Origin: Hahella sp. KA22
GTDB lineage: Bacteria > Pseudomonadota > Gammaproteobacteria > Pseudomonadales > Oleiphilaceae
Direction: 5' to 3'
Assembly (NCBI RefSeq): GCF_004135205.1
Contig: NZ_CP035490.1
Location: forward strand, 310,001-374,000
Length of the DNA: 64,000 nt
Position numbers and translations under genes: made by a program. Within the stretch, counting starts at the first letter, position 1. Every line of letters starts with the position of its first letter. Below are positions 1 through 64,000 of this stretch, in pieces. The notes below the pieces were generated by a model that saw nothing but the letters and a program-made list of their open reading frames with translations, searched no databases and was not told the DNA's origin.

Positions 1-617
1 TCGGGTTTGGGCGTATTGGCTTCGCCCAACTGATATCTGGATACCGATGGCGCACTGACCGCCACTGGCGCAGACACAGGCGCAACAGCCAGGACTGGCG
101 CGGGCTCCAGCGACGCTGGCGTCGGCGGAGTCGCCTGAGCCGGCTTGTTCACAGCAGGCGTGACCTGCGGCTTCGCCGTTGTGGTTTGTGGGATAGATTG
201 CGGAACAGTTTTGTGCGCCGCCTGCGTTGGTTTAGGCGTCTTCTCCTGTACGACAGGCTTGCTTGCCGGAACCGGTTTGGGCTTGGGGACCGGCGTCTCC
301 ACCCGCTTGGCCGCCATTTTGGGCTGCGGAGAAACGGGTTCTGGAGTATCAACGGGTTGAGGTTGCGGCGCAGGTTGTAGAACCGGCTGCGGGGTCGGCT
401 TCGATACCGCAGGTTGAGCCTGCGCCGGCGCCGTGGAAACTGGCGTTGGCGCCGCCGGAGCCTGGATGGCTACGGTCATTGTGGTCGATGTAAGTCGATT
501 TTTAGTGGGTTGGGGCGAATTGAAATACAGCATCAACGCTACATGCGCCGCCAGGGAAGCGACCAAGGCCATCCATAATAATGGCGGGTATTTAGCGCTG
601 GCGACGTCCGTGCTCAC
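1..617 (-). CDS. tonB: TonB energy transducer, N-terminal part (runs off window)
   Basis: Inner-membrane protein that passes proton-motive energy to outer-membrane receptors; here probably for a B12 receptor, since it ends a cobalamin import operon. The frame opens with GTG at 617, which overlaps the btuD stop (GTGA), so translational coupling is likely. Residues about 12-32 form one hydrophobic segment that carries the Ser-x3-His signature of TonB (S21, H25). After it comes a long Pro/Ala/Lys-rich stretch with PKPKP-type repeats, the usual periplasm-spanning linker. The C-terminal receptor-binding domain lies outside the window. TonB identity rests on the anchor and linker only; another TonB-like protein is possible. 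Confidence 0.85.
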   Translation of the reverse strand, partial: MSTDVASAKYPPLLWMALVASLAAHVALMLYFNSPQPTKNRLTSTTMTVAIQAPAAPTPVSTAPAQAQPAVSKPTPQPVLQPAPQPQPVDTPEPVSPQPKMAAKRVETPVPKPKPVPASKPVVQEKTPKPTQAAHKTVPQSIPQTTTAKPQVTPAVNKPAQATPPTPASLEPAPVLAVAPVSAPVAVSAPSVSRYQLGEANTPKP

Positions 618-1396
618 TTCAGACTCCAGGGCAACAGATAAGGCTGTTCCTCATGGCGCCCCCGCACCACCGAGACGCCGAACGCCTGCTGGATGCGCTC
701 ATCGCTCAAGACCTCGTTTGTGTCGCCCGCCACCAGGGTTCCATCCGGCATCGCCAGCATCGCTTGTCCGCAAAACCGTAGCGCCAGGGTCAAATCGTGC
801 AGCACTACAACGCCGATCCGGCCACTTCCAGCCCAATCCTGCAAATGGCTCATCACCTGAATCTGGTGCTGAGGGTCCAGACCCGCCACCGGCTCATCCG
901 CCATCAATACGGGAGCGTCCACCGCCAGCGCCCGCGCCAGCATCACCCTGGCGCGCTCGCCGCCGGATAGACGGGTGACCGTGCGCTGCGCCAGATGCGT
1001 GACATCCGCTTGCCGCATGGCGTTCTGAATCAGAGCCTGATCTTGCGCGCTTAATTTGCTGCGATGGGTCTGCGCTGGAAAGCGACCCAGACCGACCAGG
1101 GTTTCCACGCTCAAAGGCCAATGACAATCGGTGTCCTGATCCAGATATGAAATATGCTGCGCCCGCTGCTTCGGCGCCATCTCGCACAGATCCTGATCCT
1201 GCAGCCGCATAGCGCCGGATAGCTTGGGAATCAGTCCAACAATGGTTTTCAACAGGGTGGACTTGCCGGCGCCGTTGCTGCCCAGTATCGCCGTCAGTTG
1301 TCCGGATGGCAGGTGAAAGCTGACATCAGATAGGACCGGAGCGCCGGGATAGCCTACCTGCAATCCGCTTAGCTCCAGGCTCAGCGCGGCGCTCAT
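614..1396 (-). CDS. btuD: Cobalamin ABC transporter ATP-binding protein
   Basis: Cytoplasmic ATPase of a BtuCDF-type importer, 260 residues, normal for the FecE/BtuD/HmuV family. Visible motifs are Walker A GSNGAGKST (about residues 39-47), the ABC signature LSGGE, Walker B VLMADEP and the H-loop histidine in VVLHDLT. Start ATG at 1396 has GGAGG seven bases upstream and overlaps the btuC stop by four bases (ATGA). Sequence alone cannot separate B12 from haem or siderophore ATPases; the assignment comes from the cobalamin riboswitch that heads the operon. Confidence 0.88.
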   Translation of the reverse strand: MSAALSLELSGLQVGYPGAPVLSDVSFHLPSGQLTAILGSNGAGKSTLLKTIVGLIPKLSGAMRLQDQDLCEMAPKQRAQHISYLDQDTDCHWPLSVETLVGLGRFPAQTHRSKLSAQDQALIQNAMRQADVTHLAQRTVTRLSGGERARVMLARALAVDAPVLMADEPVAGLDPQHQIQVMSHLQDWAGSGRIGVVVLHDLTLALRFCGQAMLAMPDGTLVAGDTNEVLSDERIQQAFGVSVVRGRHEEQPYLLPWSLK

Positions 1397-2364
1397 ACCA
1401 ACGCCTCCGCTTTACGCAGATGGCGCAGCAGCCACAGGAAAAACGGCCCGCCCAACAACGCCGTAATGACGCCGACTCGCAACTCCGGCCCTGGCGGCAG
1501 ACAGCGCACGGCAATATCAGTCAACAACATCAGGCTCCCGCCCGCCAAGGCGCTGGGAAGCAGTAATCGGCCGGGCCGCCACTCGGTAAACGGTCGCAGC
1601 ATGTGAGGCACCACCAGCCCCACGAAGCCAATTACGCCGCTCACCGCCACGCTGGCGCCCACCGCCAACGCCACCCCCAGGCCGGCCACCCATTGTACTT
1701 TCTGCAGACGTACGCCCATGGAGCGGGCGGTGTTTTCTCCCAGCGACAGAACATCCAGTGAGCGCGACACACTGAACAGCAACGCCATCCCCAACAACGC
1801 AGGCGGCGCCGCCAAGTAAAAGTGCTGCAGGGTGCGGTGTTCGAATGACCCCATCAGCCAGAATAGAATGTCCTGCACCGCGAAAGGATTCGGCGCCATA
1901 TTCAAAGCCAGCGCCGTCAGCGCTGAACTGAACGAATTAATGGCGGCGCCGGCGAGAATGATCATCACGATGCCCGCTTCCGATCCCACGATCATTACCA
2001 GCGCCAGCAGTCCCAGCATGGCGCCGATAATGCCCGCCACTGGCGTAAACAGTCCGCTCGCTGAAAAGCCAAAGTAGATGGCGCACACCGAACTTAGGGC
2101 CGCCGTGGAGGAAACCCCCAGTACGCCGGCGTCCGCCAGCGGATTGCGTAGCAGTCCCTGCAACACGGCGCCGGATAGCGCCAATACCGTTCCACATAGC
2201 AGCGCCAATAGTGTCCGCGGCAGCCGGATTTCCCATAGAATCAATTGGGTTTCCAGATCCCACCCCGGCCAGCTCACCCCGGTGACCCGGCCGGTGCAAA
2301 GAGACAAACCGATCAAAAAGGCCAGCGTCACACTCAGAATCAGGAGCAAACGGTTATAAGTCAT
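1393..2364 (-). CDS. btuC: Cobalamin ABC transporter permease
   Basis: FecCD/BtuC-family inner-membrane permease, 323 residues, with about ten hydrophobic helices. The typical GAVLQGLLRNPLA stretch follows the second helix, and the GFVGLVVPHMLR motif sits in the cytoplasmic coupling region near residue 245. GGAG lies about eight bases before the ATG. The gene overlaps the end of btuF by 11 bases and the start of btuD by four, so the three are translated as a unit. The B12 substrate is inferred from the upstream riboswitch. Confidence 0.9.
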   Translation of the reverse strand: MTYNRLLLILSVTLAFLIGLSLCTGRVTGVSWPGWDLETQLILWEIRLPRTLLALLCGTVLALSGAVLQGLLRNPLADAGVLGVSSTAALSSVCAIYFGFSASGLFTPVAGIIGAMLGLLALVMIVGSEAGIVMIILAGAAINSFSSALTALALNMAPNPFAVQDILFWLMGSFEHRTLQHFYLAAPPALLGMALLFSVSRSLDVLSLGENTARSMGVRLQKVQWVAGLGVALAVGASVAVSGVIGFVGLVVPHMLRPFTEWRPGRLLLPSALAGGSLMLLTDIAVRCLPPGPELRVGVITALLGGPFFLWLLRHLRKAEALV

Positions 2365-3235
2365 CCGCAGTCTCCGACCCGGACGCTTTACGCTCTTGCG
2401 TCAGTATATGATCCGCTACTTTTTGGGCCGCCAGCGTCATGGCGGGCGTTCCACAGGAGAGCCAGTCAGCGGGGATATACAAAGGTTCGAAACGGGAAGG
2501 ACGGCGCTTCAATAAAGGATGCTCCACCCAATTCGTCGCCAACGCCTCGCTGTCATAGCTGTTGCTGACCATGAGCAATAAATCCGGCCGCCAGCGCACC
2601 AGCGTCTCCAGATCCACTTGCCCCCAACCTTGCACGCCCTGCTCGCTCGCCACATTAATCACGCCGATGGCGTCCAGAAAGGCGTCCTGGAAATTACCCT
2701 CGCCAGCTATCCAGCCATTGGCGTTCAGAATCAGCGCCCTGACTTGCTTGTCCGCTATACGTTCGTGAACCCTGGCGAAATAGGCCCTCAGCTCGCTTAC
2801 AATCGCCGCAGCCTGCCCGGGTTTGCGAACGGCTTCCCCCATAAGGCTCCAGCTTGACGCCAAATCATCGAGGGATTGCGGTAAGGGAATCTCCACCCAA
2901 CGCATATTGAACTTCCGCACCAGCGGCTTAAGCGAAGACGCGCCATACTGACCCGCCATCACGATATCCGGCCGGAGTTCCAGCACTTGCTCGATAAAAC
3001 CAAAATTGGCGGGAATCTCACGCAACGTCGACGCAATTTCCAGCTCAGAGGGCTGATGACTGAGCCAGGTGACCGACACCAGATTTTCCGGGGCGAGATA
3101 CCCCATCATTTGATCAACGCACTGGTTGACCGACATGACCGTCGGCTCAGCCGCGCGAACATCGCCCGCGTTGACGGAAAGTGTGAAAGTAAACGCTGAT
3201 AGCAATCCCAGGGCCCGAAAAGCCTTAACCAACAT
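2354..3235 (-). CDS. btuF: Cobalamin-binding periplasmic protein
   Basis: Periplasmic binding protein of the BtuF/FhuD type (class III fold), about 293 residues. I take ATG at 3235 as start: it has AAGG upstream and begins a clear signal peptide (positive N-terminus, hydrophobic core, cleavage near VRAA). An in-frame ATG at 3325 would put 30 non-secretory residues in front and lies within a few bases of the riboswitch. The mature part has the family features NQCVDQMMGYLAPENLVSV near the N-terminus and a RPDIVMAGQYG segment. First gene of btuF-btuC-btuD-tonB. Confidence 0.88.
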   Translation of the reverse strand: MLVKAFRALGLLSAFTFTLSVNAGDVRAAEPTVMSVNQCVDQMMGYLAPENLVSVTWLSHQPSELEIASTLREIPANFGFIEQVLELRPDIVMAGQYGASSLKPLVRKFNMRWVEIPLPQSLDDLASSWSLMGEAVRKPGQAAAIVSELRAYFARVHERIADKQVRALILNANGWIAGEGNFQDAFLDAIGVINVASEQGVQGWGQVDLETLVRWRPDLLLMVSNSYDSEALATNWVEHPLLKRRPSRFEPLYIPADWLSCGTPAMTLAAQKVADHILTQERKASGSETADDL

Positions 3236-3330
3236 GCAGATGCCGCCTTGAATCGATGCGAGGTGCGAATCCGGCGTAAATTCCCCGTTTACGGTCGGAT
3301 AAAACAGGCTCCGAATGGGAGTCAAACAAT

Positions 3331-3545
3331 GGCAGGTCTCCTGGCTTGCGTTTCGTAGTCCTGTCCCGCCTTCCCAACATGGAGACGATCTCCACCCAGT
3401 GGCCTTTGATAACGTCGCGATAAGGAGGGGCGGCGTTATCCGGGACGAACTCTTCGCTCACAGTTGCGGGGACAGCTCCGGCTGATCGAACGCGCATAAA
3501 GTCGCGCTCACCGGATTCCCATTTAATCCTGCTCTCATCGAAAAT
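3331..3545 (-). promoter_or_regulatory. Cobalamin riboswitch (B12 element)
   Basis: Read on the minus strand, the region shows the conserved blocks of the AdoCbl riboswitch in order: ATTAAATGGGAATCCGG (3511-3527), AGCTGTCCCCGCAACTGT (about 3459-3476), CACTGG, GGGAAGGCGGGAC, and the B12 box AGCCAGGAGACCTGCC (3331-3346). It ends about 95 bases before the btuF ATG, as expected for a switch acting on that gene. The outer 5' boundary near 3545 is approximate. Such elements shut down transport genes when adenosylcobalamin is plentiful. Confidence 0.95.
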
Positions 3546-3694
3546 GATCGAACTTTGAGCAACTGGAACCATTGCGGCCCACATTATCGTGAATTGGTCA
3601 TTTTAAGTCCAGAAAGCCGCTGAGGGGCGCTGGACCTGTCTGCAAGATTGTGTCAGTTTTACGCTCCCGTAATTACCGACAAGAATAAGACTGT

Positions 3695-4300
3695 ATGACC
3701 GACGCGCCCTTGTCCCGCCATGGACTCATTCTGAAACGTCTGCTGTTCCTCGTGTTCATGTATGCTGGACTGGCCTATGGCTTGAGCCTGTTGGAATATA
3801 CCGTCTTCAATCTGACCGGCTGGTCGCCGGTGAGCATCGAACGCAGTGTCGAACTGCACAGCCGGGAAGAGGTGAAAAAGGAGTTCGATCTTTGCGGCGG
3901 CCCGCTATTCGCCGCCAGCGCCGTGGTCAGCGCTCAGGAAGGCGATCGCCTGCTCGCCCGCTGCGGACGCTTCTGGCCTTTCTATCGTTACACCATTGAA
4001 GCCACCGCCCACCCATTGCTGCCGGGCTCTTTTATCCTGTATCCGGACGAAGCGCCGGCGGCTGTTACGGCGCGAGAGAATTTCATCATCAATATGCAGG
4101 TGATCAACGGCGGCTTCGCCCTGGTAGCGCTGTTTGTGATTGGTTTGAGCTGTTTCGCAGGTTATCGCTTTCTTTTCAAGAAGGACGAAGAAGCCGGCTA
4201 CAAGACCGCTTTTCACGGCTTTATCAGCAGCTTTCTGATGCTCGCCTGTTATAGCGGCGTCATGTTCTTCATTGATCCCACGTTCAGCTTCGGCTGGTAA
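3695..4300 (+). CDS. Small membrane protein of unknown function
   Basis: A 201-residue protein I do not recognise. It has a hydrophobic segment at about residues 13-35, a long soluble, probably periplasmic part with two cysteines (near C67 and C89), and two more hydrophobic segments at about 131-155 and 175-195, giving three predicted helices. It stands alone: the B12 riboswitch is divergent on the left and the MocR regulator is convergent on the right, only six bases after its stop. No strong ribosome site is visible. The frame is open with normal codon use, so it is probably real. Confidence 0.65.
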   Translation: MTDAPLSRHGLILKRLLFLVFMYAGLAYGLSLLEYTVFNLTGWSPVSIERSVELHSREEVKKEFDLCGGPLFAASAVVSAQEGDRLLARCGRFWPFYRYTIEATAHPLLPGSFILYPDEAPAAVTARENFIINMQVINGGFALVALFVIGLSCFAGYRFLFKKDEEAGYKTAFHGFISSFLMLACYSGVMFFIDPTFSFGW

Positions 4301-4306
4301 TCTCGC

Positions 4307-5740
4307 TTAGCCCGCGCGCAGCCAAACGCCCAACTGGCGGATCGCGTCTTCCGCCTCCGCCGTCCAGGGCGCCGCGCAATTGAGCCGCAGGCAATGTCTG
4401 TACTTGTCGCCGTCGCCGCTGAACAGAGTTCCCGGCGCAATGCTCACGCCAGCGGCCAGCGCTTTGCGATACAACGCAACCGTATCGCAGTCCTCCTCCA
4501 GCTCCACCCACAATACAAACCCACCCGCCGGCTGCGATACCCGTACGCCTGCGGGAAAATACCGCAGCACCGCCGTCGTCATGCGCTCCACATGCACCGC
4601 GAACTCATGGCGCATACGCCGCAGATGGCGGTCGAAATCCGCTTGCGCCAGATAATGCGCCACCGCCATCTGCGGCAAGCTTGGGCAGGCCAGGGTGCTG
4701 GCGAATTTCAGGTAACCGACCCGCGTCCGCCAGCGCCCTGGAGCCATCCATCCCACCCGCAAACCGGGGGCGATTGATTTGGAAAACGACGAGCAATACA
4801 GCACGCCGCCGGCACGGTCATAACTCTTCGCCGCGCGCGGACGCAGGCCGGAAAAGCCCAGCTCGCCGTAGATATCATTTTCGATCAAAGGAACGCCTCG
4901 GACTTCCAGCAAGCGCACCAACTGTTCCTTGCGCTCATCCGGCATCAGACATCCAAGAGGATTGCTAAAGTTGGGCATGGCCACGCAGGCTTTGACCGGC
5001 CACAGCTCCAACGCCAGTTGCAGCGCCTCCAGGCTGAGCCCGCTTTTCGGGTCGGCGGGAATTTCCAGCGCCTTTAGTCCAAGCGCATCAATGACTTGCA
5101 ACAACCCAAAGTAAGTAGGCGACTCCACCGCCACCACATCTCCGGGCTGCGTCACCGCCCTCAACGCCAGAGTCAGTGCTTCATGGCATCCATTAGTGAT
5201 GAGAATGTCGTCTGGCTCCAGATCGCACCAGGCGTCCTTCATGCGTTGCGCAATGGCCTCACGCAAACGCAACGCGCCAGGAGGAAAACTATACGCTTCA
5301 ATGTCTTCACTGGGCCCGCGCAACGCGGCCCGGAACGCTTTTTCCATCGCCGCCGCCGGCAAAAACTGCGTCGCCGGCGCCGCCATGGCGAAATTCATAC
5401 CCTTGGACGATTGGGTCGCCTGCACCAGACTCATGATGGTCTGCTGCGTGTCCACCAGGGTGGGCGCGCCTTCAAATCCGGTCACCTTGGGCAACGCCGC
5501 CTCCAGTTCGGCCAAACCATTCTGATTGCGACGGCGCACGTAATAACCGGATCGCGGCCGCGCCTCCACCCAACCCTGCCTCTCTAGCAGACGTTGCGCC
5601 GCCATGATGGTGGACACGCTGACGCTGAAGTGCTCCACCAAATCCCGGGTGCCCGGTATACGCTCTCCCACCGCGTACATACCCTGACGGATACGTCCCG
5701 CCACAGCGTCAGCCACTTCCTCGTATCGCTTTTTGCTCAT
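4307..5740 (-). CDS. MocR-type (GntR/aminotransferase) transcription regulator
   Basis: N-terminal GntR winged helix (VGERIPGTRDLVEHFSVSVS) joined to a class I aminotransferase-like domain that keeps a PLP lysine in SSFSKSIAPGLRVGW, the MocR architecture. Length is about 477 residues from ATG 5740. I prefer 5740 because GAGGCGGCG lies just upstream and the reading begins MSKKRYEEV, directly at the winged helix. ATGs at 5761 and 5809 lack ribosome sites and would bury the operator-like repeats in the coding region. It is divergent from a class IV aminotransferase, the usual kind of MocR target, so it probably controls that gene and itself. Confidence 0.88.
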   Translation of the reverse strand: MSKKRYEEVADAVAGRIRQGMYAVGERIPGTRDLVEHFSVSVSTIMAAQRLLERQGWVEARPRSGYYVRRRNQNGLAELEAALPKVTGFEGAPTLVDTQQTIMSLVQATQSSKGMNFAMAAPATQFLPAAAMEKAFRAALRGPSEDIEAYSFPPGALRLREAIAQRMKDAWCDLEPDDILITNGCHEALTLALRAVTQPGDVVAVESPTYFGLLQVIDALGLKALEIPADPKSGLSLEALQLALELWPVKACVAMPNFSNPLGCLMPDERKEQLVRLLEVRGVPLIENDIYGELGFSGLRPRAAKSYDRAGGVLYCSSFSKSIAPGLRVGWMAPGRWRTRVGYLKFASTLACPSLPQMAVAHYLAQADFDRHLRRMRHEFAVHVERMTTAVLRYFPAGVRVSQPAGGFVLWVELEEDCDTVALYRKALAAGVSIAPGTLFSGDGDKYRHCLRLNCAAPWTAEAEDAIRQLGVWLRAG

Positions 5741-5770
5741 GCCGGTCGCCGCCTCACTCATACGCAAACA

Positions 5771-5831
5771 AGTACAGTTCTTCATCGATATACCAGTACA
5801 GCAAGCCAAAAGGCGAAACTGTATCGATATA
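5771..5831. promoter_or_regulatory. Direct-repeat operator candidate between MocR and aminotransferase genes
   Basis: AGTACAG occurs at 5771-5777 and 5795-5801 (24-base step). ATCGATATA occurs at 5784-5792 and 5823-5831 (39-base step). MocR proteins typically bind spaced direct repeats in the shared promoter region. That these are its sites is inference. Confidence 0.45.
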
Positions 5832-5919
5832 TATAAATTTTTCTTGGCCTATATCGCAATCCTCTGTCTGTTTATTGTTGCTGTTTTCCCCCTCAACCTG
5901 ATAAAGCAGGAGAAAGACT

Positions 5920-6804
5920 ATGCAAGCCGCCGCCTCCCCTATCCCGTATTGCTGGCTGAACGGAGCCATTGTTCCCGCAGCGGAAGCGGCGATTTCCGTC
6001 TACGATCACGGTCTGTTGTATGGGGACGGGGTCTTTGAGGGGCTGCGCTTCTATCAACGTACGCCCTTTCGCATAGAGCGACATCTGCAGCGTCTGCAGG
6101 ACTCCGCCGCCGCCCTGGGAATCACCCTTCCTTATGACGCCAACGCCTTACGCGAGGGAGTCAGCGCGTTGATAAGCCGTTATGGCGGCGAGAGCGGTTA
6201 TCTGCGGCTGGTGGTCACCCGTGGCCCCGGCAACCTGGGCTTGAATCCGCGTAACTGCGCCACGCCGAATGTGTTCATTCTGGCGGATCAGCTCAGCATG
6301 GCCTCCAGCGAGGCGCAGGAGAAAGGGCTCAAACTGATCATCGCCAGCGTACGTCGCACCGTAGGGGCGGGACTGGACCCCAGAGTGAAAAGCCTCAACT
6401 ACCTGACCTCGATCCTGGCGCGCATGGAAGCCAATGTCGCCGGCGCTGATGAAGCCTTGTTGCTGAACGAACGCGGTCAGGTGGCGGAAGCCTCAGCGGA
6501 AAACCTGTTTATCGTCCGCCATGGACGCTTGCTGACGCCTCCAACCAGCGACGGCGCGCTGGCGGGAGTAACCCGCTCGGTAATCATGGAGCTGGCTCAG
6601 GCCAGCAACATTCCTGTCAGTGAGCGCACGCTCACCCCTTACGATCTGTATACGGCGGATGAATGCTTCCTGACCGGCAGCGGCGCAGGGCTCTTATCCG
6701 TCGCGGAGGTGGACGGACGTCCCCTCCGCACATCGCCCGGCGAGGTTCTACAACGCCTGCGCCAGGCTTTCGCCGCCTTGATTGCTCAGGAGTGCGGCGC
6801 TTAA
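5920..6804 (+). CDS. ilvE: Branched-chain amino acid aminotransferase-like (class IV PLP enzyme)
   Basis: Fold-type IV PLP aminotransferase of 294 residues, the usual length of the shorter IlvE group. It has the start motif VYDHGLLYGDGVFEGLR, the PLP lysine in VKSLNYL, EASAENLF for cofactor phosphate contacts, and the C-terminal FLTGSGAG region. AGGAG precedes the ATG by about eight bases. Expected reaction: reversible transamination of Leu/Ile/Val keto acids. D-amino-acid transaminase or aminodeoxychorismate lyase share the fold and cannot be fully excluded. It is divergently paired with a MocR regulator, which argues for inducible use rather than a plain housekeeping role. Confidence 0.8.
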   Translation: MQAAASPIPYCWLNGAIVPAAEAAISVYDHGLLYGDGVFEGLRFYQRTPFRIERHLQRLQDSAAALGITLPYDANALREGVSALISRYGGESGYLRLVVTRGPGNLGLNPRNCATPNVFILADQLSMASSEAQEKGLKLIIASVRRTVGAGLDPRVKSLNYLTSILARMEANVAGADEALLLNERGQVAEASAENLFIVRHGRLLTPPTSDGALAGVTRSVIMELAQASNIPVSERTLTPYDLYTADECFLTGSGAGLLSVAEVDGRPLRTSPGEVLQRLRQAFAALIAQECGA

Positions 6805-6805
6805 A

Positions 6806-7810
6806 TCACTCGCGCCCGTCAACGCATTCGGCGTTGGCGGGGTCACTATGACACCGCACCTTCAGCATGAGTTGCAGGGCCTTGGGGTCATAAGCCCCAT
6901 CCTGCTTCAATGCAATGCGCACTTCTTTGAGCATATTGTTAAACCCGGTGGCCTCCTCCTGATTGGGATGTATCCATACTTTCGCGGGTATTTCCGCCTC
7001 CGCCTTACGCACCATCTCCATCAGCTCATCAAAGCGTCCCTGGAAATGCTCTCGCGCTTTCTGGGCGAAATCCGCCTTGAAGCGATCTTTCCGCACCAGC
7101 ACCTGATAGGTCATCTGCGCAAAACTATATGAATACACGCCCCCATCCGGCTCTACGCCCTTATATAGCTCCAAAGGCTGATAGGCGATCGCGGGAGCAT
7201 AGGCGACATCGACGCTGCCGTTATTGAACTTACCGGCGAAGCTGGAGGGCGTGGCGCCCACTACGGAGCCGCCCACATGGCGCACCATGGTCACCGCCGC
7301 AGGATCATAATCAAAGGCAGCGATTTTCTTGCCCTGAATCGTCTGCACGCTGTTAACGCGGCGATCCCGCACCAGCACATACACTGCGCCCGCGGGCAGC
7401 AGCCCGGCGACTTCAAAATCGCCACTGGTCATCAGTTTGGCGGCCTTCGGCTGCGCCAGCGTCTGCAGAATCGTCTTCAGCTCACCGTATCCCGGAATCG
7501 CGCCCAGCGCCACCAGGGTTCCCGTAAAGCGGTTGAAGTCCCGCGCCCTGACGTCCGTCAGTAATACCGCGTCACATTGGCCCGCGCGAAAGTCGTCAGC
7601 TGCGATTTTTTCGTCGGTGTAAGCATTCAATTCCAGATCATAGCCCCAGTTCAGGGCCTGGATACGAGTGGCTTTCATCAGGTTATACACAGGGCCGGCG
7701 GCCCCGAGAGGGTCAAAAACGCAATAGCTGCGTTGCTCAGCCGCTTGCGCGGTGAGTGCGGCGACGCCCAGGAATAGCCCCAGCAACGCACGACGAAGGC
7801 ATGCTGTCAT
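6806..7810 (-). CDS. Periplasmic solute-binding protein of unknown ligand
   Basis: About 334 residues with a signal peptide ending in ALTAQAAE. The mature protein has the layout of a two-lobe binding protein (phosphonate/TRAP-like): an early CVFDPLGAAGP stretch, QGKKIAAFDYDP in the middle, and FNNGSVDVAYAPAIAYQPLELY between lobes. I believe it belongs to the DUF6091-type family of putative solute-binding proteins, without certainty. ATG at 7810 is chosen because GGAG is nine bases upstream and the signal peptide starts there; ATG 7825 lacks a site. There is no transporter next to it. It ends two bases from the stop of the convergent aminotransferase gene. Confidence 0.65.
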   Translation of the reverse strand: MTACLRRALLGLFLGVAALTAQAAEQRSYCVFDPLGAAGPVYNLMKATRIQALNWGYDLELNAYTDEKIAADDFRAGQCDAVLLTDVRARDFNRFTGTLVALGAIPGYGELKTILQTLAQPKAAKLMTSGDFEVAGLLPAGAVYVLVRDRRVNSVQTIQGKKIAAFDYDPAAVTMVRHVGGSVVGATPSSFAGKFNNGSVDVAYAPAIAYQPLELYKGVEPDGGVYSYSFAQMTYQVLVRKDRFKADFAQKAREHFQGRFDELMEMVRKAEAEIPAKVWIHPNQEEATGFNNMLKEVRIALKQDGAYDPKALQLMLKVRCHSDPANAECVDGRE

Positions 7811-7825
7811 GGTGTGAATCTCCAT

Positions 7826-8236
7826 TATTGTTATTGGTATTGAGGTTTTCCTTGTACATCGGTCGTCCCTGTCTGAGTCAGCCGAAAAGGCCCACCCGCC
7901 GCAGCGTCGATGGGTTTCCAGTCCGGTCCGACTATCGCGGAATATATGACAAACTAACGCGTCTTAATGCCTCAGAGAGCACGTTTCCGCGATATTCAGG
8001 GAGAAGCAAAGTTTCGCCCCAGTTTGGGGCAATATCCCGTGAGCCGCGTCAAAATTTACTTGTAAAACCGGCCCCAGGCCTTATTCCGCCCGGCTGAAAG
8101 CATGATTTATGCGCTATCGCGGCTAGAACCACGCGGGCATTCGGGGTAATATGACCCTCCTTCGATGTAAGCCCGGACAACCAGCGGTAACGATCAGCTT
8201 TCCCTTTCAGCAATCATCACGAGTGACCACTTTTCC
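7826..8236. other. Non-coding gap with long-range inverted repeat
   Basis: 411 bases between the divergent solute-binding gene and rnb. A perfect 10-base inverted repeat, TATCGCGGAA (7933-7942) and TTCCGCGATA (7985-7994), is separated by 42 bases. A further TATCGCGG occurs near 8113. A short hairpin GCCCC-AGTTT-GGGGC lies at 8016-8030. I see no convincing small gene. Confidence 0.5.
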
Positions 8237-10210
8237 ATGTTAAATTCCGATGCCTTAACCCAATTGAAACAGTTCAAACAAGACCTGCGTATCGCCAATA
8301 ACCGTTTTGAAGGAACGGTGAAAGGCAGTCCGGGGCGTTTTGGGTTTGCTGTGTTGGATGACGGCAGAGAGTGCTTCCTGAACCCGGACGAAATGCAGAA
8401 AGTATTTCCGGGCGACCGAATTCTGGTGGAAGTCAGCCAGGACGACAAAGGCCGCGACGTCGCCAAAGTCGTGCAACACATGAGAAGTGAGCTGAAGTAT
8501 TTCGTCGGCCGTTATTTCACCCGTGGCCAAGGGCACTTCGTAGAGCCCGACCTGATGGGCATGAACCGTTGGATTTTCATCCCTCCGAAGAAGCGCCAGC
8601 AAGCGCACGTCAACGATCTGGTTCTGTGTCGCGTCTTGCAGCATCCCTTCCCTGAAGGTAAGCCACAGGCCGAGGTGGTGAAAATCATCGGCAAGCCCGG
8701 CGCATCCGGCCTGGAAGTTAATTACATGCTGGCCAAGTACAATCTGCAGGCCCACAACCGCGCCTCCATCAATGAAGCGGAACTGCAGAAGCAAGTCGCC
8801 GCTGAGCTGGAAAAGCGTAAAGATCTGCGGGAAACGCCGTTCGTCACGATCGACGCCGCCAGCACTCAGGATATGGACGACGCCCTGTTCGCCACCGCCA
8901 AGCCTGAAGGAGGCTGGGAGTTGCTGGCTGCCATCGCCGACCCGTCTTCACTGATCCCGGAAGGCGGCGACATCGACAAATATGCGCAACGTCTGGGCAG
9001 TTCTTTCTACTTCGCCGATCGCACATTGCCCATGTTGCCGGCCAAACTGGCCAATCACTTCTGTTCACTAAAGTCCGGCGAAGACCGTCTGGCTCTGGTT
9101 TGCACTATGCAGATCGACGCTGATGGCGCTATTTCCTCTTACACCATTGAAGAAGCCGCCATTCGTTGCGCCGCCAATCTGGCTTATGAAGACGTCGCCG
9201 CCGCGTTAACCTCCGGCGACGCCAGCGCCCATGCCCAGGGCGCGACCTTGCAGGCTCTGAATGACGTCAGAACGGCCCTGGCCAGCCATCGCCGCGAGCA
9301 TGCGCTGGTGAATGAAGACCGCCCGGACTATCAGTTGGAGCTGGATGAGAACGGCAAGGTCAAAAACATCTATCGCAAGATCAACAGCGTGGCTCACTCC
9401 ATCGTAGAAGAAGCGATGGTCGCCTCCAATCGCTGTGCGGCGGATTTCCTGAAGCAGAATACCGAGCGTTCTCTGTACACTTCTCACAGTGGATTCCGTC
9501 CTGAGCGTCTGGATCAGATCAAACAAATCGTCTCCGAGCAGATCTCCGACTACGATTGCAGCAACCTGCATACGTGGGAAGGCTTCAAGAAATTCATGGA
9601 CTTCCTGGACGCCAATCCGCCGGAAGTACCCGTGAAAGCTATCGCTAACCGCCTGCTGGCGCGTGGCGCGCTGTCTGACCAGCCCTGCCCTCATTTCGGC
9701 ATGGGACTGCCTCACTACACAACTTTCACGTCCCCGATTCGCAAGTATGTGGACCTGAGCATTCATCGCCAGATCAAAGGCGTACTGAAGAGTCAGAAGC
9801 CGCACACATTGAACGACAAAGCCATCCAGCAATTGCAGGAGTCTCTGCGCGCCGGCCGTAGCGCCGTGAACGAGTCTGAGACCTGGCTGAAATGCGAATA
9901 CGCTCAGACGCTGATCGGCAAGACCTTTGATGGCGTGGTGCAGCACACGACTGGCTCTGGATTCCAGGCGCGTCTGGATGAGAATGGCATTGAAGGCATG
10001 GTGAATCTGGGCGCCTTACAAGAGAAGTTCCGCTTCGACGGCACTTACTTCCAGCACACTGGCGAGCATCGCCAATTCCGTCTGGAGCAGCCGGTGAAGG
10101 TCACCATCACTGCGGTCGACATGGAGAAAAAACTGATTCAGATGGAACTGGCGGAGCCTGCCCCGGTAGCGCAGCCCGTTACGGCGGAAGAACCGCAAGC
10201 CGAGCAATAA
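8237..10210 (+). CDS. rnb: Exoribonuclease II (RNase II)
   Basis: Processive 3'-to-5' exoribonuclease of 657 residues, close to E. coli RNase II and shorter than RNase R. Cold-shock-like OB domains fill about residues 20-180. The catalytic RNB domain then carries the Mg-binding aspartates D206, D212, D214 and D215 in a TIDAASTQDMDDALF block, matching D201/D207/D209/D210 of E. coli. An S1 domain (about 560-645) closes the protein. The C-terminal GLPHYTTFTSPIRKY motif is typical of the family. The gene stands alone, followed by a strong hairpin. RNase II rather than R is chosen on length and lack of a basic tail. Confidence 0.92.
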   Translation: MLNSDALTQLKQFKQDLRIANNRFEGTVKGSPGRFGFAVLDDGRECFLNPDEMQKVFPGDRILVEVSQDDKGRDVAKVVQHMRSELKYFVGRYFTRGQGHFVEPDLMGMNRWIFIPPKKRQQAHVNDLVLCRVLQHPFPEGKPQAEVVKIIGKPGASGLEVNYMLAKYNLQAHNRASINEAELQKQVAAELEKRKDLRETPFVTIDAASTQDMDDALFATAKPEGGWELLAAIADPSSLIPEGGDIDKYAQRLGSSFYFADRTLPMLPAKLANHFCSLKSGEDRLALVCTMQIDADGAISSYTIEEAAIRCAANLAYEDVAAALTSGDASAHAQGATLQALNDVRTALASHRREHALVNEDRPDYQLELDENGKVKNIYRKINSVAHSIVEEAMVASNRCAADFLKQNTERSLYTSHSGFRPERLDQIKQIVSEQISDYDCSNLHTWEGFKKFMDFLDANPPEVPVKAIANRLLARGALSDQPCPHFGMGLPHYTTFTSPIRKYVDLSIHRQIKGVLKSQKPHTLNDKAIQQLQESLRAGRSAVNESETWLKCEYAQTLIGKTFDGVVQHTTGSGFQARLDENGIEGMVNLGALQEKFRFDGTYFQHTGEHRQFRLEQPVKVTITAVDMEKKLIQMELAEPAPVAQPVTAEEPQAEQ

Positions 10211-10219
10211 TCGTACATC

Positions 10220-10245
10220 GCCGCAGCGCCAGTTGGCGTTGCGGC
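10220..10245 (+). terminator. Hairpin after rnb
   Basis: GCCGCA-G-CGCC, loop AGTT, GGCG-T-TGCGGC gives an eleven-pair stem (one G-U) ten bases after the rnb stop. No T-run follows, so it may protect the 3' end or terminate weakly. It lies between convergent genes. Confidence 0.5.
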
Positions 10246-10276
10246 GGTTCCCGCCTCATCTGTTCAAAGCAATGGC

Positions 10277-10579
10277 TTATCGGTACAGAGGATAAAACTT
10301 AAAGTCCTTTGGCCACTCTTCCCTCGGTTTAAACGCAAGCGCCACTTCCTGACCTTCCAGAGCGGACTCCGTAATCACCACATGCTCTGCGAAAGTTTTG
10401 GCTTTCTCGAACTGCTTTTCGTTCACCTTGCAGAGGGTTTTATAGAAAGGGCCCGATAACCACTCTCTTACTTCAGCCGTATCCTGAAACTTCAAATAGG
10501 CGGCGAGCGAGGCATGGGCCGCAGCCACCATTGCATACCCGGAAGGAATTGTGTCTTTAATCAGGATATACATTTTCAT
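10277..10579 (-). CDS. Small PTH2-like protein
   Basis: A 100-residue protein. Its first third (a hydrophobic strand MYILIKD, then SGYAMVAAAHASLAAYLKF) resembles the start of the peptidyl-tRNA hydrolase 2 fold, where a K...AAQ..HA pattern precedes a helix; the C-terminal strands fit the same small alpha/beta fold. The usual PTH2 lysine and glutamine residues are only partly kept, so enzymatic activity is unsure. Start ATG is at 10579 (a second in-frame ATG at 10573). It begins five bases after the M50 protease gene and is probably cotranscribed with it. Confidence 0.55.
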   Translation of the reverse strand: MKMYILIKDTIPSGYAMVAAAHASLAAYLKFQDTAEVREWLSGPFYKTLCKVNEKQFEKAKTFAEHVVITESALEGQEVALAFKPREEWPKDFKFYPLYR

Positions 10580-10584
10580 GGCGA

Positions 10585-13266
10585 TCAGGTTTCCGAGGCG
10601 TTTTTCACGCCAAAGCTGGTTAGCCCCGCCTCCGCCAGTTTGCGACGGTAGCGACTGCTTTTAGGAATAAAGTGAAGCTGTTCGCGCAACGAATCGATAT
10701 AGGCGTCCGGCGCCAGATCCAGCGTGTTTTCCGCGATTTGCTCTATCCAGATGCGGGTGCCGGCGGCCTGCCAGGGGTCATGGGCGCTTTGTACGATATG
10801 CAGCAGCTCCAGCGCGGGCAGCAATGAGACATCCCCCAAACCGGCGTCAGTCATGTCCACCAGCAACGACCGCAGCGTAATCTCCGCGTCGATATAGCGT
10901 TCTTTGCTGTAGTAGGCCCAGGCCAGACGCAGATTAAGGTTGTAGCTGATCCCGTCGGTATACCCGGTAAAGGCCTTGGGACCATATAAAAGAGATTCCA
11001 GACGCTTGATGGCGGCGTCGTTCAGGTCCTCATTCAGGTAGAACTCCAATAACCGCAATTCCACCGTGCGCTTGAAATCCACGGACTTGGACGCCTTAAT
11101 GCCCTGAATATAGGCGCGCTCCGCTTCCACCACACGATGCAGTTCCGAAAGCGCATTGCCCTTCAACATGTACAGTTGCGCCACTCGCTGCTCGTTACGA
11201 CGGATATCGCTGTTGGCGAAGGCGCCGTCAATGTTCTTAAGGGCTGACATGTAATCAGATTGGAATAAATAACATTCCACCAGCAGCTCATAAATATCAG
11301 GAATCAACTCGCCGTTCTGGATGCGCTCTTTTTGGTAGAGCCGCAAGGCTTCCTGCAAATAGGCGATGGATACGGATTCTTTATCATTGGTGTTCATGAA
11401 CAGGGCCTGCGCCAATTGATAAAGAACTTTTATTTTCTCTTCCGGGCTGATGCCCTTTCTTTCCGTCTCTTTCAGCGCCAGGTCATAATATTTCTCGGCC
11501 ATGGCGTCATCGCCGGAATAGAAGTAGTAGTCCCCGGCGGCGATCAACAGACTCAGACGTTCTCGGGGATTCTTGGCGTTGGCGATCTGTCCGTCCCAGT
11601 TCATGCCTTTCTTGGCCAGCCAGGGTGCGACAATATCCTGCAGGGCGTCGCCATACCGGGTCTGCGTCAGCGCTGCGGGGGCGCCAATCACCAAGGCCAG
11701 ATAAAGCGTCATTCCAAACAGAAACTCCCAGGCTCGCGGCGGCCGGTCCCGGAAGCTCCGCATCAGGGTATTCACCTGCTGATAAGCGACTGTTTTGCGC
11801 CAAGGCAGCTTTAGCGTTTTCATTCCCTCATAGACGGCCGCCAGCTGCTCAGCGCGATTGCTTTCCAGCAGCCTCGGGTAGTGTCGACGGAGATGAGAAA
11901 AAAGTCTCGCCTGTCGCCATTGATTCGGTAACAGAAACACCCAAAGCAAGGCGATGACGCCAAACACTGCCTCTTTCGCCCACCAGGAGAAGGCTGCAAT
12001 CGCCAGAATGCTGAGGCAGAAAAAAGTAAGCTGTATCACAGGCCTGCGCCGGAACAAAAGCAGACTCCAAAGATGCCCACCGTCCAACGGTTGAATCGGC
12101 GCCAGATTAAAGTAGTTCAACACAATCAAAATAAATGCCGCCGAGGTCATCCAGACAGGAGCGTCTGACGGCAGGTGAAAACAGAGGCCAATCCCCAGTA
12201 TGAGTCCCGGCGCCGGACCCATTAGGTACACAATGATTTTTCGCCAACTCGAAATGCGCCCCTTATCGACTCGGACACCGCCGACAAAGGGAATGAACAG
12301 TATCTGCAAATCGCGATAGCCGCAGACCATCATCGCCAGCAGGTGTCCCAGCTCGTGCAGAAACACTACGCCGACCAGTATGAGCAGAGGGAAAATATCC
12401 AGTTTGAAGCCAAAGCTCAGCGTAAGTACGCCCAATGAAACCAATAGAAGCAGCGCCTTCCCCAACCTTCCCATTGACTCCCTGCTGGCCGACATAGCGT
12501 CATTACGAAGGTGGGAAAGTACTTGGTAGTCCAGCGTAGGCGTTGATGCTGACGCCTTATTCACGACTTCCGCCATCCGCACTGAACCTGCCTGCGCCGC
12601 CTTCTGCAAGCGCAACGCGCCTTTAAGAGTAAATTGCGCCCGCTGCGCATCCGTCACAACTGGTTTCAAGACCCCCTGCGCCAATAACGCCTCTCTATAA
12701 CCGGCAAAATAGGCGTTGCCGGATGCGCCGATGGCTTCCGGCGTCTTTTCCAGTCGCTCGGCGGAAGTACGCCCTAAGCGTTGCAAGTGCAAGTTCCAGT
12801 GTTCTGCAAGGTCTGCTACATAAGGATCTTCAATGTGGTAGTTGGCGACATCCGACAAGATGCGATGCTTGTAGCCATTTACCGTCTCGAATGTTTCGCC
12901 ATTATTGAAGAACGTCATAAAAGAGCATTGGGTCTCCCGTACTGCGGTCAGTTCAGTATGTGAGACAAGCTTGGCGTAAGTCCGCTGCTCTGGGTGATAC
13001 ATGAAGCAAAAAAAGGCTTCCAGGTCATCTTTACGGGACGCCTCACAACCGCGGAACCAACAAAAATCCACAAATCCAAGCTCGGACAGTTCCTTGAACG
13101 CAGGCGCTAGAATACGCTGATAAGCCTCCTCTACTTCCCCCTTGGCGACAGCAACATATGAAGTTTCCAGCCTCACCCTGCGTTTCATTATCTGAAGTAT
13201 GGCGGAGCTGCGCGCCAGAACCCGGATGAAAATGACAAATAACAGGAAACCAAACAGATAGGACAT
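10585..13266 (-). CDS. Membrane M50 (site-2-type) metalloprotease with helical-repeat C-terminus
   Basis: 893 residues. The N-terminus has one hydrophobic segment (1-25) followed by about 240 soluble residues of unknown type. The central membrane block carries the zinc motif HELGH at 304-308 in a helix and the second site-2-protease motif LDGGH at 394-398, with helices around them. After two more hydrophobic segments (to about 560), the last 330 residues are helix-rich and TPR-like. M50 enzymes cut substrates inside or near the membrane, often in signalling. The fused N- and C-terminal soluble parts are larger than in RseP or SpoIVFB. Cotranscribed with the small PTH2-like gene. Confidence 0.8.
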   Translation of the reverse strand: MSYLFGFLLFVIFIRVLARSSAILQIMKRRVRLETSYVAVAKGEVEEAYQRILAPAFKELSELGFVDFCWFRGCEASRKDDLEAFFCFMYHPEQRTYAKLVSHTELTAVRETQCSFMTFFNNGETFETVNGYKHRILSDVANYHIEDPYVADLAEHWNLHLQRLGRTSAERLEKTPEAIGASGNAYFAGYREALLAQGVLKPVVTDAQRAQFTLKGALRLQKAAQAGSVRMAEVVNKASASTPTLDYQVLSHLRNDAMSASRESMGRLGKALLLLVSLGVLTLSFGFKLDIFPLLILVGVVFLHELGHLLAMMVCGYRDLQILFIPFVGGVRVDKGRISSWRKIIVYLMGPAPGLILGIGLCFHLPSDAPVWMTSAAFILIVLNYFNLAPIQPLDGGHLWSLLLFRRRPVIQLTFFCLSILAIAAFSWWAKEAVFGVIALLWVFLLPNQWRQARLFSHLRRHYPRLLESNRAEQLAAVYEGMKTLKLPWRKTVAYQQVNTLMRSFRDRPPRAWEFLFGMTLYLALVIGAPAALTQTRYGDALQDIVAPWLAKKGMNWDGQIANAKNPRERLSLLIAAGDYYFYSGDDAMAEKYYDLALKETERKGISPEEKIKVLYQLAQALFMNTNDKESVSIAYLQEALRLYQKERIQNGELIPDIYELLVECYLFQSDYMSALKNIDGAFANSDIRRNEQRVAQLYMLKGNALSELHRVVEAERAYIQGIKASKSVDFKRTVELRLLEFYLNEDLNDAAIKRLESLLYGPKAFTGYTDGISYNLNLRLAWAYYSKERYIDAEITLRSLLVDMTDAGLGDVSLLPALELLHIVQSAHDPWQAAGTRIWIEQIAENTLDLAPDAYIDSLREQLHFIPKSSRYRRKLAEAGLTSFGVKNASET

Positions 13267-13585
13267 TTACCGCAACCGCTACAAAAACTACCAGTACGCT
13301 CTTAAGTCGGAAGGTGTCGCCAGCAACGCAGTAAAATCAACGGCTGAACGCTTAAAAATCGCGCAATTATACCCAAATTGGCCGCTATTACACTTAAATT
13401 CCGTCAATACCCGGACAAATGTCCAATTTGAGACTCAGACTACATTCAGCGCCGCCGCTTATTGCCAGCTTTTCCGCCATGCTGCTATGGTTTCCGGGCC
13501 TTGCCGCGCTTCGCTGTGCGGCTGACGCGATTAACAATAAAGACAAGACCGACCCTCATAATCATAATCACAACAGGAGCTAGGG
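13267..13585. other. Non-coding gap
   Basis: 319 bases between the divergent M50 gene and the DUF2505 gene. The only structure I see is a 12-base inverted repeat GGACAAATGTCC (13413-13424). The rest looks like ordinary promoter DNA. Confidence 0.4.
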
Positions 13586-14077
13586 ATGATCGTAAAAGGG
13601 CAGCAGCATTTCCCTTACAAAGCAGCCAACGTTTTCAGCGCTATTGGCGCTCCCCACCACATTGAAGAAAAGCAACGCTTTCTCGGTTCCCGCAATATTG
13701 ATATCCGACAATGCGAACAGACTGACTCAGCGCTGGACTTGAAAATAGTTCGCGAGGTGCCCGCAGAAGCCCCGGCAATGTTGAAAAAGTTCATCTCCGA
13801 ATGGAACCGGGTGACGCAGGAGGAGCACTGGCGAGAGAATGCCGGCGAATACCATGCGCAGGTGAAGGTGGATATCCAGGGCGTCCCTGTTTCCATCAAT
13901 GGCGAAATGCGTTTGTATGCGGAAGGGGAAGGCAGCGTTCATGAAGTCACGCTGAACTTCGAGTGTCGTGTGCCGCTGGTAGGCAAGAAATTAGCGGAAT
14001 TTGTCGCCGCAAAATCCCAGGAAGCCATGCAGAACGAATTCGCTTTTGTGGCGGATTATCTAAGGGCTAACCTGTAA
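13586..14077 (+). CDS. DUF2505 family protein
   Basis: A 163-residue protein of the DUF2505 type, a family related to the START/polyketide-cyclase-like fold that binds small hydrophobic ligands. The alternating strand pattern, the central AEYHAQVKVDIQGVPVSINGEM-like beta region and the C-terminal helix (KKLAEFVAAKSQEAMQNEFAFVADYL region) fit that fold. AGGAGCTAGGG lies directly before the ATG. It has no signal peptide or membrane segment. It stands alone between two divergent or convergent units and no specific role can be assigned. Confidence 0.7.
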   Translation: MIVKGQQHFPYKAANVFSAIGAPHHIEEKQRFLGSRNIDIRQCEQTDSALDLKIVREVPAEAPAMLKKFISEWNRVTQEEHWRENAGEYHAQVKVDIQGVPVSINGEMRLYAEGEGSVHEVTLNFECRVPLVGKKLAEFVAAKSQEAMQNEFAFVADYLRANL

Positions 14078-14167
14078 AAAGCTGAAAAGCGAAGAGAAAC
14101 AGGGAGGTTTCAGGCAGCCGGCCAGCCCAAGGGCGGCCGGCGCCGGAGCGATGCAAAAGAAGGTCTG

Positions 14168-14647
14168 TCAGGATTCGGCGTCGGACATCTGCTTTTGCAG
14201 ATAGTTTTCCATCCCCACACGCTCCATCAGATCCAGCTGAGTCTCCAGCCAATCGACGTGCTCTTCTTCCGATTCCAAAATGTTTTCCAGAACCTCGCGA
14301 CTGATGTAATCGCGCACTTGCTCGCAATAGGCGATCGCTTCACGCAAATCCGGAATGGCTTTCAATTCCAGCTTGAGGTCGCATTCCAACATCTCTTTCG
14401 GGGTTTCGCCGATCATCAGCTTGCCCAGTTTTTGCAGATTGGGAATGCCGTCCAGAAACAGAATCCGCTCGATCAATTGATCGGCATGCTTCATTTCATC
14501 AATGGATTCTTCATATTCTTTCTTGCCCAGAGCCGTCAGGCCCCAGTTTTTATACATGCGCGCATGTAGAAAATACTGATTAATCGCAATCAGTTCATTA
14601 GCCAAAATCTGGTTGAGGTGTTCGATAACCTTCTTATCGCCCTTCAT
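14168..14647 (-). CDS. bfr: Bacterioferritin
   Basis: Iron-storage ferritin subunit of 159 residues, usual Bfr length. Ferroxidase ligands are present: E18 in [14 protein letters not shown]51 and H54 in [10 protein letters not shown]94 in LKLELK, and E127/H130 in [10 protein letters not shown] methionine in DEMKHAD (M52) is in the position of the inter-subunit haem ligand. ATG 14647 is preferred over 14710 because it starts with [12 protein letters not shown] as in other Bfr proteins and has GGGAGC upstream. It lies 113 bases after bfd on the same strand and has its own Fur-like site. Confidence 0.95.
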
Positions 14648-14661
14648 CACAGCGCTCCCGT

Positions 14662-14680
14662 CAGAATGATTCTCAATTGC
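14662..14680 (-). promoter_or_regulatory. Fur box candidate upstream of bfr
   Basis: On the minus strand GCAATTGAGAATCATTCTG matches 13 of 19 bases of the Fur consensus GATAATGATAATCATTATC. It ends 15 bases before the bfr start. The match is moderate and supported by the iron-storage context. Confidence 0.5.
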
Positions 14681-14683
14681 AAT

Positions 14684-14735
14684 AACCCCATAAAAACAAG
14701 GGGTTACCAACTCAACCCTTAAGGTTAGTTGTAAC
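14684..14735 (-). promoter_or_regulatory. Two overlapping hairpins between bfd and bfr
   Basis: AACCCC (14684-14689) pairs with GGGGTT (14700-14705). An overlapping longer stem pairs GTTAC-CAACT-CAACC (from 14703) with GGTTAGTTGTAAC (to 14735) with two bulges. The two stems share bases 14703-14705 and so compete slightly. They could lower read-through from bfd into bfr or stabilise mRNA ends. Confidence 0.45.
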
Positions 14736-14759
14736 GGGAAGGAAAGTACAATCGAATTT

Positions 14760-14990
14760 TCAGGCGGCGGTCAGGGTAGGAATATCAGCTGCGTAGGCCA
14801 GTTGCTCCGCCATAGAGAGATCGTATTGAGATTTAGCCTCGTCAAATACTTCACGAGCGGCTTCCACACAGCGGGCGCAGTCTTTCGCCAATCCCAACGA
14901 ACGCACCACATCACGCAGATGTTGAGCGCCTTTCGCGACTTCTTCGCGAATGGAGTGATCGGTAATTCCGTTGCAAAGACATACGTACAT
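14760..14990 (-). CDS. bfd: Bacterioferritin-associated ferredoxin
   Basis: Small [2Fe-2S] protein that reduces the Bfr haem to release stored iron. 76 residues from ATG 14990, which has GAGAGA upstream; the in-frame ATG at 15005 adds only five residues. The cluster ligands are C4 and C6 (VCLCNGITD) and the later C-x2-C pair ([10 protein letters not shown]), the exact Bfd pattern. The C-terminal tail (about 60-76) is slightly longer than in E. coli Bfd. A good Fur box lies just upstream, so expression should rise under iron starvation. Confidence 0.95.
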
Positions 14991-15033
14991 GAAAATCTCT
15001 CTCATTTATTAGCAGTCTGTGAAGAAAGTTAAT

Positions 15034-15052
15034 GCTAATGAGAATGATTGTC
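15034..15052. promoter_or_regulatory. Fur box upstream of bfd
   Basis: GCTAATGAGAATGATTGTC matches 15 of 19 bases of the Fur consensus and lies 44 bases before the bfd start, in the promoter position. Bfd is commonly Fur-repressed in gammaproteobacteria. Confidence 0.75.
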
Positions 15053-15132
15053 AATAATGTTTTTAATAGTTTCTTTGTCGAACTGTAACCAAAATTTCCT
15101 GAGCTGTAGCGCAGCAAAATCGTTATGAAAAA

Positions 15133-15714
15133 TTATTCCTGATTAATCATATGGATAGCTCCCAATAGCGCGTCGCGCTTGGCTTCCGCCTCTTGTAACA
15201 GTTCGGGGGCGACGCCGCGGGCGCGGCCTTCGGCGATCAAGCGCTCCAATTCATCCGCCTTGTCCCGGGCGGCGGAGCGGAAGTTATTGAGCACTCGCTG
15301 ATGCTGCTGCGCTTCCAGGCGGGCATAGGCTTCATGATCCGCCAGGGTTTCCGCATCCGGCATTTTTTCCGGCGCACGCCTGGTGATGGGAGGAGCGCGC
15401 CGATCCCCGTTTTCAATGGAGGCGGACAACGACGCCAACGCCTCAATATCCGTAGGCAGCTCCGGGTATGCCTCGTCTTCATCTAATTGAGGGAGGTTTT
15501 CTTCCTGAGTGACGGCTTGCTTTGACGAACCTGCTGGCGCCGCAGATGTAGGCGACGGAAGCTCAGCAGTCGGAGCCGCGACAGGACTGGATGAAAGCGG
15601 GACCGCGTCCTTAAGCGCGTCAGTGCTGGTGAGAAAGAAATATCCTATCGCAACACAGCCGGCGCAGAAGACCGCCGACACGATCCAGCCACGTCGCCAC
15701 AACTTCCGGTTCAT
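15133..15714 (-). CDS. Membrane-anchored protein with Pro/Ala linker and helical tail
   Basis: A 193-residue protein I cannot name. Residues about 9-30 are a single membrane segment after a basic start (NRKLWRRGW), followed by a Pro/Ser/Ala-rich linker (about 38-75), an acidic patch, and a charged helical domain (about 120-193) rich in Glu, Arg and Ala. This order (anchor, variable Pro/Ala linker, helical domain) recalls lipase-specific foldases but the helical part is much shorter and has no Lif motif. It overlaps the start of its neighbour by four bases (ATGA) as last gene of the phospholipase-parvulin unit, so a role in folding or export of that enzyme is a guess from context. Confidence 0.65.
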   Translation of the reverse strand: MNRKLWRRGWIVSAVFCAGCVAIGYFFLTSTDALKDAVPLSSSPVAAPTAELPSPTSAAPAGSSKQAVTQEENLPQLDEDEAYPELPTDIEALASLSASIENGDRRAPPITRRAPEKMPDAETLADHEAYARLEAQQHQRVLNNFRSAARDKADELERLIAEGRARGVAPELLQEAEAKRDALLGAIHMINQE

Positions 15715-16958
15715 ACCTTACTTTGCAGACTCGCCTGCCGACGCAGATGGTTGATCAGCTCACTGTAGGCCGCCACCGCCTGCTGAATCGCCAGCACATC
15801 GGTGGCAAGGTAACGCACCGTCTCGCTGTCGGCGGGATAATAGTCGTACTTGCGGCCGCTCACTTGCAGGATCACCCAATCGCCTGCCGGAGAACGAATG
15901 ACTTCGCTGACGTCTCCCGGCGGGGTGGCGAAAGCCAATGACGCCAGCCAGTCTGTGGGTTTAACCGCATCCTTATGCAGCCAGCCTTCCGCGTCTAACG
16001 GCAAGTTGGCGGGATGGGATGGCGCTTTTAGGTCCGTCCAGGAAGCGCCTTTCACAATCTGTTGGCGGGCGAGCCGCGCTGCGGTCTCATCGCCATAAAT
16101 CACGCCGCGCACCTTGACCTTCGCCAGAAAACGAAAGTCTTCCTGATGTCGCTGATAGTAACTTTTGATCTGCGCTGCGCTGACCTGCTCTCTGAACTTG
16201 ATCAGCCCGGGATTATCGCCATGATTACGTTTAATCACGCCCAATGCGTTGAGGATCTTGGGATAAAAGTAATGCGCCTCGATTGTCCGCCTAAGATCGT
16301 CAATCGCATCCTTCTTAACGCCACCTTCGTGACTCAGCCACCATAGGCGCAGTTGATGCTGCTTCCAGGAAAGCATTTCCATACTCAAGAGTTTGACGTC
16401 GCCTTCCATCAGCGCCTTTTTACCCTGTATGGACTGTCCCTCGTATACTTCCAGCAATGTCAGCGTCACGTCCTGCTGGTCTGGAAAGGCCATACGGGCA
16501 AGCACCAGAGAGGCGGCCCTGTCCCGTTGCGCCGGCGTCAGTTGGTAACCCAGAATCGACTGGGCGGCGATCGAGGTCAACGCCTCCTGCGCCTGCACGC
16601 CGGGTTTGGAGTACTGCCGCATCAATTCCGATGCTGGCCACTTGGGATACAGCTTGGCCAACGTCCGATCCAACTGGCGACGGATGTGCCATCCATAGGC
16701 GTAGCCAATTTCAGTCCCCCGCCATTGCTCTTCAGGGAGTTCTCCTTGTGCCCAACGATACATCAGCAAGGCGTCGACTAACTCGTCAGCAAAGGTTTTG
16801 CTATCCATTTTGCGAAGCTGGCTCGCCTGCTGATACAACGCATCAAATGCCTCGCGCGACAGGCTGGTGTCATCCACCGACAAGTAGACGGAAGCGGAGG
16901 CCCCGCCTGCGCACAGCAGGCAAAGGGCCAACGCCAGGACCTGGAATGCCCCGCGCAT
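15711..16958 (-). CDS. Periplasmic PpiC-type peptidyl-prolyl isomerase
   Basis: 415 residues with a signal peptide (hydrophobic 6-17, cleavage near GASAS). The N-terminal two thirds are helix-rich, SurA/PrsA-like chaperone sequence. A parvulin domain covers about residues 270-370, with the family pattern of a KVKVRGVIYGDE strand, a RQQIVKGASWTDL helix, then LDAEGWLHKDAVKP and a terminal GDWVILQVSGRKYDY strand. It sits between a secreted phospholipase-like gene (two-base gap upstream) and a membrane-anchored helper (overlap downstream). That suggests a foldase dedicated to the secreted enzyme; general periplasmic chaperone function is the alternative. Confidence 0.8.
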   Translation of the reverse strand: MRGAFQVLALALCLLCAGGASASVYLSVDDTSLSREAFDALYQQASQLRKMDSKTFADELVDALLMYRWAQGELPEEQWRGTEIGYAYGWHIRRQLDRTLAKLYPKWPASELMRQYSKPGVQAQEALTSIAAQSILGYQLTPAQRDRAASLVLARMAFPDQQDVTLTLLEVYEGQSIQGKKALMEGDVKLLSMEMLSWKQHQLRLWWLSHEGGVKKDAIDDLRRTIEAHYFYPKILNALGVIKRNHGDNPGLIKFREQVSAAQIKSYYQRHQEDFRFLAKVKVRGVIYGDETAARLARQQIVKGASWTDLKAPSHPANLPLDAEGWLHKDAVKPTDWLASLAFATPPGDVSEVIRSPAGDWVILQVSGRKYDYYPADSETVRYLATDVLAIQQAVAAYSELINHLRRQASLQSKV

Positions 16959-16960
16959 GA

Positions 16961-17983
16961 TCAGAACCGGTTCATGGCGTGATTGAGAATGTGCACGGTC
17001 ATGGCGATAGCGTGGGGCACCACGATTTTCGCCACAGCCAGCCGATCCGAGTGGTCTGTGGAAGACAACACCACGCCGCCCATGGAGTAAGAAATTTCAC
17101 CGCCCTTGGTCAGCAAGGGACGAATTTCCGCAGAGTTAGCGCTTAATGTGGGGAAGTCAGCCAGAGCCTGCTCCACTAAGGCGTCATCATTCAGGTTCTC
17201 CGAGTCGTAGTAATCTCGCACCCAGGCCTCCCAGCCAGAATGGTTCAATGCGGAGGTGGTCCAGGTATGGTGCGGCTGCAATAAATCCGTGGTGTGCAGG
17301 GTGAATCCCAGCGTCTGAATCGTAGGCTGCGCCCAGAATGCGCTGTACCAGTATTGCCCCAGATTATCGATGGGCTGAAAGGGAATGTTCTCAAAATCCT
17401 TGTACATGCTGTAGGTGGAGTAACTGCCCTGCCGATAGTTGGCCTCGGTAACCTGATAGCTCTTGTATTCGGAGTCTTCCGCCCCGAACCATCCAGTCTG
17501 ACCGCCCGCGCCGTCATCAAGGTGATCGCCCTTCAGCCAGGACGCCGCCATGTTATCGACATCCCCCTTCACGCTCAGCTTGGAATAGTCATAGCCCCCA
17601 ATGTCGTTGCCATGGGCGTCCGCGCCACGGGTGTGGTTCTGGAAGTGCCAGTAAGAGGTGTAGTTGACGATGCTGGAGCCTAGACCCCATACCGGCGCCA
17701 GCACGCAATCGCCGGTCACCGCGCCACATAGAAAGGTGTCTTCGAAGTCATCCACGTCGTAGGCGCCCTGACCAATCATATCCGCCATCTGGGTGACGCT
17801 GATTCCCGCTGCAGCGGCCACCGCTTCCAGTTTGGCGTAGTTGGTGATGTCAGGATGCGTCCGCATGAATTCGACGGCGTCGATAACGAAGCGCTTGTGG
17901 GTTTCCTGTTTGAAAGCCAGAGCAGGTTGAACCCCAAGAGAAGCAAGGATAACGCCGGCCAAAATCAGATTTTTATTTCCCAT
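16961..17983 (-). CDS. Secreted zinc-dependent phospholipase C-like enzyme
   Basis: 340 residues with a clean signal peptide (LILAGVILASLGVQPALA). The mature protein has the histidine/aspartate layout of the zinc phospholipase C / S1-P1 nuclease superfamily: H29 near the mature N-terminus, H113 and H117, then the LHTTDLLQPHHTW block (H230, D233, H238/H239) and H248 followed four residues later by E252, matching the H-x3-E zinc pair of the family. AAGGAGATG lies before the ATG. Expected role: extracellular or periplasmic hydrolysis of phospholipid head groups; S1/P1-type nuclease is the alternative. First gene of an operon with a parvulin and a membrane-anchored helper. Confidence 0.75.
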   Translation of the reverse strand: MGNKNLILAGVILASLGVQPALAFKQETHKRFVIDAVEFMRTHPDITNYAKLEAVAAAAGISVTQMADMIGQGAYDVDDFEDTFLCGAVTGDCVLAPVWGLGSSIVNYTSYWHFQNHTRGADAHGNDIGGYDYSKLSVKGDVDNMAASWLKGDHLDDGAGGQTGWFGAEDSEYKSYQVTEANYRQGSYSTYSMYKDFENIPFQPIDNLGQYWYSAFWAQPTIQTLGFTLHTTDLLQPHHTWTTSALNHSGWEAWVRDYYDSENLNDDALVEQALADFPTLSANSAEIRPLLTKGGEISYSMGGVVLSSTDHSDRLAVAKIVVPHAIAMTVHILNHAMNRF

Positions 17984-18312
17984 GAACAGTCATCTCCTTA
18001 TTTTTTATCGTGTTTGTGCAAGGAAACTCTAACTACTGCGTGTTACAGAAAGGTTGTAACGAAAAAGATGAGAGCGCTTTTTCGTCATCGCCCGTCAATC
18101 CTGGCGTAAGGGACCGACCCGCTTAACCAGGACATTTTCTGCGGCATTCTCTGAACGCCGTTAGGAGAATAAAATATGACCAGGGTTACAATCACCCAAA
18201 CAGGTGAACGCGACAAAAAGTACGTATCGAAAAACCTAAGCCGCGCCAGCAACTGACTGGGTTCGTTAAGGGCGCCAATGGAAGGTGAAAAAAATAACTT
18301 GCAAAAAGGGGG

Positions 18313-18341
18313 TTGCCTTCTGAAAAGGCAGCGTCTATATT
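18313..18341 (+). promoter_or_regulatory. Sigma-70-type promoter for the ilv leader
   Basis: TTGCCT (18313-18318) and TATATT (18336-18341) are separated by 17 bases, giving a start near 18348, about 75 bases before the leader ATG. A small hairpin GACCT...AGGTC (18347-18363) would sit at the 5' end of the transcript. Confidence 0.6.
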
Positions 18342-18421
18342 TTTCAGACCTGATCTCCAGGTCAAAAAGCATTCAAGATTTCTGACAACAGTCAAATTTA
18401 AAGTACGAATTTAGCAAACAT

Positions 18422-18514
18422 ATGAAGCAAGCCCTGATTCTAATCGTCAACCTAATTGTCGTCGCGGTGGTCGTCGTACCTTCGCGGGGGTTGGCGTTTA
18501 CGAGTCGGAACTAG
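18422..18514 (+). CDS. ilvL: ilv operon leader peptide
   Basis: A 30-codon reading frame just upstream of ilvG: MKQALILIVNLIVVAVVVVP, then ten more residues and TAG at 18512. Of residues 5-19, thirteen are Leu, Ile or Val. This is the classic leader of a branched-chain amino acid attenuator: charged tRNA shortage stalls the ribosome here. A GC-rich stem with a T-run follows 17 bases after the stop codon. No strong ribosome site is visible before the ATG, which is common for such leaders. Confidence 0.9.
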   Translation: MKQALILIVNLIVVAVVVVPSRGLAFTSRN

Positions 18515-18565
18515 CAAAGTAAGACTTCGAAAAACCCCCGCTTCGCAAGAACCGGGGGTTTTTTT
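18484..18565 (+). terminator. ilvGM attenuator (terminator 18532-18565 with competing antiterminator)
   Basis: AAACCCCCG (18532-18540) pairs with CGGGGGTTT (18553-18561), with an inner CTT/AAG pair and a run of seven T after the Gs: an intrinsic terminator. GCGGGGGTT at 18484-18492, inside the end of the leader peptide, is perfectly complementary to AACCCCCGC (18533-18541) and can form the competing antiterminator. The layout fits ribosome-controlled attenuation. Confidence 0.88.
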
Positions 18566-18606
18566 ATGGCCCCCGCAGCAAGCGGCCACTGACGGGAAAA
18601 GAGGAT

Positions 18607-20316
18607 ATGAACGGCGCACAATGTATTATCGAGAAGTTGACGAAGCACTCCGTTGACACCATTTTCGGGTATCCAGGGGGCTGCATCATGCCCCTGTATG
18701 ACGCACTCCTCGACGCCGATGTCAAACATGTCCTCTGCCGTCACGAACAAGCCGCCGCCCTCGCCGCCGACGGCTACGCCCGCTCCTCAGGCCGCCTTGG
18801 CGTCTGTCTCGCCACCTCCGGTCCCGGCGCCACCAACCTGATCACTGGGGTGGCTAACGCTTACATGGACTCCATTCCCATGCTGGTGATAACCGGGCAA
18901 GTGCCGCGCGCTCTGATCGGCACAGACGCCTTCCAGGAGAGCGACATTCTGGGTATGACTTTAGGCGTAGTAAAACACTCATATCTGGTGGAAGACGCCA
19001 ACGACCTGCCGCGTATCATGGACGAGGCCATTGCATTGGCCATGTCCGGCCGTCCCGGCCCAGTATGGCTGGATATCCCCAAAGACGTATTGCTGGAAGA
19101 GCTGGACTCTACGCCCGCGCCAGCATCCCTGCCCACAGAAAGCAGCGCAGGAGAACTGACGGACTGGGACAATCCGTTGGGACAGGCCCGTAAAATGATC
19201 AAGGCCGCCAAACGTCCGCTGATTTATAGCGGCGGCGGCGTCATGCTCGCCAAAGCAGTGACCAGCTACCGTCATTTCGCGGACGCCACTGGTATTCCGC
19301 AGGTGGTGACATTGAAAGGCATCGGCAATCCCGGCAAACGTAATCCGCTCAATCTGGGAATGCTGGGCATGCACGGCTCCAGAGCCGCCAACGAGGCAGT
19401 GGAGCAGTGCGACCTGCTCATCGTTATCGGCGCCCGCTTTGACGACCGTGCGACAGGCAAGCCCGGAGCCTTCGCGCCCAATGCGCGCATTATTCACATT
19501 GACTGCGATCACAGCGAGATCGGCAAAATAAAACGCGCCGACTGTGTGCTGCTGGGCGATATGCGGGAAATTCTGCGCGGGCTGCGCCAACCTTTGGAGA
19601 TAGCGGAGTGGCGCGAGCAATGTATGGCGAGCAAGAGCAGCAATGGGTTCGCCGCCGCTTCAAATGAGGATGATCCGGCACCAATTCAGGGTCCGGATTT
19701 TATCGCCACCATGGACAAAGTAACGCCACCCGAAGCCATTATCAGCTGCGACGTAGGGCAACATCAGATGTGGGTGGCGCAATATTTCGACTTCAACCAC
19801 CCGCGCCAGCATCTGTCCAGTGGCGGACTCGGAACCATGGGATACGGTCTTCCCGCCGCCATGGGAGCGCAATTCGCAAAACCTGGCGCACCGGTCATCA
19901 ACGTGTCCGGCGACGGCTCTTTCATGATGAATATGCAGGAGCTCGCCACCATCCAGCGTTATGGGCTGCCGATTAAGCTCATCATTCTGGACAACCAACG
20001 CCTGGGCATGGTGCGCCAGCAACAAGAGCTGTTCTACGCCGGTCGTTACAGTGAGGTGGACCTCTCTGATAACCCGGATTTCAGCGCTATCGCCAAAGCC
20101 TTTGGCATTCCCGCCATGACCATCAGCAAGCGCTGCCAGATGCGTCGCAGTATCGAAACGCTGCTCGCCTACCCAGGACCAATGTTGCTGCACGTACACA
20201 TCGAAGAAGAGACCAACGTATGGCCGATCGTTAAACCCGGCGAAGCAAACGCCAATATGCTGGAGAACGCTCCGGCGCCCACTATCGCCAATCAGCAAAA
20301 AGGAAGAGCCGCATGA
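18607..20316 (+). CDS. ilvG: Acetolactate synthase large subunit
   Basis: TPP-dependent enzyme condensing pyruvate with pyruvate or 2-oxobutyrate, the first common step to valine, leucine and isoleucine. 569 residues, normal length. E47 in CRHEQAAALAADGYAR is the TPP-activating glutamate; the TPP/Mg motif GDGSFMMNMQEL...LDNQ lies near 437-465; the central FAD region is also present. GAGGAT precedes the ATG. It overlaps ilvM by four bases and is preceded by a leader-peptide attenuator, as in enterobacterial ilvGM. The attenuator and the IlvM-type small subunit favour ilvG over ilvB/ilvI. Confidence 0.93.
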   Translation: MNGAQCIIEKLTKHSVDTIFGYPGGCIMPLYDALLDADVKHVLCRHEQAAALAADGYARSSGRLGVCLATSGPGATNLITGVANAYMDSIPMLVITGQVPRALIGTDAFQESDILGMTLGVVKHSYLVEDANDLPRIMDEAIALAMSGRPGPVWLDIPKDVLLEELDSTPAPASLPTESSAGELTDWDNPLGQARKMIKAAKRPLIYSGGGVMLAKAVTSYRHFADATGIPQVVTLKGIGNPGKRNPLNLGMLGMHGSRAANEAVEQCDLLIVIGARFDDRATGKPGAFAPNARIIHIDCDHSEIGKIKRADCVLLGDMREILRGLRQPLEIAEWREQCMASKSSNGFAAASNEDDPAPIQGPDFIATMDKVTPPEAIISCDVGQHQMWVAQYFDFNHPRQHLSSGGLGTMGYGLPAAMGAQFAKPGAPVINVSGDGSFMMNMQELATIQRYGLPIKLIILDNQRLGMVRQQQELFYAGRYSEVDLSDNPDFSAIAKAFGIPAMTISKRCQMRRSIETLLAYPGPMLLHVHIEEETNVWPIVKPGEANANMLENAPAPTIANQQKGRAA

Positions 20317-20594
20317 CCTCCCCACGACATCCGCAAACTATTTTTGAATGCCAAATATCCAGTCAGCCTGGCGCTCTTGAACGCGTTATGCGAGTGGTGC
20401 GCGTACGCGGATTTCAGGTGGAGGATCTGCGACTGCAGCGATTGGCGGATGTCTACGAGGCGCAACTGATCGTTTCCGGTTCGCGTCCACCGGAAACGCT
20501 ACTGCGACAATTGCAAAAGCTACTGGATGTGAAAACGCTAAAGGCGCTCAATCCATCCACTCAGGCCTCAACGCCTGAATTAGCTTGCGCCTGA
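20313..20594 (+). CDS. ilvM: Acetolactate synthase small (regulatory) subunit
   Basis: A 93-residue ACT-domain protein (beta strand IFECQISSQPGALERVMRVV, then GFQVEDLRLQR), the short IlvM type rather than the 160-residue IlvH/N type. It starts by ATGA overlap with the ilvG stop, so the subunits are made together. It supports activity of the large subunit. There is no further ilv gene in this operon: a large hairpin and a convergent lipase gene follow. Confidence 0.9.
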   Translation: MTSPRHPQTIFECQISSQPGALERVMRVVRVRGFQVEDLRLQRLADVYEAQLIVSGSRPPETLLRQLQKLLDVKTLKALNPSTQASTPELACA

Positions 20595-20606
20595 GGCGTC
20601 CCGGCA

Positions 20607-20640
20607 GGCGATGGGTGGAGTTTCCCGCTCCCCCATCGCC
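20607..20640. terminator. Long hairpin between ilvM and the lipase gene
   Basis: GGCGATGGG (20607-20615) pairs with CCCATCGCC (20632-20640), continued inside by GGAG/CTCC with one bulged T. A second small stem GCGGC/GCCGC (20641-20655) follows. No T-run. Its place between convergent genes suggests a shared transcription end. Confidence 0.5.
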
Positions 20641-20671
20641 GCGGCGTCCCGCCGCTCCTTCCTTAATAGGC

Positions 20672-21784
20672 TTAATGCCCGCGATCGGCGATGTAGTCCG
20701 TGATCGCCGCGTAGAACTCCATTTCATCGAAGGTGTCAGGGCCGACGCCAATGACGTCGATATGATCCTGATTCAGCACGTATGAGAGAGACGTGGACTG
20801 CAATTCGCTGGGTCGGTTCAGGTCGCTGACATAGCCGAACGCCGGCTGCGCATAAATGGAGTCCAACGATCCCCAACGCTCGTAATATTGCAACCGCTCC
20901 CCTTGTTGCTGAGAGTTGATGCCAACCAGACCATCGTCATCCCGTTGATTAGCGTTGCCGTCGCCCTGCCCGGCGGCGCCGTCGTTATTACAATCGTCCA
21001 GGCAATAGCCGTTGCCGTCAATATTGAACAGGCCTTCCGACACCAGCCATAACGCCGGGTTCACGTTAAGTCCGCTTTGCGCCGTCATCACCGACGCCGC
21101 ATGTTCGATATAAGCGCCGCTGGCGGGATAATTCTGGTTGAACGCCTTCATGCCAGTGGTGACGCCATCCGCTTCATAATCGTCATACACCAGCTGCTTG
21201 GCGCCCGCCACCGCGTCGTTGCCGGACGCGTATACTACGTTGCCGTAGAAGTTGGCCAGCACTTCCACGATGGAGTCGCGGAAATTGTCGAGTATAAATT
21301 TGGCGACGGGAGAGCCCCTGTGTGGAGAAGAAACGCTGACGTGGGTCTTCACCACCCGGTAGCCTTTACGTTCGTATAGAACGCGCGCCGCCTTACGACT
21401 GTCTACCCCGCCTTGAGAATGGGACACCAGATTGACGTAACGGTTTCCAGTGGTGGCCATATAGCTTTCAATATTATCCGCGAGTTGCTTGCCGCGAACT
21501 TCGGAGCTATGGAAAGGCTGGACGGCGGAAACGTAACTTTGTTGATTGTCGTTGATGTCGCCGTTGCAGGCGATTTCTAGAAATTTATCGCAGGGATCGA
21601 GCACATAAGTGCCGAAATCGTCGCCCCAGTAATCCAGTCCCAGGATATTGTTGAACCCGGCCATGCCGTGAGCGAAGACGATGGGGTACTTGGTTTTATC
21701 TGCGTCCCGGGCCTGAGCAGCCGGCGCGCAGACCAACGAAGCGCAGACAAGCGCCGCCGGAACGGCCTTGAGCATTGGTTTCAT
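20672..21784 (-). CDS. Secreted triacylglycerol lipase (family I type)
   Basis: Alpha/beta-hydrolase lipase of 370 residues from ATG 21784, which has GAGGA upstream and opens a signal peptide cut after AQA at residue 24; longer in-frame starts have no secretory sense. The oxyanion region is IVFAHGMAG. The nucleophile elbow reads S121-H-S123-Q-G125, so the first glycine of the usual GxSxG is serine. The rest of the triad fits D284 in DDDGLVG and H341 in NQDHIDVIG, as in Pseudomonas and Burkholderia lipases. A Cys/Asp/Asn-rich insert (about 255-284, DGNGY...NNDGAAGQGDGN) may bind calcium. A Lif-like chaperone is divergently encoded next door. Confidence 0.85.
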   Translation of the reverse strand: MKPMLKAVPAALVCASLVCAPAAQARDADKTKYPIVFAHGMAGFNNILGLDYWGDDFGTYVLDPCDKFLEIACNGDINDNQQSYVSAVQPFHSSEVRGKQLADNIESYMATTGNRYVNLVSHSQGGVDSRKAARVLYERKGYRVVKTHVSVSSPHRGSPVAKFILDNFRDSIVEVLANFYGNVVYASGNDAVAGAKQLVYDDYEADGVTTGMKAFNQNYPASGAYIEHAASVMTAQSGLNVNPALWLVSEGLFNIDGNGYCLDDCNNDGAAGQGDGNANQRDDDGLVGINSQQQGERLQYYERWGSLDSIYAQPAFGYVSDLNRPSELQSTSLSYVLNQDHIDVIGVGPDTFDEMEFYAAITDYIADRGH

Positions 21785-22065
21785 GTTTTCAGTCCTCATT
21801 TTGTTTTTGTTGTAACGAGGTAATACGACTCTTTTGATCGTAATTCGGTTTTTTATTTTTGTTCTACGCCGGCGCCAATGCAGGTTACGTGGAGGAACTC
21901 CGCTCAGCGACATTAGAGTAAATCATAATATGAAGCACAGTTCAGTTGTACCATCCCCCGAATGTGTGATGGCGCCGACAATTTTTCCCATTAAAACTTA
22001 ACCCGCAATTGTTGCGGCGCCGACAGGCTTGCATTCGCTCCGAGTAAACAATAACAATCCCAAGC

Positions 22066-23115
22066 ATGACAAAAATAACAACCACTCCTTCACGTCGAAA
22101 CGCTGTCCTGATAACCGGCGGCTTCGCATTAGTTCTCATATCCGCCGTCGTGTTTTGGCATGGCCGGTACTCCAGCGACGACGCGATACAACAAACGCCG
22201 CCTGCGCCAATCTCTGCTTTGACTCCAGCGCAGCAACCCACGCCTGCCGCTCAGACTGCGACGTCAACTCTGGACGCCCTCGCCCAACGTAATCTGGAAG
22301 AAGAGGAACTAATCGGATATTTACAACGCACCTTCGGGGCGCATATCCAGCATCCGAAAGTTCAGGTCCAGGTGCTGGAAAAGTTGATGCGTTTCGTACA
22401 AAGCCGCTATCCGGATAACTGGCGTGAACAACTGGCTATTCTGATCGGCGCCGCCTTTCCTGACCTGCAGGATACGTTGATGCAGACCTTCGCCGCTCTG
22501 GAAACGTATACCGAGTGGATGAATACAGAACGCTACGCTCTGATGTCCCTGAGCGACGCGGAAAAGCGCACGCGCCTCTGGCAAAAACGTGAAGCGCTGT
22601 TTGGCGAGCGAGCCTACGAGATCTGGAAAGATCAGTGGCAGGCCGAGCAGTTTCAAGATCGCCTGGCCGACCTGGAGCAGTCTTCCGCTCCTGTGGAAGA
22701 GAAAATTGCGCAATATAAACAACAAATCCTGGCCAGCTTCCCCGAAAAAGCCGAACACCTCATCACCAATAAGAAGCAGGAGTTGACCGACCGCTTTCTG
22801 AGTCTATCCTCTGTGCAGAAACAATTGCGGGCCATGCCCCCAGAGCAACGCTATTCGCAGCTACGCCATTTACGCAAAGAACTGGGAATGGATGAGGCGG
22901 CGCTGACCCGTTGGGAGGATTTGGATAAAACCCGGGACGCACGGAGAGCGAACGGCGACGCCTATATGACGCAACGGCAGGCGCTGACTGAAGACCCTGC
23001 GCGCATTCAAGCGTTACAGCGTAGGTACTTCGGCAACGAAGCGGATATCATCGCCGCGGAAGAAGCCAGCGGCTACTTTCGTTTCGAGAGCTCACAACAA
23101 TACGGAATCAACTAA
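22066..23115 (+). CDS. Lipase chaperone (Lif/foldase)-like membrane-anchored protein
   Basis: 349 residues: basic start, one membrane helix (about 13-31), a Pro/Ala/Gln/Thr-rich variable linker (about 40-68), then a highly helical domain to the end. This is the architecture of lipase-specific foldases, which stay in the inner membrane and fold the lipase in the periplasm. C-terminal features such as PPEQRYSQLRHLRKELG and QALQRRYFGNEAD resemble Lif proteins. I do not see the conserved RxxFDY(F/C)L motif at the linker/helix junction, where the sequence runs RNLEEEELIGYL. The lipase gene is divergent rather than in the same operon, which is unusual. It could serve the lipase, the nearby phospholipase, or both. 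Confidence 0.72.
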   Translation: MTKITTTPSRRNAVLITGGFALVLISAVVFWHGRYSSDDAIQQTPPAPISALTPAQQPTPAAQTATSTLDALAQRNLEEEELIGYLQRTFGAHIQHPKVQVQVLEKLMRFVQSRYPDNWREQLAILIGAAFPDLQDTLMQTFAALETYTEWMNTERYALMSLSDAEKRTRLWQKREALFGERAYEIWKDQWQAEQFQDRLADLEQSSAPVEEKIAQYKQQILASFPEKAEHLITNKKQELTDRFLSLSSVQKQLRAMPPEQRYSQLRHLRKELGMDEAALTRWEDLDKTRDARRANGDAYMTQRQALTEDPARIQALQRRYFGNEADIIAAEEASGYFRFESSQQYGIN

Positions 23116-23118
23116 GAA

Positions 23119-24933
23119 TCACCAATCAATCTGATTGGTTTTGCGGCCGACTTCCTTGGCTTTCTCCGACCATTCGATCCAGGCGTCGGATTCCTGCATC
23201 TGCTGCAGATAGGGGTCAATGTAAGGTTTGAGATAACGATACCCGTACCCCCAGAAGTATTCTTCCACCGCGACGCCAACCACCAGCATAAAGAAAATCA
23301 CTCGCCCCCAGCGAACCGGCGGACGATAGCGACGCTCTTTCTTGGCGACCTGAGACACATGTTTTTTGATCGCCTCCGTCTGCTTGGCCGCCGTTTGCGC
23401 GCGCAGGCTTTTCAACACCCCGCGAATATCCGCCATGGCCACTTCCAGCGAGGGATAGCGTTTTTCCGGACGCGTTTCCAACAGCCGGGTAATCAATTCC
23501 TGTAGCCGGTTATGGAGCTCGGTAAATCTCTTACTGCGCACCAGACGCTGTCCGCGAATCACCGGCGGTTGCCCGGTCAACGCGTGATAGCAGATAGCGC
23601 CCAGCGCGAACATGTCGCCGAGAATGCCCTGGGCGTCGGCATTTTCATACCAGTTCGGCTCGTCTGAATCGGTATAGTGAGCCCGCAAGCCAAAATCCGT
23701 GAGCTTGATGACGCCTTCTTCATCCAATAACAGATTACTGGGGCGCAAATTGCCGTGCACAATTCGGTTGCGGTGGGCGAACGCCAGCCCTTCCGCGATT
23801 TGCTCCGCCCACTCCACCACCTTCACCGCCGGTAATGGAGCCAGCATTTGTTCCGCCATGGAGCCGCCAGGAAGATACTCCGTCACGATAACGTAACCTT
23901 TATCCACCTTCGATACCGCAAGAATCTTGCAGATATTGGGATGATTGAGCCGCGCCAGTAGCTTGTGCTCCTTGATTCCTGGCGTGTCCCCCGGCAGCTT
24001 CTTCATGATCAGCAGCTTCTGCTTGCCCTGATCTTCGTATAGATAGACGGAGCTATGACGATCTTCCTTCAGCACGTCCAACAGGGAAAACTTGGACTCT
24101 ATCGCTTCGCTGTTGGATAGCGCCCGCGCCTTCTGGGCCTTGCTGAGATGGCCGCCTTGCAGAATATGCAGCAACCCGTTTTTCACCTCGTCTGCGGAAG
24201 CCGGCCGCTCCGATGGATCTTTTTCCAGACAGCGCATGATTAGCGAGTTCAAGGCCGGCGCCAATTCCGGCTCAAATTTGCGCGGCGGCGGAATTTCTCC
24301 CTGCGGACAGACTCCTGTGAACAACTCATACATGAGGATGCCCAGCGCATAGATATCGCTCTGCACCGAGGCGGCGTCCGCCGACTTATGCTGTTCCGGC
24401 GCCATATAGGCGGACGTGCCCATAATGTTGCTGGTTTCGGTATGCAGGGTTTTCTGTTTACTGGACGAGTCGTAGAAATGCGCGATGCCAAAATCCAGCA
24501 CCCGCGCCTGCCAATCATTGTCGATGAGAATATTGGAGGGCTTGATATCGCGGTGGATTACGCCGTTCTTGTGCGCGTACGCCAACGCCTTGCACAACTG
24601 CACCAGCACATCCATTTTGCGGGAAAAGTCGAGCTTGCCGCGGTTGATTGCATCCTCAAGGGTCATGCCTTCCACATACTCCATGACGAAATAAGGACGC
24701 CCCTTGCCGGTAACGCCCTTATCGATGACATGGATGATATGAGGATGATTCAGTTGCGCAATGATGAGAGATTCTTTTTCGAAGCGCTCCAGAATCTCAG
24801 GGTGATCTTTCAGGTTGGCGGACAGTATTTTTATGGCGACAGGACGTTGCAGCGACTCTTGCAAGGCTTTGTATACAGTCGCCATGCCGCCCTCGCCCAG
24901 CTTGCTGAGAACTTTGTATCCCTGCCACGCCAT
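23119..24933 (-). CDS. Tandem-domain Ser/Thr protein kinase (kinase plus pseudokinase)
   Basis: 604 residues. The first kinase domain (1-270) is complete: glycine loop LGEGGMATVY (12-21), lysine K35 in VAIKIL, catalytic HRDIKPSN, metal-binding DFG and the APEQ/SDIYALG segment. A second kinase-like domain (about 280-520) keeps LTDFG but has HGNLRPSN in place of HRD, so the catalytic aspartate is Asn; no proper glycine loop is seen. It is most likely a pseudokinase. A basic region, one membrane helix (about residues 549-568) and a roughly 40-residue tail follow. It lies 56 bases downstream of a PP2C gene on the same strand and faces an FHA gene: a typical phosphorylation switch set. Confidence 0.9.
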   Translation of the reverse strand: MAWQGYKVLSKLGEGGMATVYKALQESLQRPVAIKILSANLKDHPEILERFEKESLIIAQLNHPHIIHVIDKGVTGKGRPYFVMEYVEGMTLEDAINRGKLDFSRKMDVLVQLCKALAYAHKNGVIHRDIKPSNILIDNDWQARVLDFGIAHFYDSSSKQKTLHTETSNIMGTSAYMAPEQHKSADAASVQSDIYALGILMYELFTGVCPQGEIPPPRKFEPELAPALNSLIMRCLEKDPSERPASADEVKNGLLHILQGGHLSKAQKARALSNSEAIESKFSLLDVLKEDRHSSVYLYEDQGKQKLLIMKKLPGDTPGIKEHKLLARLNHPNICKILAVSKVDKGYVIVTEYLPGGSMAEQMLAPLPAVKVVEWAEQIAEGLAFAHRNRIVHGNLRPSNLLLDEEGVIKLTDFGLRAHYTDSDEPNWYENADAQGILGDMFALGAICYHALTGQPPVIRGQRLVRSKRFTELHNRLQELITRLLETRPEKRYPSLEVAMADIRGVLKSLRAQTAAKQTEAIKKHVSQVAKKERRYRPPVRWGRVIFFMLVVGVAVEEYFWGYGYRYLKPYIDPYLQQMQESDAWIEWSEKAKEVGRKTNQIDW

Positions 24934-24989
24934 GTAGTTATCTTTTCCGAATTAGATGCATTAATCCGTCGCCGGATTTCTCCTGTGCG

Positions 24990-25847
24990 TTAAAGAGCGA
25001 ACGCCAGCGCCAAAAACAGTAATGCGGCCAGTATGCCGCCTAAAGCCATGTAACGCCAAGGCCGTCCCGAGGCGGATTGTGATGCGTTCGGCTCGGCGAA
25101 AGGCGGCATGGGTCGGGTTTTTTCACCGGACAAGTCGCGTTTGGGAGTGGCCTTGCTATGCGGCGCGCCGTCTTTATCGGTCACCACCAGCACGGTAACG
25201 TTGTCATCAGCGCCATTGGTCAGTGCGATTTCCACCAGCTCATCTGCTTTACTCTGCGAGTTACCGCGACGCGCCAACACCTCCTGTATCCGCTCCTCGG
25301 ACACCACGCCATGCAGACCATCACTGCACATCAGCCAGACATCCCCCGCCTGACGGGGCACGCGATAGGCGTCAACATGCAACCCACTCTCACCCGCCGC
25401 GCCCACCGCCTGGGTGAGCACATGCCGAATGCGCGCCGCTTCTTCTTCCGATAGTCCGGTGCTGCGCTGTGCGACGGAATGATCTTCCGTCATCTGCATG
25501 ATGAGGTCGTCCCGCAACAGATACACGCGACTGTCGCCCACCCAGGCGACTTCCATTTCATCGGAATGCGCATGCAACGCCACAACGGTGGAGGCCGCGT
25601 AGCCGCGCTCGCCACTGATGTCGTCGCCTAACAGGGATTGATGAGCGAGCAGAATCGCCTGCTCCAATGGATGTCCGGCGTGCACCGCTCTTTGCATGGA
25701 CTGGCACACGCTCGCGCTGGCGACTTCCCCACTGTCGCCCCCTCCAACGCCGTCGGCGACGGCATAGAGACTTGTCGATTCGTCTACTAATCCATTATCC
25801 TGATTTTGCTGCCGCCGGCCGGTATGAGTTGCGAAACCTACTTGCAT
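24990..25847 (-). CDS. PP2C-type Ser/Thr phosphatase, tail-anchored
   Basis: PPM/PP2C phosphatase of about 285 residues. Metal-binding motifs are RQQNQD near the start, AVADGVGGGDSGEVAS, VGDSRVYLL, LMCSDGL and the late GADDNVTVLVV aspartates, all in order. A basic Pro-rich link leads to a single C-terminal membrane helix (LGGILAALLFLALAFAL), so the enzyme hangs from the inner membrane facing the cytoplasm. I place the start at ATG 25847, where the domain begins (MQVGFATHTGRR); ATG 25874 adds nine residues and neither has a strong ribosome site. Expected partner: the kinase just downstream. Confidence 0.9.
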   Translation of the reverse strand: MQVGFATHTGRRQQNQDNGLVDESTSLYAVADGVGGGDSGEVASASVCQSMQRAVHAGHPLEQAILLAHQSLLGDDISGERGYAASTVVALHAHSDEMEVAWVGDSRVYLLRDDLIMQMTEDHSVAQRSTGLSEEEAARIRHVLTQAVGAAGESGLHVDAYRVPRQAGDVWLMCSDGLHGVVSEERIQEVLARRGNSQSKADELVEIALTNGADDNVTVLVVTDKDGAPHSKATPKRDLSGEKTRPMPPFAEPNASQSASGRPWRYMALGGILAALLFLALAFAL

Positions 25848-26026
25848 TAAAAGATTTCCAAGTCCCTGATTCATGGGGATTAAAAAAGTATATTTCTTTA
25901 GTATAGATGGGTTTTCAGTTTAGTTTCCTTGACTATACTCTAAAGTGTTAAAGCGCCTTCTGACCGGCAGAACCTTAATTCAGTAGTCATTTCCACAAGT
26001 GTGAGCTTAACGAGGCCCCTAGCAGC

Positions 26027-26920
26027 ATGCTGAAACTGCAATTCACCGATGGAAGCCGGGAGAGCATCTGGCTGGTAGAACCGCGCCTGAAAATAGGTAA
26101 GCATTCTTCCAACAACCTGATTCTCAACCAGCCGGACATCCAGGACTTTCATGCCGAGATACGTTTGCAGGAGGAACAGCTGTATCTGCTGAACCTCAGC
26201 CCCGACTATATCGTGGGCGTTAACGGTAAAAAGGTGCAAAAAGCCGTAAAAATCAACGAAAACGATACCATCCAACTGGGAAAAGCTCACTTTAAAGTGG
26301 TGCATCCCGGAGCCGAGCATAAACCGAAACACGAAGCGCCGCAAAGCATCGCCCATAATGAATGGGGCCTGCAAACCAACGCCAGTTGGGCCAAGCAGTC
26401 GTTTTATCCAATCGAAGATACGGTCATCATCGGCCGTGACGAACAGTGCGACATCACCGTGCCGGTTTCCCATTTGTCGCGTCAGCACGCCCAGTTGACT
26501 GTGGCGGGAAATTATATGTTGGTCAAGGATTTAGGTTCCACCAACGGTACTTACCTGAACGGCGAGCGCATTACCCAGGGGCGCGCCAAACGAGGCGATC
26601 GCCTGCGATTTGACGTCGTCACCTTTACCGTGACCGGACCCGAGGATGACGGCGACCGCACCATCGTGCGTCCAGACGCCGTCGCGCAGACGCCCTCTCC
26701 CGCGCCAACCGGCGAAGAAACCATCGCCAATAATCCGCAGCCACGCCCAATGCGCCCCGCCGCGCCCCCCAAAGCCGCCAGAAAACCGGCGCAAGAGAAA
26801 CCCGCTCCCGCTCATGAAGTCGCGGTTAAGGCGGAGTCCAAAAGCGGCTATCTGCTTTACACCGTCATTGGTTTCGCCGTGGTGTTCGGCGCTCTGTCAG
26901 CCTTTTTCCTGCTCCGGTAA
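26027..26920 (+). CDS. Two-FHA-domain membrane protein
   Basis: 297 residues. A first, weaker FHA domain (about 20-95; IGKHSSNNLILN, no SxxH/SRxH core) is followed by a complete one (about 125-200) with IGRDEQCDITV, SRQHAQL and DLGSTNGTYLNG, the phosphothreonine-binding residues. A Pro/Ala-rich linker (215-270) and a C-terminal membrane helix (YTVIGFAVVFGALSAFFLL) end the protein, so it is tail-anchored like the phosphatase and carries a helix like the kinase. It is divergent from PP2C-kinase and 105 bases before mksF on the same strand. It likely reads the kinase's phosphorylation state. Confidence 0.88.
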   Translation: MLKLQFTDGSRESIWLVEPRLKIGKHSSNNLILNQPDIQDFHAEIRLQEEQLYLLNLSPDYIVGVNGKKVQKAVKINENDTIQLGKAHFKVVHPGAEHKPKHEAPQSIAHNEWGLQTNASWAKQSFYPIEDTVIIGRDEQCDITVPVSHLSRQHAQLTVAGNYMLVKDLGSTNGTYLNGERITQGRAKRGDRLRFDVVTFTVTGPEDDGDRTIVRPDAVAQTPSPAPTGEETIANNPQPRPMRPAAPPKAARKPAQEKPAPAHEVAVKAESKSGYLLYTVIGFAVVFGALSAFFLLR

Positions 26921-27025
26921 GGATACCGGTCGGGGGATTCCCTGTTACATTTTGCTCATGGGATTTCCTCCACCTTGTCCCTATAATAGGCGGTCGCCCC
27001 AGAACAACCTGCACAGCCGTTACTG

Positions 27026-28501
27026 ATGTCGAATCCAGACCATTTTCAGCAGTTCTTTTCCACAGACTGCCCGCAGTTCTTTCGTCCGCTGACCAGCAAA
27101 TACCGCGAAATGATCGTGGAATGCCTGCGTTTGCTGTATCAACGTTTCTACAGCAGCATGGCGGACTATGGACACGCCCTTAAGCGTGAGCAGATGGTGG
27201 AGATCTTCCAAACCGCCCTGACTCGCGCACCGGAGCTGGAAACCGATGAAGACAGCGAAACCGAAGGGCGTTTCCGTACGGATCGCGACAAGGCCTTGTG
27301 GATTCTCAATACGTTGATCGACTACGGCTGGCTGGAAGTACAGGTGGACGAGGTCACGCTACAGTCCAGCTACCACTTCAGCCGTAAAGGGCGTTTGTTC
27401 ACCCAGCCCTTTGTAGAGCTCAGCGGAGCCTCGGTGCGCACTCGTCACCGCAACACCCGCAATACCCGTAATGCGCTGCGGGCGTTTATTGAAGCTGGCG
27501 AAGTCCACGATCTGCTGGACGCCTATGAATATTCCGAGCGTATCATCAGCGACTTCACCGACATTATTACCGAGTTGGAAGATCGCAAGCGCCAATTGGT
27601 GAAAGAAATAGAGATCACCGCGCTGATCAAACGGGCCAGCGATGAATTCTTCGACTTCATGGACAAACGCTTCCAGCCGGATCTATCCGTGCGTCTGTCG
27701 GCGGACTCCGTGGAGAAACACCGGGACGAGATCATGTCCCAGGTGCGTCAGATTCGCAGACTTCCCAAAGAGACCAAAGCGCACGCGGAAAGCGAGCTGC
27801 GTCGACTGCTTCCGGACCGCGTGGTGGAGGGGCAATCCCTGCTCTGGCTGTTGTTGGACAATATAGAAATCCGACTCACCAACGCTTGCGACATCATGTT
27901 GCCGGCCCTGCGCAGCGCGCTGCGTAACTTCACACGACGCGCGGACATCATTATTCGTCAAATGAGCTATCTGGCCAGCCAGCGCCATAATGACATGGTG
28001 CAGATTTGCCAGGAGCTGACCGAGCTGCCGGCGGAGGAGCAACAGGCGCGTCTGGAGCGCGCAGGAGCCCTGATGGCTAACCTCAATGTCGGCTTGATTG
28101 ACCCCAAACAGATCAGCCTGCGCGAAGGTCGCCGTAAAATTACCGTGGACAGCCGGGTGCTTAACGATGAGCCGCTGGATCAGGGCGCTCGCAAAGAGTT
28201 GTTTATACAGCACGCGCTGGATCAGGCATTCGTCATCAATGACGACCGTACCCGCCAGTATCTGATTCAGGCGCTACGGGGCGGCCAGCGCATCCAGACC
28301 AAACATCTGCCCATTAACGCCGCTCCCGATCTGTTGGCGGCGATGCATGCCGTGGAGCTGGGCTCCGTGTCAGGACTCTCCAGCGAATATGAGTTCGTGG
28401 TAGAGCCGACTGGCGATCTGGTCAGCAATGAATATTTACTGCAGGCGGATGATTTCATCATCGAAGTACGACCGAAAAAAGCGATGCAAGACACCTTATG
28501 A
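27026..28501 (+). CDS. mksF: MksF / JetA-type kleisin subunit
   Basis: 491 residues, matching the kleisin-like subunit of the MukBEF-like condensin Mks, the same family as Wadjet JetA. Seen: an N-terminal winged-helix-like part (about 15-125), a long helical centre with charged heptad-like stretches (about 150-370), and a C-terminal winged-helix-like end. It overlaps mksE by four bases (ATGA). No clear ribosome site precedes the ATG. It would bridge the MksB heads and bind MksE. The family call is from overall pattern, order and operon, not a single motif. Confidence 0.85.
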
Positions 28502-29169
28502 TTCTGAGTCAATGCCTTGAAAATGAACTGTCCTCTGAAGGACTTCAGTTAACGGACTTCAGCGAGCTGGTGCTGCGTCTGCTGGATTACAGCATCATCT
28601 GCCGCGATGAAAGCCTCATAGAACAAACTTTGTATGATCGTTACCTGCGTATCGACAAGCTGGTGGACGATTATCTGTCCGTGCTCGGCGTGCGTCTGCT
28701 GCATGACCGTCAGTTTCAATATATCCGCGCATATCCGCCAGGAGCGGAGGCGCCAGGTCTCGACGATGAGGTGGATCAGCCGTTCAACACTGGCCTGCGC
28801 GCGCGCCTGAACCAGCAGGAAATCGCCTTGATTCTGGTATTACGCAGCCAGTATGACAAAGCCCTGCGAGAGGGCCAGGTGGACGACCAGGGCGGCGTCA
28901 CGCTCAGCTTTGAGGCGCTGTCCATCGCCATGAAGAACCTGCTGCAACGCTCCCTGCCAGAGAATCTGACGGAACGCCGCCAGCTGCTGAAGCGTCTGCG
29001 CCAGTTGCGTCTGTTGCAATTCAGCCAGGAAGACACCCTGGAAAGCGGCGAAAGCTGGGTCCGCATCCGCCCGCAAATCGTCAACTTCGTCAGCGATGAA
29101 GCGCTGTCTGCGTTGCGGGGAGAAGAGGCGCAACAGGAAGACGCAGCGGCGTCCCCGGAAGAAAGCTAA
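28498..29169 (+). CDS. mksE: MksE / JetB-type subunit
   Basis: 223 residues of DUF4194 type, the small winged-helix partner of the kleisin in Mks and Wadjet complexes. Typical features include an early [21 protein letters not shown] region, RTYP-like [15 protein letters not shown], and a late [13 protein letters not shown] helix with an acidic tail. It is translationally coupled to mksF; mksB follows after 67 bases. Confidence 0.87.
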
Positions 29170-29236
29170 CAGGCGGAAGTTGACACCGGGACGGTATAAA
29201 TAAGGCGGCGTCCATCATCAGTGATTTGAGAGCACC

Positions 29237-32200
29237 ATGTTTCTAAAGAAATGCATCTACGTTAACTGGGGCAACATCCCCAACAGCGAATTCGATTTCG
29301 GCCCTATCAACCTGCTTTCCGGGGGCAACGGGTCCGGTAAAACCACGTCGGCGGACGCCATTCAAACAGTGATGACCGCCGCCCACGATTACCTGTTCAC
29401 CTATAACCCGGGCCAGGATGAAACCACGCAACGGGGTCGCGGCGGCAAGCAGGTGCGTACGCTGTCTTCCTATGTGCTCGGTTGCGACGATGGCAGTTTC
29501 GCCCGTCTGGAGCCTACCGAAGGCTATATCGCCGCCTGTTTTCACCCAACGACGGGCGAGTCCGCCGAGCCCTTCACCGCCATTATCTGTTGCCGCGCCC
29601 ACATCGATCAGGCCGGCTCCCAGCGGGTGGCGCGCCAGGACGACCTGTTCTTCCTGATATTACCCGGGGCGGAAATCAGCCTGTCCGATCTGCAGGGCGA
29701 AGACGCCAGCGGCGACAAATTCGTCATGCCCATGGACAAGATCGTGGCGCGCCTGCGCAAGAAATTTGAAGTGGAGAAATACGATACCAAGAAAGGTTAT
29801 CTAAAACGCCTTTACGGCATTCTGCGCGGCAAATCCCATGAGGTGCCCGAGCGGGAGGCGATGAACGCCGCACGCGCATTCTCCCGTTTCATGGCCTATA
29901 AGCCGGTGAAAAGCATCAATGATTTCGTCGCCAATGAAATCCTGGAAAAGAAAGACTTAGGCGAAGCGATCCGCTCCGTCTCCGATCTGCTCAAAACCAT
30001 CCACGGTATGGAGAGCGACGCGTCCCGCCTCAAGAACGCCATTCGCATTCTCAGCGACGTTACGGGCTATGGCGAGAGCTATATTCAACGCTGGATCGAT
30101 TTGAACGTCTGGCAATATGTCGCCGCGCGCCACCAGTATCTGACGGACCAGGAAGCCTATCTCACCGCCAAGAAGCAGCAAAAGTCCTTGCAGGATGAGA
30201 AAGTCTCCAACCAGCAGGAACGTGATACGCTGGAAGCCCGGCATGATCAAATCGAGGGCCGTTTGCTGGAGCTGACCGCCAAACGCATGGGCCATCAGCC
30301 GCTACAGCAGAAAGATGAGCTGGAGAAACTGATCGCCGCCAATGGCCGCGCCCTGCATGAACAGGCGCCGGGGCTGCTGGAGCAGAATCATCGTCTGGAT
30401 TCCATCTTCCAGGCGACCAATAACATCATCAGCCTGATGAAAAACCAGAATATCCTGGATGACGTACCGCGTCTGGGGCACAAGGATGTCTGGGCGGGGG
30501 CCCTGGAGTTCAGCCAACTGAAACAGCACGGACAGGTGGATTTCGCCGCCCTGCTGGGACGCGACTGGGTGGATATATCCCCACTCGAAAGCCACCTCGA
30601 TCAGGCGTTATTAATTCAGCAGAAAGCCAATCAATGGCAGCGCCAGTGGCACGATGGAGAAATCAGCGCCGACGGCGTCAGCTTGCGCGACCAGGTCAGT
30701 CGCGCCCTGCACCGGCGCGAAAGCCTGAATCAGAAACTGGAGCAGCAGCGCCATCAGAAACAGGCGGAAATCGAAAGCCTGGAGACGCGTCAGGTCACTT
30801 ATCCTTACCACGTGAAGACAGCGTTAGAAGCAATTCGCAGGGAATGCCCCGAGGCTGACCCCCGAGTGCTCTGCGATTACGTTGAGATCAAAGACCCCAA
30901 ATGGCAAAACGCCATCGAAGGCTATGTCGGCGGCGGCCGCTTCTCGATTCTGGTGGAGCCGGAATACGAAGCTCGCGCCACCCGCATCCTGCGCTCCCTG
31001 AAAGGCGGCGGACAGGCGCGCGTGATCCAGGGCGAGAAAGCCCGCCGCGATTGCGAGCGCATGAATCTGGACAAAGATTCCATTATCCACGTCATGGAGT
31101 TCAGCCACGCCACCGCGCGCTACTACATTACCGCCAGCTACGGCAACGTACTGCGGGTGCGTTCGGAGGAAGAGTTGCGGATGACCCGTCGCGGCGTCAC
31201 CGCTAACGGCCTGGGCTCCGGCTCTTACAGCATGTTCCGTTGCGATGTGGCCGACAGTGAGCTGGTATTTGGCCAGGAGGCGCGGGAACGCGCTCTGGAT
31301 GCAAAGAGAGAAGAGCTGCAGCAAATCCGCATCGAACACCAACGCGCCAGCGAGCAGTGGCAGGAATTGTCCAATCTGTTGCGCGCCGCGGATCAGATCA
31401 AGCCGCTGTCCTACGCCGATCGCCTGAAAGCCATGCTCGACATTCACCGGGAGCTGCGCGAAGCGGAAGATCGCTTGGCCCATCTCGACCTGGCCGACTT
31501 CGAACAACTGGAGCAAGAGCTGGAGCAGCTCAAGCAACAGGACAAAGAACTCAAGCAGCGTATTGAAGTCCTTCTTAAGCGGGAAGGCAGTCTGCAAACC
31601 GAGCTGGCGCAGAAGGCGGATCTCTGTAAAGCGCTCAGCGAACGTAAAGACGCTTCGGAAACCAAGCAGGACGAGAAAGAAGAGTCTCTGCGCTCAATTG
31701 TGTCCCTGTGGCCGAATTTCGATAGCGAAGCGCGTCTGCAGGAAGCGGATCAATGTGCGGAAAGCATCCGTTCCGATCAGCTGCATCTGGAGTTGCAGGA
31801 TACTCAATCCAATATCGAAAGCCTGGCGCGACAGTTCGAGAACAAACTGATTGAGCACAACCAGACGAGCAATCCGCTGGATCAGATCGCCTATCTGCCT
31901 GACTATGACCAGATGCACAACCGCGCCTTCTTCAGCCGCATTTGTGAAGTCAGCCGGGAAATCGACAAAATTCGCAACCGCCTGAAAAACAACATTCTGG
32001 TGGAGAAACAAGAGAAGCTGACGCAGTTGAAACTGGCGTTCAACAACACTTTCGTCACCCATCTCTGCCACGCCATCTATCAGGCCATCAATGACGGCAA
32101 GAAGATCCTGGAGGACATGAACCGCGAGCTGGAGCACCATCGTTTCGGCGCCGATCGCGAATCCTTCCGCTTCGACTGGACCTGGGTGCCGGAATTCAAG

Positions 32201-32866
32201 GAATACTGGGATTTCTTCAAGGAAATCATCGCCCTGCCCAATCTCGGCGAAGGCGCGACGCTGTTTGACGCAGAGTTGTCGAAGAAAGCCTCGCAAGTGC
32301 GCGATCGCATGATGGCGATGTTGCTGTCCGACGACGAGCAAAAAGCGATGCGGGAACTTGAACGCATCTCGGATTATCGCAACTACCGCAATTACGAGAT
32401 CTACAAGGAGCCGCAGGGCAAGCAGCCGATTCCGCTGTCTCAGTATGGCACCGGCAGCGGCGGCCAGTTGGAGACCCCGGCTTACATCATCCGCTCAGCG
32501 GCGATCACCTCCGCATTCCGCTTCAACGAGGGCGACAGCCATCTGCGCATGGTGCTGGTGGACGAAGCCTTCTCGAAAATGGACGAAACACGCTCCCGCG
32601 AGGTCATCAATTATCTGACCCAGACCCTGGGCCTGCAGCTGGTATTCATTATGCCAACCAGCAAATCCGGCCCCTTCATGGACCTGATCAGCAACCAATT
32701 CGTGTTCACCAAATGCCCCACCACCCGCCCGGTTGGTGAACTACAAACCCGCGTTCTGGTGGACAGGCAAAAATGCAATCAGGAAAAAATCGCCGAACTC
32801 TGGGCCAACCACCGCAAACAGATCCGCCACCAGTTCGCTCTGGATTTTATGGAGGAATTTGGTTAA
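29237..32866 (+). CDS. mksB: MksB / JetC-type SMC ATPase
   Basis: 1209-residue SMC-like ATPase. Walker A GGNGSGKTT is at 29-37; long coiled-coil arms fill about 290-530 and 680-960 with a hinge-like block around 530-680; the ABC-type signature YGTGSGGQLETP lies near 1068-1079 and Walker B MVLVDEAFSKMD near 1104-1115. This is the MukB-like branch (MksB, JetC) rather than classical Smc. Size and composition fit a complete protein. It ends the operon; a JetD/MksG-type nuclease, which follows in Wadjet loci, is not found. It may therefore work in chromosome folding instead of plasmid restriction. Confidence 0.9.
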   Translation: MFLKKCIYVNWGNIPNSEFDFGPINLLSGGNGSGKTTSADAIQTVMTAAHDYLFTYNPGQDETTQRGRGGKQVRTLSSYVLGCDDGSFARLEPTEGYIAACFHPTTGESAEPFTAIICCRAHIDQAGSQRVARQDDLFFLILPGAEISLSDLQGEDASGDKFVMPMDKIVARLRKKFEVEKYDTKKGYLKRLYGILRGKSHEVPEREAMNAARAFSRFMAYKPVKSINDFVANEILEKKDLGEAIRSVSDLLKTIHGMESDASRLKNAIRILSDVTGYGESYIQRWIDLNVWQYVAARHQYLTDQEAYLTAKKQQKSLQDEKVSNQQERDTLEARHDQIEGRLLELTAKRMGHQPLQQKDELEKLIAANGRALHEQAPGLLEQNHRLDSIFQATNNIISLMKNQNILDDVPRLGHKDVWAGALEFSQLKQHGQVDFAALLGRDWVDISPLESHLDQALLIQQKANQWQRQWHDGEISADGVSLRDQVSRALHRRESLNQKLEQQRHQKQAEIESLETRQVTYPYHVKTALEAIRRECPEADPRVLCDYVEIKDPKWQNAIEGYVGGGRFSILVEPEYEARATRILRSLKGGGQARVIQGEKARRDCERMNLDKDSIIHVMEFSHATARYYITASYGNVLRVRSEEELRMTRRGVTANGLGSGSYSMFRCDVADSELVFGQEARERALDAKREELQQIRIEHQRASEQWQELSNLLRAADQIKPLSYADRLKAMLDIHRELREAEDRLAHLDLADFEQLEQELEQLKQQDKELKQRIEVLLKREGSLQTELAQKADLCKALSERKDASETKQDEKEESLRSIVSLWPNFDSEARLQEADQCAESIRSDQLHLELQDTQSNIESLARQFENKLIEHNQTSNPLDQIAYLPDYDQMHNRAFFSRICEVSREIDKIRNRLKNNILVEKQEKLTQLKLAFNNTFVTHLCHAIYQAINDGKKILEDMNRELEHHRFGADRESFRFDWTWVPEFKEYWDFFKEIIALPNLGEGATLFDAELSKKASQVRDRMMAMLLSDDEQKAMRELERISDYRNYRNYEIYKEPQGKQPIPLSQYGTGSGGQLETPAYIIRSAAITSAFRFNEGDSHLRMVLVDEAFSKMDETRSREVINYLTQTLGLQLVFIMPTSKSGPFMDLISNQFVFTKCPTTRPVGELQTRVLVDRQKCNQEKIAELWANHRKQIRHQFALDFMEEFG

Positions 32867-32943
32867 TCCCCAACAAACCGAGACTATACCATTTGGGAAA
32901 TTAAACATTTAGAACATGGACGTTACTATCACTAGTTTTAGCT

Positions 32944-32959
32944 CTCTAGAACTCTAGAG
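32944..32959. promoter_or_regulatory. Perfect 16-base palindrome upstream of hydrolase gene
   Basis: CTCTAGA-AC-TCTAGAG, seven-base arms around two bases, ends 36 bases before the ATG of the next gene. Operator-like; protein unknown. Confidence 0.5.
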
Positions 32960-32995
32960 GGGAACAACAGCGAATATAGTTTACAAGGATGAGAC

Positions 32996-33634
32996 ATGTC
33001 CAAAGTAGAGTTTTTTGTTGGCGGTGGTGGAGATAAAAAGGACTGGATAACAACTATAGCAGCCCCAACCAATTTGATGGAAAGCGTCAAAAATTATCGT
33101 CAAAAATCCGCGCCTAATATTACCTGCTATTACTACGGTCACGAAGAAGAAACACTCATCCTGACTAATATTAAGTCTAAGTGGAAATCAGGCGAATACA
33201 AAAGCATACGGTTAACAGGCCATAGCTGGGGAGGGCAAGCCGTTATGGACATAGCCCAGCAGCTTTTCAGTCTAAGCATTCCTGTTGACGAACTCATTAC
33301 TTTAGATCCAGTTTCTTTATGGCCGTTCAGCAAAGTAATGGTTGCCAAATGGGTGAATATCTATATAAAACAGTCACTCATAGATAATACTATCGGAAAA
33401 ATCCCTTTGGTTGGCAACATTGCCAGTAGCTTACTATCCCTACCTTCTTTAGCTACTCAATCCGGTAGATCCGGCGGCTATATAGCTAATGTAGGAGGAC
33501 AATTAGGAGAGGAAAATGGCGCTTATAATATTGAGTTGGATGTGACACATGCAGATGCGTTGTTAATGTATAAGAAAGCCCGTGAAGAGATGAGCCATGC
33601 TCCTCTAAACCCTAAAGTTATAGGCGTCAAGTAA
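32996..33634 (+). CDS. Small Ser-Asp-His hydrolase without signal peptide, possible lipase effector
   Basis: 212 residues, alpha/beta-hydrolase type. A likely triad is S77 in GHSWGG, D104 in ITLDPVS and H185 in DVTHAD, spaced as in short lipases. A hydrophobic stretch lies at about 133-152. There is no signal peptide. AAGGATGAG precedes the ATG. Base use is clearly more AT-rich than the neighbouring mks genes, which suggests transfer. The stop overlaps the start of a lipoprotein gene (TAATG). A cytoplasmic lipase coupled to a periplasmic lipoprotein is the arrangement of type VI lipase effector/immunity pairs, but no secretion gene is in the window, so this is inference. Confidence 0.7.
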   Translation: MSKVEFFVGGGGDKKDWITTIAAPTNLMESVKNYRQKSAPNITCYYYGHEEETLILTNIKSKWKSGEYKSIRLTGHSWGGQAVMDIAQQLFSLSIPVDELITLDPVSLWPFSKVMVAKWVNIYIKQSLIDNTIGKIPLVGNIASSLLSLPSLATQSGRSGGYIANVGGQLGEENGAYNIELDVTHADALLMYKKAREEMSHAPLNPKVIGVK

Positions 33635-34176
33635 TGATTCGAGTGAAAGATATTTATATGTTACTGCCAGCTCTATCAATTTACGCAGGGCTTAGCGGTT
33701 GCGCCAGTGAGCAGGTACTCATTACCGATCCTACTGTTGCAGTTGCCCACATTTCCAAAGGGAATCAAAGCCTGGATTTATTTCCAGGCCGTTATCTCAG
33801 TATCGCATTTAGCGCCAATAGTGAGCATATCGATACACGCGATCCACTTTTGCAAGTTCGGGCGGAACTTTTTAAAGATGGCCGCTCGGTGGGCAGTTCA
33901 ATCGCGATGGGTCCGTATGTCATTAGCAATAATCAAATCGATGAGCGACATTTTAATGGTCAGCGTTATATCGCCTTCGATTTCTCCAATCTAATGGTGG
34001 AATCAGACCATGGCGAAATTTCCGTTGCCTTGGCTGAATCCGATTTTGACAAAGTTGAGTTCCAACTCCGATATCCTCTCATGGGAACTGGTTTTAAATT
34101 CATCAGTAACCCTGTTTCCTTCTCCAAAACAGAAATTCTGAACTCGCTTAAACTGCCCCCAGTCAAGTACGAGTAG
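33634..34176 (+). CDS. Lipoprotein coupled to the hydrolase gene, possible immunity protein
   Basis: 180 residues with a lipoprotein signal: hydrophobic core and lipobox L20-S-G-C23, next residue Ala, so outer-membrane or periplasmic location is likely. The mature part is beta-rich (HISKGNQSLDLFPGRYLSI; alternating strands to the end) and may form an Ig-like sandwich. I do not recognise the family. It starts within the hydrolase stop codon, shares its AT-rich base use, and ends before a GC-typical gene. Context suggests it neutralises or carries the hydrolase. Confidence 0.65.
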   Translation: MIRVKDIYMLLPALSIYAGLSGCASEQVLITDPTVAVAHISKGNQSLDLFPGRYLSIAFSANSEHIDTRDPLLQVRAELFKDGRSVGSSIAMGPYVISNNQIDERHFNGQRYIAFDFSNLMVESDHGEISVALAESDFDKVEFQLRYPLMGTGFKFISNPVSFSKTEILNSLKLPPVKYE

Positions 34177-34251
34177 CTTAAGCCGTCAATTTCACGGGAA
34201 TTGCTCCATACTTAGAGACAATACTGGGTTCAATGAGTTTTGGAGACGCAC

Positions 34252-35277
34252 ATGGACAGTCGATCTTGGCTCTTTGGGATGCACCTCATCACCGCACTGT
34301 CGCTATCCCTGGCCGCATTTCCGACGCAGGCCGCCGGACGCATTTTCGGCATCGCCGGCAAGAGCGTGGAGGACATCAATTTCATCAACGCCTGGAAAGG
34401 GTGTGAAGAGGAGGCCCGCCTCAATGACGACACCTGTATTCATATTGGAGAAGTCGGTCCCGCACATTTTCGCACTCAAGACCGTGAGCTGCTGGAGGCG
34501 ATGGATCGACGCATTGACGGCATTGCCGTTTCCGTCACCAATTCTGAATACCTCGCTGCAAGCTCTTTACGAGCTGCTTCAGAGCGCGGCATTCCCATCA
34601 TTACCTTTGATTCCGATCTGGAAAAGCCTCACGCCTACTTGCGTAGCGCTTACGTAGGACCCGACAACCTGGGCTTTGGACGCAATCTCGCCACTCAGGC
34701 CATGCGTCTGCGACCGCAAGGCGGCGCTGTTTGCCTGATGAGCGGCGGCCCTTACAACCCAAACCTTAATGCGCGCTTGCGGGGCGTGCGGCAGGTGCTT
34801 AGCGGAGATGACGCCTTTCCCGCAGATCGCAAACTCTCTGGCGAAAACGGATGGCATGAGCCTGTTCGCTGTCCTTGGTACAACTGGGATAAATACGATC
34901 GCGCCCTGCTGCAAATGCGGGAGGCGATCTATAACAAGGACATCAATGTATTCCTCTCCGTCGGTTCATGGCCGCAGATCGACCTCAATCTTTATCGGGA
35001 AGTCATGATGCCGGCGAAGGCTGAGTATCTTGATTCGCTCAACAAGATAGTTGTCATAGGCATAGGCACGCCACTGCCAGAACAGCTAGATCAGTTGAGT
35101 GAAAGGCTCGTCCACGCCTTTGTTTCCATTGATTTCGAGGAAATGGGACGAATCAGTTACCGCTATTTGAAAAAGCTCTCAGAGGGAGAGCGAATTCCTG
35201 AAATCACTTATACGGAAAACCGCATCTACCGCTGGGACGATCCCGCCATTATGGAAAGACGCGTCACCAAGGAGTGA
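34252..35277 (+). CDS. Periplasmic sugar-type binding protein (orphan)
   Basis: About 341 residues, Peripla_BP_4 (class I, RbsB-like) fold. A signal peptide ends at FPTQAAG. Typical features are the first-lobe segments RRIDGIAVSV and GIPIITFDSD, the hinge-side YVGPDNLGFGRNLA, and late VIGIGTPLPEQLDQL. ATG 34252 has GGAG seven bases upstream; an in-frame start at 34240 is less likely. No permease or ATPase gene is adjacent, so the ligand and partner are unknown; a sensor role is possible. A good hairpin terminator follows. Confidence 0.8.
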   Translation: MDSRSWLFGMHLITALSLSLAAFPTQAAGRIFGIAGKSVEDINFINAWKGCEEEARLNDDTCIHIGEVGPAHFRTQDRELLEAMDRRIDGIAVSVTNSEYLAASSLRAASERGIPIITFDSDLEKPHAYLRSAYVGPDNLGFGRNLATQAMRLRPQGGAVCLMSGGPYNPNLNARLRGVRQVLSGDDAFPADRKLSGENGWHEPVRCPWYNWDKYDRALLQMREAIYNKDINVFLSVGSWPQIDLNLYREVMMPAKAEYLDSLNKIVVIGIGTPLPEQLDQLSERLVHAFVSIDFEEMGRISYRYLKKLSEGERIPEITYTENRIYRWDDPAIMERRVTKE

Positions 35278-35318
35278 TCTACATAGACTTCGACGTACTT
35301 ATTTGCTTCATAACGCGC

Positions 35319-35343
35319 AGGGCGGACTGGCCACATCCGCCCT
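35319..35343 (+). terminator. Terminator after the orphan binding protein
   Basis: AGGGCGGA (35319-35326), nine-base loop, TCCGCCCT (35336-35343), followed by a pyrimidine-rich CTTCTCGTCTCCTCTTTT tract 42-66 bases after the stop. Confidence 0.65.
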
Positions 35344-35557
35344 CTTCTCGTCTCCTCTTTTCCGGCGGCATTAGCAGTCCATCCGCTCCGAGCAGTACGA
35401 CGCTTTCTCTCTGATTCTATTTGTATTTTTAGATAAGACGACCTAACGCCCCTAGGGTTTTCCCCAGGCTACTTCCGCTGTTTGCGTCCGTTACACTAAC
35501 CGGCTCCCTATTTTCCAAATGACGCATATAGAGTTCCAGCAGACGTAGGTGACAGAT

Positions 35558-36112
35558 ATGGACGGAGTAGTGCTTGATATCAATCATAACAACCGCGAAG
35601 GCGTGTTGAGATGTCATCAAGGCAACCGTTACGCCTTCAGTCTGGCTGAGTGGAAAAGTCAGGAAGCGCCGCGACGGGGAGACAAAGTGGACTTCCTTCC
35701 CTTAGGTACGCTGGCGACAGAAATCTACTTTCTGGAAAGAGCCGCCACGGCGGAACAGCCCTCTGCGCCAAGCGCGTCGGCGCAAGCGACAGGCCCTGCT
35801 CCCGCCGCGCAAACGGCGCCGCCATCGCAACCAAGAGAGCGTCCCAGCGTAAGCCCCTCATCCGACAAAGCCACGTTTTCCCACACATCTGGATTGGCCG
35901 TCACCAGCTTTATCTTCAGCCTCATCGGCCTGTTCTTCTTTGGCTCCCTGGTAGCGATCATCTGTGGACATATTGCGCTCCACAAAATTAGGGAAAGCGC
36001 TGGCGTGCTGACCGGCGCGGGGCTGGCTATCACTGGTTTAGTGCTGGGTTATCTTGGGCTGTTAGGCACTATCTTATGGATTGGTTATCAGGCGTACCAT
36101 CAACAGCTCTGA
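35558..36112 (+). CDS. OB-fold plus DUF4190 membrane protein
   Basis: About 184 residues. The first 55 resemble a cold-shock-like OB domain (GVVLDINHNNREGVLRCHQGNRYAFSL as two early strands, then GDKVDFLPL). A Pro/Ala/Ser-rich linker (about 65-105) joins it to a DUF4190 domain of two membrane helices (FIFSLIGLFFFGSLVAIICGHIALHKI and AGLAITGLVLGYLGLLGTI; each part of a longer segment). ATG 35558 has AGGTG upstream; GTG 35549 is an alternative. Single gene. Function unknown; an RNA- or ligand-sensing head on a membrane anchor is conceivable. Confidence 0.7.
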   Translation: MDGVVLDINHNNREGVLRCHQGNRYAFSLAEWKSQEAPRRGDKVDFLPLGTLATEIYFLERAATAEQPSAPSASAQATGPAPAAQTAPPSQPRERPSVSPSSDKATFSHTSGLAVTSFIFSLIGLFFFGSLVAIICGHIALHKIRESAGVLTGAGLAITGLVLGYLGLLGTILWIGYQAYHQQL

Positions 36113-36249
36113 TGCTCATCTGCTTTCTGTAGCAACATTTCATTCCGGCGCACATTATTTACGACCCCTAGCGATTTACGCCCCCTACCGCGCTCTCCCG
36201 CTTCCGATTAATCCTCTCAATCGGAAGCATAGTTATGATTACTTTTTCA

Positions 36250-36268
36250 AATAATGAGAATCATTCTA
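36250..36268. promoter_or_regulatory. Fur box upstream of DUF2061-acnA
   Basis: AATAATGAGAATCATTCTA matches 15 of 19 bases of the Fur consensus and sits 48 bases before the DUF2061 start. Confidence 0.75.
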
Positions 36269-36316
36269 ATCTAGCCATAACAAACATACGGCTACCGTGG
36301 TACGGGGGAGTCAGAC

Positions 36317-36547
36317 ATGGTTAAAACGTTTACCTTCGCCATCATCCATTTCAGCGTCGCCTTCACTGTAGGGTACCTGTTAACCGGCGATCTCATCGTC
36401 GGAGGCGCTATCGCATTAGTGGAGCCACTGTGCAACACTGTAGCCTATTTCTTTCATGAAAAGGCCTGGGAACGGTTCGGCCGGTTATCCAAGCCCGCCT
36501 CCTCTCCCGATGCAGCAGTACATGGAGCCGGCGCCGCAAGCGGTTAA
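36317..36547 (+). CDS. DUF2061 small membrane protein
   Basis: 76 residues, two hydrophobic helices (about 4-25 and 27-48) and the family ending [10 protein letters not shown] after the second helix. GGGGGAG lies before the ATG. It follows a Fur box and precedes acnA by 35 bases on the same strand, so the two are probably cotranscribed. The function of DUF2061 is not known to me. Confidence 0.82.
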
Positions 36548-36582
36548 CCTTCCTTCCCGACCAGGCGGACCAAGGAGGCGCC

Positions 36583-39255
36583 ATGAACAGTTTTAACACT
36601 CTCTCCGATTTATCCGTCGGAGACCGCAGCTACCGCATACATCTACTAAGTTCGATGCCGGCGGAATATAAAGTCGAACGGCTGCCTTATTCCATCAAGA
36701 TTCTGCTGGAGAATCTGTTGCGGCGAGAAGATGGCTATAGCATCACCAAAGATGACATCGCCGCTCTTGCGCAATGGGACGCTAACGCCCAGCCCAGCGC
36801 ACAGGTTGCGTTTACGCCGGCGCGGGTTGTATTACAGGATTTCACCGGCGTTCCGGTGGTAGTGGACCTGGCCGCCATGCGCGACGCGATGATGAGTCTC
36901 GGCGGCGACCCCAAATTAATCAATCCCCTCGAACCTGTTGATCTGGTCATTGACCACTCCGTGATGGTCGACTATTTCGGCGACAACGACGCCCTTGCGC
37001 GCAACACTCAAATTGAATTCGAACGTAATGAAGAACGTTACAAGTTTCTGCGTTGGGGACAAAAAGCGTTTTCCAACTTCCGAGTAGTGCCTCCCGGCAC
37101 CGGCATCGTGCATCAAGTAAACCTGGAATATCTGGGACAGGTCGTGATGCAAAAAGAAATTGACGGTGAATGGTTCGCCTACCCTGACACCCTGGTCGGT
37201 ACGGACTCTCACACGACAATGATCAATGGTCTCGGCGTATTGGGCTGGGGCGTTGGCGGCATTGAAGCGGAAGCCGCCATGCTGGGGCAACCAGTCAGTA
37301 TGCTGGCGCCGGAAGTCGTGGGCTTTAAATTCACCGGCAAGCTCCCCGAAGGCGCGACCGCCACAGACCTCGTCCTCACTGTCACGCAAATGCTGCGTAA
37401 GAAAGGCGTGGTGGGTAAATTCGTCGAATTTTACGGCGATGGACTCGATCACCTGCCCTTGGCTGATCGCGCCACTATCGCCAATATGGCGCCTGAATAT
37501 GGCGCCACCTGCGGCATATTCCCTGTGGATAAAGAGACTTTAGCCTACCTCAGGCTTTCCGGCAGAGAAGACAATCTGATCAATCTGGTGGAAACCTACA
37601 CCAAAGCTCAGGGACTATGGCGGGAAACCGGAGCCAGCCCGGCGGAATATAGTGAAACTTTGACGCTAGATCTGGGCTCAGTCATACCCAGTCTGGCTGG
37701 CCCCAAACGTCCCCAGGACCGCGTCGCACTCTCCGACGCCAAGGAGTCCTTTGAAAGCACCTTGAAGGATTATCTGGACTTGAGCCCCGCTTCCGACAGC
37801 AAGACAGAGCAAGGACACAGCGGGGAGTCCCATCAACTCCAGCATGGAGACGTGGTGATCGCCGCGATTACATCCTGCACTAACACGTCTAACCCAGCGG
37901 TCATGCTGGCGGCGGGGTTAGTGGCGAGAAATGCGCGGCAGCGCGGGCTAAACGTCAAACCCTGGGTAAAAACCTCCCTCGCGCCCGGTTCTCAGGTCGT
38001 GCCAGCCTATCTCAAAGCGGCGGGGCTAATGGATGATTTGGAGGCGCTCGGCTTTAATCTGGTCGGATTCGGCTGCACCACCTGTATCGGTAATTCTGGT
38101 CCGCTGCCGGAGGCGGTTCAAAACGCCATCCGCAAAGACAAACTCATGGTGGCGTCGGTGCTATCCGGTAATCGCAACTTCGAAGGCCGCATACATCCAG
38201 AAGTGCGCGCCAACTATCTGGCCTCGCCGCCACTGGTGGTCGCCTATGCTCTGGCTGGCTCCATGCGCATGAATATTTATAAAGACTCCCTTGGCAAGGA
38301 TAAAAATGGCGAAGATGTCTATCTGAAGGATATTTGGCCTTCTCAAAAAGAGGTCGCCGATCTCATCGCCGCCACAGTTTCCTCAGAGCGCTATCGCAGC
38401 CAATACGCAGATGTCTTTGCAGGGACTGACGCTTGGCGCGCGTTGCCGGTTCCAGAAGGTAAAACCTATGACTGGCCCGACTCCAGCTACATCAAGAAGC
38501 CGCCGTTCTTTGACGGCATGACCCTATCGCCACCGCCTTTGCCAATAATTGAACAGGCGCGGGCATTGGTGAAAGTGGGCGACTCCATCACCACCGACCA
38601 CATCTCCCCCGCCGGTTCCATCGCGCCAGATAGCCCCGCGGGGAAATATTTACTCGAATGCGGCGTTGAGAAACGGGATTTCAATAGTCTCGGCAGCCGT
38701 CGCGGCAATCATGAAGTGATGATGCGCGGCACCTTCGCCAATGTCAGATTGCGCAACCAACTGGCGCCGGAAACCGAGGGGGGCTGGACAACACACTGGC
38801 CCAGCGGCGAAGTCATCAGCATTTTCGACGCCGCTTCACGCTACCGGGAAAACGGGACTCCGCTGATTGTCATCGCCGGAAAAGAATATGGCTCTGGCTC
38901 AAGTCGCGATTGGGCCGCCAAAGGGGTCAGTTTGCTTGGCGTGCGAGTGGTGCTGGCGGAAAGCTATGAACGTATTCACCGTTCCAATTTGGTTGGCTTC
39001 GGCGTCTTGCCTCTCCAGTTCAAAGCCGGTGAGTCCGCACAGACATTAAACCTCAACGGAGAAGAAACTTACTCCTTCGGTTCTCTGGAAGATTCACCCA
39101 AATCAATTAGTGTCACTGCCGTAGATAAAGAAGGCTCGAAGAAGACTTTCGACATGGACGTACGCATTGATACGCCAACGGAGTGGGATTACTACCGTCA
39201 TGGGGGAATTCTGCAGTATGTGGTGCGAGATCTCGCCAGCAAGTCGAAGTCCTGA
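36583..39255 (+). CDS. acnA: Aconitate hydratase A
   Basis: 890-residue aconitase of the AcnA/IRP type: citrate to isocitrate in the TCA cycle, with a [4Fe-4S] cluster held by C432 ([10 protein letters not shown]), C498 and C501 ([11 protein letters not shown]), in register with E. coli AcnA. The substrate-site motif [12 protein letters not shown] is in the swivel domain near residue 768. The ribosome site AAGGAGGCG precedes the ATG. Position behind a Fur box and DUF2061 suggests iron-dependent control. AcnA-type enzymes can also bind mRNA when the cluster is lost. Confidence 0.96.
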
Positions 39256-39293
39256 AGCTCATGCCACGTTCAAATCGCGTTAAGAGATTATCC

Positions 39294-39321
39294 AGGCCGC
39301 ACGGCGACGCCGCAGCGGCCT
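39294..39321 (+). terminator. Hairpin after acnA
   Basis: AGGCCGC (39294-39300) pairs with GCGGCCT (39315-39321) around an inner GGC/GCC stem, 39 bases after the acnA stop. No T-run. The rest of the 300-base gap to the next gene is AT-rich, with nothing else seen. Confidence 0.5.
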
Positions 39322-39556
39322 GCGTGGGCTTTCGCCTCTCATACGCACACCATTTCGAACACTTAATAACCAGTTTAAAAAATATTGATAACTTAATGTT
39401 TTTATATCATATTCATACAAGTGTTATTTGCCGCGTCCTTGTGGCCATGGCGCCATTCCCTAACGCTGAGAGAGGCGGCATCACGACTAAGCCCGCCTGT
39501 TAAGTCTGGGAAGTTCGACTCAAAATCAATACTCAGCATGATCAAGTACGGTGAAC

Positions 39557-39823
39557 ATGACCACCAAGAAAACATCTCTGGAGTTTGAACGACAGCTGTT
39601 TCGCATGGTGCGGGAAGCCAGGTGTATCGGGCGCTCTAATGGCGTTTTCAAAGTCGGCCCAGAATTCTCCACGAAACGAATTGAAAATGTGTTAAGCCGG
39701 CTGGGATACAGCTTCGCCTCACACCGATCAGAAAAAGAAGACGGCGTTTACTGGGAGCTTTGCCTGATGGTTCCAGAGATTCTGGAAGAAAGAATTATCC
39801 CGACGCATTTGCGTTCAATGTGA
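39557..39823 (+). CDS. Small conserved-looking hypothetical protein
   Basis: About 88 residues, charged and soluble, with helix EFERQLFRMVREARCIGRSN followed by strand/helix segments. I do not recognise it. ATG 39557 or GTG 39551 could be the start; neither has a clear ribosome site. Codon use is normal. It stands alone between acnA and a convergent PEP-CTERM gene, with a hairpin at 39919-39940 behind it. Confidence 0.5.
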   Translation: MTTKKTSLEFERQLFRMVREARCIGRSNGVFKVGPEFSTKRIENVLSRLGYSFASHRSEKEDGVYWELCLMVPEILEERIIPTHLRSM

Positions 39824-39918
39824 CGAGACGTCGGAAAAGGAGCGAGTACTTCATGGCGCCAACGCAGTAGCGCACTCTCGCAAAATGGAAAGGGAGTTTT
39901 TGAGCTAACTCCTGGTTC

Positions 39919-39940
39919 AGGCCGACGTCTCCGCCGGCCT
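39919..39940. terminator. Hairpin between convergent genes
   Basis: AGGCCG (39919-39924), ten-base loop, CGGCCT (39935-39940). Likely shared transcription end for the small gene and the PEP-CTERM gene; no T-run. Confidence 0.4.
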
Positions 39941-39959
39941 ATTCCATCGGTAAGGTCGG

Positions 39960-40586
39960 TTACGCTTGAGAAGATCTCCTGCGCATCGACAAACCGAGCA
40001 TGCCCAAACCTAACAGTGCGAATACTCCCGGCTCGGGAACTTCGCTGGTCTCAGCCGCGTCTTTGTCCTTACTGGCGATTCCTGTGAAAAAGAGTTCGTC
40101 CAGACTGTAAGTTTCAAACAGCGCAGCAAAAGAGCCTTCCAGGAACTTGATCGAAGAGAAGCCTTGATCCAGAGCGAAGCCCCAGAAAGTGCCGCTCAAC
40201 GTCGGAGCCATTTCTTCGACAACCTTGCTGCCGTCCAGCAGCTCAATTTCCATCTTGATGCCGGTCCCCTCTCCTCCGGGGCCCGCCAAGTCCCAAATGC
40301 CGCCAAAAGAGGTGGCGCCGCCTTCAAAAGTGAAAACGGTTGGGGCATAGGTGTCGCTAACACGGTCATAGAACTTCCCGCCGCTGACCGTGGAGTGGCT
40401 CCATCCTGAAGAAATACTTAGTCCTGAGGTTAACGCGTCCCGGTCGAAGCTTTCGACCTCATAGGCTCCTGTTGTTAACGCCCAAGCAGCTTGATCCGTG
40501 TAAATGTCTACAATGGCGGCTTGAGCAGACCCTACAAAGGCCACTGCACTACTTGCTAGAAACAATGCATTAATAACCTTGTGCAT
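39960..40586 (-). CDS. PEP-CTERM sorted surface/extracellular protein
   Basis: 208 residues. A signal peptide (INALFLASSAVAFVGSAQA) precedes a beta-rich middle part. The C-terminus is a textbook PEP-CTERM tag: VPEPG, a hydrophobic helix (VFALLGLGMLGLSM) and a basic end RRRSS. Such proteins are processed by an exosortase/EpsH system during export; no exosortase is in this window. AAGGAG precedes the ATG. Body family not recognised. A long AT-rich inverted repeat lies in the upstream region. Confidence 0.88.
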   Translation of the reverse strand: MHKVINALFLASSAVAFVGSAQAAIVDIYTDQAAWALTTGAYEVESFDRDALTSGLSISSGWSHSTVSGGKFYDRVSDTYAPTVFTFEGGATSFGGIWDLAGPGGEGTGIKMEIELLDGSKVVEEMAPTLSGTFWGFALDQGFSSIKFLEGSFAALFETYSLDELFFTGIASKDKDAAETSEVPEPGVFALLGLGMLGLSMRRRSSQA

Positions 40587-41107
40587 GGTTACTCCTTATA
40601 ATTTTGATTTTGGAGTTACCCGAAAGGCACAAAGTATTCCCTGGTTTAAAAATATAATAAAAAACATATCGTTATATTTTTAACCAATATAAAAGTATAT
40701 TTTCTCAGTAAAGTTAATGGACACAGCCTTTAGATATAGGCCTATCAAAATTTAATCAGCCGATCACTGAATATTAAAATGGCCACAAGAAAGATATAGA
40801 CCTTAAGAAATAATCCCAATATTTTCATGAACAGCATATATAGACTTTTTGGATTATTCTCTAGGGATTATATTTTTGATTTTATTCAATCAAACCTTTA
40901 TATATAGATAAAAACCCAATAAAGATAACAATAAATCACATATTTTGGCCGAGGTTATCGCCGATTAAACATACAGTTATTCTCTAATGAGATCTCCCGG
41001 GAATAACGGCACAATAATCGTCAATATTTTTTACACTTGAAGTTTGCGTGCTAAAAACAAGTTCCTCTCGCCTTTTAACCTGGGAGACTGATCACAAAAC
41101 CAACAGG
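40587..41107. other. AT-rich non-coding gap
   Basis: About 520 bases of strongly AT-rich DNA upstream of the PEP-CTERM gene with no plausible gene. It contains the inverted repeat at 40643-40685 and a neighbouring AATATA-AAAG-TATATT (40686-40701). It may be promoter DNA that binds an AT-specific protein. Confidence 0.5.
40643..40685. repeat. Long AT-rich inverted repeat
   Basis: GGTTTAAAAATATAA (40643-40657) and TTATATTTTTAACC (40672-40685) form a 14-pair stem with one bulged base and a 14-base loop, 57-99 bases upstream of the PEP-CTERM start. Confidence 0.6.
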
Positions 41108-41137
41108 AAAAAGGGGTAGGAGCAGCAGCTTTCCCCT
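41108..41137 (-). terminator. Intrinsic terminator after the large hydrolase gene
   Basis: On the minus strand AGGGG...CCCCT with an inner AGC/GCT pair is followed by TTTTT; it starts about 43 bases after the hydrolase stop codon. Confidence 0.55.
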
Positions 41138-41179
41138 AACCAAGGTCTTGTGCGACCATGACGCGCAGTGAAAAACAGA

Positions 41180-42523
41180 TCAAACCATATCCAATGCGAC
41201 AGGAAATCTCCGCAGATTTTCATCCAACGACTTTATCCGTTCCGGGCTATCGCCTCGGAAGTAGCAGTAGAGTCTAGGCGTTTTATCCGCATTATCGCCT
41301 TCTAATTGATAAGGATTGCGAGAGCTTCCCTGAGGTGCGGACAGATAATCGCTGATGGCGTACAAATAGTGCTGGTTCAACAGATGCCCCCAGGCGTCGA
41401 TATCCGTACGCAGATAGAGTGGGCCGTCAATATCAATGATAGATGAACCGGCTTCTCGCAACGGTGAGATGACGCCAAGGCGGGCGACCAGATCATACTG
41501 ATTGGCGAAGTTTTCGATATAAGGCAACGCGGTAACGCCGCCGCCCATCTCAATGGGCATATTTACTTTGGCGATATAGGTCATGGTATTGGCGCAATTA
41601 GCGAAGGTATATACCTCAAGCTTCTTGAGCAATTTAATGGCGTAAGCGTTAAAGCCGCTCTTATCCATGAGGCCAAATTGATCCGGGGTTAGATGAGCCA
41701 ACGCCAAGCGATCAATAAATTCCAGATTCGCCCAGTCATTGCATTCCGGGTTATCTTTCAGTTTCTGCAACGCTTTCAATGCACGACTGATTGCACGCAA
41801 CACATTGGCCGCGATGATGGTTCCTTGTGAATGACAGAGCAGCACCACCCGATCCAACGCGGGATTTTTCATCGCCTCCAGCAATGCTATCGTCGCCTTA
41901 ACGTCTGGTTCAGTCATGGCCTGGGGGATCTCCAGATCGGGATCAATCTTGAAGCTTTTTCCGACTGCACACTGAAACAAATCCAAGAGAAACGAGCTGG
42001 TCTGATTGTGGATAACCGTCACCGGGCGCTGAAACATCTGGCTGATCAACTGCGAGTTAAGCTCTGCAATGGGCTTGTTGGTCAGAATGCCGTTGAGGAA
42101 GAACCAGCGTTCGTGACTGAATGAGGTGACGGAATCGAACGGGTCCGTCTGCTGAAAATAGCCGCTTGGCCGCCAGAACAGGCGGTTGATGAAAGGTGGA
42201 AGAAAGGTTCGCGCCCATTTGTTGGGCAGGTGTGAGTGGGCCGGAATATTGGCGTCCGCCAGAAATCCGAGCGTACGCTTTAAACGCCAAAGGTCGAGAA
42301 TAGTGTATTCGGACAGTTCGCGATGGGGCGGCGGCCAGCTTGATATCGGACCAAAAATGGATTGCAGGTAGAACGGCGGAAACATCTTAAGCGCGCCGCC
42401 GACCACCTTCGCCAAATCGCTCCAGGCGTTTTCTTCGGGGAAGGGAATAAAGTTGGGTTCAGTATAGCCGGACTCCTGTTCGGCTTTACTGATTACGGGG
42501 CTGATTGTTGTCGCGGCCATCAC
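41180..42523 (-). CDS. Large alpha/beta-hydrolase-like protein
   Basis: 447 residues without signal peptide. A lipase-type elbow VVLLCHSQGTIIAANVLRAI is present (S about 234), with Cys in place of the first glycine of GxSxG. A late DAWGHLLNQHYL stretch could supply the histidine, and DLVARLG the aspartate. The N-terminal 200 residues are Pro/aromatic-rich and not recognised. Two adjacent start codons (42523, 42520). It has its own terminator and an M48 protease gene upstream on the same strand after a 128-base gap. Function unknown; a lipid or ester hydrolase is the reasonable guess. Confidence 0.65.
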   Translation of the reverse strand: MMAATTISPVISKAEQESGYTEPNFIPFPEENAWSDLAKVVGGALKMFPPFYLQSIFGPISSWPPPHRELSEYTILDLWRLKRTLGFLADANIPAHSHLPNKWARTFLPPFINRLFWRPSGYFQQTDPFDSVTSFSHERWFFLNGILTNKPIAELNSQLISQMFQRPVTVIHNQTSSFLLDLFQCAVGKSFKIDPDLEIPQAMTEPDVKATIALLEAMKNPALDRVVLLCHSQGTIIAANVLRAISRALKALQKLKDNPECNDWANLEFIDRLALAHLTPDQFGLMDKSGFNAYAIKLLKKLEVYTFANCANTMTYIAKVNMPIEMGGGVTALPYIENFANQYDLVARLGVISPLREAGSSIIDIDGPLYLRTDIDAWGHLLNQHYLYAISDYLSAPQGSSRNPYQLEGDNADKTPRLYCYFRGDSPERIKSLDENLRRFPVALDMV

Positions 42524-42651
42524 ACACTCCCTGCGTCTGGTTGAGCTTTCTTAATCGTAGTCCCGCTTCGCGGCGGCGCCAAACCGACGTCCGCCGCACC
42601 GCATTCCGACCCAGGCAAAGTCTTTCATGCTCCGGGTCGAAATCTTATCTG

Positions 42652-43413
42652 TTACAGACGTTTGATCTCTTCCTGGATTTTTTCCAATCGCTTCTCATTG
42701 GACGGATGCGAACTCAGAAAGCTGGACTCGCCACCAACTTTTTTCTGCAACGTTTCGATGGAGCGCTTCATCGCATAGGGATCTTTGCCCAATCTGTGCA
42801 GTGATTTCACGGAATAAGCGTCGGCTTCCAGTTCGTCCGCCTGAGAAAAGCGCGCGTTCACTGCGGCATATGCGATTTGTCCCAGCTGCGACTGGGTCAG
42901 CTCGCCCACTGTACCGCCAGCGGAAACCACCGCCTGAAATGCGGCGTCCGTCAGCATTTTCTCACGCATCTGCTTGTAGCTGTGTTTGAGTTTGACGTGG
43001 CCAATTTCATGCTGCATGACCGCCAGAACCTGATCGTCAGGCATCACGTCCATCAGGCCGGAGTATACCCGTACGGTGCCGTCCGCCATGGCGAAGGCGT
43101 TGATCTGATCCGACAAATAAACCTTGTAGTTCAGCGTCAGCCCGTCCGCATTCTTCAGATTGCGGGTAATGGCGTCCAAACGCTTGGCGTATTTGCTGCT
43201 GGACGGGGCCACTTTGTTTTCTTTATCCATCTTGTCCGCCGCCTGTTGGGACACGGATATCACTTGATCTTCCGTGAGGGTGGTGGCCTGCAGCACGCCC
43301 GCTCCCAGCGTCAATGCGGAGTCAGTGTAGGCGCCGCTATTAGCGCAACCGGACACCAAGCCCAGGCTTAAAATAGGGGCGGCGACTAAAGGCAATAGAT
43401 GTTTTCGCAACAT
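42652..43413 (-). CDS. M48-family lipoprotein metalloprotease
   Basis: 253 residues. A lipoprotein signal ends in V-S-G-C23. The zinc motif HEIGH with the third ligand in a downstream E-x3-D (DELEADAYSVKSL) marks an M48 peptidase of the LoiP/YggG kind, outer-membrane quality control enzymes. The domain is small and lacks the membrane helices of HtpX and the TPRs of BepA. The end SSHPSNEKRLEKIQ is typical of the family. Confidence 0.9.
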   Translation of the reverse strand: MLRKHLLPLVAAPILSLGLVSGCANSGAYTDSALTLGAGVLQATTLTEDQVISVSQQAADKMDKENKVAPSSSKYAKRLDAITRNLKNADGLTLNYKVYLSDQINAFAMADGTVRVYSGLMDVMPDDQVLAVMQHEIGHVKLKHSYKQMREKMLTDAAFQAVVSAGGTVGELTQSQLGQIAYAAVNARFSQADELEADAYSVKSLHRLGKDPYAMKRSIETLQKKVGGESSFLSSHPSNEKRLEKIQEEIKRL

Positions 43414-43583
43414 TCTCAGGCTTCCTCAGCTATAGTTGAACGAACCCGCCCACAAGCAGGTCCGGATTAAATCATTCAGTCTGATTATCAATTCGGGCGC
43501 TAGCGCGACCATTAGAAATTATGCGGACGCCGCTGGCAACCATCCTGTTAGCGCCGTCCGCCAGGTTACAGCCGTTACTTTGC

Positions 43584-44183
43584 TTATTCCGCAACCGACA
43601 ACGCCACTCCCAAGCCGGCGGCGAACTCCTGCAAAGCAGTCAACTGAGCCTGGGGCAACTCAGCGCTGAGTGTGACATGCTCAGCATAGTCCGCAGCCAC
43701 ATTGCGGGCGCTATGTTGATCCAGCCATAAACGCAATACCTGCTCGTGGCGAAAGTCACAGCTAAGGCTGATGCCAGCCAGGGTTTCCCTGAGCTGAACC
43801 GGCAGTTCCACCATCGCCTGCTGGGCCGCGCCGGAATAGGCTCTCACCAATCCGCCCGCTCCCAGTTTGACGCCGCCAAAGTAGCGAATGACGATCACCA
43901 TGACATCGCCGACGCCCTTGTGTTGCAGCACGTTCAATATCGGCTTTCCCGCCGTGCCGCTGGGTTCGCCGTCATCTGACATGGCCGCGCTCTGGGCGGA
44001 TTTCGGGTTACCCAGCAGATAAGCCCAGCAATGATGTCCGGCGTCGGGGTAGTCCTGCTTCGCCTGGGCCAGTAACGTCATCGCCGCCTCGCGGCTGTCC
44101 GCATATCCGGCGCGCGTGATGAAACGGCTTTTTTTCACTTCAGAGACAGTTTCCACGGCCGCCGCCGGGGCAAGATAAGACAT
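43584..44183 (-). CDS. yigZ: YigZ/IMPACT family protein
   Basis: 199 residues. The N-terminal IMPACT domain has the family blocks KKSRFITRAGYADS, HHCWAYLLG, SDDGEPSGTAGKPIL and VIRYFGGVKLGAGGLVRAY; the C-terminal DUF1949 domain follows. Length equals E. coli YigZ. Function is unclear, linked in the literature to translation or proline peptide handling. Same strand as the SDR gene upstream, 37 bases apart. Confidence 0.92.
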   Translation of the reverse strand: MSYLAPAAAVETVSEVKKSRFITRAGYADSREAAMTLLAQAKQDYPDAGHHCWAYLLGNPKSAQSAAMSDDGEPSGTAGKPILNVLQHKGVGDVMVIVIRYFGGVKLGAGGLVRAYSGAAQQAMVELPVQLRETLAGISLSCDFRHEQVLRLWLDQHSARNVAADYAEHVTLSAELPQAQLTALQEFAAGLGVALSVAE

Positions 44184-44220
44184 CAGTCCTCACTCTTGGA
44201 ATTCCAGTTCAACGCAACAT

Positions 44221-44973
44221 TCAGGTAAGCGACAGGCCTCCGTCCACCACCAAAGTATGGCCGACCACATAACTTGCACTCTCAGAGGCCAGCCAGACGA
44301 TGGCTTCCGCTACTTCTTCAGGATCAGCGAAGCGACCGATAGGTGCGGGCGAAGCGGCTTGCTCCTGTTGTGGATTATGGCCGTCTTGCAACCGCGAGGT
44401 CCAGCGCGGGGTGCGGGTGGCGCCGGGCGCGACCGAATTGATACGCACGCCACGCGTGATATACGACAGCGCCAGAGAACGGGTCAGACTCTCCAGCCCC
44501 TGGCCTGCGGCGGCGTTGAATGGGTCCGGTTGCAGGCGGAAGCGATTGGCGGAGCTGACATTGACGATGGCGCCGCCGCGCGACATAAGTTCTAGCTCAT
44601 ACTTGAGACATAGCGCCGGCGCCCAGAGTTCGTTTTCCAGCGGCCCGCGCAATTGCTCTTCCGACATATCGGTGATAGCGCTCGCTGCAACAGTTCCCGA
44701 GGCGGCGTTGTTCACCGCCATGTCCAATGCGCCATAGCGGCTCTCAATGTATCCGAACAAGCGACGCAGGGAACGGCGATCCGTCAGGTCGCAAGCGTAA
44801 AAGTCCACCGCATCCAGATCTGGATGCGCGGCCTTCGCCTCTTCCCAATTGGCGTCATTTCTACCGCAGGTGACCACGCAATCCCCTCGACGCAACAGTT
44901 TCTTCACAACAGCTAGTCCGATACCCTTACTACCTCCGGTTACTAACGCAATCCGAGCATTGTCTTTATCCAT
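44221..44973 (-). CDS. SDR-family protein lacking the catalytic Tyr and Lys
   Basis: 250 residues from ATG 44973 (AAGGAA upstream). The Rossmann start VTGGSKGIGLAVVKKLL, the NNAAS motif and the C-terminal VVGHTLVVDGG are all present, as in SDRs that use NAD(P)H. The active-site YxxxK is not: the aligned place reads F-N-A-A-A after VNVSSANRFRLQPDP. This was checked at the DNA level (revcomp of about 44505-44530), and the frame is intact on both sides. It may bind cofactor without normal dehydrogenase chemistry. An open frame runs upstream to 45534 but that part overlaps two other genes and is not coding for this protein. Confidence 0.85.
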   Translation of the reverse strand: MDKDNARIALVTGGSKGIGLAVVKKLLRRGDCVVTCGRNDANWEEAKAAHPDLDAVDFYACDLTDRRSLRRLFGYIESRYGALDMAVNNAASGTVAASAITDMSEEQLRGPLENELWAPALCLKYELELMSRGGAIVNVSSANRFRLQPDPFNAAAGQGLESLTRSLALSYITRGVRINSVAPGATRTPRWTSRLQDGHNPQQEQAASPAPIGRFADPEEVAEAIVWLASESASYVVGHTLVVDGGLSLT

Positions 44974-44985
44974 GAGATCATTCCT

Positions 44986-45306
44986 TTGCTGAGTAATAAC
45001 GAACATCAAGACGCCATCGCGGCGCTGCAGACCACGATGAAGGAACTTTGGGACGCTTCCTATGCGGAGCTGCTGCAGCGCGCCGGAAGCCACAGTGAAA
45101 CGACTATCGTGTCGGCTGCCGGAAACCGCTATCTGATAATGATTGATATAGCGCGCCCCAATCAACTGGAATGCGCCGTAGAAGTCAGTGGATGTCTGGC
45201 GAGGATACAGGAAGGCGTCGCGGTTAAAAGCCGTATCGGGGCCAGTTTTTACGTCACGCCGGATGATCTCAAGGTCGGCGACTATTTGGTCGCCAGTGCG
45301 CAGTAG
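44986..45306 (+). CDS. Small hypothetical protein, TTG start
   Basis: About 106 residues, soluble and acidic with a beta-strand-rich end (YLIMIDIARPNQLECAVEVS, then VTPDDLKVGDYLVAS). Not recognised. The longest reading uses TTG 44986, only 13 bases from the divergent SDR start; ATG 45037 is the next choice. Neither has a good ribosome site. Its last 25 bases overlap the end of the convergent methyltransferase gene. Protein-like composition supports it; moderate confidence. Confidence 0.5.
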   Translation: MLSNNEHQDAIAALQTTMKELWDASYAELLQRAGSHSETTIVSAAGNRYLIMIDIARPNQLECAVEVSGCLARIQEGVAVKSRIGASFYVTPDDLKVGDYLVASAQ

Positions 45307-45887
45307 AACGTCATTTGCCGGTGTTTTTCCTGCAATATTTCTATGCGGGACAAGCCCGCCAGACGCAATAGCGCCATGACGCTGTCTTGAGAGCAAAGCG
45401 CCAAACCATGTCGTGAGAGCTGATTCTCCGAACATAACCCCAGCGCCAAAGTCCCGCCGTTGGTCAGTACGCGAACTATCTCGCGAATATTCTCTTCCGG
45501 GTCCGGCCAGAGATGCAGCGTATTGGCGCTGCACACCTTGGTGAAAACCGCATCATCAAAGGGAATGCTCTCAACGGAGGCGTTCACCAGCGTCACCCGC
45601 CCGGAGGAGATGAGTTTACGGTTATGACGCGTCGCCTGAGATACCATGGCCGTCGACGTATCAATGCCCGCTACCCCGCCGTTGGTGGTGATATGCGCCA
45701 TTTCGCGAATCAGTTTGCCGGCGCCGAAGCCGATTTCCAGCACACGGTCGGAAGGTCCCAGGCACATGGCCTGTTTCATGAACTGATTGAGCTCGCCATG
45801 AGCGTTATTCATGCAACTGGCGAGCATTCTGCTTAATAATCCCTGCGAGTCCCTTAAGCGGCGCGCAACAAAAGTATCGAAACTCAT
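45282..45887 (-). CDS. SAM-dependent methyltransferase
   Basis: 201 residues, class I fold. Motif I LEIGFGAGKLIREMA, motif II GIDTSTAMV, motif III-like ANTLHLWPDPEENIREIVRVLTNGG. ATG 45887 is supported by AAGGAGAGG. Typical of the UbiE/COQ5-like group; substrate unknown. Divergent from the sirtuin gene; convergent with the small gene at 44986, with a 25-base tail overlap. Confidence 0.85.
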   Translation of the reverse strand: MSFDTFVARRLRDSQGLLSRMLASCMNNAHGELNQFMKQAMCLGPSDRVLEIGFGAGKLIREMAHITTNGGVAGIDTSTAMVSQATRHNRKLISSGRVTLVNASVESIPFDDAVFTKVCSANTLHLWPDPEENIREIVRVLTNGGTLALGLCSENQLSRHGLALCSQDSVMALLRLAGLSRIEILQEKHRQMTFYCALATK

Positions 45888-46019
45888 TGCCTCTCCTTGT
45901 GAACGACTGACGCTGCAGTCACTCCGCGTCAGGGATATTCCAGGTTGCCTGGACAGCGTATTGTTTGGCATGCTGATTCGCACGCTCAGCGCCCTTCCCA
46001 ATATTGAAGTACGTTTTTT

Positions 46020-46703
46020 ATGAAGCATATCGTGGTAATTACAGGCGCCGGAATCAGCGCCGAAAGCGGCATTCAAACTTATCGCGGCGAGAACGGTCTG
46101 TGGCGCGAGACCGACTATAACGAAGTCGCCTCGCTAACAGGTTGGCGCAAAGATCGCAAGAAAGTGCTGGCCTACTGGAACGCGCAACGTCGCGTCATGG
46201 CCGCAGCACAACCCAATGCCGCCCACTACGCCCTGAGCCGGCTGGAGGAGTGTTATCTGGTGTCCATCATCACCCAGAATGTAGATGATCTGCACGAACG
46301 CGCGGGTTCCAGTCAGGTGCTGCATATTCATGGCGAGTTGATGAAAAGCCGCAGTTCGGTAAATCCCAAGCTGGTTTACCAGCACGGCGATCGGGACATT
46401 AACATTGGCGATAAATGTGAAAAAGGCAGCCAGTTACGACCGGACGTAGTCTGGTTTGGCGAATCTGTGCCTCTGTTCTCGCAAGCGCAGAAAATCGTAC
46501 ATAGCGCAGATATCATGCTGGTCGTCGGCACATCCCTGGAGGTGTACCCCGCCGCCTACCTGGTTGAAAAGCGCATACGCGGCGTCCCTATGTATATTGT
46601 CGACCCTAACGCTGATTCAGAGGCGCGAGACGCCAAGGTGATAAACGCGCCCGCTACCAAAGGTGTGGTCACCCTGGTCGAACAGCTCATCGAACAGGCC
46701 TGA
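46020..46703 (+). CDS. Sir2-family NAD-dependent deacylase without zinc cysteines
   Basis: 227 residues. The NAD-binding start GAGISAESGIQTYRG, QNVDD and the catalytic histidine in HIHGEL are all present. The four zinc-binding cysteines are absent: where C-x2-C should follow the histidine the sequence reads MKSRSSVNP, and only one cysteine (DKCEKGSQLRPDVVWFGE) remains in the small domain. NAD-site residues GTSLEVYP and VDPNAD are intact. It is therefore a zinc-less sirtuin, probably active as deacylase or ADP-ribosyltransferase. Start ATG 46020 lacks a strong ribosome site but agrees with the family N-terminus. Confidence 0.9.
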   Translation: MKHIVVITGAGISAESGIQTYRGENGLWRETDYNEVASLTGWRKDRKKVLAYWNAQRRVMAAAQPNAAHYALSRLEECYLVSIITQNVDDLHERAGSSQVLHIHGELMKSRSSVNPKLVYQHGDRDINIGDKCEKGSQLRPDVVWFGESVPLFSQAQKIVHSADIMLVVGTSLEVYPAAYLVEKRIRGVPMYIVDPNADSEARDAKVINAPATKGVVTLVEQLIEQA

Positions 46704-46869
46704 GCCCCCTATTTTCCTTGATATCTTTATGGTTCAGGCCCTCCTCATCTCTCCATTTTGACCTATATCAGAGCCGCATCGGACTTGCCACGTACAATAC
46801 GCCGCTTTCTTGTCAGGCTGTCTTATTTTTAAACGAAGGCGGCCGGCGCCGAATGGCTATGGAGGGAAT

Positions 46870-47637
46870 ATGAGCCAAAAAGCAATGAAGTTGTATGATA
46901 AAAACGGGCATGTCTGCCTGTTTCTGACCGGTCTGGTCGAAGGGGAAGCAATTCCCAGCAATCAATTGGTCATTGTGGACCATGGCGAAGCCGCGCTCTT
47001 TGATCCCGGCGGCGAATTGACCTACACGCCGCTTTCCATCGAACTGTCCAAACACATTTCCATCAAGTCCTCCCTGCGTTACGTCTTCGCCTCGCATCAG
47101 GACCCGGACATCATCACTTCCTTGCCGCGCTGGCTGATGCACACCGACTGCCAGGTAGTGACCTCACGTCTGTGGGCGCGCTTCCTGCCGCATCTGGTGT
47201 CGGAGTTCGTCTCCGGAAAAATGAATAAATCTCTCAGCCACCGCATGGTGGAGTTGCCGGACGATGGCGCTCAGATCACTTTGGGCAAATCCCAGATCCG
47301 CGCGGTGCCCGCGCACTTTTTACACTCAGTGGGTAATTTCCACTTCTACGATCCAATCAGCAAAATTCTATTCTCCGGCGACGTCGGCGCCGCCATGACC
47401 CCAGGCTGGGATCATGAACCCGTGCAGGATATGGCCAAGCATATCCCGTTGATGGAAGGCTTCCATAAGCGCTACATGGCTTCCAACAAAGCCTGTCAGG
47501 CATGGGTGAATCAGGTGCGCAAACTGGATGTGGAGATGATGCTGCCGCAGCACGGCAAACCGTTTTTCGGCAAAGACAAAATCGGCCAGTTCCTGTCCTG
47601 GTTTGAAGACCTGAAGTGCGGGGTCGACCTCATGTAG
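46870..47637 (+). CDS. Oxygen-binding di-iron (ODP) metallo-beta-lactamase-fold protein
   Basis: 255 residues from ATG 46870, with GGAGGG just upstream. The fold is that of flavodiiron proteins without the flavin part. Metal ligands fit SHQDPD (H-x-D-x-D, replacing HxExDH), H in VPAHFLHSVGNFHFYDP, D in LFSGDVGAA and H in LPQHGKPFFG. This pattern matches the oxygen-binding di-iron sensor/ODP group described from chemotaxis proteins. Likely binds O2 or related ligands instead of hydrolysing a substrate. The next gene, convergent and 19 bases away, is also MBL-like. Confidence 0.78.
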   Translation: MSQKAMKLYDKNGHVCLFLTGLVEGEAIPSNQLVIVDHGEAALFDPGGELTYTPLSIELSKHISIKSSLRYVFASHQDPDIITSLPRWLMHTDCQVVTSRLWARFLPHLVSEFVSGKMNKSLSHRMVELPDDGAQITLGKSQIRAVPAHFLHSVGNFHFYDPISKILFSGDVGAAMTPGWDHEPVQDMAKHIPLMEGFHKRYMASNKACQAWVNQVRKLDVEMMLPQHGKPFFGKDKIGQFLSWFEDLKCGVDLM

Positions 47638-47656
47638 ACGGCCCCGCGCCGAACTG

Positions 47657-48349
47657 CTATTTCAGCCAGGAAAAAGACCGCGCCAGAAACTCGGAGCCAT
47701 GGCCGATGACACATTCGCCATGGGCAATGATGATGTTGTCGGGTCGCCACGCCTGCATTTTGCGCAGCGCGGCCCTGGCTTTAGACCTGCCGAATATAAA
47801 AGTGAGACGCCAGTCTATTGGCGTCTTGCCATGAGGCGCGATAATCCCCGTCAGCAAAGCGACCCAGCGACGCCAACCATGGAAATGGTCCACTCGGAAG
47901 TTTTCGATCAAATCCCCAAGGATCAGAGTGCGGCTGCTGCGATGAAAGAAAACCGCTTCTTTCATGGCGAAGCTGCCGCGAAACAACGTCTGGTCCACAT
48001 CCTTTTCCCACCCCGGCTCCGGGTTATCGCCCAGTAATCCGTCAAAGGAAATATCCTTGCGTTTTTCCTGCAAGCCAGGCGTGCCGTAGCAGGCGGCGTC
48101 GGGGAAATGCGCCATCCACTGAGGCAAAAACAAATGATGAAGTTTATTTGGCGTCACCAGATATTTGACCGGCCCCAACTCGGCGACTTCCCGAGCCAAA
48201 TTTTCATCGTAACGCGTGGGGGAGTGAACAAGAATATCGCCGTTGGACAAGCGAACCACCGTCATACGGGTGGTATACGCCAACCCAAGATAAGGCACTG
48301 CTTCACCGTTGTAGATCCAAAGATTTTCCGCCATTGAGATGAGACTCAT
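47657..48349 (-). CDS. DUF4336 family protein
   Basis: 230 residues from ATG 48349, which has a perfect AAGGAGG site. DUF4336 proteins look like degenerate metallo-beta-lactamase folds: MTVVRLSNGDILVHSPTRYD, KYLVTPNKLHHLFLPQW, LILGDLIENF and IIAHGECV mark the strands and ligand positions, but the HxHxDH core reads NKLHHLF. Enzyme activity is uncertain. Single gene convergent with the ODP gene. Confidence 0.8.
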   Translation of the reverse strand: MSLISMAENLWIYNGEAVPYLGLAYTTRMTVVRLSNGDILVHSPTRYDENLAREVAELGPVKYLVTPNKLHHLFLPQWMAHFPDAACYGTPGLQEKRKDISFDGLLGDNPEPGWEKDVDQTLFRGSFAMKEAVFFHRSSRTLILGDLIENFRVDHFHGWRRWVALLTGIIAPHGKTPIDWRLTFIFGRSKARAALRKMQAWRPDNIIIAHGECVIGHGSEFLARSFSWLK

Positions 48350-48498
48350 GCTTTCCTCCTTGTATGAGTGTTCAAACACTATCCCGACTTATCCTAAGCC
48401 ACACCTTAACTAAAGCGCCAAAAAATTTTTTGTGAGTATAGCCCACTCATCAACCACATCTGACGAGCGAGCCATACTTGAAAGCGACTTGAGCCTGG

Positions 48499-49950
48499 TT
48501 ACGCCGCTTTACGAAAGCGTCTCGCGCCAGCGAATCCAGCCAGGCTGATGGTCATTAGAGCAAGAGTGTAGGGTTCGGGCACGGAATGGCCTTCCACGAC
48601 TTTCAAATTGAGTAGCGTGTCACCAATCCTATTAGTATCAAATCCCCATTCCCAAGCGAGGCCCGCCTGTAAGTCCGGCAGTATAAAGTGGCTGAAAATA
48701 CCCTCAATACCTGCGCCCGCTCTAATCAGCCCAAATTCATCATTCAGTTTGGGTTTGAAGGTCTCCCATAAATCAATCTTAAGAATTCCTTCTAAAATAG
48801 CATCCCCTTCTACAAGCTCTATCTTGTACCGGCCGCGATCGTCCAAAAGATCTTCCGCTCCCAGAGTAAGTTCCAGGGTGCTAGTGCTGTCTTGTTCGTA
48901 ACCTCCAGCGTAGGTATATATGTATTTTTCATTACCGCCAATGGAAACCGTTCCATGATTTGCGTTCGCCAAGTGGCCTTCAATACTGCCAGCAGCCAAG
49001 TATTTGCCGCCATCCACCAGTACGCCCGCTGACGACATCATCCACAAACCTCCGACTTCGTCCTGATCCAGCACACCACCGGAAAGCACAGTAATCGAAT
49101 CCGCCGACAGTATCGTTCCATGGCCTACTTTAAGGTTCCCTGTTATTGTCACATCTCGAGCCTCTGCATGGGTGTCCAGGCCGTCCATTTCCAGGTTTCC
49201 ACCTATGGCTAAATCACCCGTATGAAAGTCGCCGCCATTTTGAACAGTCATATGGCCATTAATTGAGGAGAGCTGATCGGTACCGCCTAAATCAATCCAG
49301 GCGCCACTATCCACTACCACTTCCCCATCAAATTTAATGGGCCCTCGGCCATTAATATAACTATATCTTTCCGATCCTTTCGAGACCCTCAGGCTCCCTC
49401 CTTTCTCTACAGTGATTCCGTTGGAGAGCTCCAGGTGAGATCCATCTGTTATAACCATTTCGCCACCATCCTCAATTAAAGCTGAGTGGACGTTCATCGT
49501 AGCCTTCTTCAGAGACAGATTGGTTTTTGTCCCAAACTCACTTCCTACCTGGATATCTGCTTTCACAGTGCTTTCTCTAACCCAAGTCACTCGGCCATTC
49601 TTCAATTCCAGATGGCTATCGGCGTTACCATTCACAGAGATGCCTGACTGTATCGCTAAATCATGCTCATTGAGGTCGATAACAACACGGTCATTCCGCA
49701 CGGAGACATCACGAATATCTGTGTTTCCCGACAACGATGCGGTATAAGAACTACCTGCGTTGGTGTTAAAAGACGCCGTATCCGATGCGCCAGGAGCCGT
49801 CCCTCCCGCCCAATTCGCGCCATTATTAAAATCACCGCCGCTTGTATTGCTCCAATCAATGACTGTCGCATGCGCAACAGACGCGCAGCTTACAAACACG
49901 AATGAAGTTAAAAATCCCAGACCTTGAGTCGTCTTCACTGTTACACCCAT
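48499..49950 (-). CDS. PEP-CTERM beta-helix-like surface protein
   Basis: 483 residues. The N-terminus has a signal peptide (LGFLTSFVFVSCASVAHA). The body is rich in Gly, Asn and Asp with regular short repeats (for example DVSVRNDRVVIDL, DVTITGNLKVGHG, GGSLRVSKG), as in right-handed beta-helix or autotransporter passenger sequences. The end SVPEP, hydrophobic helix, ARRFRKAA is a PEP-CTERM tag. It is the second PEP-CTERM protein in 10 kb. No ribosome site is clear before the ATG. Probable extracellular structural or adhesive protein; exact role unknown. Confidence 0.85.
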   Translation of the reverse strand: MGVTVKTTQGLGFLTSFVFVSCASVAHATVIDWSNTSGGDFNNGANWAGGTAPGASDTASFNTNAGSSYTASLSGNTDIRDVSVRNDRVVIDLNEHDLAIQSGISVNGNADSHLELKNGRVTWVRESTVKADIQVGSEFGTKTNLSLKKATMNVHSALIEDGGEMVITDGSHLELSNGITVEKGGSLRVSKGSERYSYINGRGPIKFDGEVVVDSGAWIDLGGTDQLSSINGHMTVQNGGDFHTGDLAIGGNLEMDGLDTHAEARDVTITGNLKVGHGTILSADSITVLSGGVLDQDEVGGLWMMSSAGVLVDGGKYLAAGSIEGHLANANHGTVSIGGNEKYIYTYAGGYEQDSTSTLELTLGAEDLLDDRGRYKIELVEGDAILEGILKIDLWETFKPKLNDEFGLIRAGAGIEGIFSHFILPDLQAGLAWEWGFDTNRIGDTLLNLKVVEGHSVPEPYTLALMTISLAGFAGARRFRKAA

Positions 49951-50458
49951 TGTGTACTGATTTGTTTTATCTAACTCAGATATTTCATCTTTATTCGAGT
50001 CATTCTATTTTTATAATCAATAAAACAAATCCATTTCAATCACTCGAAGTGACATCTATTAAAATTACTTTAATTTATATAAATCAAATGGTTAATTACA
50101 AACGTAACGATTAAGTAAACTTGCAAATAGTCACCCTATTACATGATTAATATTCACGTTTTATGTTCCGGCGGACGAGCTCTAAATGGCGGCTCAAATA
50201 GCGAGATGAATGAACTACTTTGTCGCTATATTTGTTGGAAAAAGAGGGTTATCCAGAAAAAGAGAACTGCCAGTTCTGGTGAATGCGAGGGCGGTACGCT
50301 GATGTGAATCAGGTTGAAAGCGCAGACGCATCCATGCGCCTGATTATTAATATGCCAATATCATCGTCATGTTAATAATGCGTTATTATTTCCCGCCAAC
50401 AAGACAGCCGCCCATCACAGGGCTTGTCCATACAGAATGAGACTCAAAGGATTCCTGC
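49951..50458. other. AT-rich non-coding gap
   Basis: 508 bases between divergent genes, very AT-rich up to about 50150. It contains the palindrome AGAACTG-C-CAGTTCT (50263-50277). No tRNA or small gene was seen. Confidence 0.5.
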
Positions 50459-50701
50459 ATGCACTTACCCAAAGGCATCTACCAGCATTACAAAGGACCG
50501 CGTTATCAGTTATTGGAGGTGGCGCGGCATTCGGAGACGGAGGAGTGGTTTGTGGTATATCGCGCGTTGTATGGCGACTATGGCGTGTGGGTGCGGCCGT
50601 TGGCGATGTTTGACGAAACTATCGAGAAAGACGGGGTCAAAGTAAAACGTTTCGCCTATGTCGGACCCGCAGACGCGGACTCAGAGCGCCCGCAGCAGTA
50701 G
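50459..50701 (+). CDS. DUF1653 family protein
   Basis: 80 residues, the usual size. Family start: PKGIYQHYKGPRYQLLEVARHSETEE, then VVYRALYGDYGVWVRPLAMF. AAGGA is placed before the ATG. The last 21 bases overlap the end of the convergent TauE/SafE gene. Function unknown. Confidence 0.9.
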   Translation: MHLPKGIYQHYKGPRYQLLEVARHSETEEWFVVYRALYGDYGVWVRPLAMFDETIEKDGVKVKRFAYVGPADADSERPQQ

Positions 50702-51424
50702 CCATAATCCCGCTACGCCAGTCATGATCAGGGCGATGCGGTTGAACCATTGTTGGGGTATCCAGACTAGAAAACGGCGTCCTGCGTAAGCGCCGAGCAA
50801 CACCAGCGGAACTGTCGCAAGATAACTCAGCAGGTAATAGTCCTTGAGCACGCCCAGATAGGCGTAGACCGGAACCTTGGTCAGATTGACGATTAGAAAG
50901 AACACCGCCGCGGTGCCGATAAAGCCGTGCTTATCGATCTTCAGCAGCAAAAAATACAAGGTGAGAATAGGACCGGCGGCGTTGCCGATGGTGGTGGCGA
51001 TACCCGCCATGATGCCAGACGAATAGCGCACGGCGGTCAAGCGCCGCATCGCCCAGGTGGTGATATAAGGCCGCAGCGGCTCCATCGCCACCAGGAACAG
51101 AATCAAGGCGCCAATGACAGGCCCAAGGCTTTCGTTATCCAGAAACTGCAACGCCAGAGCGCCAAGCCCGATGCCGATAAAAATGGACGGCAGCATCTTA
51201 CCCAGCTCACCCCAATGCGCCTGCCGCCAATACAGGCTGACAGCCACCACATCCCCCGCCAGCAGATACAGCAAGGTGATTCCCAGGGCGTCTTTGGGAG
51301 GAAACACCAGCGCCATGGCGGCGGAAATCAGGCCGCCCAACGCCGGCACACCCGCTTTGACAAAACCGGTGAATAACGCCACGGCGGCGAGAAAAGCCAA
51401 TATTGAGGGGTCTAGAAGCGTCAT
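50681..51424 (-). CDS. TauE/SafE-family membrane transporter
   Basis: 247 residues with about eight hydrophobic helices. The family pattern GLISAAMALVFPPKDALGITLLYLLAGDVVAV lies in the first half and the second repeat SGIMAGIATTIGNAAGPILTLYFLLLK in the second; both are split by short loops. These proteins export small organic or sulfur-containing anions such as sulfite or sulfoacetate; the substrate here is unknown. Single gene. Confidence 0.88.
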   Translation of the reverse strand: MTLLDPSILAFLAAVALFTGFVKAGVPALGGLISAAMALVFPPKDALGITLLYLLAGDVVAVSLYWRQAHWGELGKMLPSIFIGIGLGALALQFLDNESLGPVIGALILFLVAMEPLRPYITTWAMRRLTAVRYSSGIMAGIATTIGNAAGPILTLYFLLLKIDKHGFIGTAAVFFLIVNLTKVPVYAYLGVLKDYYLLSYLATVPLVLLGAYAGRRFLVWIPQQWFNRIALIMTGVAGLWLLLRAL

Positions 51425-51546
51425 AGAAAAGAGACTGTTCGACAGGCTGCGGCAAGCGTCGAATTATTCGCTGAAGTCGAATGGTTTTCCATTGCACTTT
51501 CCGCCATGCTGACGTCTGAATGAATTAAGAAGCAGATGTTATCCAT

Positions 51547-52152
51547 ATGCGTTGTATTGTCCACTGCAAGGCGCGCCTTTTCCTGTTCGCCGCCATGACG
51601 TTCTGCTCTGCGTTAACGCAGGCCGATGGCGATTTTTCTCAACGCCTGTCCACCGCGGCGCTTGAGCGAACCAACCATCAGGTGGTTTATGACGGCCGCT
51701 ATCGCTCAATTCCTTACCCCAACGGCGACGTGCCTGCGAACACCGGCGTCTGCACCGATGTGGTGATACGCGCTTACCGTCAACTAGGCGTTGATCTGCA
51801 AAAAGAAGTGCATGAGGACATGCGTCAGCATTTCTCGTTGTATCCGAACATCTGGGGGCTGAAAAAGCCGGACGCCAACATCGATCACCGCCGCGTTCCG
51901 AATCTGCAGAGCTACTTTTCCCGTCACGGCCAGTCACTGCCCGTCACTGACAAGGCGGAAGATTATCAACCCGGCGATCTGGTGACCTGGATGCTGCCGG
52001 GCAACCTGCCTCATATCGGCATCGTTGTGGATAAAAAGCATTGGCTCAGCGGCCGCCCGATGATCGTTCACAACATTGGACGCGGTCCCAAATTAGAGGA
52101 CATGTTGTTCGACTATCCCATCACCGGGCATTATCGCTACGAAACGCCCTGA
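51547..52152 (+). CDS. DUF1287 secreted protein
   Basis: 201 residues with a signal peptide (about 1-26, ALTQADG). The NlpC/P60-like core shows the nucleophile region NTGVCTDVVIRAYRQLG, then YQPGDLVTWMLP and LPHIGIVVDKK (Cys and His of the likely dyad). DUF1287 proteins are presumed periplasmic amidases or peptidases of unknown substrate. It overlaps the stop of the convergent GH9 gene by 16 bases. Confidence 0.85.
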   Translation: MRCIVHCKARLFLFAAMTFCSALTQADGDFSQRLSTAALERTNHQVVYDGRYRSIPYPNGDVPANTGVCTDVVIRAYRQLGVDLQKEVHEDMRQHFSLYPNIWGLKKPDANIDHRRVPNLQSYFSRHGQSLPVTDKAEDYQPGDLVTWMLPGNLPHIGIVVDKKHWLSGRPMIVHNIGRGPKLEDMLFDYPITGHYRYETP

Positions 52153-53831
52153 TCCTCCATGGAGAAGGCCAATAGCCACCAGGCGGCGTGGGGCAGCCAT
52201 TGCTCGCTCCAGCGCCAACTGTGCAGCGGGTCGTCCGTTTCCATCATGGCGATATCCATTTCATCATGCAGGCTGGAGGTAATGCCGTTGCAAACCCCGC
52301 CTTTGGATGCGGGATAAAGTTCGCTGTATTGCGGGTTATCATGGCCCACGCCTTCCACCATGCAGCAATTGAACGGATTAAGTCCCAATAGCCAATTCTG
52401 CAAATTCTGTTCGAATCCGCGCAACTCCGCCCGCAGACGTTCTGGAACGTCGTTCTGCCGTCGATACCAGCGGGACGCCGCCGCCAGTGAACCGAGCCGT
52501 GCATTCTCCCCCTGCCACCAATAGCCGGATTCATTGCTGTGAGGGAAGAAAAACTGCGCCCGCGGGCGTTGTTTGAGAGGTTTCACCAACTGCCGTGGAT
52601 ACCCGAAAGGGTTGTCCACATCCCGGCTGATAGAGAGATAAAACTCCAGACCACGGCGCACAAAGAACTGCAGCGGAATGTCGCTGTCCATCACCTCCTG
52701 CGCTCTCAGCAAGGCGATGATGGGAAGCCCTTCATCGGAGGCGTGGAAGAAAGGACGGTCATTATCTTCTTCCACCCGCCACCAGCCTTCGTAGCCATGA
52801 CCGCAGCCCTGTTTATTGACCAGATTACGAATGCGCGCCGTGGCGTATTCACAGTAGCGCTCCAGCCCAGTCAGCTGATACAGCTCCACCGCCGCCAGCA
52901 GGGCGCAATAGTCGTCGATGATGTTTTCCTTGCCGTTATCCAGGTAGGCGAGATTGTTTTCCTGCAGATGCGCGAAGGCGCGCTCAGCGATGCGCCGGTA
53001 GGGTTTGTCATACACGCCAAGCGCCACGCTATACTGCGCCGCCGCGGCCAATGCGGCGATGGCCATGCCGCCGCCCTGACGCAGGCTGGCCTCCCAGCGT
53101 TCGCTCTTGTAGCCTTTCTGCGTGGCGTAGTTGCAGATATTGCGCTGCTCGGGGTCCTTGCTCCAGCGATCAAATACAATCTGATAAAAATACCCCTCGT
53201 CCTCGTCGAACATCCGGCATAGAAAATCCGCACCGTATAACGCCTCTTCCCCAGCCTGAGCCTGAACAGCCCTGGGCAGGCGCGGGGCCGCCGACAGCAG
53301 GCTCCACACCACCAGCGGCGTCTGTTGCGGCGCCATGTAGTTGGCGTAAGAAAGATGACTCAAATATTTGCTGACATCTCCAGAGGCGTCGTACCAGCCG
53401 CCGCTGACATCGACGCGCCCGGATTTACGCTGGCCGAAAAACGGCAGGTTGCGGTCATAGTCGTCATAGCGTCCCTGACACCGCACCAGCCGGAAATACT
53501 CTGTCATCAGCGGCGTCAGTCGCTGTCCGATACTCGGGTCTATGTCAAACCAGTGCGAGCGCGCGCGACCGCCGTCCGCCTCACAGCCATCCATTTCAAA
53601 GCGATAGCGACCCGCTTCCGTAACCTGACTGAAGTCCAAAACGTAACAGTCGCCGGTGTGCCAGCCAGCGGCGCGCATGGGATCGCCCAAAGCGAATCTG
53701 GCCACGATCTCGCCGTCCTCACTGATCAGTTGCGCCATCGAGCCGGTTAATCGCTCCCGGGTTTGGACGATGCAACGTTTGACGGCGTCACAGGAATAAC
53801 CAAGATGGTTCACAAGCAGGCTGGTCGACAT
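52137..53831 (-). CDS. Cytoplasmic family 9 glycoside hydrolase
   Basis: 564 residues without signal peptide. An N-terminal Ig-like CelD_N domain (about 1-98) is followed by the (alpha/alpha)6 GH9 domain. The catalytic aspartates are in GGWYDASGDVSKY (D148, D152), with Ser inserted in the usual DAGD, a form I recall from intracellular GH9 enzymes of vibrios that cut cellobiose or (GlcN)2-type disaccharides. The late SELYPASKGGVCNG block carries the region of the general acid. Last gene of the Opp-type transporter operon, which fits hydrolysis of imported oligosaccharide. Exact sugar (cellodextrin vs chitosan-type) is not decided by the sequence. Confidence 0.85.
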   Translation of the reverse strand: MSTSLLVNHLGYSCDAVKRCIVQTRERLTGSMAQLISEDGEIVARFALGDPMRAAGWHTGDCYVLDFSQVTEAGRYRFEMDGCEADGGRARSHWFDIDPSIGQRLTPLMTEYFRLVRCQGRYDDYDRNLPFFGQRKSGRVDVSGGWYDASGDVSKYLSHLSYANYMAPQQTPLVVWSLLSAAPRLPRAVQAQAGEEALYGADFLCRMFDEDEGYFYQIVFDRWSKDPEQRNICNYATQKGYKSERWEASLRQGGGMAIAALAAAAQYSVALGVYDKPYRRIAERAFAHLQENNLAYLDNGKENIIDDYCALLAAVELYQLTGLERYCEYATARIRNLVNKQGCGHGYEGWWRVEEDNDRPFFHASDEGLPIIALLRAQEVMDSDIPLQFFVRRGLEFYLSISRDVDNPFGYPRQLVKPLKQRPRAQFFFPHSNESGYWWQGENARLGSLAAASRWYRRQNDVPERLRAELRGFEQNLQNWLLGLNPFNCCMVEGVGHDNPQYSELYPASKGGVCNGITSSLHDEMDIAMMETDDPLHSWRWSEQWLPHAAWWLLAFSMEDQGVS

Positions 53832-53852
53832 AAAAGCGTTCCGAAAATGAGT

Positions 53853-54806
53853 TCAATAAAGATGACAACGAATGGCGTGGTTATCCGCCAGCTGGCGTAA
53901 CGCCGGCATGACGTCCCTGCATTCGGCGAGGGCTTGCGGACAGCGATGGACGAAAGGACAACCTTTAGCGTTCGGGTGAGGCATAGGCGCCGGGGCGGTC
54001 GAGGGATCGTCGCCCGCACCGGGAATGGAGTTCAGCAGCAACCGGGTATAAGGGTGCTGCGGATTCTGTGTAATAGCCTCGCTATCGCCCTGCTCCACCA
54101 AAGAGCCGCCGAAAAGGACGGCGATGTCGTCAGCGAAATAACGCGCCGAAGCCAGATCATGAGTGATGAACAGAAACGCAATGCCCTGCTCCTGCTTCAG
54201 ATCCAACAGCAGATTCAGAATGCCGATGCGCACCGACACATCCAGCATGGAAGTGGGTTCATCCGCCAGAATCACTTTCGGCTTCACCGCCAGCGCTCTG
54301 GCGATGGCGACTCGTTGCCGCTGACCGCCACTCAGCTCATGGGGGCGTTTCGCGGCGGTCTCATCGGCGGGATGCAGGCCGACCCGCTCCAGCAAGATGC
54401 GGGCTTGGCGGGCGGCGTCGGCCGGGTTATCGACAATGCCGTTGGCCAGCAGGGGCCGCTCAATCTGATAACCGATGGATAAGGCCGGATTAAGAGAGCT
54501 GAACGGGTCTTGAAAGATCATTTGCACACTACGACGATACGCGGCGATCTCCTTGGATTTAGATGCGATCAGGCCCTCGCCGCGCCAAAAAATATCGCCT
54601 TGCGTCGGCTGGTGCAGACCGCTCAACAATCGCGCGCAGGTGCTCTTGCCGCTGCCCGACTCGCCCACTAACGCCAGGGCCCTGCCCGGCCGCAGAGACA
54701 AGCTGACCTCACGTAAGGCGCGCAATACGGATCGGCGCCCCCATGTTCCGGTTTTAAAATCCAGGGACACATTTTCCATGCGCAGCAATGCTGATTCTGA
54801 CGTCAT
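53853..54806 (-). CDS. Opp/Dpp-type ABC ATPase (F-like)
   Basis: 317 residues from ATG 54806, overlapping the previous stop by four bases; the open frame upstream overlaps the other ATPase and is not used. Walker A GESGSGKST, signature LSGGQ, Walker B VILADEP, H-loop in FITHD, and the C-terminal cysteine-rich CPFVHRCPQALAEC motif of oligopeptide-type ATPases, which can hold an Fe-S cluster. Pairs with the D-like ATPase. Substrate by context: oligosaccharide. Confidence 0.92.
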   Translation of the reverse strand: MTSESALLRMENVSLDFKTGTWGRRSVLRALREVSLSLRPGRALALVGESGSGKSTCARLLSGLHQPTQGDIFWRGEGLIASKSKEIAAYRRSVQMIFQDPFSSLNPALSIGYQIERPLLANGIVDNPADAARQARILLERVGLHPADETAAKRPHELSGGQRQRVAIARALAVKPKVILADEPTSMLDVSVRIGILNLLLDLKQEQGIAFLFITHDLASARYFADDIAVLFGGSLVEQGDSEAITQNPQHPYTRLLLNSIPGAGDDPSTAPAPMPHPNAKGCPFVHRCPQALAECRDVMPALRQLADNHAIRCHLY

Positions 54807-55801
54807 GAGACCTCCGCAGTTTGCGTCGTCGCTACGTGCGGACGGGAAACTCTGGCGCAGGCGACGACGCGTCCTTCTGTTAAAGACGCCAATGCTTGCG
54901 CTTGGGTGAGACAGGTCGACTCCGCCTTCTCGCAACGGGGCGCAAAAGCGCAACCTGCGATCGATTCCGTCAGACGCGGCGGCGCGCCGGGGATGCCCTG
55001 CAGGCGTCTGCGAGGGCCGCACAATGACGGAAAGGAGCGCAGCAGCGCTTGCGTATAAGGATGCGCCGGTTGCTCTCCGACCTGCCGCGTCGTTCCGGCT
55101 TCCACCAGTCGGCCCGCGTACATGACCCCGATGCGGTCGCAAAACTCCAGCATCAATCCCAGGTCGTGGGAGATAAACAGCACAGAGAAGCCAAACTCCC
55201 GCTGCAATGCGGAAATCTTGCCGATGATGTCGCGCTGCACCACCACATCCAACGCCGTGGTCGGCTCATCCATGATGATCAGCCGGGGCCGCAACGCCAG
55301 CGCCATGGCGATGCAGATACGCTGCCGCATGCCGCCGCTGAATTGATGGGGATAATCGTCCAGTCTGCCGGGATCGATGCCCACCAGGGCAAACAGCTCC
55401 CTGGTTCGGGCGCGGGCTTGATCCTCATTCACGCGCTGGTGGGCGCGAATGGCGTCGCACACCTGTTCCGACACCCGAATCACCGGGTTCAAGGCGTTCA
55501 TGGCGCTCTGCAGGACAACGCTGGTCTGCGCCCAGCGAAACGCCCGCAGCCGTTTTGCGTCCATGCGCAGCACGTCCTGTCCTTCAAACAGCACTTCGCC
55601 ATCGGAAACAAAACCCGGCATGCGAATCAAACTGGCGATAGCGAAAGCAGTGGTGCTCTTGCCGCAGCCGGATTCCCCCGCCAGACCGAACACCTCGCCT
55701 GCGCGAATGTCGAAGCTGATCTCATCCACAGCGCGGGCGACGCCGGCGTCCGTCAGGTAATCCACACACAGATTGCGAATGCTCAGTAAAACATCAGTCA
55801 T
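54803..55801 (-). CDS. Opp/Dpp-type ABC ATPase (D-like)
   Basis: 332 residues from ATG 55801, which overlaps the permease stop by eight bases. Walker A GESGCGKST, signature FSGGM, Walker B LIIMDEP, H-loop FISHD, and the C-terminal CAFAPRCEKAESTC motif typical of OppD/DppD. Works with the F-like ATPase in an asymmetric heterodimer below the two permeases. Confidence 0.92.
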   Translation of the reverse strand: MTDVLLSIRNLCVDYLTDAGVARAVDEISFDIRAGEVFGLAGESGCGKSTTAFAIASLIRMPGFVSDGEVLFEGQDVLRMDAKRLRAFRWAQTSVVLQSAMNALNPVIRVSEQVCDAIRAHQRVNEDQARARTRELFALVGIDPGRLDDYPHQFSGGMRQRICIAMALALRPRLIIMDEPTTALDVVVQRDIIGKISALQREFGFSVLFISHDLGLMLEFCDRIGVMYAGRLVEAGTTRQVGEQPAHPYTQALLRSFPSLCGPRRRLQGIPGAPPRLTESIAGCAFAPRCEKAESTCLTQAQALASLTEGRVVACARVSRPHVATTQTAEVS

Positions 55802-56759
55802 TGACAGGCAATCCCTTCTTGCGCAGGTAGGCGATGACCGCTTTTTCCCCGCGCCGCTTGCGCAGCAGTGGGTTGGCGATTTCATCCACTGTGAAGTTGA
55901 TCAATACCAGCGCCGCGCCGGTGAGCATGATGGCGAAGCAGGCGGGCAGAATTTCCCACCAGGCGCCGACCTGCAGCGCCGAATTCTGCTGCCCCCAGAA
56001 TAAAATGGTTCCCCAGGTCACCGCGCTGGGGTCGCCCAGACCAATGAATTCCAGACCCGCCTCCGCCAGAATGGCGTAGATGGTGGTCAGCACAAAGCCG
56101 CTCACCACCAGAGACAGCATGTTGGGCAGAATGTGAGCCGCCAGAATGCGCCACCAGGGCTCATTCAGCAGTTGCGCGGCCAAAATGAAGTCTTTATGGC
56201 GGATTTGCAGGGTCTGCGCCCGGATAATACGGGCGGTCCAGCCCCAGCCGGTGGCGGCCAGCACCAATCCAATCACCATGGGGCTGGCGCTGTCGACAAA
56301 GCTGGCGATCACGATGATCAGCGGCAGCGCGGGAATCACCAGCGCCACGTTGACAATGAAGCTGATGACGTCATCCAGACGGCCGCCGAAATAGCCGGCG
56401 CACATGCCCACGAACACCCCGATCACGGTCGCCAGCAATCCAGCCAATAACCCTACCGTCAGACTGGCGCGGGCGCCGTAAAGCAATTGTGCGAAGACGT
56501 CCTTGCCCATGCGCGTGGTTCCCAGCCAGTGCTCGCTATCCGGCGGCAGTTGCGGCATGGCGCTCATGCGATCCGGTGGAAACTCCGCCAACCAGGGCGC
56601 GCCCAAAGCAGCCGCCGTCAGCAGCAGTAGAATCAGCAGACCCACGACGCCGCGCTTATCCGCCAGAAACACCCTTAGAGGCGCCGGCGCCCGGCTCAGC
56701 AGCCCTCCCGTCTTTATCTTGTCCAGGCCCAGCTCGACCTGAAGTTCATGCAATTTCAC
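55794..56759 (-). CDS. Opp/Dpp-type ABC permease (C-like)
   Basis: 321 residues, six membrane helices, with an N-terminal cytoplasmic stretch then helix near 38-55 as in OppC/DppC. GTTRMGKDVFAQLLYGAR is the family hallmark; the ATPase-coupling EAA loop reads in IRAQTLQIRHKDFILAAQLL-like form. Overlaps its partner permease by four bases. Confidence 0.92.
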   Translation of the reverse strand: MKLHELQVELGLDKIKTGGLLSRAPAPLRVFLADKRGVVGLLILLLLTAAALGAPWLAEFPPDRMSAMPQLPPDSEHWLGTTRMGKDVFAQLLYGARASLTVGLLAGLLATVIGVFVGMCAGYFGGRLDDVISFIVNVALVIPALPLIIVIASFVDSASPMVIGLVLAATGWGWTARIIRAQTLQIRHKDFILAAQLLNEPWWRILAAHILPNMLSLVVSGFVLTTIYAILAEAGLEFIGLGDPSAVTWGTILFWGQQNSALQVGAWWEILPACFAIMLTGAALVLINFTVDEIANPLLRKRRGEKAVIAYLRKKGLPVND

Positions 56760-57745
56760 GCCAATTCACTCCTGTCGCGTAAACGGGGGTCCAGCAGCAG
56801 ATTCAACAGATCCGCAATCAGGTTCGCCAACAACACGGTGAACGTCAGAAACAACAGTTGTCCCTGAATAAAGGCGTAATCTCTTTTCTCAATCGCGGCG
56901 AGGGTGAACTTGCCCAATCCGGGATAGTTGAACACCACCTCCGTGATCAACGCGCCTCCCAGCACAAACCCGAAAGTCAGGGCCAGTGACGTGATCTGCG
57001 GCAACATGGCGTTGCGAGCGGCGTAGCGAAACAGAATGCGGCGACCGCTAAGTCCCTTGGCCCGCGCCAGGGTGATGTAATCTTCGTTGAGCAGGTTGAT
57101 CATGGTGTTGCGCATGCTCAGATGCCAGCCGCCGATAGCGATGATCACCAGGGACGCCAGCGGCAGCACGCTGTGATACAAGACGCTGCCCATGAAGGCC
57201 ATATTCAGTCCCGGCTCCAGGTCGATGTCGTAGGCGCGTCCCAAAGGAAACCATTGCAGTTGCAGGGCGAAACCGTAAAGCAGCAGTAACGCCACCACAG
57301 CCGGGGTAAACGCATTGAGCATGACGTTCACCGGGGTGAACAGCGTGTCGAAGAAGGAGCCGCGCCGCCAGGCCGCGAACATTCCAAATAAAATGCCCAC
57401 GCCAAAACTCAGCAAGGTCGCAACGCCCACCAGAAACAGAGTCCAGCCGGCGGCGTATAACAGCATTTCTGAGGCCGGCTGCGGAAAATTAACCGTGGAG
57501 ACGCCCAGATCGCCGTGTAGCAGCCGCACCACATAGGCGACGAACTGATCCCACAGACTGCCGTCGAGCCCATAGGCGGCGCGCATGGCGTCCAGACTTT
57601 GCTGGGACATGCGTCCGCGCAGGCTGACGAACAATGTCGCCGCCGGATCTCCGGGCATCAGACGGGGGATAAAAAAGTTGAGGGTCAACGCCACCACAAA
57701 GGCGGCGCAATAAAACCCCAGACGACGCAGAATAAAGCGCATCAA
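56756..57745 (-). CDS. Opp/Dpp-type ABC permease (B-like)
   Basis: 329 residues, six membrane helices with the first at the extreme N-terminus as in OppB/DppB. The family stretch LNFFIPRLMPGDPA follows helix 1; the coupling loop is YITLARAKGLSGRRILFRYAARNAMLP, in two halves. Starts 20 bases after the binding-protein gene. Confidence 0.92.
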   Translation of the reverse strand: MMRFILRRLGFYCAAFVVALTLNFFIPRLMPGDPAATLFVSLRGRMSQQSLDAMRAAYGLDGSLWDQFVAYVVRLLHGDLGVSTVNFPQPASEMLLYAAGWTLFLVGVATLLSFGVGILFGMFAAWRRGSFFDTLFTPVNVMLNAFTPAVVALLLLYGFALQLQWFPLGRAYDIDLEPGLNMAFMGSVLYHSVLPLASLVIIAIGGWHLSMRNTMINLLNEDYITLARAKGLSGRRILFRYAARNAMLPQITSLALTFGFVLGGALITEVVFNYPGLGKFTLAAIEKRDYAFIQGQLLFLTFTVLLANLIADLLNLLLDPRLRDRSELA

Positions 57746-57764
57746 CCCATCTCCCTGGCGGAGG

Positions 57765-59486
57765 CTATTGCCGCGCCACTTGCGCCGCCGCGTCTTTACG
57801 CAGGGACAGATTCAGTACATGCACGCCCCGCTCCGGCACCCCCAGATGCAACATCGGCCGCACATAAGGATTGTCCTGAGTCACCCAGCCCTGAAAGCGG
57901 GAGTCGTTGTACTGATACCAATCCGGATTGGCGAACAGAGTGATGACCGGCAGTTTCTCCGCCACCTGTTTGTGCACCTGGGTCAGCCATTTTTTCTGTT
58001 CGGCCCGATCCTGGGTCTGCGCGAAGCGATCCAGCGCCTGATTGATTTCTGGAATGACCATGCCGTGCATGTTCTGCTCCAACCGCCGCCCTTCCGCCAG
58101 CCCGTCCGTGGCGAACATCAGACTGTAGGTTCCATGAGGCGTCGCGGAAGGCTTGGTCCACATGATGTAAACATCGAAATCGCCCTGGGTGGTTCCCGCA
58201 AACCAGGTGCTCTCGTCCTGGGTGCTGAGATGGGCGTTGACCCCGATATCGCGCAGATTCTCCGACACCGTCATCATGGTGTTGACCCAGTCCGACCAGC
58301 CGGAGGGCACCGCCAGTTTGAACTCAATGGGGGAGCCGTCCGGATTGTCGCGCCAGCCGTCGCCATCGCGATCAACGAAGCCGTTTTCATCTAACAAGGC
58401 CTTGGCGCGCTTGGGGTTGTACTCCATCAGATAACGATAAGACTGCAACGCTTCCGCGTCATACCATTCCTTGTAAAGTTCGCCAGTGCCGATAGGAAAT
58501 TGGGTTTCCGTGGTCAGGCCGAAGGTAGCCACATCCAGAATAAAGCGGCGATTAAGCGCCATGCTGAACGCCTGTCGAAACGGCAGACTGCTGAACGGCG
58601 CCTTACGGGTATTTAAATGCAAATTGGCGTTGGCGCCGGCGGGAAACCAGTATTTGTTGTGCTTGTCGCCGTTGACGTAGGTTTTTTCCGGGTCCGACAT
58701 GCCGTCTCCCAGCCAGTCGATTTTGCCGGCGCGCGCCGCCAGCATGGTCTGATCATTGCCGGAATACTGAGGGAACTTCAGACAGTCGATGTAGGGTTTG
58801 CCGGCGTCCCAGTATTTCTCGTTTCGGCACACTTTGAACTGGGACATGCTGAAAGAGCGCACCTCGGTAAACGGCCCGGTGGCCACCGGCTCCGGATTGG
58901 CGAAAGTGGTCGGGTCCCGCACGTCTTTCCAGACGTGACGAGGCAAGGGATACATCACGCCGATATGCTCGTGGGCCAACGCGCTGGGTTTGCTTAGACG
59001 CGCCACAAAAGTGAGATCGTCGATCTTCTCCATGCTGACGATCAGCCCATTGGGATTGCTGTCGGACTGGATGTCCAGTCCGACTGGAAAAGCCGGATGG
59101 GATTTCGCCAGTTCGAACGTAAAGACCACATCGTCCGCGCTGAACGGCTGGCCATCCGACCACTTCACGCCCGGGCGCAGATGGTAGGTGACGGAACGCA
59201 GGTCGTCAGCGGTCTCAAAGGCGACGGCGAGACGGGGAAAGTCATGGCCGGGGTGGGCGATGTTGTAAATCCACAGGGGTTCGTAGATGAAGTCCTGGGC
59301 GTAAAAAGCGCCGACGGAGAAATTATAGGGGTTGAAGTTACGCACATGGGCGTTGGTCTGGGTCGGGGCCAGCACCAGCTCGCCGCCGTGAATCCTGTTT
59401 TGATCCGTCTCCGCAGCCTGCACCGAAGCCGCCAGCGCCAAACAAGCCATTAAAGACTGCGTTTTTATTTTTGTCGTCGCTTTCAT
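57765..59486 (-). CDS. Family 5 extracellular solute-binding protein
   Basis: 573 residues, SBP_bac_5 (DppA/OppA-like) fold. ATG 59486 opens a signal peptide cut near VQAAE; an ATG at 59498 has its AGGA too near. Family motifs: VTYHLRPGVKWSDGQPFSADDVVF and FRQAFSMALNRRFI (each shown in part). In vibrios homologous Opp-type systems carry chitobiose/cellobiose-like sugars, and the GH9 gene in this operon supports a sugar ligand over peptides. Lies 40 bases after the LacI gene. Confidence 0.88.
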   Translation of the reverse strand: MKATTKIKTQSLMACLALAASVQAAETDQNRIHGGELVLAPTQTNAHVRNFNPYNFSVGAFYAQDFIYEPLWIYNIAHPGHDFPRLAVAFETADDLRSVTYHLRPGVKWSDGQPFSADDVVFTFELAKSHPAFPVGLDIQSDSNPNGLIVSMEKIDDLTFVARLSKPSALAHEHIGVMYPLPRHVWKDVRDPTTFANPEPVATGPFTEVRSFSMSQFKVCRNEKYWDAGKPYIDCLKFPQYSGNDQTMLAARAGKIDWLGDGMSDPEKTYVNGDKHNKYWFPAGANANLHLNTRKAPFSSLPFRQAFSMALNRRFILDVATFGLTTETQFPIGTGELYKEWYDAEALQSYRYLMEYNPKRAKALLDENGFVDRDGDGWRDNPDGSPIEFKLAVPSGWSDWVNTMMTVSENLRDIGVNAHLSTQDESTWFAGTTQGDFDVYIMWTKPSATPHGTYSLMFATDGLAEGRRLEQNMHGMVIPEINQALDRFAQTQDRAEQKKWLTQVHKQVAEKLPVITLFANPDWYQYNDSRFQGWVTQDNPYVRPMLHLGVPERGVHVLNLSLRKDAAAQVARQ

Positions 59487-59526
59487 TCGTCTTCCCATTT
59501 CCTGTTTAAGTTGAACCCCAGACGAT

Positions 59527-60531
59527 TCAGTTCAGATCCCTCACTGAATCCCGTTCGATCAGCCTGGGCTCCAACACGACGTGCTTCTCCGCCATGGTTG
59601 GATTCTCCAAGCGCTCGATGAGCAGTTTTACCGCCGCTTCGCCCATCTCCATCACGTCCTGCCTGACAGTGGTCAATGCGGGACACATTAATTTGGCGTG
59701 AAAGTTGTCGTCATACCCCACCACCGAGACCTGCTCCGGCACGCTGACGCCACGCTCGCGCAGGGCTTGATAGACCCCCGCCGCCATATCGTCATCGCCG
59801 GCGCAAATAGCGGTGAACCGGGCGCCGCCGTCCAGCAGCCGCAGGGTCGCCTGATAGCCGAAAGTCTCCTCATAAGGGCCGGACAGAATCAGGTAATCGC
59901 GCTCCGTCAGGCCCTGCTCCGCCATGGCGCGCAGAAATCCATCACGGCGCAGACGGGCGTCCAGATAGCTCTCCGGCCCCATCAGATGTGCGATGCGCCG
60001 GTGTCCTTTCTCCAATAGATAACGCGCCGCCAGATAGCCGCCATGCAGGTTGTCCACCCGCGCCGACCATTTGGAAATACCCGGCAACATACGCCCCATG
60101 GTCACAATGGGATAATTGCCGGGATGCACGCCCGCCAGACGCTCCAACGGCACCTCGTTTTCCACGTACAGCAACAGCCCGTCACAGCGGCGATCCAGCA
60201 ATGAATTGATGACGGCGACTTCCCGATCCAGATCGCCATAGCCGCTGGTGACCACCAGATGTTTGTCCGAGCCGGAGATGTAATCCTGCACGCCGCTCAG
60301 CATCTGCGCATAGAAGGGGCTGGCGAGATTCACCACCACCACGCCAATAATGTCGGACTTATTACTTTTCAGGCCCCGTGCGAAATGATTGGGACGGTAG
60401 CCCAGCTTGCGAATGGCGTCCTCCACCCGTTTACGCGCAGCGGGAGAAACAGACCCTTTGTTGGACACCACCCGGCTGACCGTGGACTTCGACACATGGG
60501 CCAGCTCCGATACATCGATAATTGTTGGCAT
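59527..60531 (-). CDS. LacI-family transcription repressor
   Basis: 334 residues. The helix-turn-helix TIIDVSELAHVSKSTVSRVV is at the N-terminus, the hinge helix follows (SPAARKRVEDAIRKLGY), then a periplasmic-binding-like effector domain (VTMGRMLPG; CAGDDDMAAGVYQAL; VVGYDDN). It precedes the binding-protein gene on the same strand and has a near-palindrome 16 bases upstream of its ATG, so it probably represses itself and the uptake operon until a sugar binds. Confidence 0.93.
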   Translation of the reverse strand: MPTIIDVSELAHVSKSTVSRVVSNKGSVSPAARKRVEDAIRKLGYRPNHFARGLKSNKSDIIGVVVVNLASPFYAQMLSGVQDYISGSDKHLVVTSGYGDLDREVAVINSLLDRRCDGLLLYVENEVPLERLAGVHPGNYPIVTMGRMLPGISKWSARVDNLHGGYLAARYLLEKGHRRIAHLMGPESYLDARLRRDGFLRAMAEQGLTERDYLILSGPYEETFGYQATLRLLDGGARFTAICAGDDDMAAGVYQALRERGVSVPEQVSVVGYDDNFHAKLMCPALTTVRQDVMEMGEAAVKLLIERLENPTMAEKHVVLEPRLIERDSVRDLN

Positions 60532-60893
60532 GACAGGCTTCTACAGTTGGGAACGTCCCCAAAATCATGTTGCAGGGGGATATTAGGGTCAAGGCTGCAG
60601 CGGCTTAACCGGGGCGTTATAACGCGACAGCCTGTCACCCCGGAGCGAAACCCTGCTTGCGTCAGAAGCCCGCAACCATAATTCATCTTATTGAAATAAT
60701 TAACATTTTTAGATGAAAAAGAACGTTTATACCGAGACTGAAAACAAGAAAGGCGACGATTCCCAATTTGTTCCCAAATTGACAACCGCCGCCAAGACGG
60801 GCATATCTGGCCGCGTCGATACGCAAATCGCCCCCAAAGCTCTCTGCGTACTTCGGGCTGTTCCCTGGCCCCGCAATCGCGTCGGAAACAGGC
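60532..60893. other. Regulatory gap between lacI-type and msmK-type genes
   Basis: 362 bases with the operator candidate above, a perfect 12-base palindrome GCGTTATAACGC (60614-60625) and a perfect inverted repeat CAATTTG-TTCC-CAAATTG (60764-60781). No gene seen. Confidence 0.55.
60547..60562. promoter_or_regulatory. Operator-like palindrome upstream of lacI-type gene
   Basis: TTGGGAACGTCCCCAA is palindromic in 14 of 16 positions with a central CG-containing core, the usual form of LacI-family operators. It sits 16 bases upstream of the repressor ATG. Confidence 0.6.
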
Positions 60894-61988
60894 TCAGCCC
60901 AAAGACAGGTTAACCCCTTGTTGATTGAACAAATGGCAGCACTCCAGCTCGGCTGCAACGCCGACCTGACCGCCTTCATAAAAGCCCATGGCGGAGGAAG
61001 GCGTCTTCACCACCAGATGTTTTTCCAGCCCCGCCACATGCAGATAAGCCACCGCGACGTCGCCCATTTCTTCAATAATGTCCACGCGCGCAGGAATCCC
61101 CTGGTCCGGCGCCGTCAGACGCACATGCTCAGGCCGCACGCCCAGACATACCGGTTCGCCGGACGCGCGACCGGATGGCGCGGGAATCTGCAAGGGACGC
61201 GGCGATGAGCCGATCTGCACCGTCGCGCCCTGCTCGCTGCTGGCCTGCACGCGACAGGGGAGAAAATTCATCTTCGGCGAGCCAATAAAGCCCGCCACAA
61301 ATTGATTGCCGGGCCGCTCATATAACTCCATGGGGCGGCCGGTCTGTTCGATATGACCGCCGTTAAGTACGACAATACGGTCCCCCAACGTCATGGCTTC
61401 AGTCTGATCATGAGTCACGTAGACCATGGTGGTTCCCAGTTGCTTGTGGAGCTTGGCCAGCTCCAGCCGCATCTGGGCGCGCAGCGCAGCGTCCAGGTTT
61501 GAAAGGGGCTCATCAAACAGGAAGATGCTGGGCTGGCGCACAATCGCCCGGCCGATGGCCACCCGCTGGCGTTGGCCGCCAGACAGCGCCTTGGGTTTGC
61601 GCTGCAGCAGGTGAGTGATTTGCAGCACTTCCGCCGCCCGCTCCACAGCCTGCGCCACCTGGGATTTCGGCAGACCGGCCATCTTGAGAGAGAAGCCCAT
61701 GTTTTCCGCCACGGTCATATGGGGATACAGGGCGTAACTCTGGAACACCATGGCCACGCCGCGTTCGGACGGGGGCAGCCCTTCCGTGCGCTTGTCGCCG
61801 ATCAGGATATGGCCGGCGGTAACTTCTTCCAGCCCCGCGATCATACGCAGCAGAGTGGACTTCCCGCAGCCGGAGGGGCCAACCAACACCACAAACTCGC
61901 CGTCTTCCACAAACAGATCCAGCTTTTTGATGATGCTGGCGCCGCCTTTGTAGCTCTTTTCAACGCCAAGCAATTGTAAGGACGCCAT
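60894..61988 (-). CDS. MsmK/UgpC-type sugar ABC transporter ATPase
   Basis: 364 residues from ATG 61988 (GGAG upstream). Walker [11 protein letters not shown]-loop [14 protein letters not shown], signature LSGGQRQR, Walker [18 protein letters not shown]-loop VTHDQ, then the C-terminal OB/TOBE domain with [10 protein letters not shown] that marks CUT1 sugar ATPases. Such ATPases often serve several sugar importers. 52 bases after the GH1 gene. Confidence 0.93.
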
Positions 61989-62040
61989 ACTGTTCTCCAC
62001 TCATCCCGCGTTAGTGTTTCACTCGGTTGCGCCTGCGCAG

Positions 62041-63357
62041 CTATGCGCGCTGACGGGCAATAAAATCCCGATACCAGTGGCCGCTGGCTTTCAGCGTGCG
62101 CTGCTGGGTGGCGTAATCCACGTAAGTCAGCCCGAAGCGCTTGCTGTAACCCCAGTTCCATTCGTAGTTGTCCGCCAGACTCCAATAGAAATAGCCGCGA
62201 ATGTCCGCGCCCATCTCCATGGCCTGACGCAGCGCCTGCAGGTGTGTCTCCAGATAATGAATCCGCGCCGGGTCCTGCACTTCGCCATTCTCCATGCGAT
62301 CGGGGAAGGCCGCGCCGTTCTCGGTGATGTAAATCGGCGGCGGCAGGTAGTCGCGGGTGATTCTCACCAAGTGCTGCGCCAGCCCTTGCGGATAGACTTC
62401 CCAGCCCATGTCAGTCAGCCCCATTGCCGCCGGCGCCGGGGTTTGCGGATTAGCCTGGCTGAAGTAGCCGCGGGTGTAGTAATTCACTCCCAGGAAATCC
62501 AGCGGCTGCCTGATAATGTCCATATCGCCGACCGTGACTTTGGGCGCTTTGTCGCCCAGATAGGCCAGCACATCCTGGGGATAGGCGCCGCGGAAAATCG
62601 GGTCCATGTACCAGCGAATGTTGGTTCCGTCGTCCAGACGCGCCAGCTGGCGGTCTGCTTCCGAATCCGGGTTAGCCGGATACGTAGGGGTATGGTTAAG
62701 CACGATGCCCACCGGCGTCTCGCGGTTCACCGCACGCATGCTCTGCAGGGCCAACCCGTGCGACAACAACAGATGATGAGACACCTGATAGGCCATCGCC
62801 TCGTCCTGATAACCTGGTGCGAACTGGCCGGTGGCGTGTCCCAGGGTGGCGGTGCACCAGGGCTCGTTATGGGTGGAAATCGTTTTCACACTATCGCCGT
62901 AACGTCGCATGAACTCCGCCGCATAGTCGGCGAATCGATAACAGGTGTCGCGATTGCGCCAGCCGCCCACGTCTTCCAGCGCCTGAGGCAGATCCCAGTG
63001 ATACAGAGTGACATAGGGCTGCAACCCTTTGACCAGCAGCGCGTCGATCAGGCGACTGTAAAAGTCGAACCCGGCTTCATTCCAGGCGCCTTTGCCATCC
63101 GGCTGCACCCGCGGCCAGGCGATAGAAAAACGGTAGGCGTCCACACCTAATCCAGCAATAAGATCCACATCTTCCTGGTAACGATGATAGTGATCGCAGG
63201 CGACGTCGCCGGTCTCGCCATTCACTGTCTTGCCCGGCGTATGAGAGAAGGTGTCCCAGATTGAGGGCCCCCTGCCGCCTTCATTGGCGGCGCCTTCAAT
63301 CTGGTACGCGCTGGTCGCCACGCCCCAGGTAAAATCCTTTGCAAATTTCTGATTCAT
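62041..63357 (-). CDS. Family 1 beta-glucosidase
   Basis: 438 residues from ATG 63357 (AGAGG upstream), no signal peptide. GH1 motifs: N-terminal FTWGVATSAYQIEGA, acid/base E165 in STHNEPW, nucleophile E346 in YITENGAAFPD, and C-terminal SLADNYEWNWGYSKRFGL for the sugar site. It cuts beta-glucosides such as cellobiose in the cytoplasm. Between a CUT1 permease gene and the ATPase gene, so it should process the imported sugar. Confidence 0.95.
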   Translation of the reverse strand: MNQKFAKDFTWGVATSAYQIEGAANEGGRGPSIWDTFSHTPGKTVNGETGDVACDHYHRYQEDVDLIAGLGVDAYRFSIAWPRVQPDGKGAWNEAGFDFYSRLIDALLVKGLQPYVTLYHWDLPQALEDVGGWRNRDTCYRFADYAAEFMRRYGDSVKTISTHNEPWCTATLGHATGQFAPGYQDEAMAYQVSHHLLLSHGLALQSMRAVNRETPVGIVLNHTPTYPANPDSEADRQLARLDDGTNIRWYMDPIFRGAYPQDVLAYLGDKAPKVTVGDMDIIRQPLDFLGVNYYTRGYFSQANPQTPAPAAMGLTDMGWEVYPQGLAQHLVRITRDYLPPPIYITENGAAFPDRMENGEVQDPARIHYLETHLQALRQAMEMGADIRGYFYWSLADNYEWNWGYSKRFGLTYVDYATQQRTLKASGHWYRDFIARQRA

Positions 63358-63395
63358 AAAATACAAGCCTCTTATTGCTTTCTAAATCGCCGCTT

Positions 63396-64000
63396 CTATC
63401 CCTTCAGCGCGCCGGCTGTCATACCTTCGATCAGCCTCCGCGACGCCAGAATGAATATGACGAGAAGCGGCGCCACGGCGATGGAGGAGCCTGCGCAGAT
63501 GGCGCCCCATGGCACTTGCCCGGAGCCCTGCAGCGCGCGCAGCGCCAACGGAACCGTGTACATTTCCATGTCCCGCATGACCACCAGAGGGGTCATGAAG
63601 TTGTTCCAGGATGTGATAAAAGTGATCAACCCGAGGGTGCCCATAGCGGGCCCCGTCAGCGGCAGCACGATATGACGGAAGGTGGCGAATTCACCGCAGC
63701 CGTCCATGCGCGCTGCTTCCAGCAACTCCCGGGGAATCGCCGAGCTGATGTACTGACGCATCAAAAATACGCCCAGGGCGCTGCAAGCCATAGGCAGATA
63801 CAGCGCCCGCGGCTCGTTCATCCACCCGAACAGCGTCATGATCAGGGTGGTGGGTATCATGCCGAGAAACGGCGGGATGAGGAGCGTGCTCATGACGATC
63901 ATGAACAACAGGTTCTTGTAGCGGAATTCATAGGTGGCGAAGGCGTAGCCCGCCAGGGAGCAGAAGAACAAATTCAACGCCGTGGTGATGATCGCCACAT
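63396..64000 (-). CDS. CUT1 sugar ABC permease, MalG-like, C-terminal part (runs off window)
   Basis: About 201 residues visible; the true start lies past 64000, since the frame is still open and the first helix of the family is missing. Seen: LNLFFCSLAGYAFATYEF, and the coupling EAA loop LLEAARMDGCGEFATFRHIVLPL. Five hydrophobic helices are visible. Partner permease and binding protein are expected outside the window. Confidence 0.9.
   Translation of the reverse strand, partial: VAIITTALNLFFCSLAGYAFATYEFRYKNLLFMIVMSTLLIPPFLGMIPTTLIMTLFGWMNEPRALYLPMACSALGVFLMRQYISSAIPRELLEAARMDGCGEFATFRHIVLPLTGPAMGTLGLITFITSWNNFMTPLVVMRDMEMYTVPLALRALQGSGQVPWGAICAGSSIAVAPLLVIFILASRRLIEGMTAGALKG

Follow-up and report, generated by a model that had tools for sequence, protein, structure and literature searches.

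Overall, we believe that the jetABC operon of Hahella sp. KA22 is likely, though not certainly, an MksBEF-like condensin acting on the chromosome, one that derives from a type I Wadjet system by loss of the nuclease gene jetD and that stands beside an independent signalling module. The operon lies in the window, the 64,000-nucleotide stretch analysed here, which belongs to a 6.96 Mb genome in a single contig. On this reading jetABC would encode a full SMC complex (kleisin, KITE subunit and ATPase) descended from the type I Wadjet anti-plasmid system; JetD would have been lost from the ancestral Wadjet, and the complex, deprived of its cutter, would form loops on host DNA in an ATP-driven manner alongside Smc-ScpAB. 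Its genes would be transcribed from their own promoter just upstream of jetA, and the neighbouring kinase, PP2C and FHA genes would form a phospho-signalling module, tethered to the membrane, that is older and widespread and took its place next to jetABC in the ancestor of Hahella, with no regulatory link required by the data. The data show directly which genes are present, that jetD is missing here and paired with jetC in relatives, that the two gene sets are distributed separately and that selection is purifying; the condensin activity, the use of the promoter and the loss of jetD (as opposed to its gain) are inferred. The main interest of the locus is the repeated presence and absence of jetD within one JetC subfamily. 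The features of the block, in window coordinates, are as follows.

23119..24933, minus strand: Ser/Thr kinase, 604 aa (open reading frame, Pkinase match)
24990..25874, minus strand: PP2C phosphatase, 294 aa (open reading frame, PP2C match)
26027..26920, plus strand: two-FHA protein, 297 aa (open reading frame, FHA match)
26982..26987, plus strand: TATAAT, candidate -10 box of jetABC within the FHA-jetA gap (sequence, conservation)
27026..28501, plus strand: jetA / mksF, kleisin, 491 aa (PF18982, PADLOC JetA1)
28498..29169, plus strand: jetB / mksE, KITE subunit, 223 aa (PF13835, PADLOC JetB1)
29237..32866, plus strand: jetC / mksB, SMC-like ATPase, 1209 aa (SbcC Walker B, PADLOC JetC1)
32867..32995, plus strand: place after jetC that jetD occupies in many JetD-bearing relatives, here 129 bases to the next called gene

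The preliminary description placed a PP2C and a kinase gene on the minus strand and a divergent two-FHA gene 105 bases before mksF-mksE-mksB, and open reading frames and family profiles confirm that layout, one small correction being that the kinase gene falls outside the interval (24990-32866) it had assigned to the block. The kinase matches Pkinase in two stretches (268.5 bits), the phosphatase matches the PP2C family (43.9 bits), and the FHA protein matches the FHA family, again in two stretches (106 bits). The three Jet proteins, found in the operon order A-B-C with a 4-base overlap between jetA and jetB, match PF18982 (JetA, 82.2 bits), DUF4194 (PF13835; JetB, 120.6 bits) and SbcC Walker B (JetC, 69.8 bits), and all are matched over nearly their full length by the PADLOC type I profiles JetA1, JetB1 and JetC1 (765, 344 and 2014 bits). 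Downstream of jetC, at 32996-34176, the window carries a serine-hydrolase-like gene with a GHSWGG motif followed by a lipoprotein-like gene. Both are found in one close Hahella genome (G002) at 100% and 98.9% identity and are absent from the same place in two others (G001, G005), so that the pair looks recently moved; we take it to resemble a type VI lipase effector with its immunity lipoprotein.

That the mksFEB operon lacks JetD was claimed from the window, and the genome-wide search proposed along with that claim, run here by profile, bears it out: neither PF09983 (JetD_C) nor a profile built from JetD proteins found together with JetC of this subfamily has any match in the whole genome of the window. 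JetD is absent genome-wide in six of the seven Hahella genomes and partial in the seventh, that of PL25b. Both profiles detect the PL25b protein and can thus see this subfamily, four of whose JetD proteins, PL25b's included, reach 32.2 to 36.0 bits where the cut-off is 22. At 220 aa, the PL25b protein covers positions 166-383 of 384, that is, the Toprim half, and is missing the first half. The protein could have been truncated, or could be naturally short, since PADLOC holds a 234-aa JetD profile that also matches it; a short working JetD may therefore exist in this strain. The same PL25b locus (L049:7019-14307) combines the Toprim-only JetD with a loss running from the end of jetA into the start of jetB, a result of decay or of an assembly fault, and because of that second loss we regard PL25b, a metagenome-assembled genome, as a doubtful intermediate.

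The wider JetC subfamily places this absence in context. JetC matches occur in 19 of 58 near genomes, the window's own included (a few are short or distant), in 88 of 390 genomes of the order (E <= 1e-30), and in 316 stretches of GTDB contigs, the best 80 of which were fetched. After removal of four duplicates (L045, L047, L048, L049) and two distant loci (L035, L036), 91 JetC rows remained, including that of the window. Of these, 20 carry jetD, one (a Hahella) carries part of it, 65 are without it, and the five that have less than 1.5 kb after JetC were left unscored. A row was scored as absent when the stretch of up to 4 kb following JetC (1.9 kb in L090) gave no JetD match, and the 20 positive rows take in one with jetD 1.4 kb beyond JetC (L096), as well as two from metagenome-assembled genomes: one in which jetD lies in two frames (L118:13629-14786) and another in which it faces jetC and is cut by the contig end (L076:5891-6898). 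The preliminary description had held that a jetD paired with this operon elsewhere would speak against its reading; such a pairing does exist in 20 of the 86 readable rows, with the partial copy in one Hahella, and the genome of the window is without it.

On a FastTree JetC tree the jetD state needs at least 11 changes, compared with a mean of 18.3 after shuffling, and the trait is therefore partly inherited, yet has changed often. Sister species are even divided: jetD is present in Microbulbifer donghaiensis and absent in M. marinus, and likewise present in Sedimenticola selenatireducens and absent in S. hydrogenitrophicus. The change counts do not separate gain from loss, and it is from the Wadjet literature, the tree being silent, that we infer loss as the probable direction. 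We also searched whole genomes in which jetC has no adjacent jetD (G000-G002, G004-G006, G012, G015, G019, G024, G029, G034, G037 and G041, the assembly of G019 being fragmented). JetD_C is matched in just two of these 14, G015 and G024, and nowhere in the other 12.

Even without its nuclease the complex is under strong constraint. The SMC ATPase motifs of JetC are intact, and the columns of Walker A (G29-T37), the signature (S1068-Q1077) and Walker B (V1106-D1116) are invariant or nearly so in an 11-row alignment. Set against three close Hahella genomes, the window gives dN/dS values of 0.010-0.017 (JetC), 0.011-0.018 (JetA) and 0.012-0.023 (JetB), next to 0.039-0.046 (kinase), 0.073-0.080 (PP2C) and 0.050-0.076 (FHA protein); these values come from the three close pairs only, the three diverged Hahella having been left out because their synonymous sites are near saturation. 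The complex is thus strongly kept in the absence of JetD, and its function is most likely of use to the host, a pattern consistent with a condensin role of the MksBEF type. ScpA is found in all seven Hahella genomes, so that a Smc-ScpAB complex is likely to be there as well, judging from that one subunit. Structural comparison added little: the AlphaFold2 model of JetA (mean pLDDT 63.4, pTM 0.37) is too poor for a fold search, and sequence searches of solved structures returned no match for JetA or for the JetC profile and only chance-level matches for JetC on its own.

These data bear on two other readings of the operon. One would make jetABC a decaying Wadjet leftover, in keeping with PL25b, where jetA lacks its end, jetB its start and jetD its first half; we consider it very improbable, since the jetA, jetB and jetC frames are intact in each of the six other Hahella genomes and the close pairs show the low dN/dS just given. 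The other would have defence retained, with JetABC sensing circular DNA and a nuclease supplied in trans, or with loop extrusion alone blocking plasmids. The same JetABC subfamily does carry JetD in other species, and G015 and G024 hold JetD_C genes away from jetC, but neither JetD_C nor the subfamily JetD occurs in six of the seven Hahella, and fast-changing defence genes are not expected to show such very low dN/dS. We therefore regard retained defence as improbable, and a nuclease-free chromosomal condensin remains the reading that we favour.

Comparison with described systems points the same way. The operon resembles type I Wadjet (JetABCD / MksBEFG / EptABCD) in that its JetA, JetB and JetC match the type I profiles and relatives carry a type I JetD beside jetC, but the genome of the window is without JetD; with the JetABC part in place and the JetD part missing, it is by definition not a Wadjet system and fits the description of MksBEF instead. 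By description it resembles the Pseudomonas aeruginosa MksBEF in being a kleisin-KITE-SMC operon that lacks a nuclease, in a genome with ScpA, but in the passages covered no kinase/PP2C/FHA partner is described for the P. aeruginosa complex. The review PMC10586767 already proposes that this complex originated by JetD loss and that it acts on the chromosome, and PMC10123090 and PMC7083940 describe a Corynebacterium MksBEFG that includes MksG; the structures are covered by a review (PMC10512200). A possible sequence marker for the loss was considered and rejected. The JetB N-terminus is described in PMC10586767 as bearing an IFDR motif, considered here for contact with JetD, and the LYDR at JetB residues 45-48, its putative equivalent only, is kept in nearly all rows, JetD-bearing or not. 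Separately, the jetB-jetC gap is about 2.2 kb in two Hahella loci: in strain CCB-MM4 (L024:9946-11792) it holds genes for an Ada protein and a PF09859 oxygenase, a family concerned, in Pfam's words, with oxidative methylation of damaged DNA, and in G006 (L025) two frames of like size occupy the same place, the Pfam run having covered the CCB-MM4 pair only.

We turn now to the signalling genes. Within the genus, the association predicted by the preliminary description is complete: the order kinase-PP2C, divergent from FHA-jetABC, is kept in every one of the seven Hahella genomes (that of the window among them), with FHA identity as low as about 65% and, in the three diverged Hahella, JetC identity of 71-77%. 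The window's downstream genes are unmatched in the three diverged Hahella (4 kb viewed), and its upstream genes are matched in G004 and G006 and unmatched in G003, the PL25b genome. When two 20-kb pieces of the window were compared at the DNA level with these genomes, matches in G003 were scattered over ten contigs, while G004 and G006 were largely collinear with the piece lying upstream of the block and had scattered matches to the downstream one. The linkage in G004 and G006 is thus unremarkable, and the kept FHA-jetA junction stands above this background, a rough estimate from 40 of the 64 kb in three genomes, in G003 only; selection for proximity of the trio and jetABC in Hahella is possible.

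Outside Hahella the neighbourhood dissolves. FHA matches occur in 50 of 196 relatives (E <= 1e-8; the count includes the seven Hahella and matches with a single FHA domain), and 20 loci were fetched from the 23 best-scoring non-Hahella genomes. Fifteen of these carry the same divergent trio, and none of the 20 has a jet gene in the stretch covered, which in L126 ends 17 bases after FHA. Adjacency was likewise not found in any of the 12 genomes of other genera that hold both FHA and JetC: in five the two lie 0.3-2.9 Mb apart on one contig, in six on different contigs (the separation in G090 and G093 being judged by contig numbers alone), and in the twelfth, G019, a frame that by eye we would call mutL-like adjoins jetA. 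G054, with a distant JetC and a one-domain FHA match, was excluded from the 12, and there too they are on different contigs. Each part also occurs alone. The single contig of G029 encodes JetA, JetB and JetC, and in it neither the kinase (E <= 1e-60) nor FHA (E <= 1e-8) was matched; G010, G023 and G033 have the trio and no JetC match. The 80 named JetC loci, which are the best 80 of 316 and include several with short flanks, show the trio in the three Hahella loci only. Two others have signalling frames without FHA: a kinase-like one about 6.5 kb upstream of jetA in L064, and a PP2C and a kinase frame roughly 8 kb downstream from jetC in L073. The signalling and mks genes, then, are neighbours in seven of seven Hahella and were not found as neighbours in any of the 12 other genomes that have both, so that the conserved neighbourhood expected by the preliminary description holds inside the genus and fails beyond it. 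The association is most likely a genus-level neighbourhood.

The gap between FHA and jetA, 105 bases in the window and 67-187 bases in the six other Hahella genomes, offers a further hint of separateness. A TATAAT lies inside it in all seven, though most of the gap has diverged between groups; six share the longer CTATAATAGGCG, and G003 has TATAAT only, which the alignment does not line up and which a look-up finds starting 14 bases before the called ORF start. On the same look-up, which reached up to 360 bases before an anchor in JetA, 7 of the 78 non-Hahella rows have an exact TATAAT; the 78 include one duplicate (L048), which has no match. No good -35 was seen for the box in the gap, and a consensus promoter scan, which found 5 promoter-like sites against 7.5 expected, does not list it; it is conservation alone that makes it a candidate. 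Given that conservation, jetABC may have its own promoter upstream of jetA, and the candidate -10 box would argue against simple co-transcription of FHA with jetABC. With this candidate and the separate distributions outside Hahella, the proposal of a single system uniting the signalling genes with the SMC complex finds no support.

The first kinase domain is canonical (HRDIKP, DFG), and the second has HGN in place of HRD and is on that account probably a pseudokinase. Of the 16 listed kinase frames from other genera, 9 likewise have HGN for HRD, and most of the others are longer kinases built differently. The kinase search (E <= 1e-60) gives a single match in each of the seven Hahella genomes. 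C-terminal membrane helices are predicted in PP2C (273-294) and in the FHA protein (273-297), and the window kinase has a borderline hydrophobic stretch from residue 545 (1.58, threshold 1.6) that passes the threshold in several orthologues. By eye, the second FHA domain reads as canonical and the first as degenerate. We take the set to be comparable to the type VI secretion set PpkA-PppA-Fha. With PknB/Stp1 pairs and PpkA-PppA-Fha it shares a Hanks-type kinase, an Stp1-like PP2C and an FHA protein, but its NCBIfam scores fall under the cut-offs (PknB-PASTA 378 against 450, Stp1 153 against 230 bits), and its FHA and PP2C proteins are predicted to be tail-anchored. For TIGR03354, the type VI secretion FHA protein TagH, the FHA protein scores 58.3 bits, likewise under the cut-off (120.25). 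Across the order, the divergent kinase/PP2C/two-FHA module of the 15 trio loci (among L125-L144) often has C-terminal membrane helices, and the module may merit separate study. In two of the fetched FHA loci, from two families (L133, L143), the FHA gene is followed a few genes downstream by a frame that by eye looks topoisomerase I-like.

Could the two parts nonetheless work together in Hahella? The kinase might phosphorylate a threonine of a Jet protein, the tail-anchored FHA protein bind it and so tether or gate the SMC complex at the membrane, and PP2C reset the switch. For this one can cite the intact block in all seven Hahella despite a changed downstream flank in the diverged three, the predicted tail anchors of FHA and PP2C, and the dependence of MksB localisation on the polar scaffold DivIVA in C. 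glutamicum, reported in PMC10123090. There is also JetA residue 63 (codon at window 27212-27214): all seven Hahella have Thr there, and Glu stands in 70 of the 76 other rows that have a letter at that position. That residue was picked post hoc, however, and threonine accounts for 4 of 73 Hahella-specific columns (0.055), roughly the top of the 0.015-0.054 range of five control clades, one of which, Microbulbifer, has a similar acid-to-Ser column; as a phospho-site signal, threonine enrichment is not clear over these controls and was set aside. The separate distributions of the trio and jetABC and the candidate separate promoter also weigh against a switch. Among the matches listed in the open PMC literature, no title or abstract joins Mks or Jet to an FHA or kinase module. 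A phosphorylation switch on JetABC is thus possible but unsupported, and we think it unlikely; the more specific scheme, in which FHA captures a phosphothreonine on the kleisin, such as Thr63, and thereby moves or gates a nuclease-free condensin at the membrane in Hahella, we would call a long shot. The idea is weak, though a phospho-switched SMC complex would be new, if true.

Regardless of any such link, what matters most at this locus is the patchy occurrence of jetD. In this context, the JetC subfamily represents a natural series in which to ask how an SMC machine directed against plasmids turns into one that acts on the chromosome, and its close species with and without jetD, such as the Microbulbifer and Sedimenticola pairs, could allow a direct comparison of plasmid restriction with chromosome folding.
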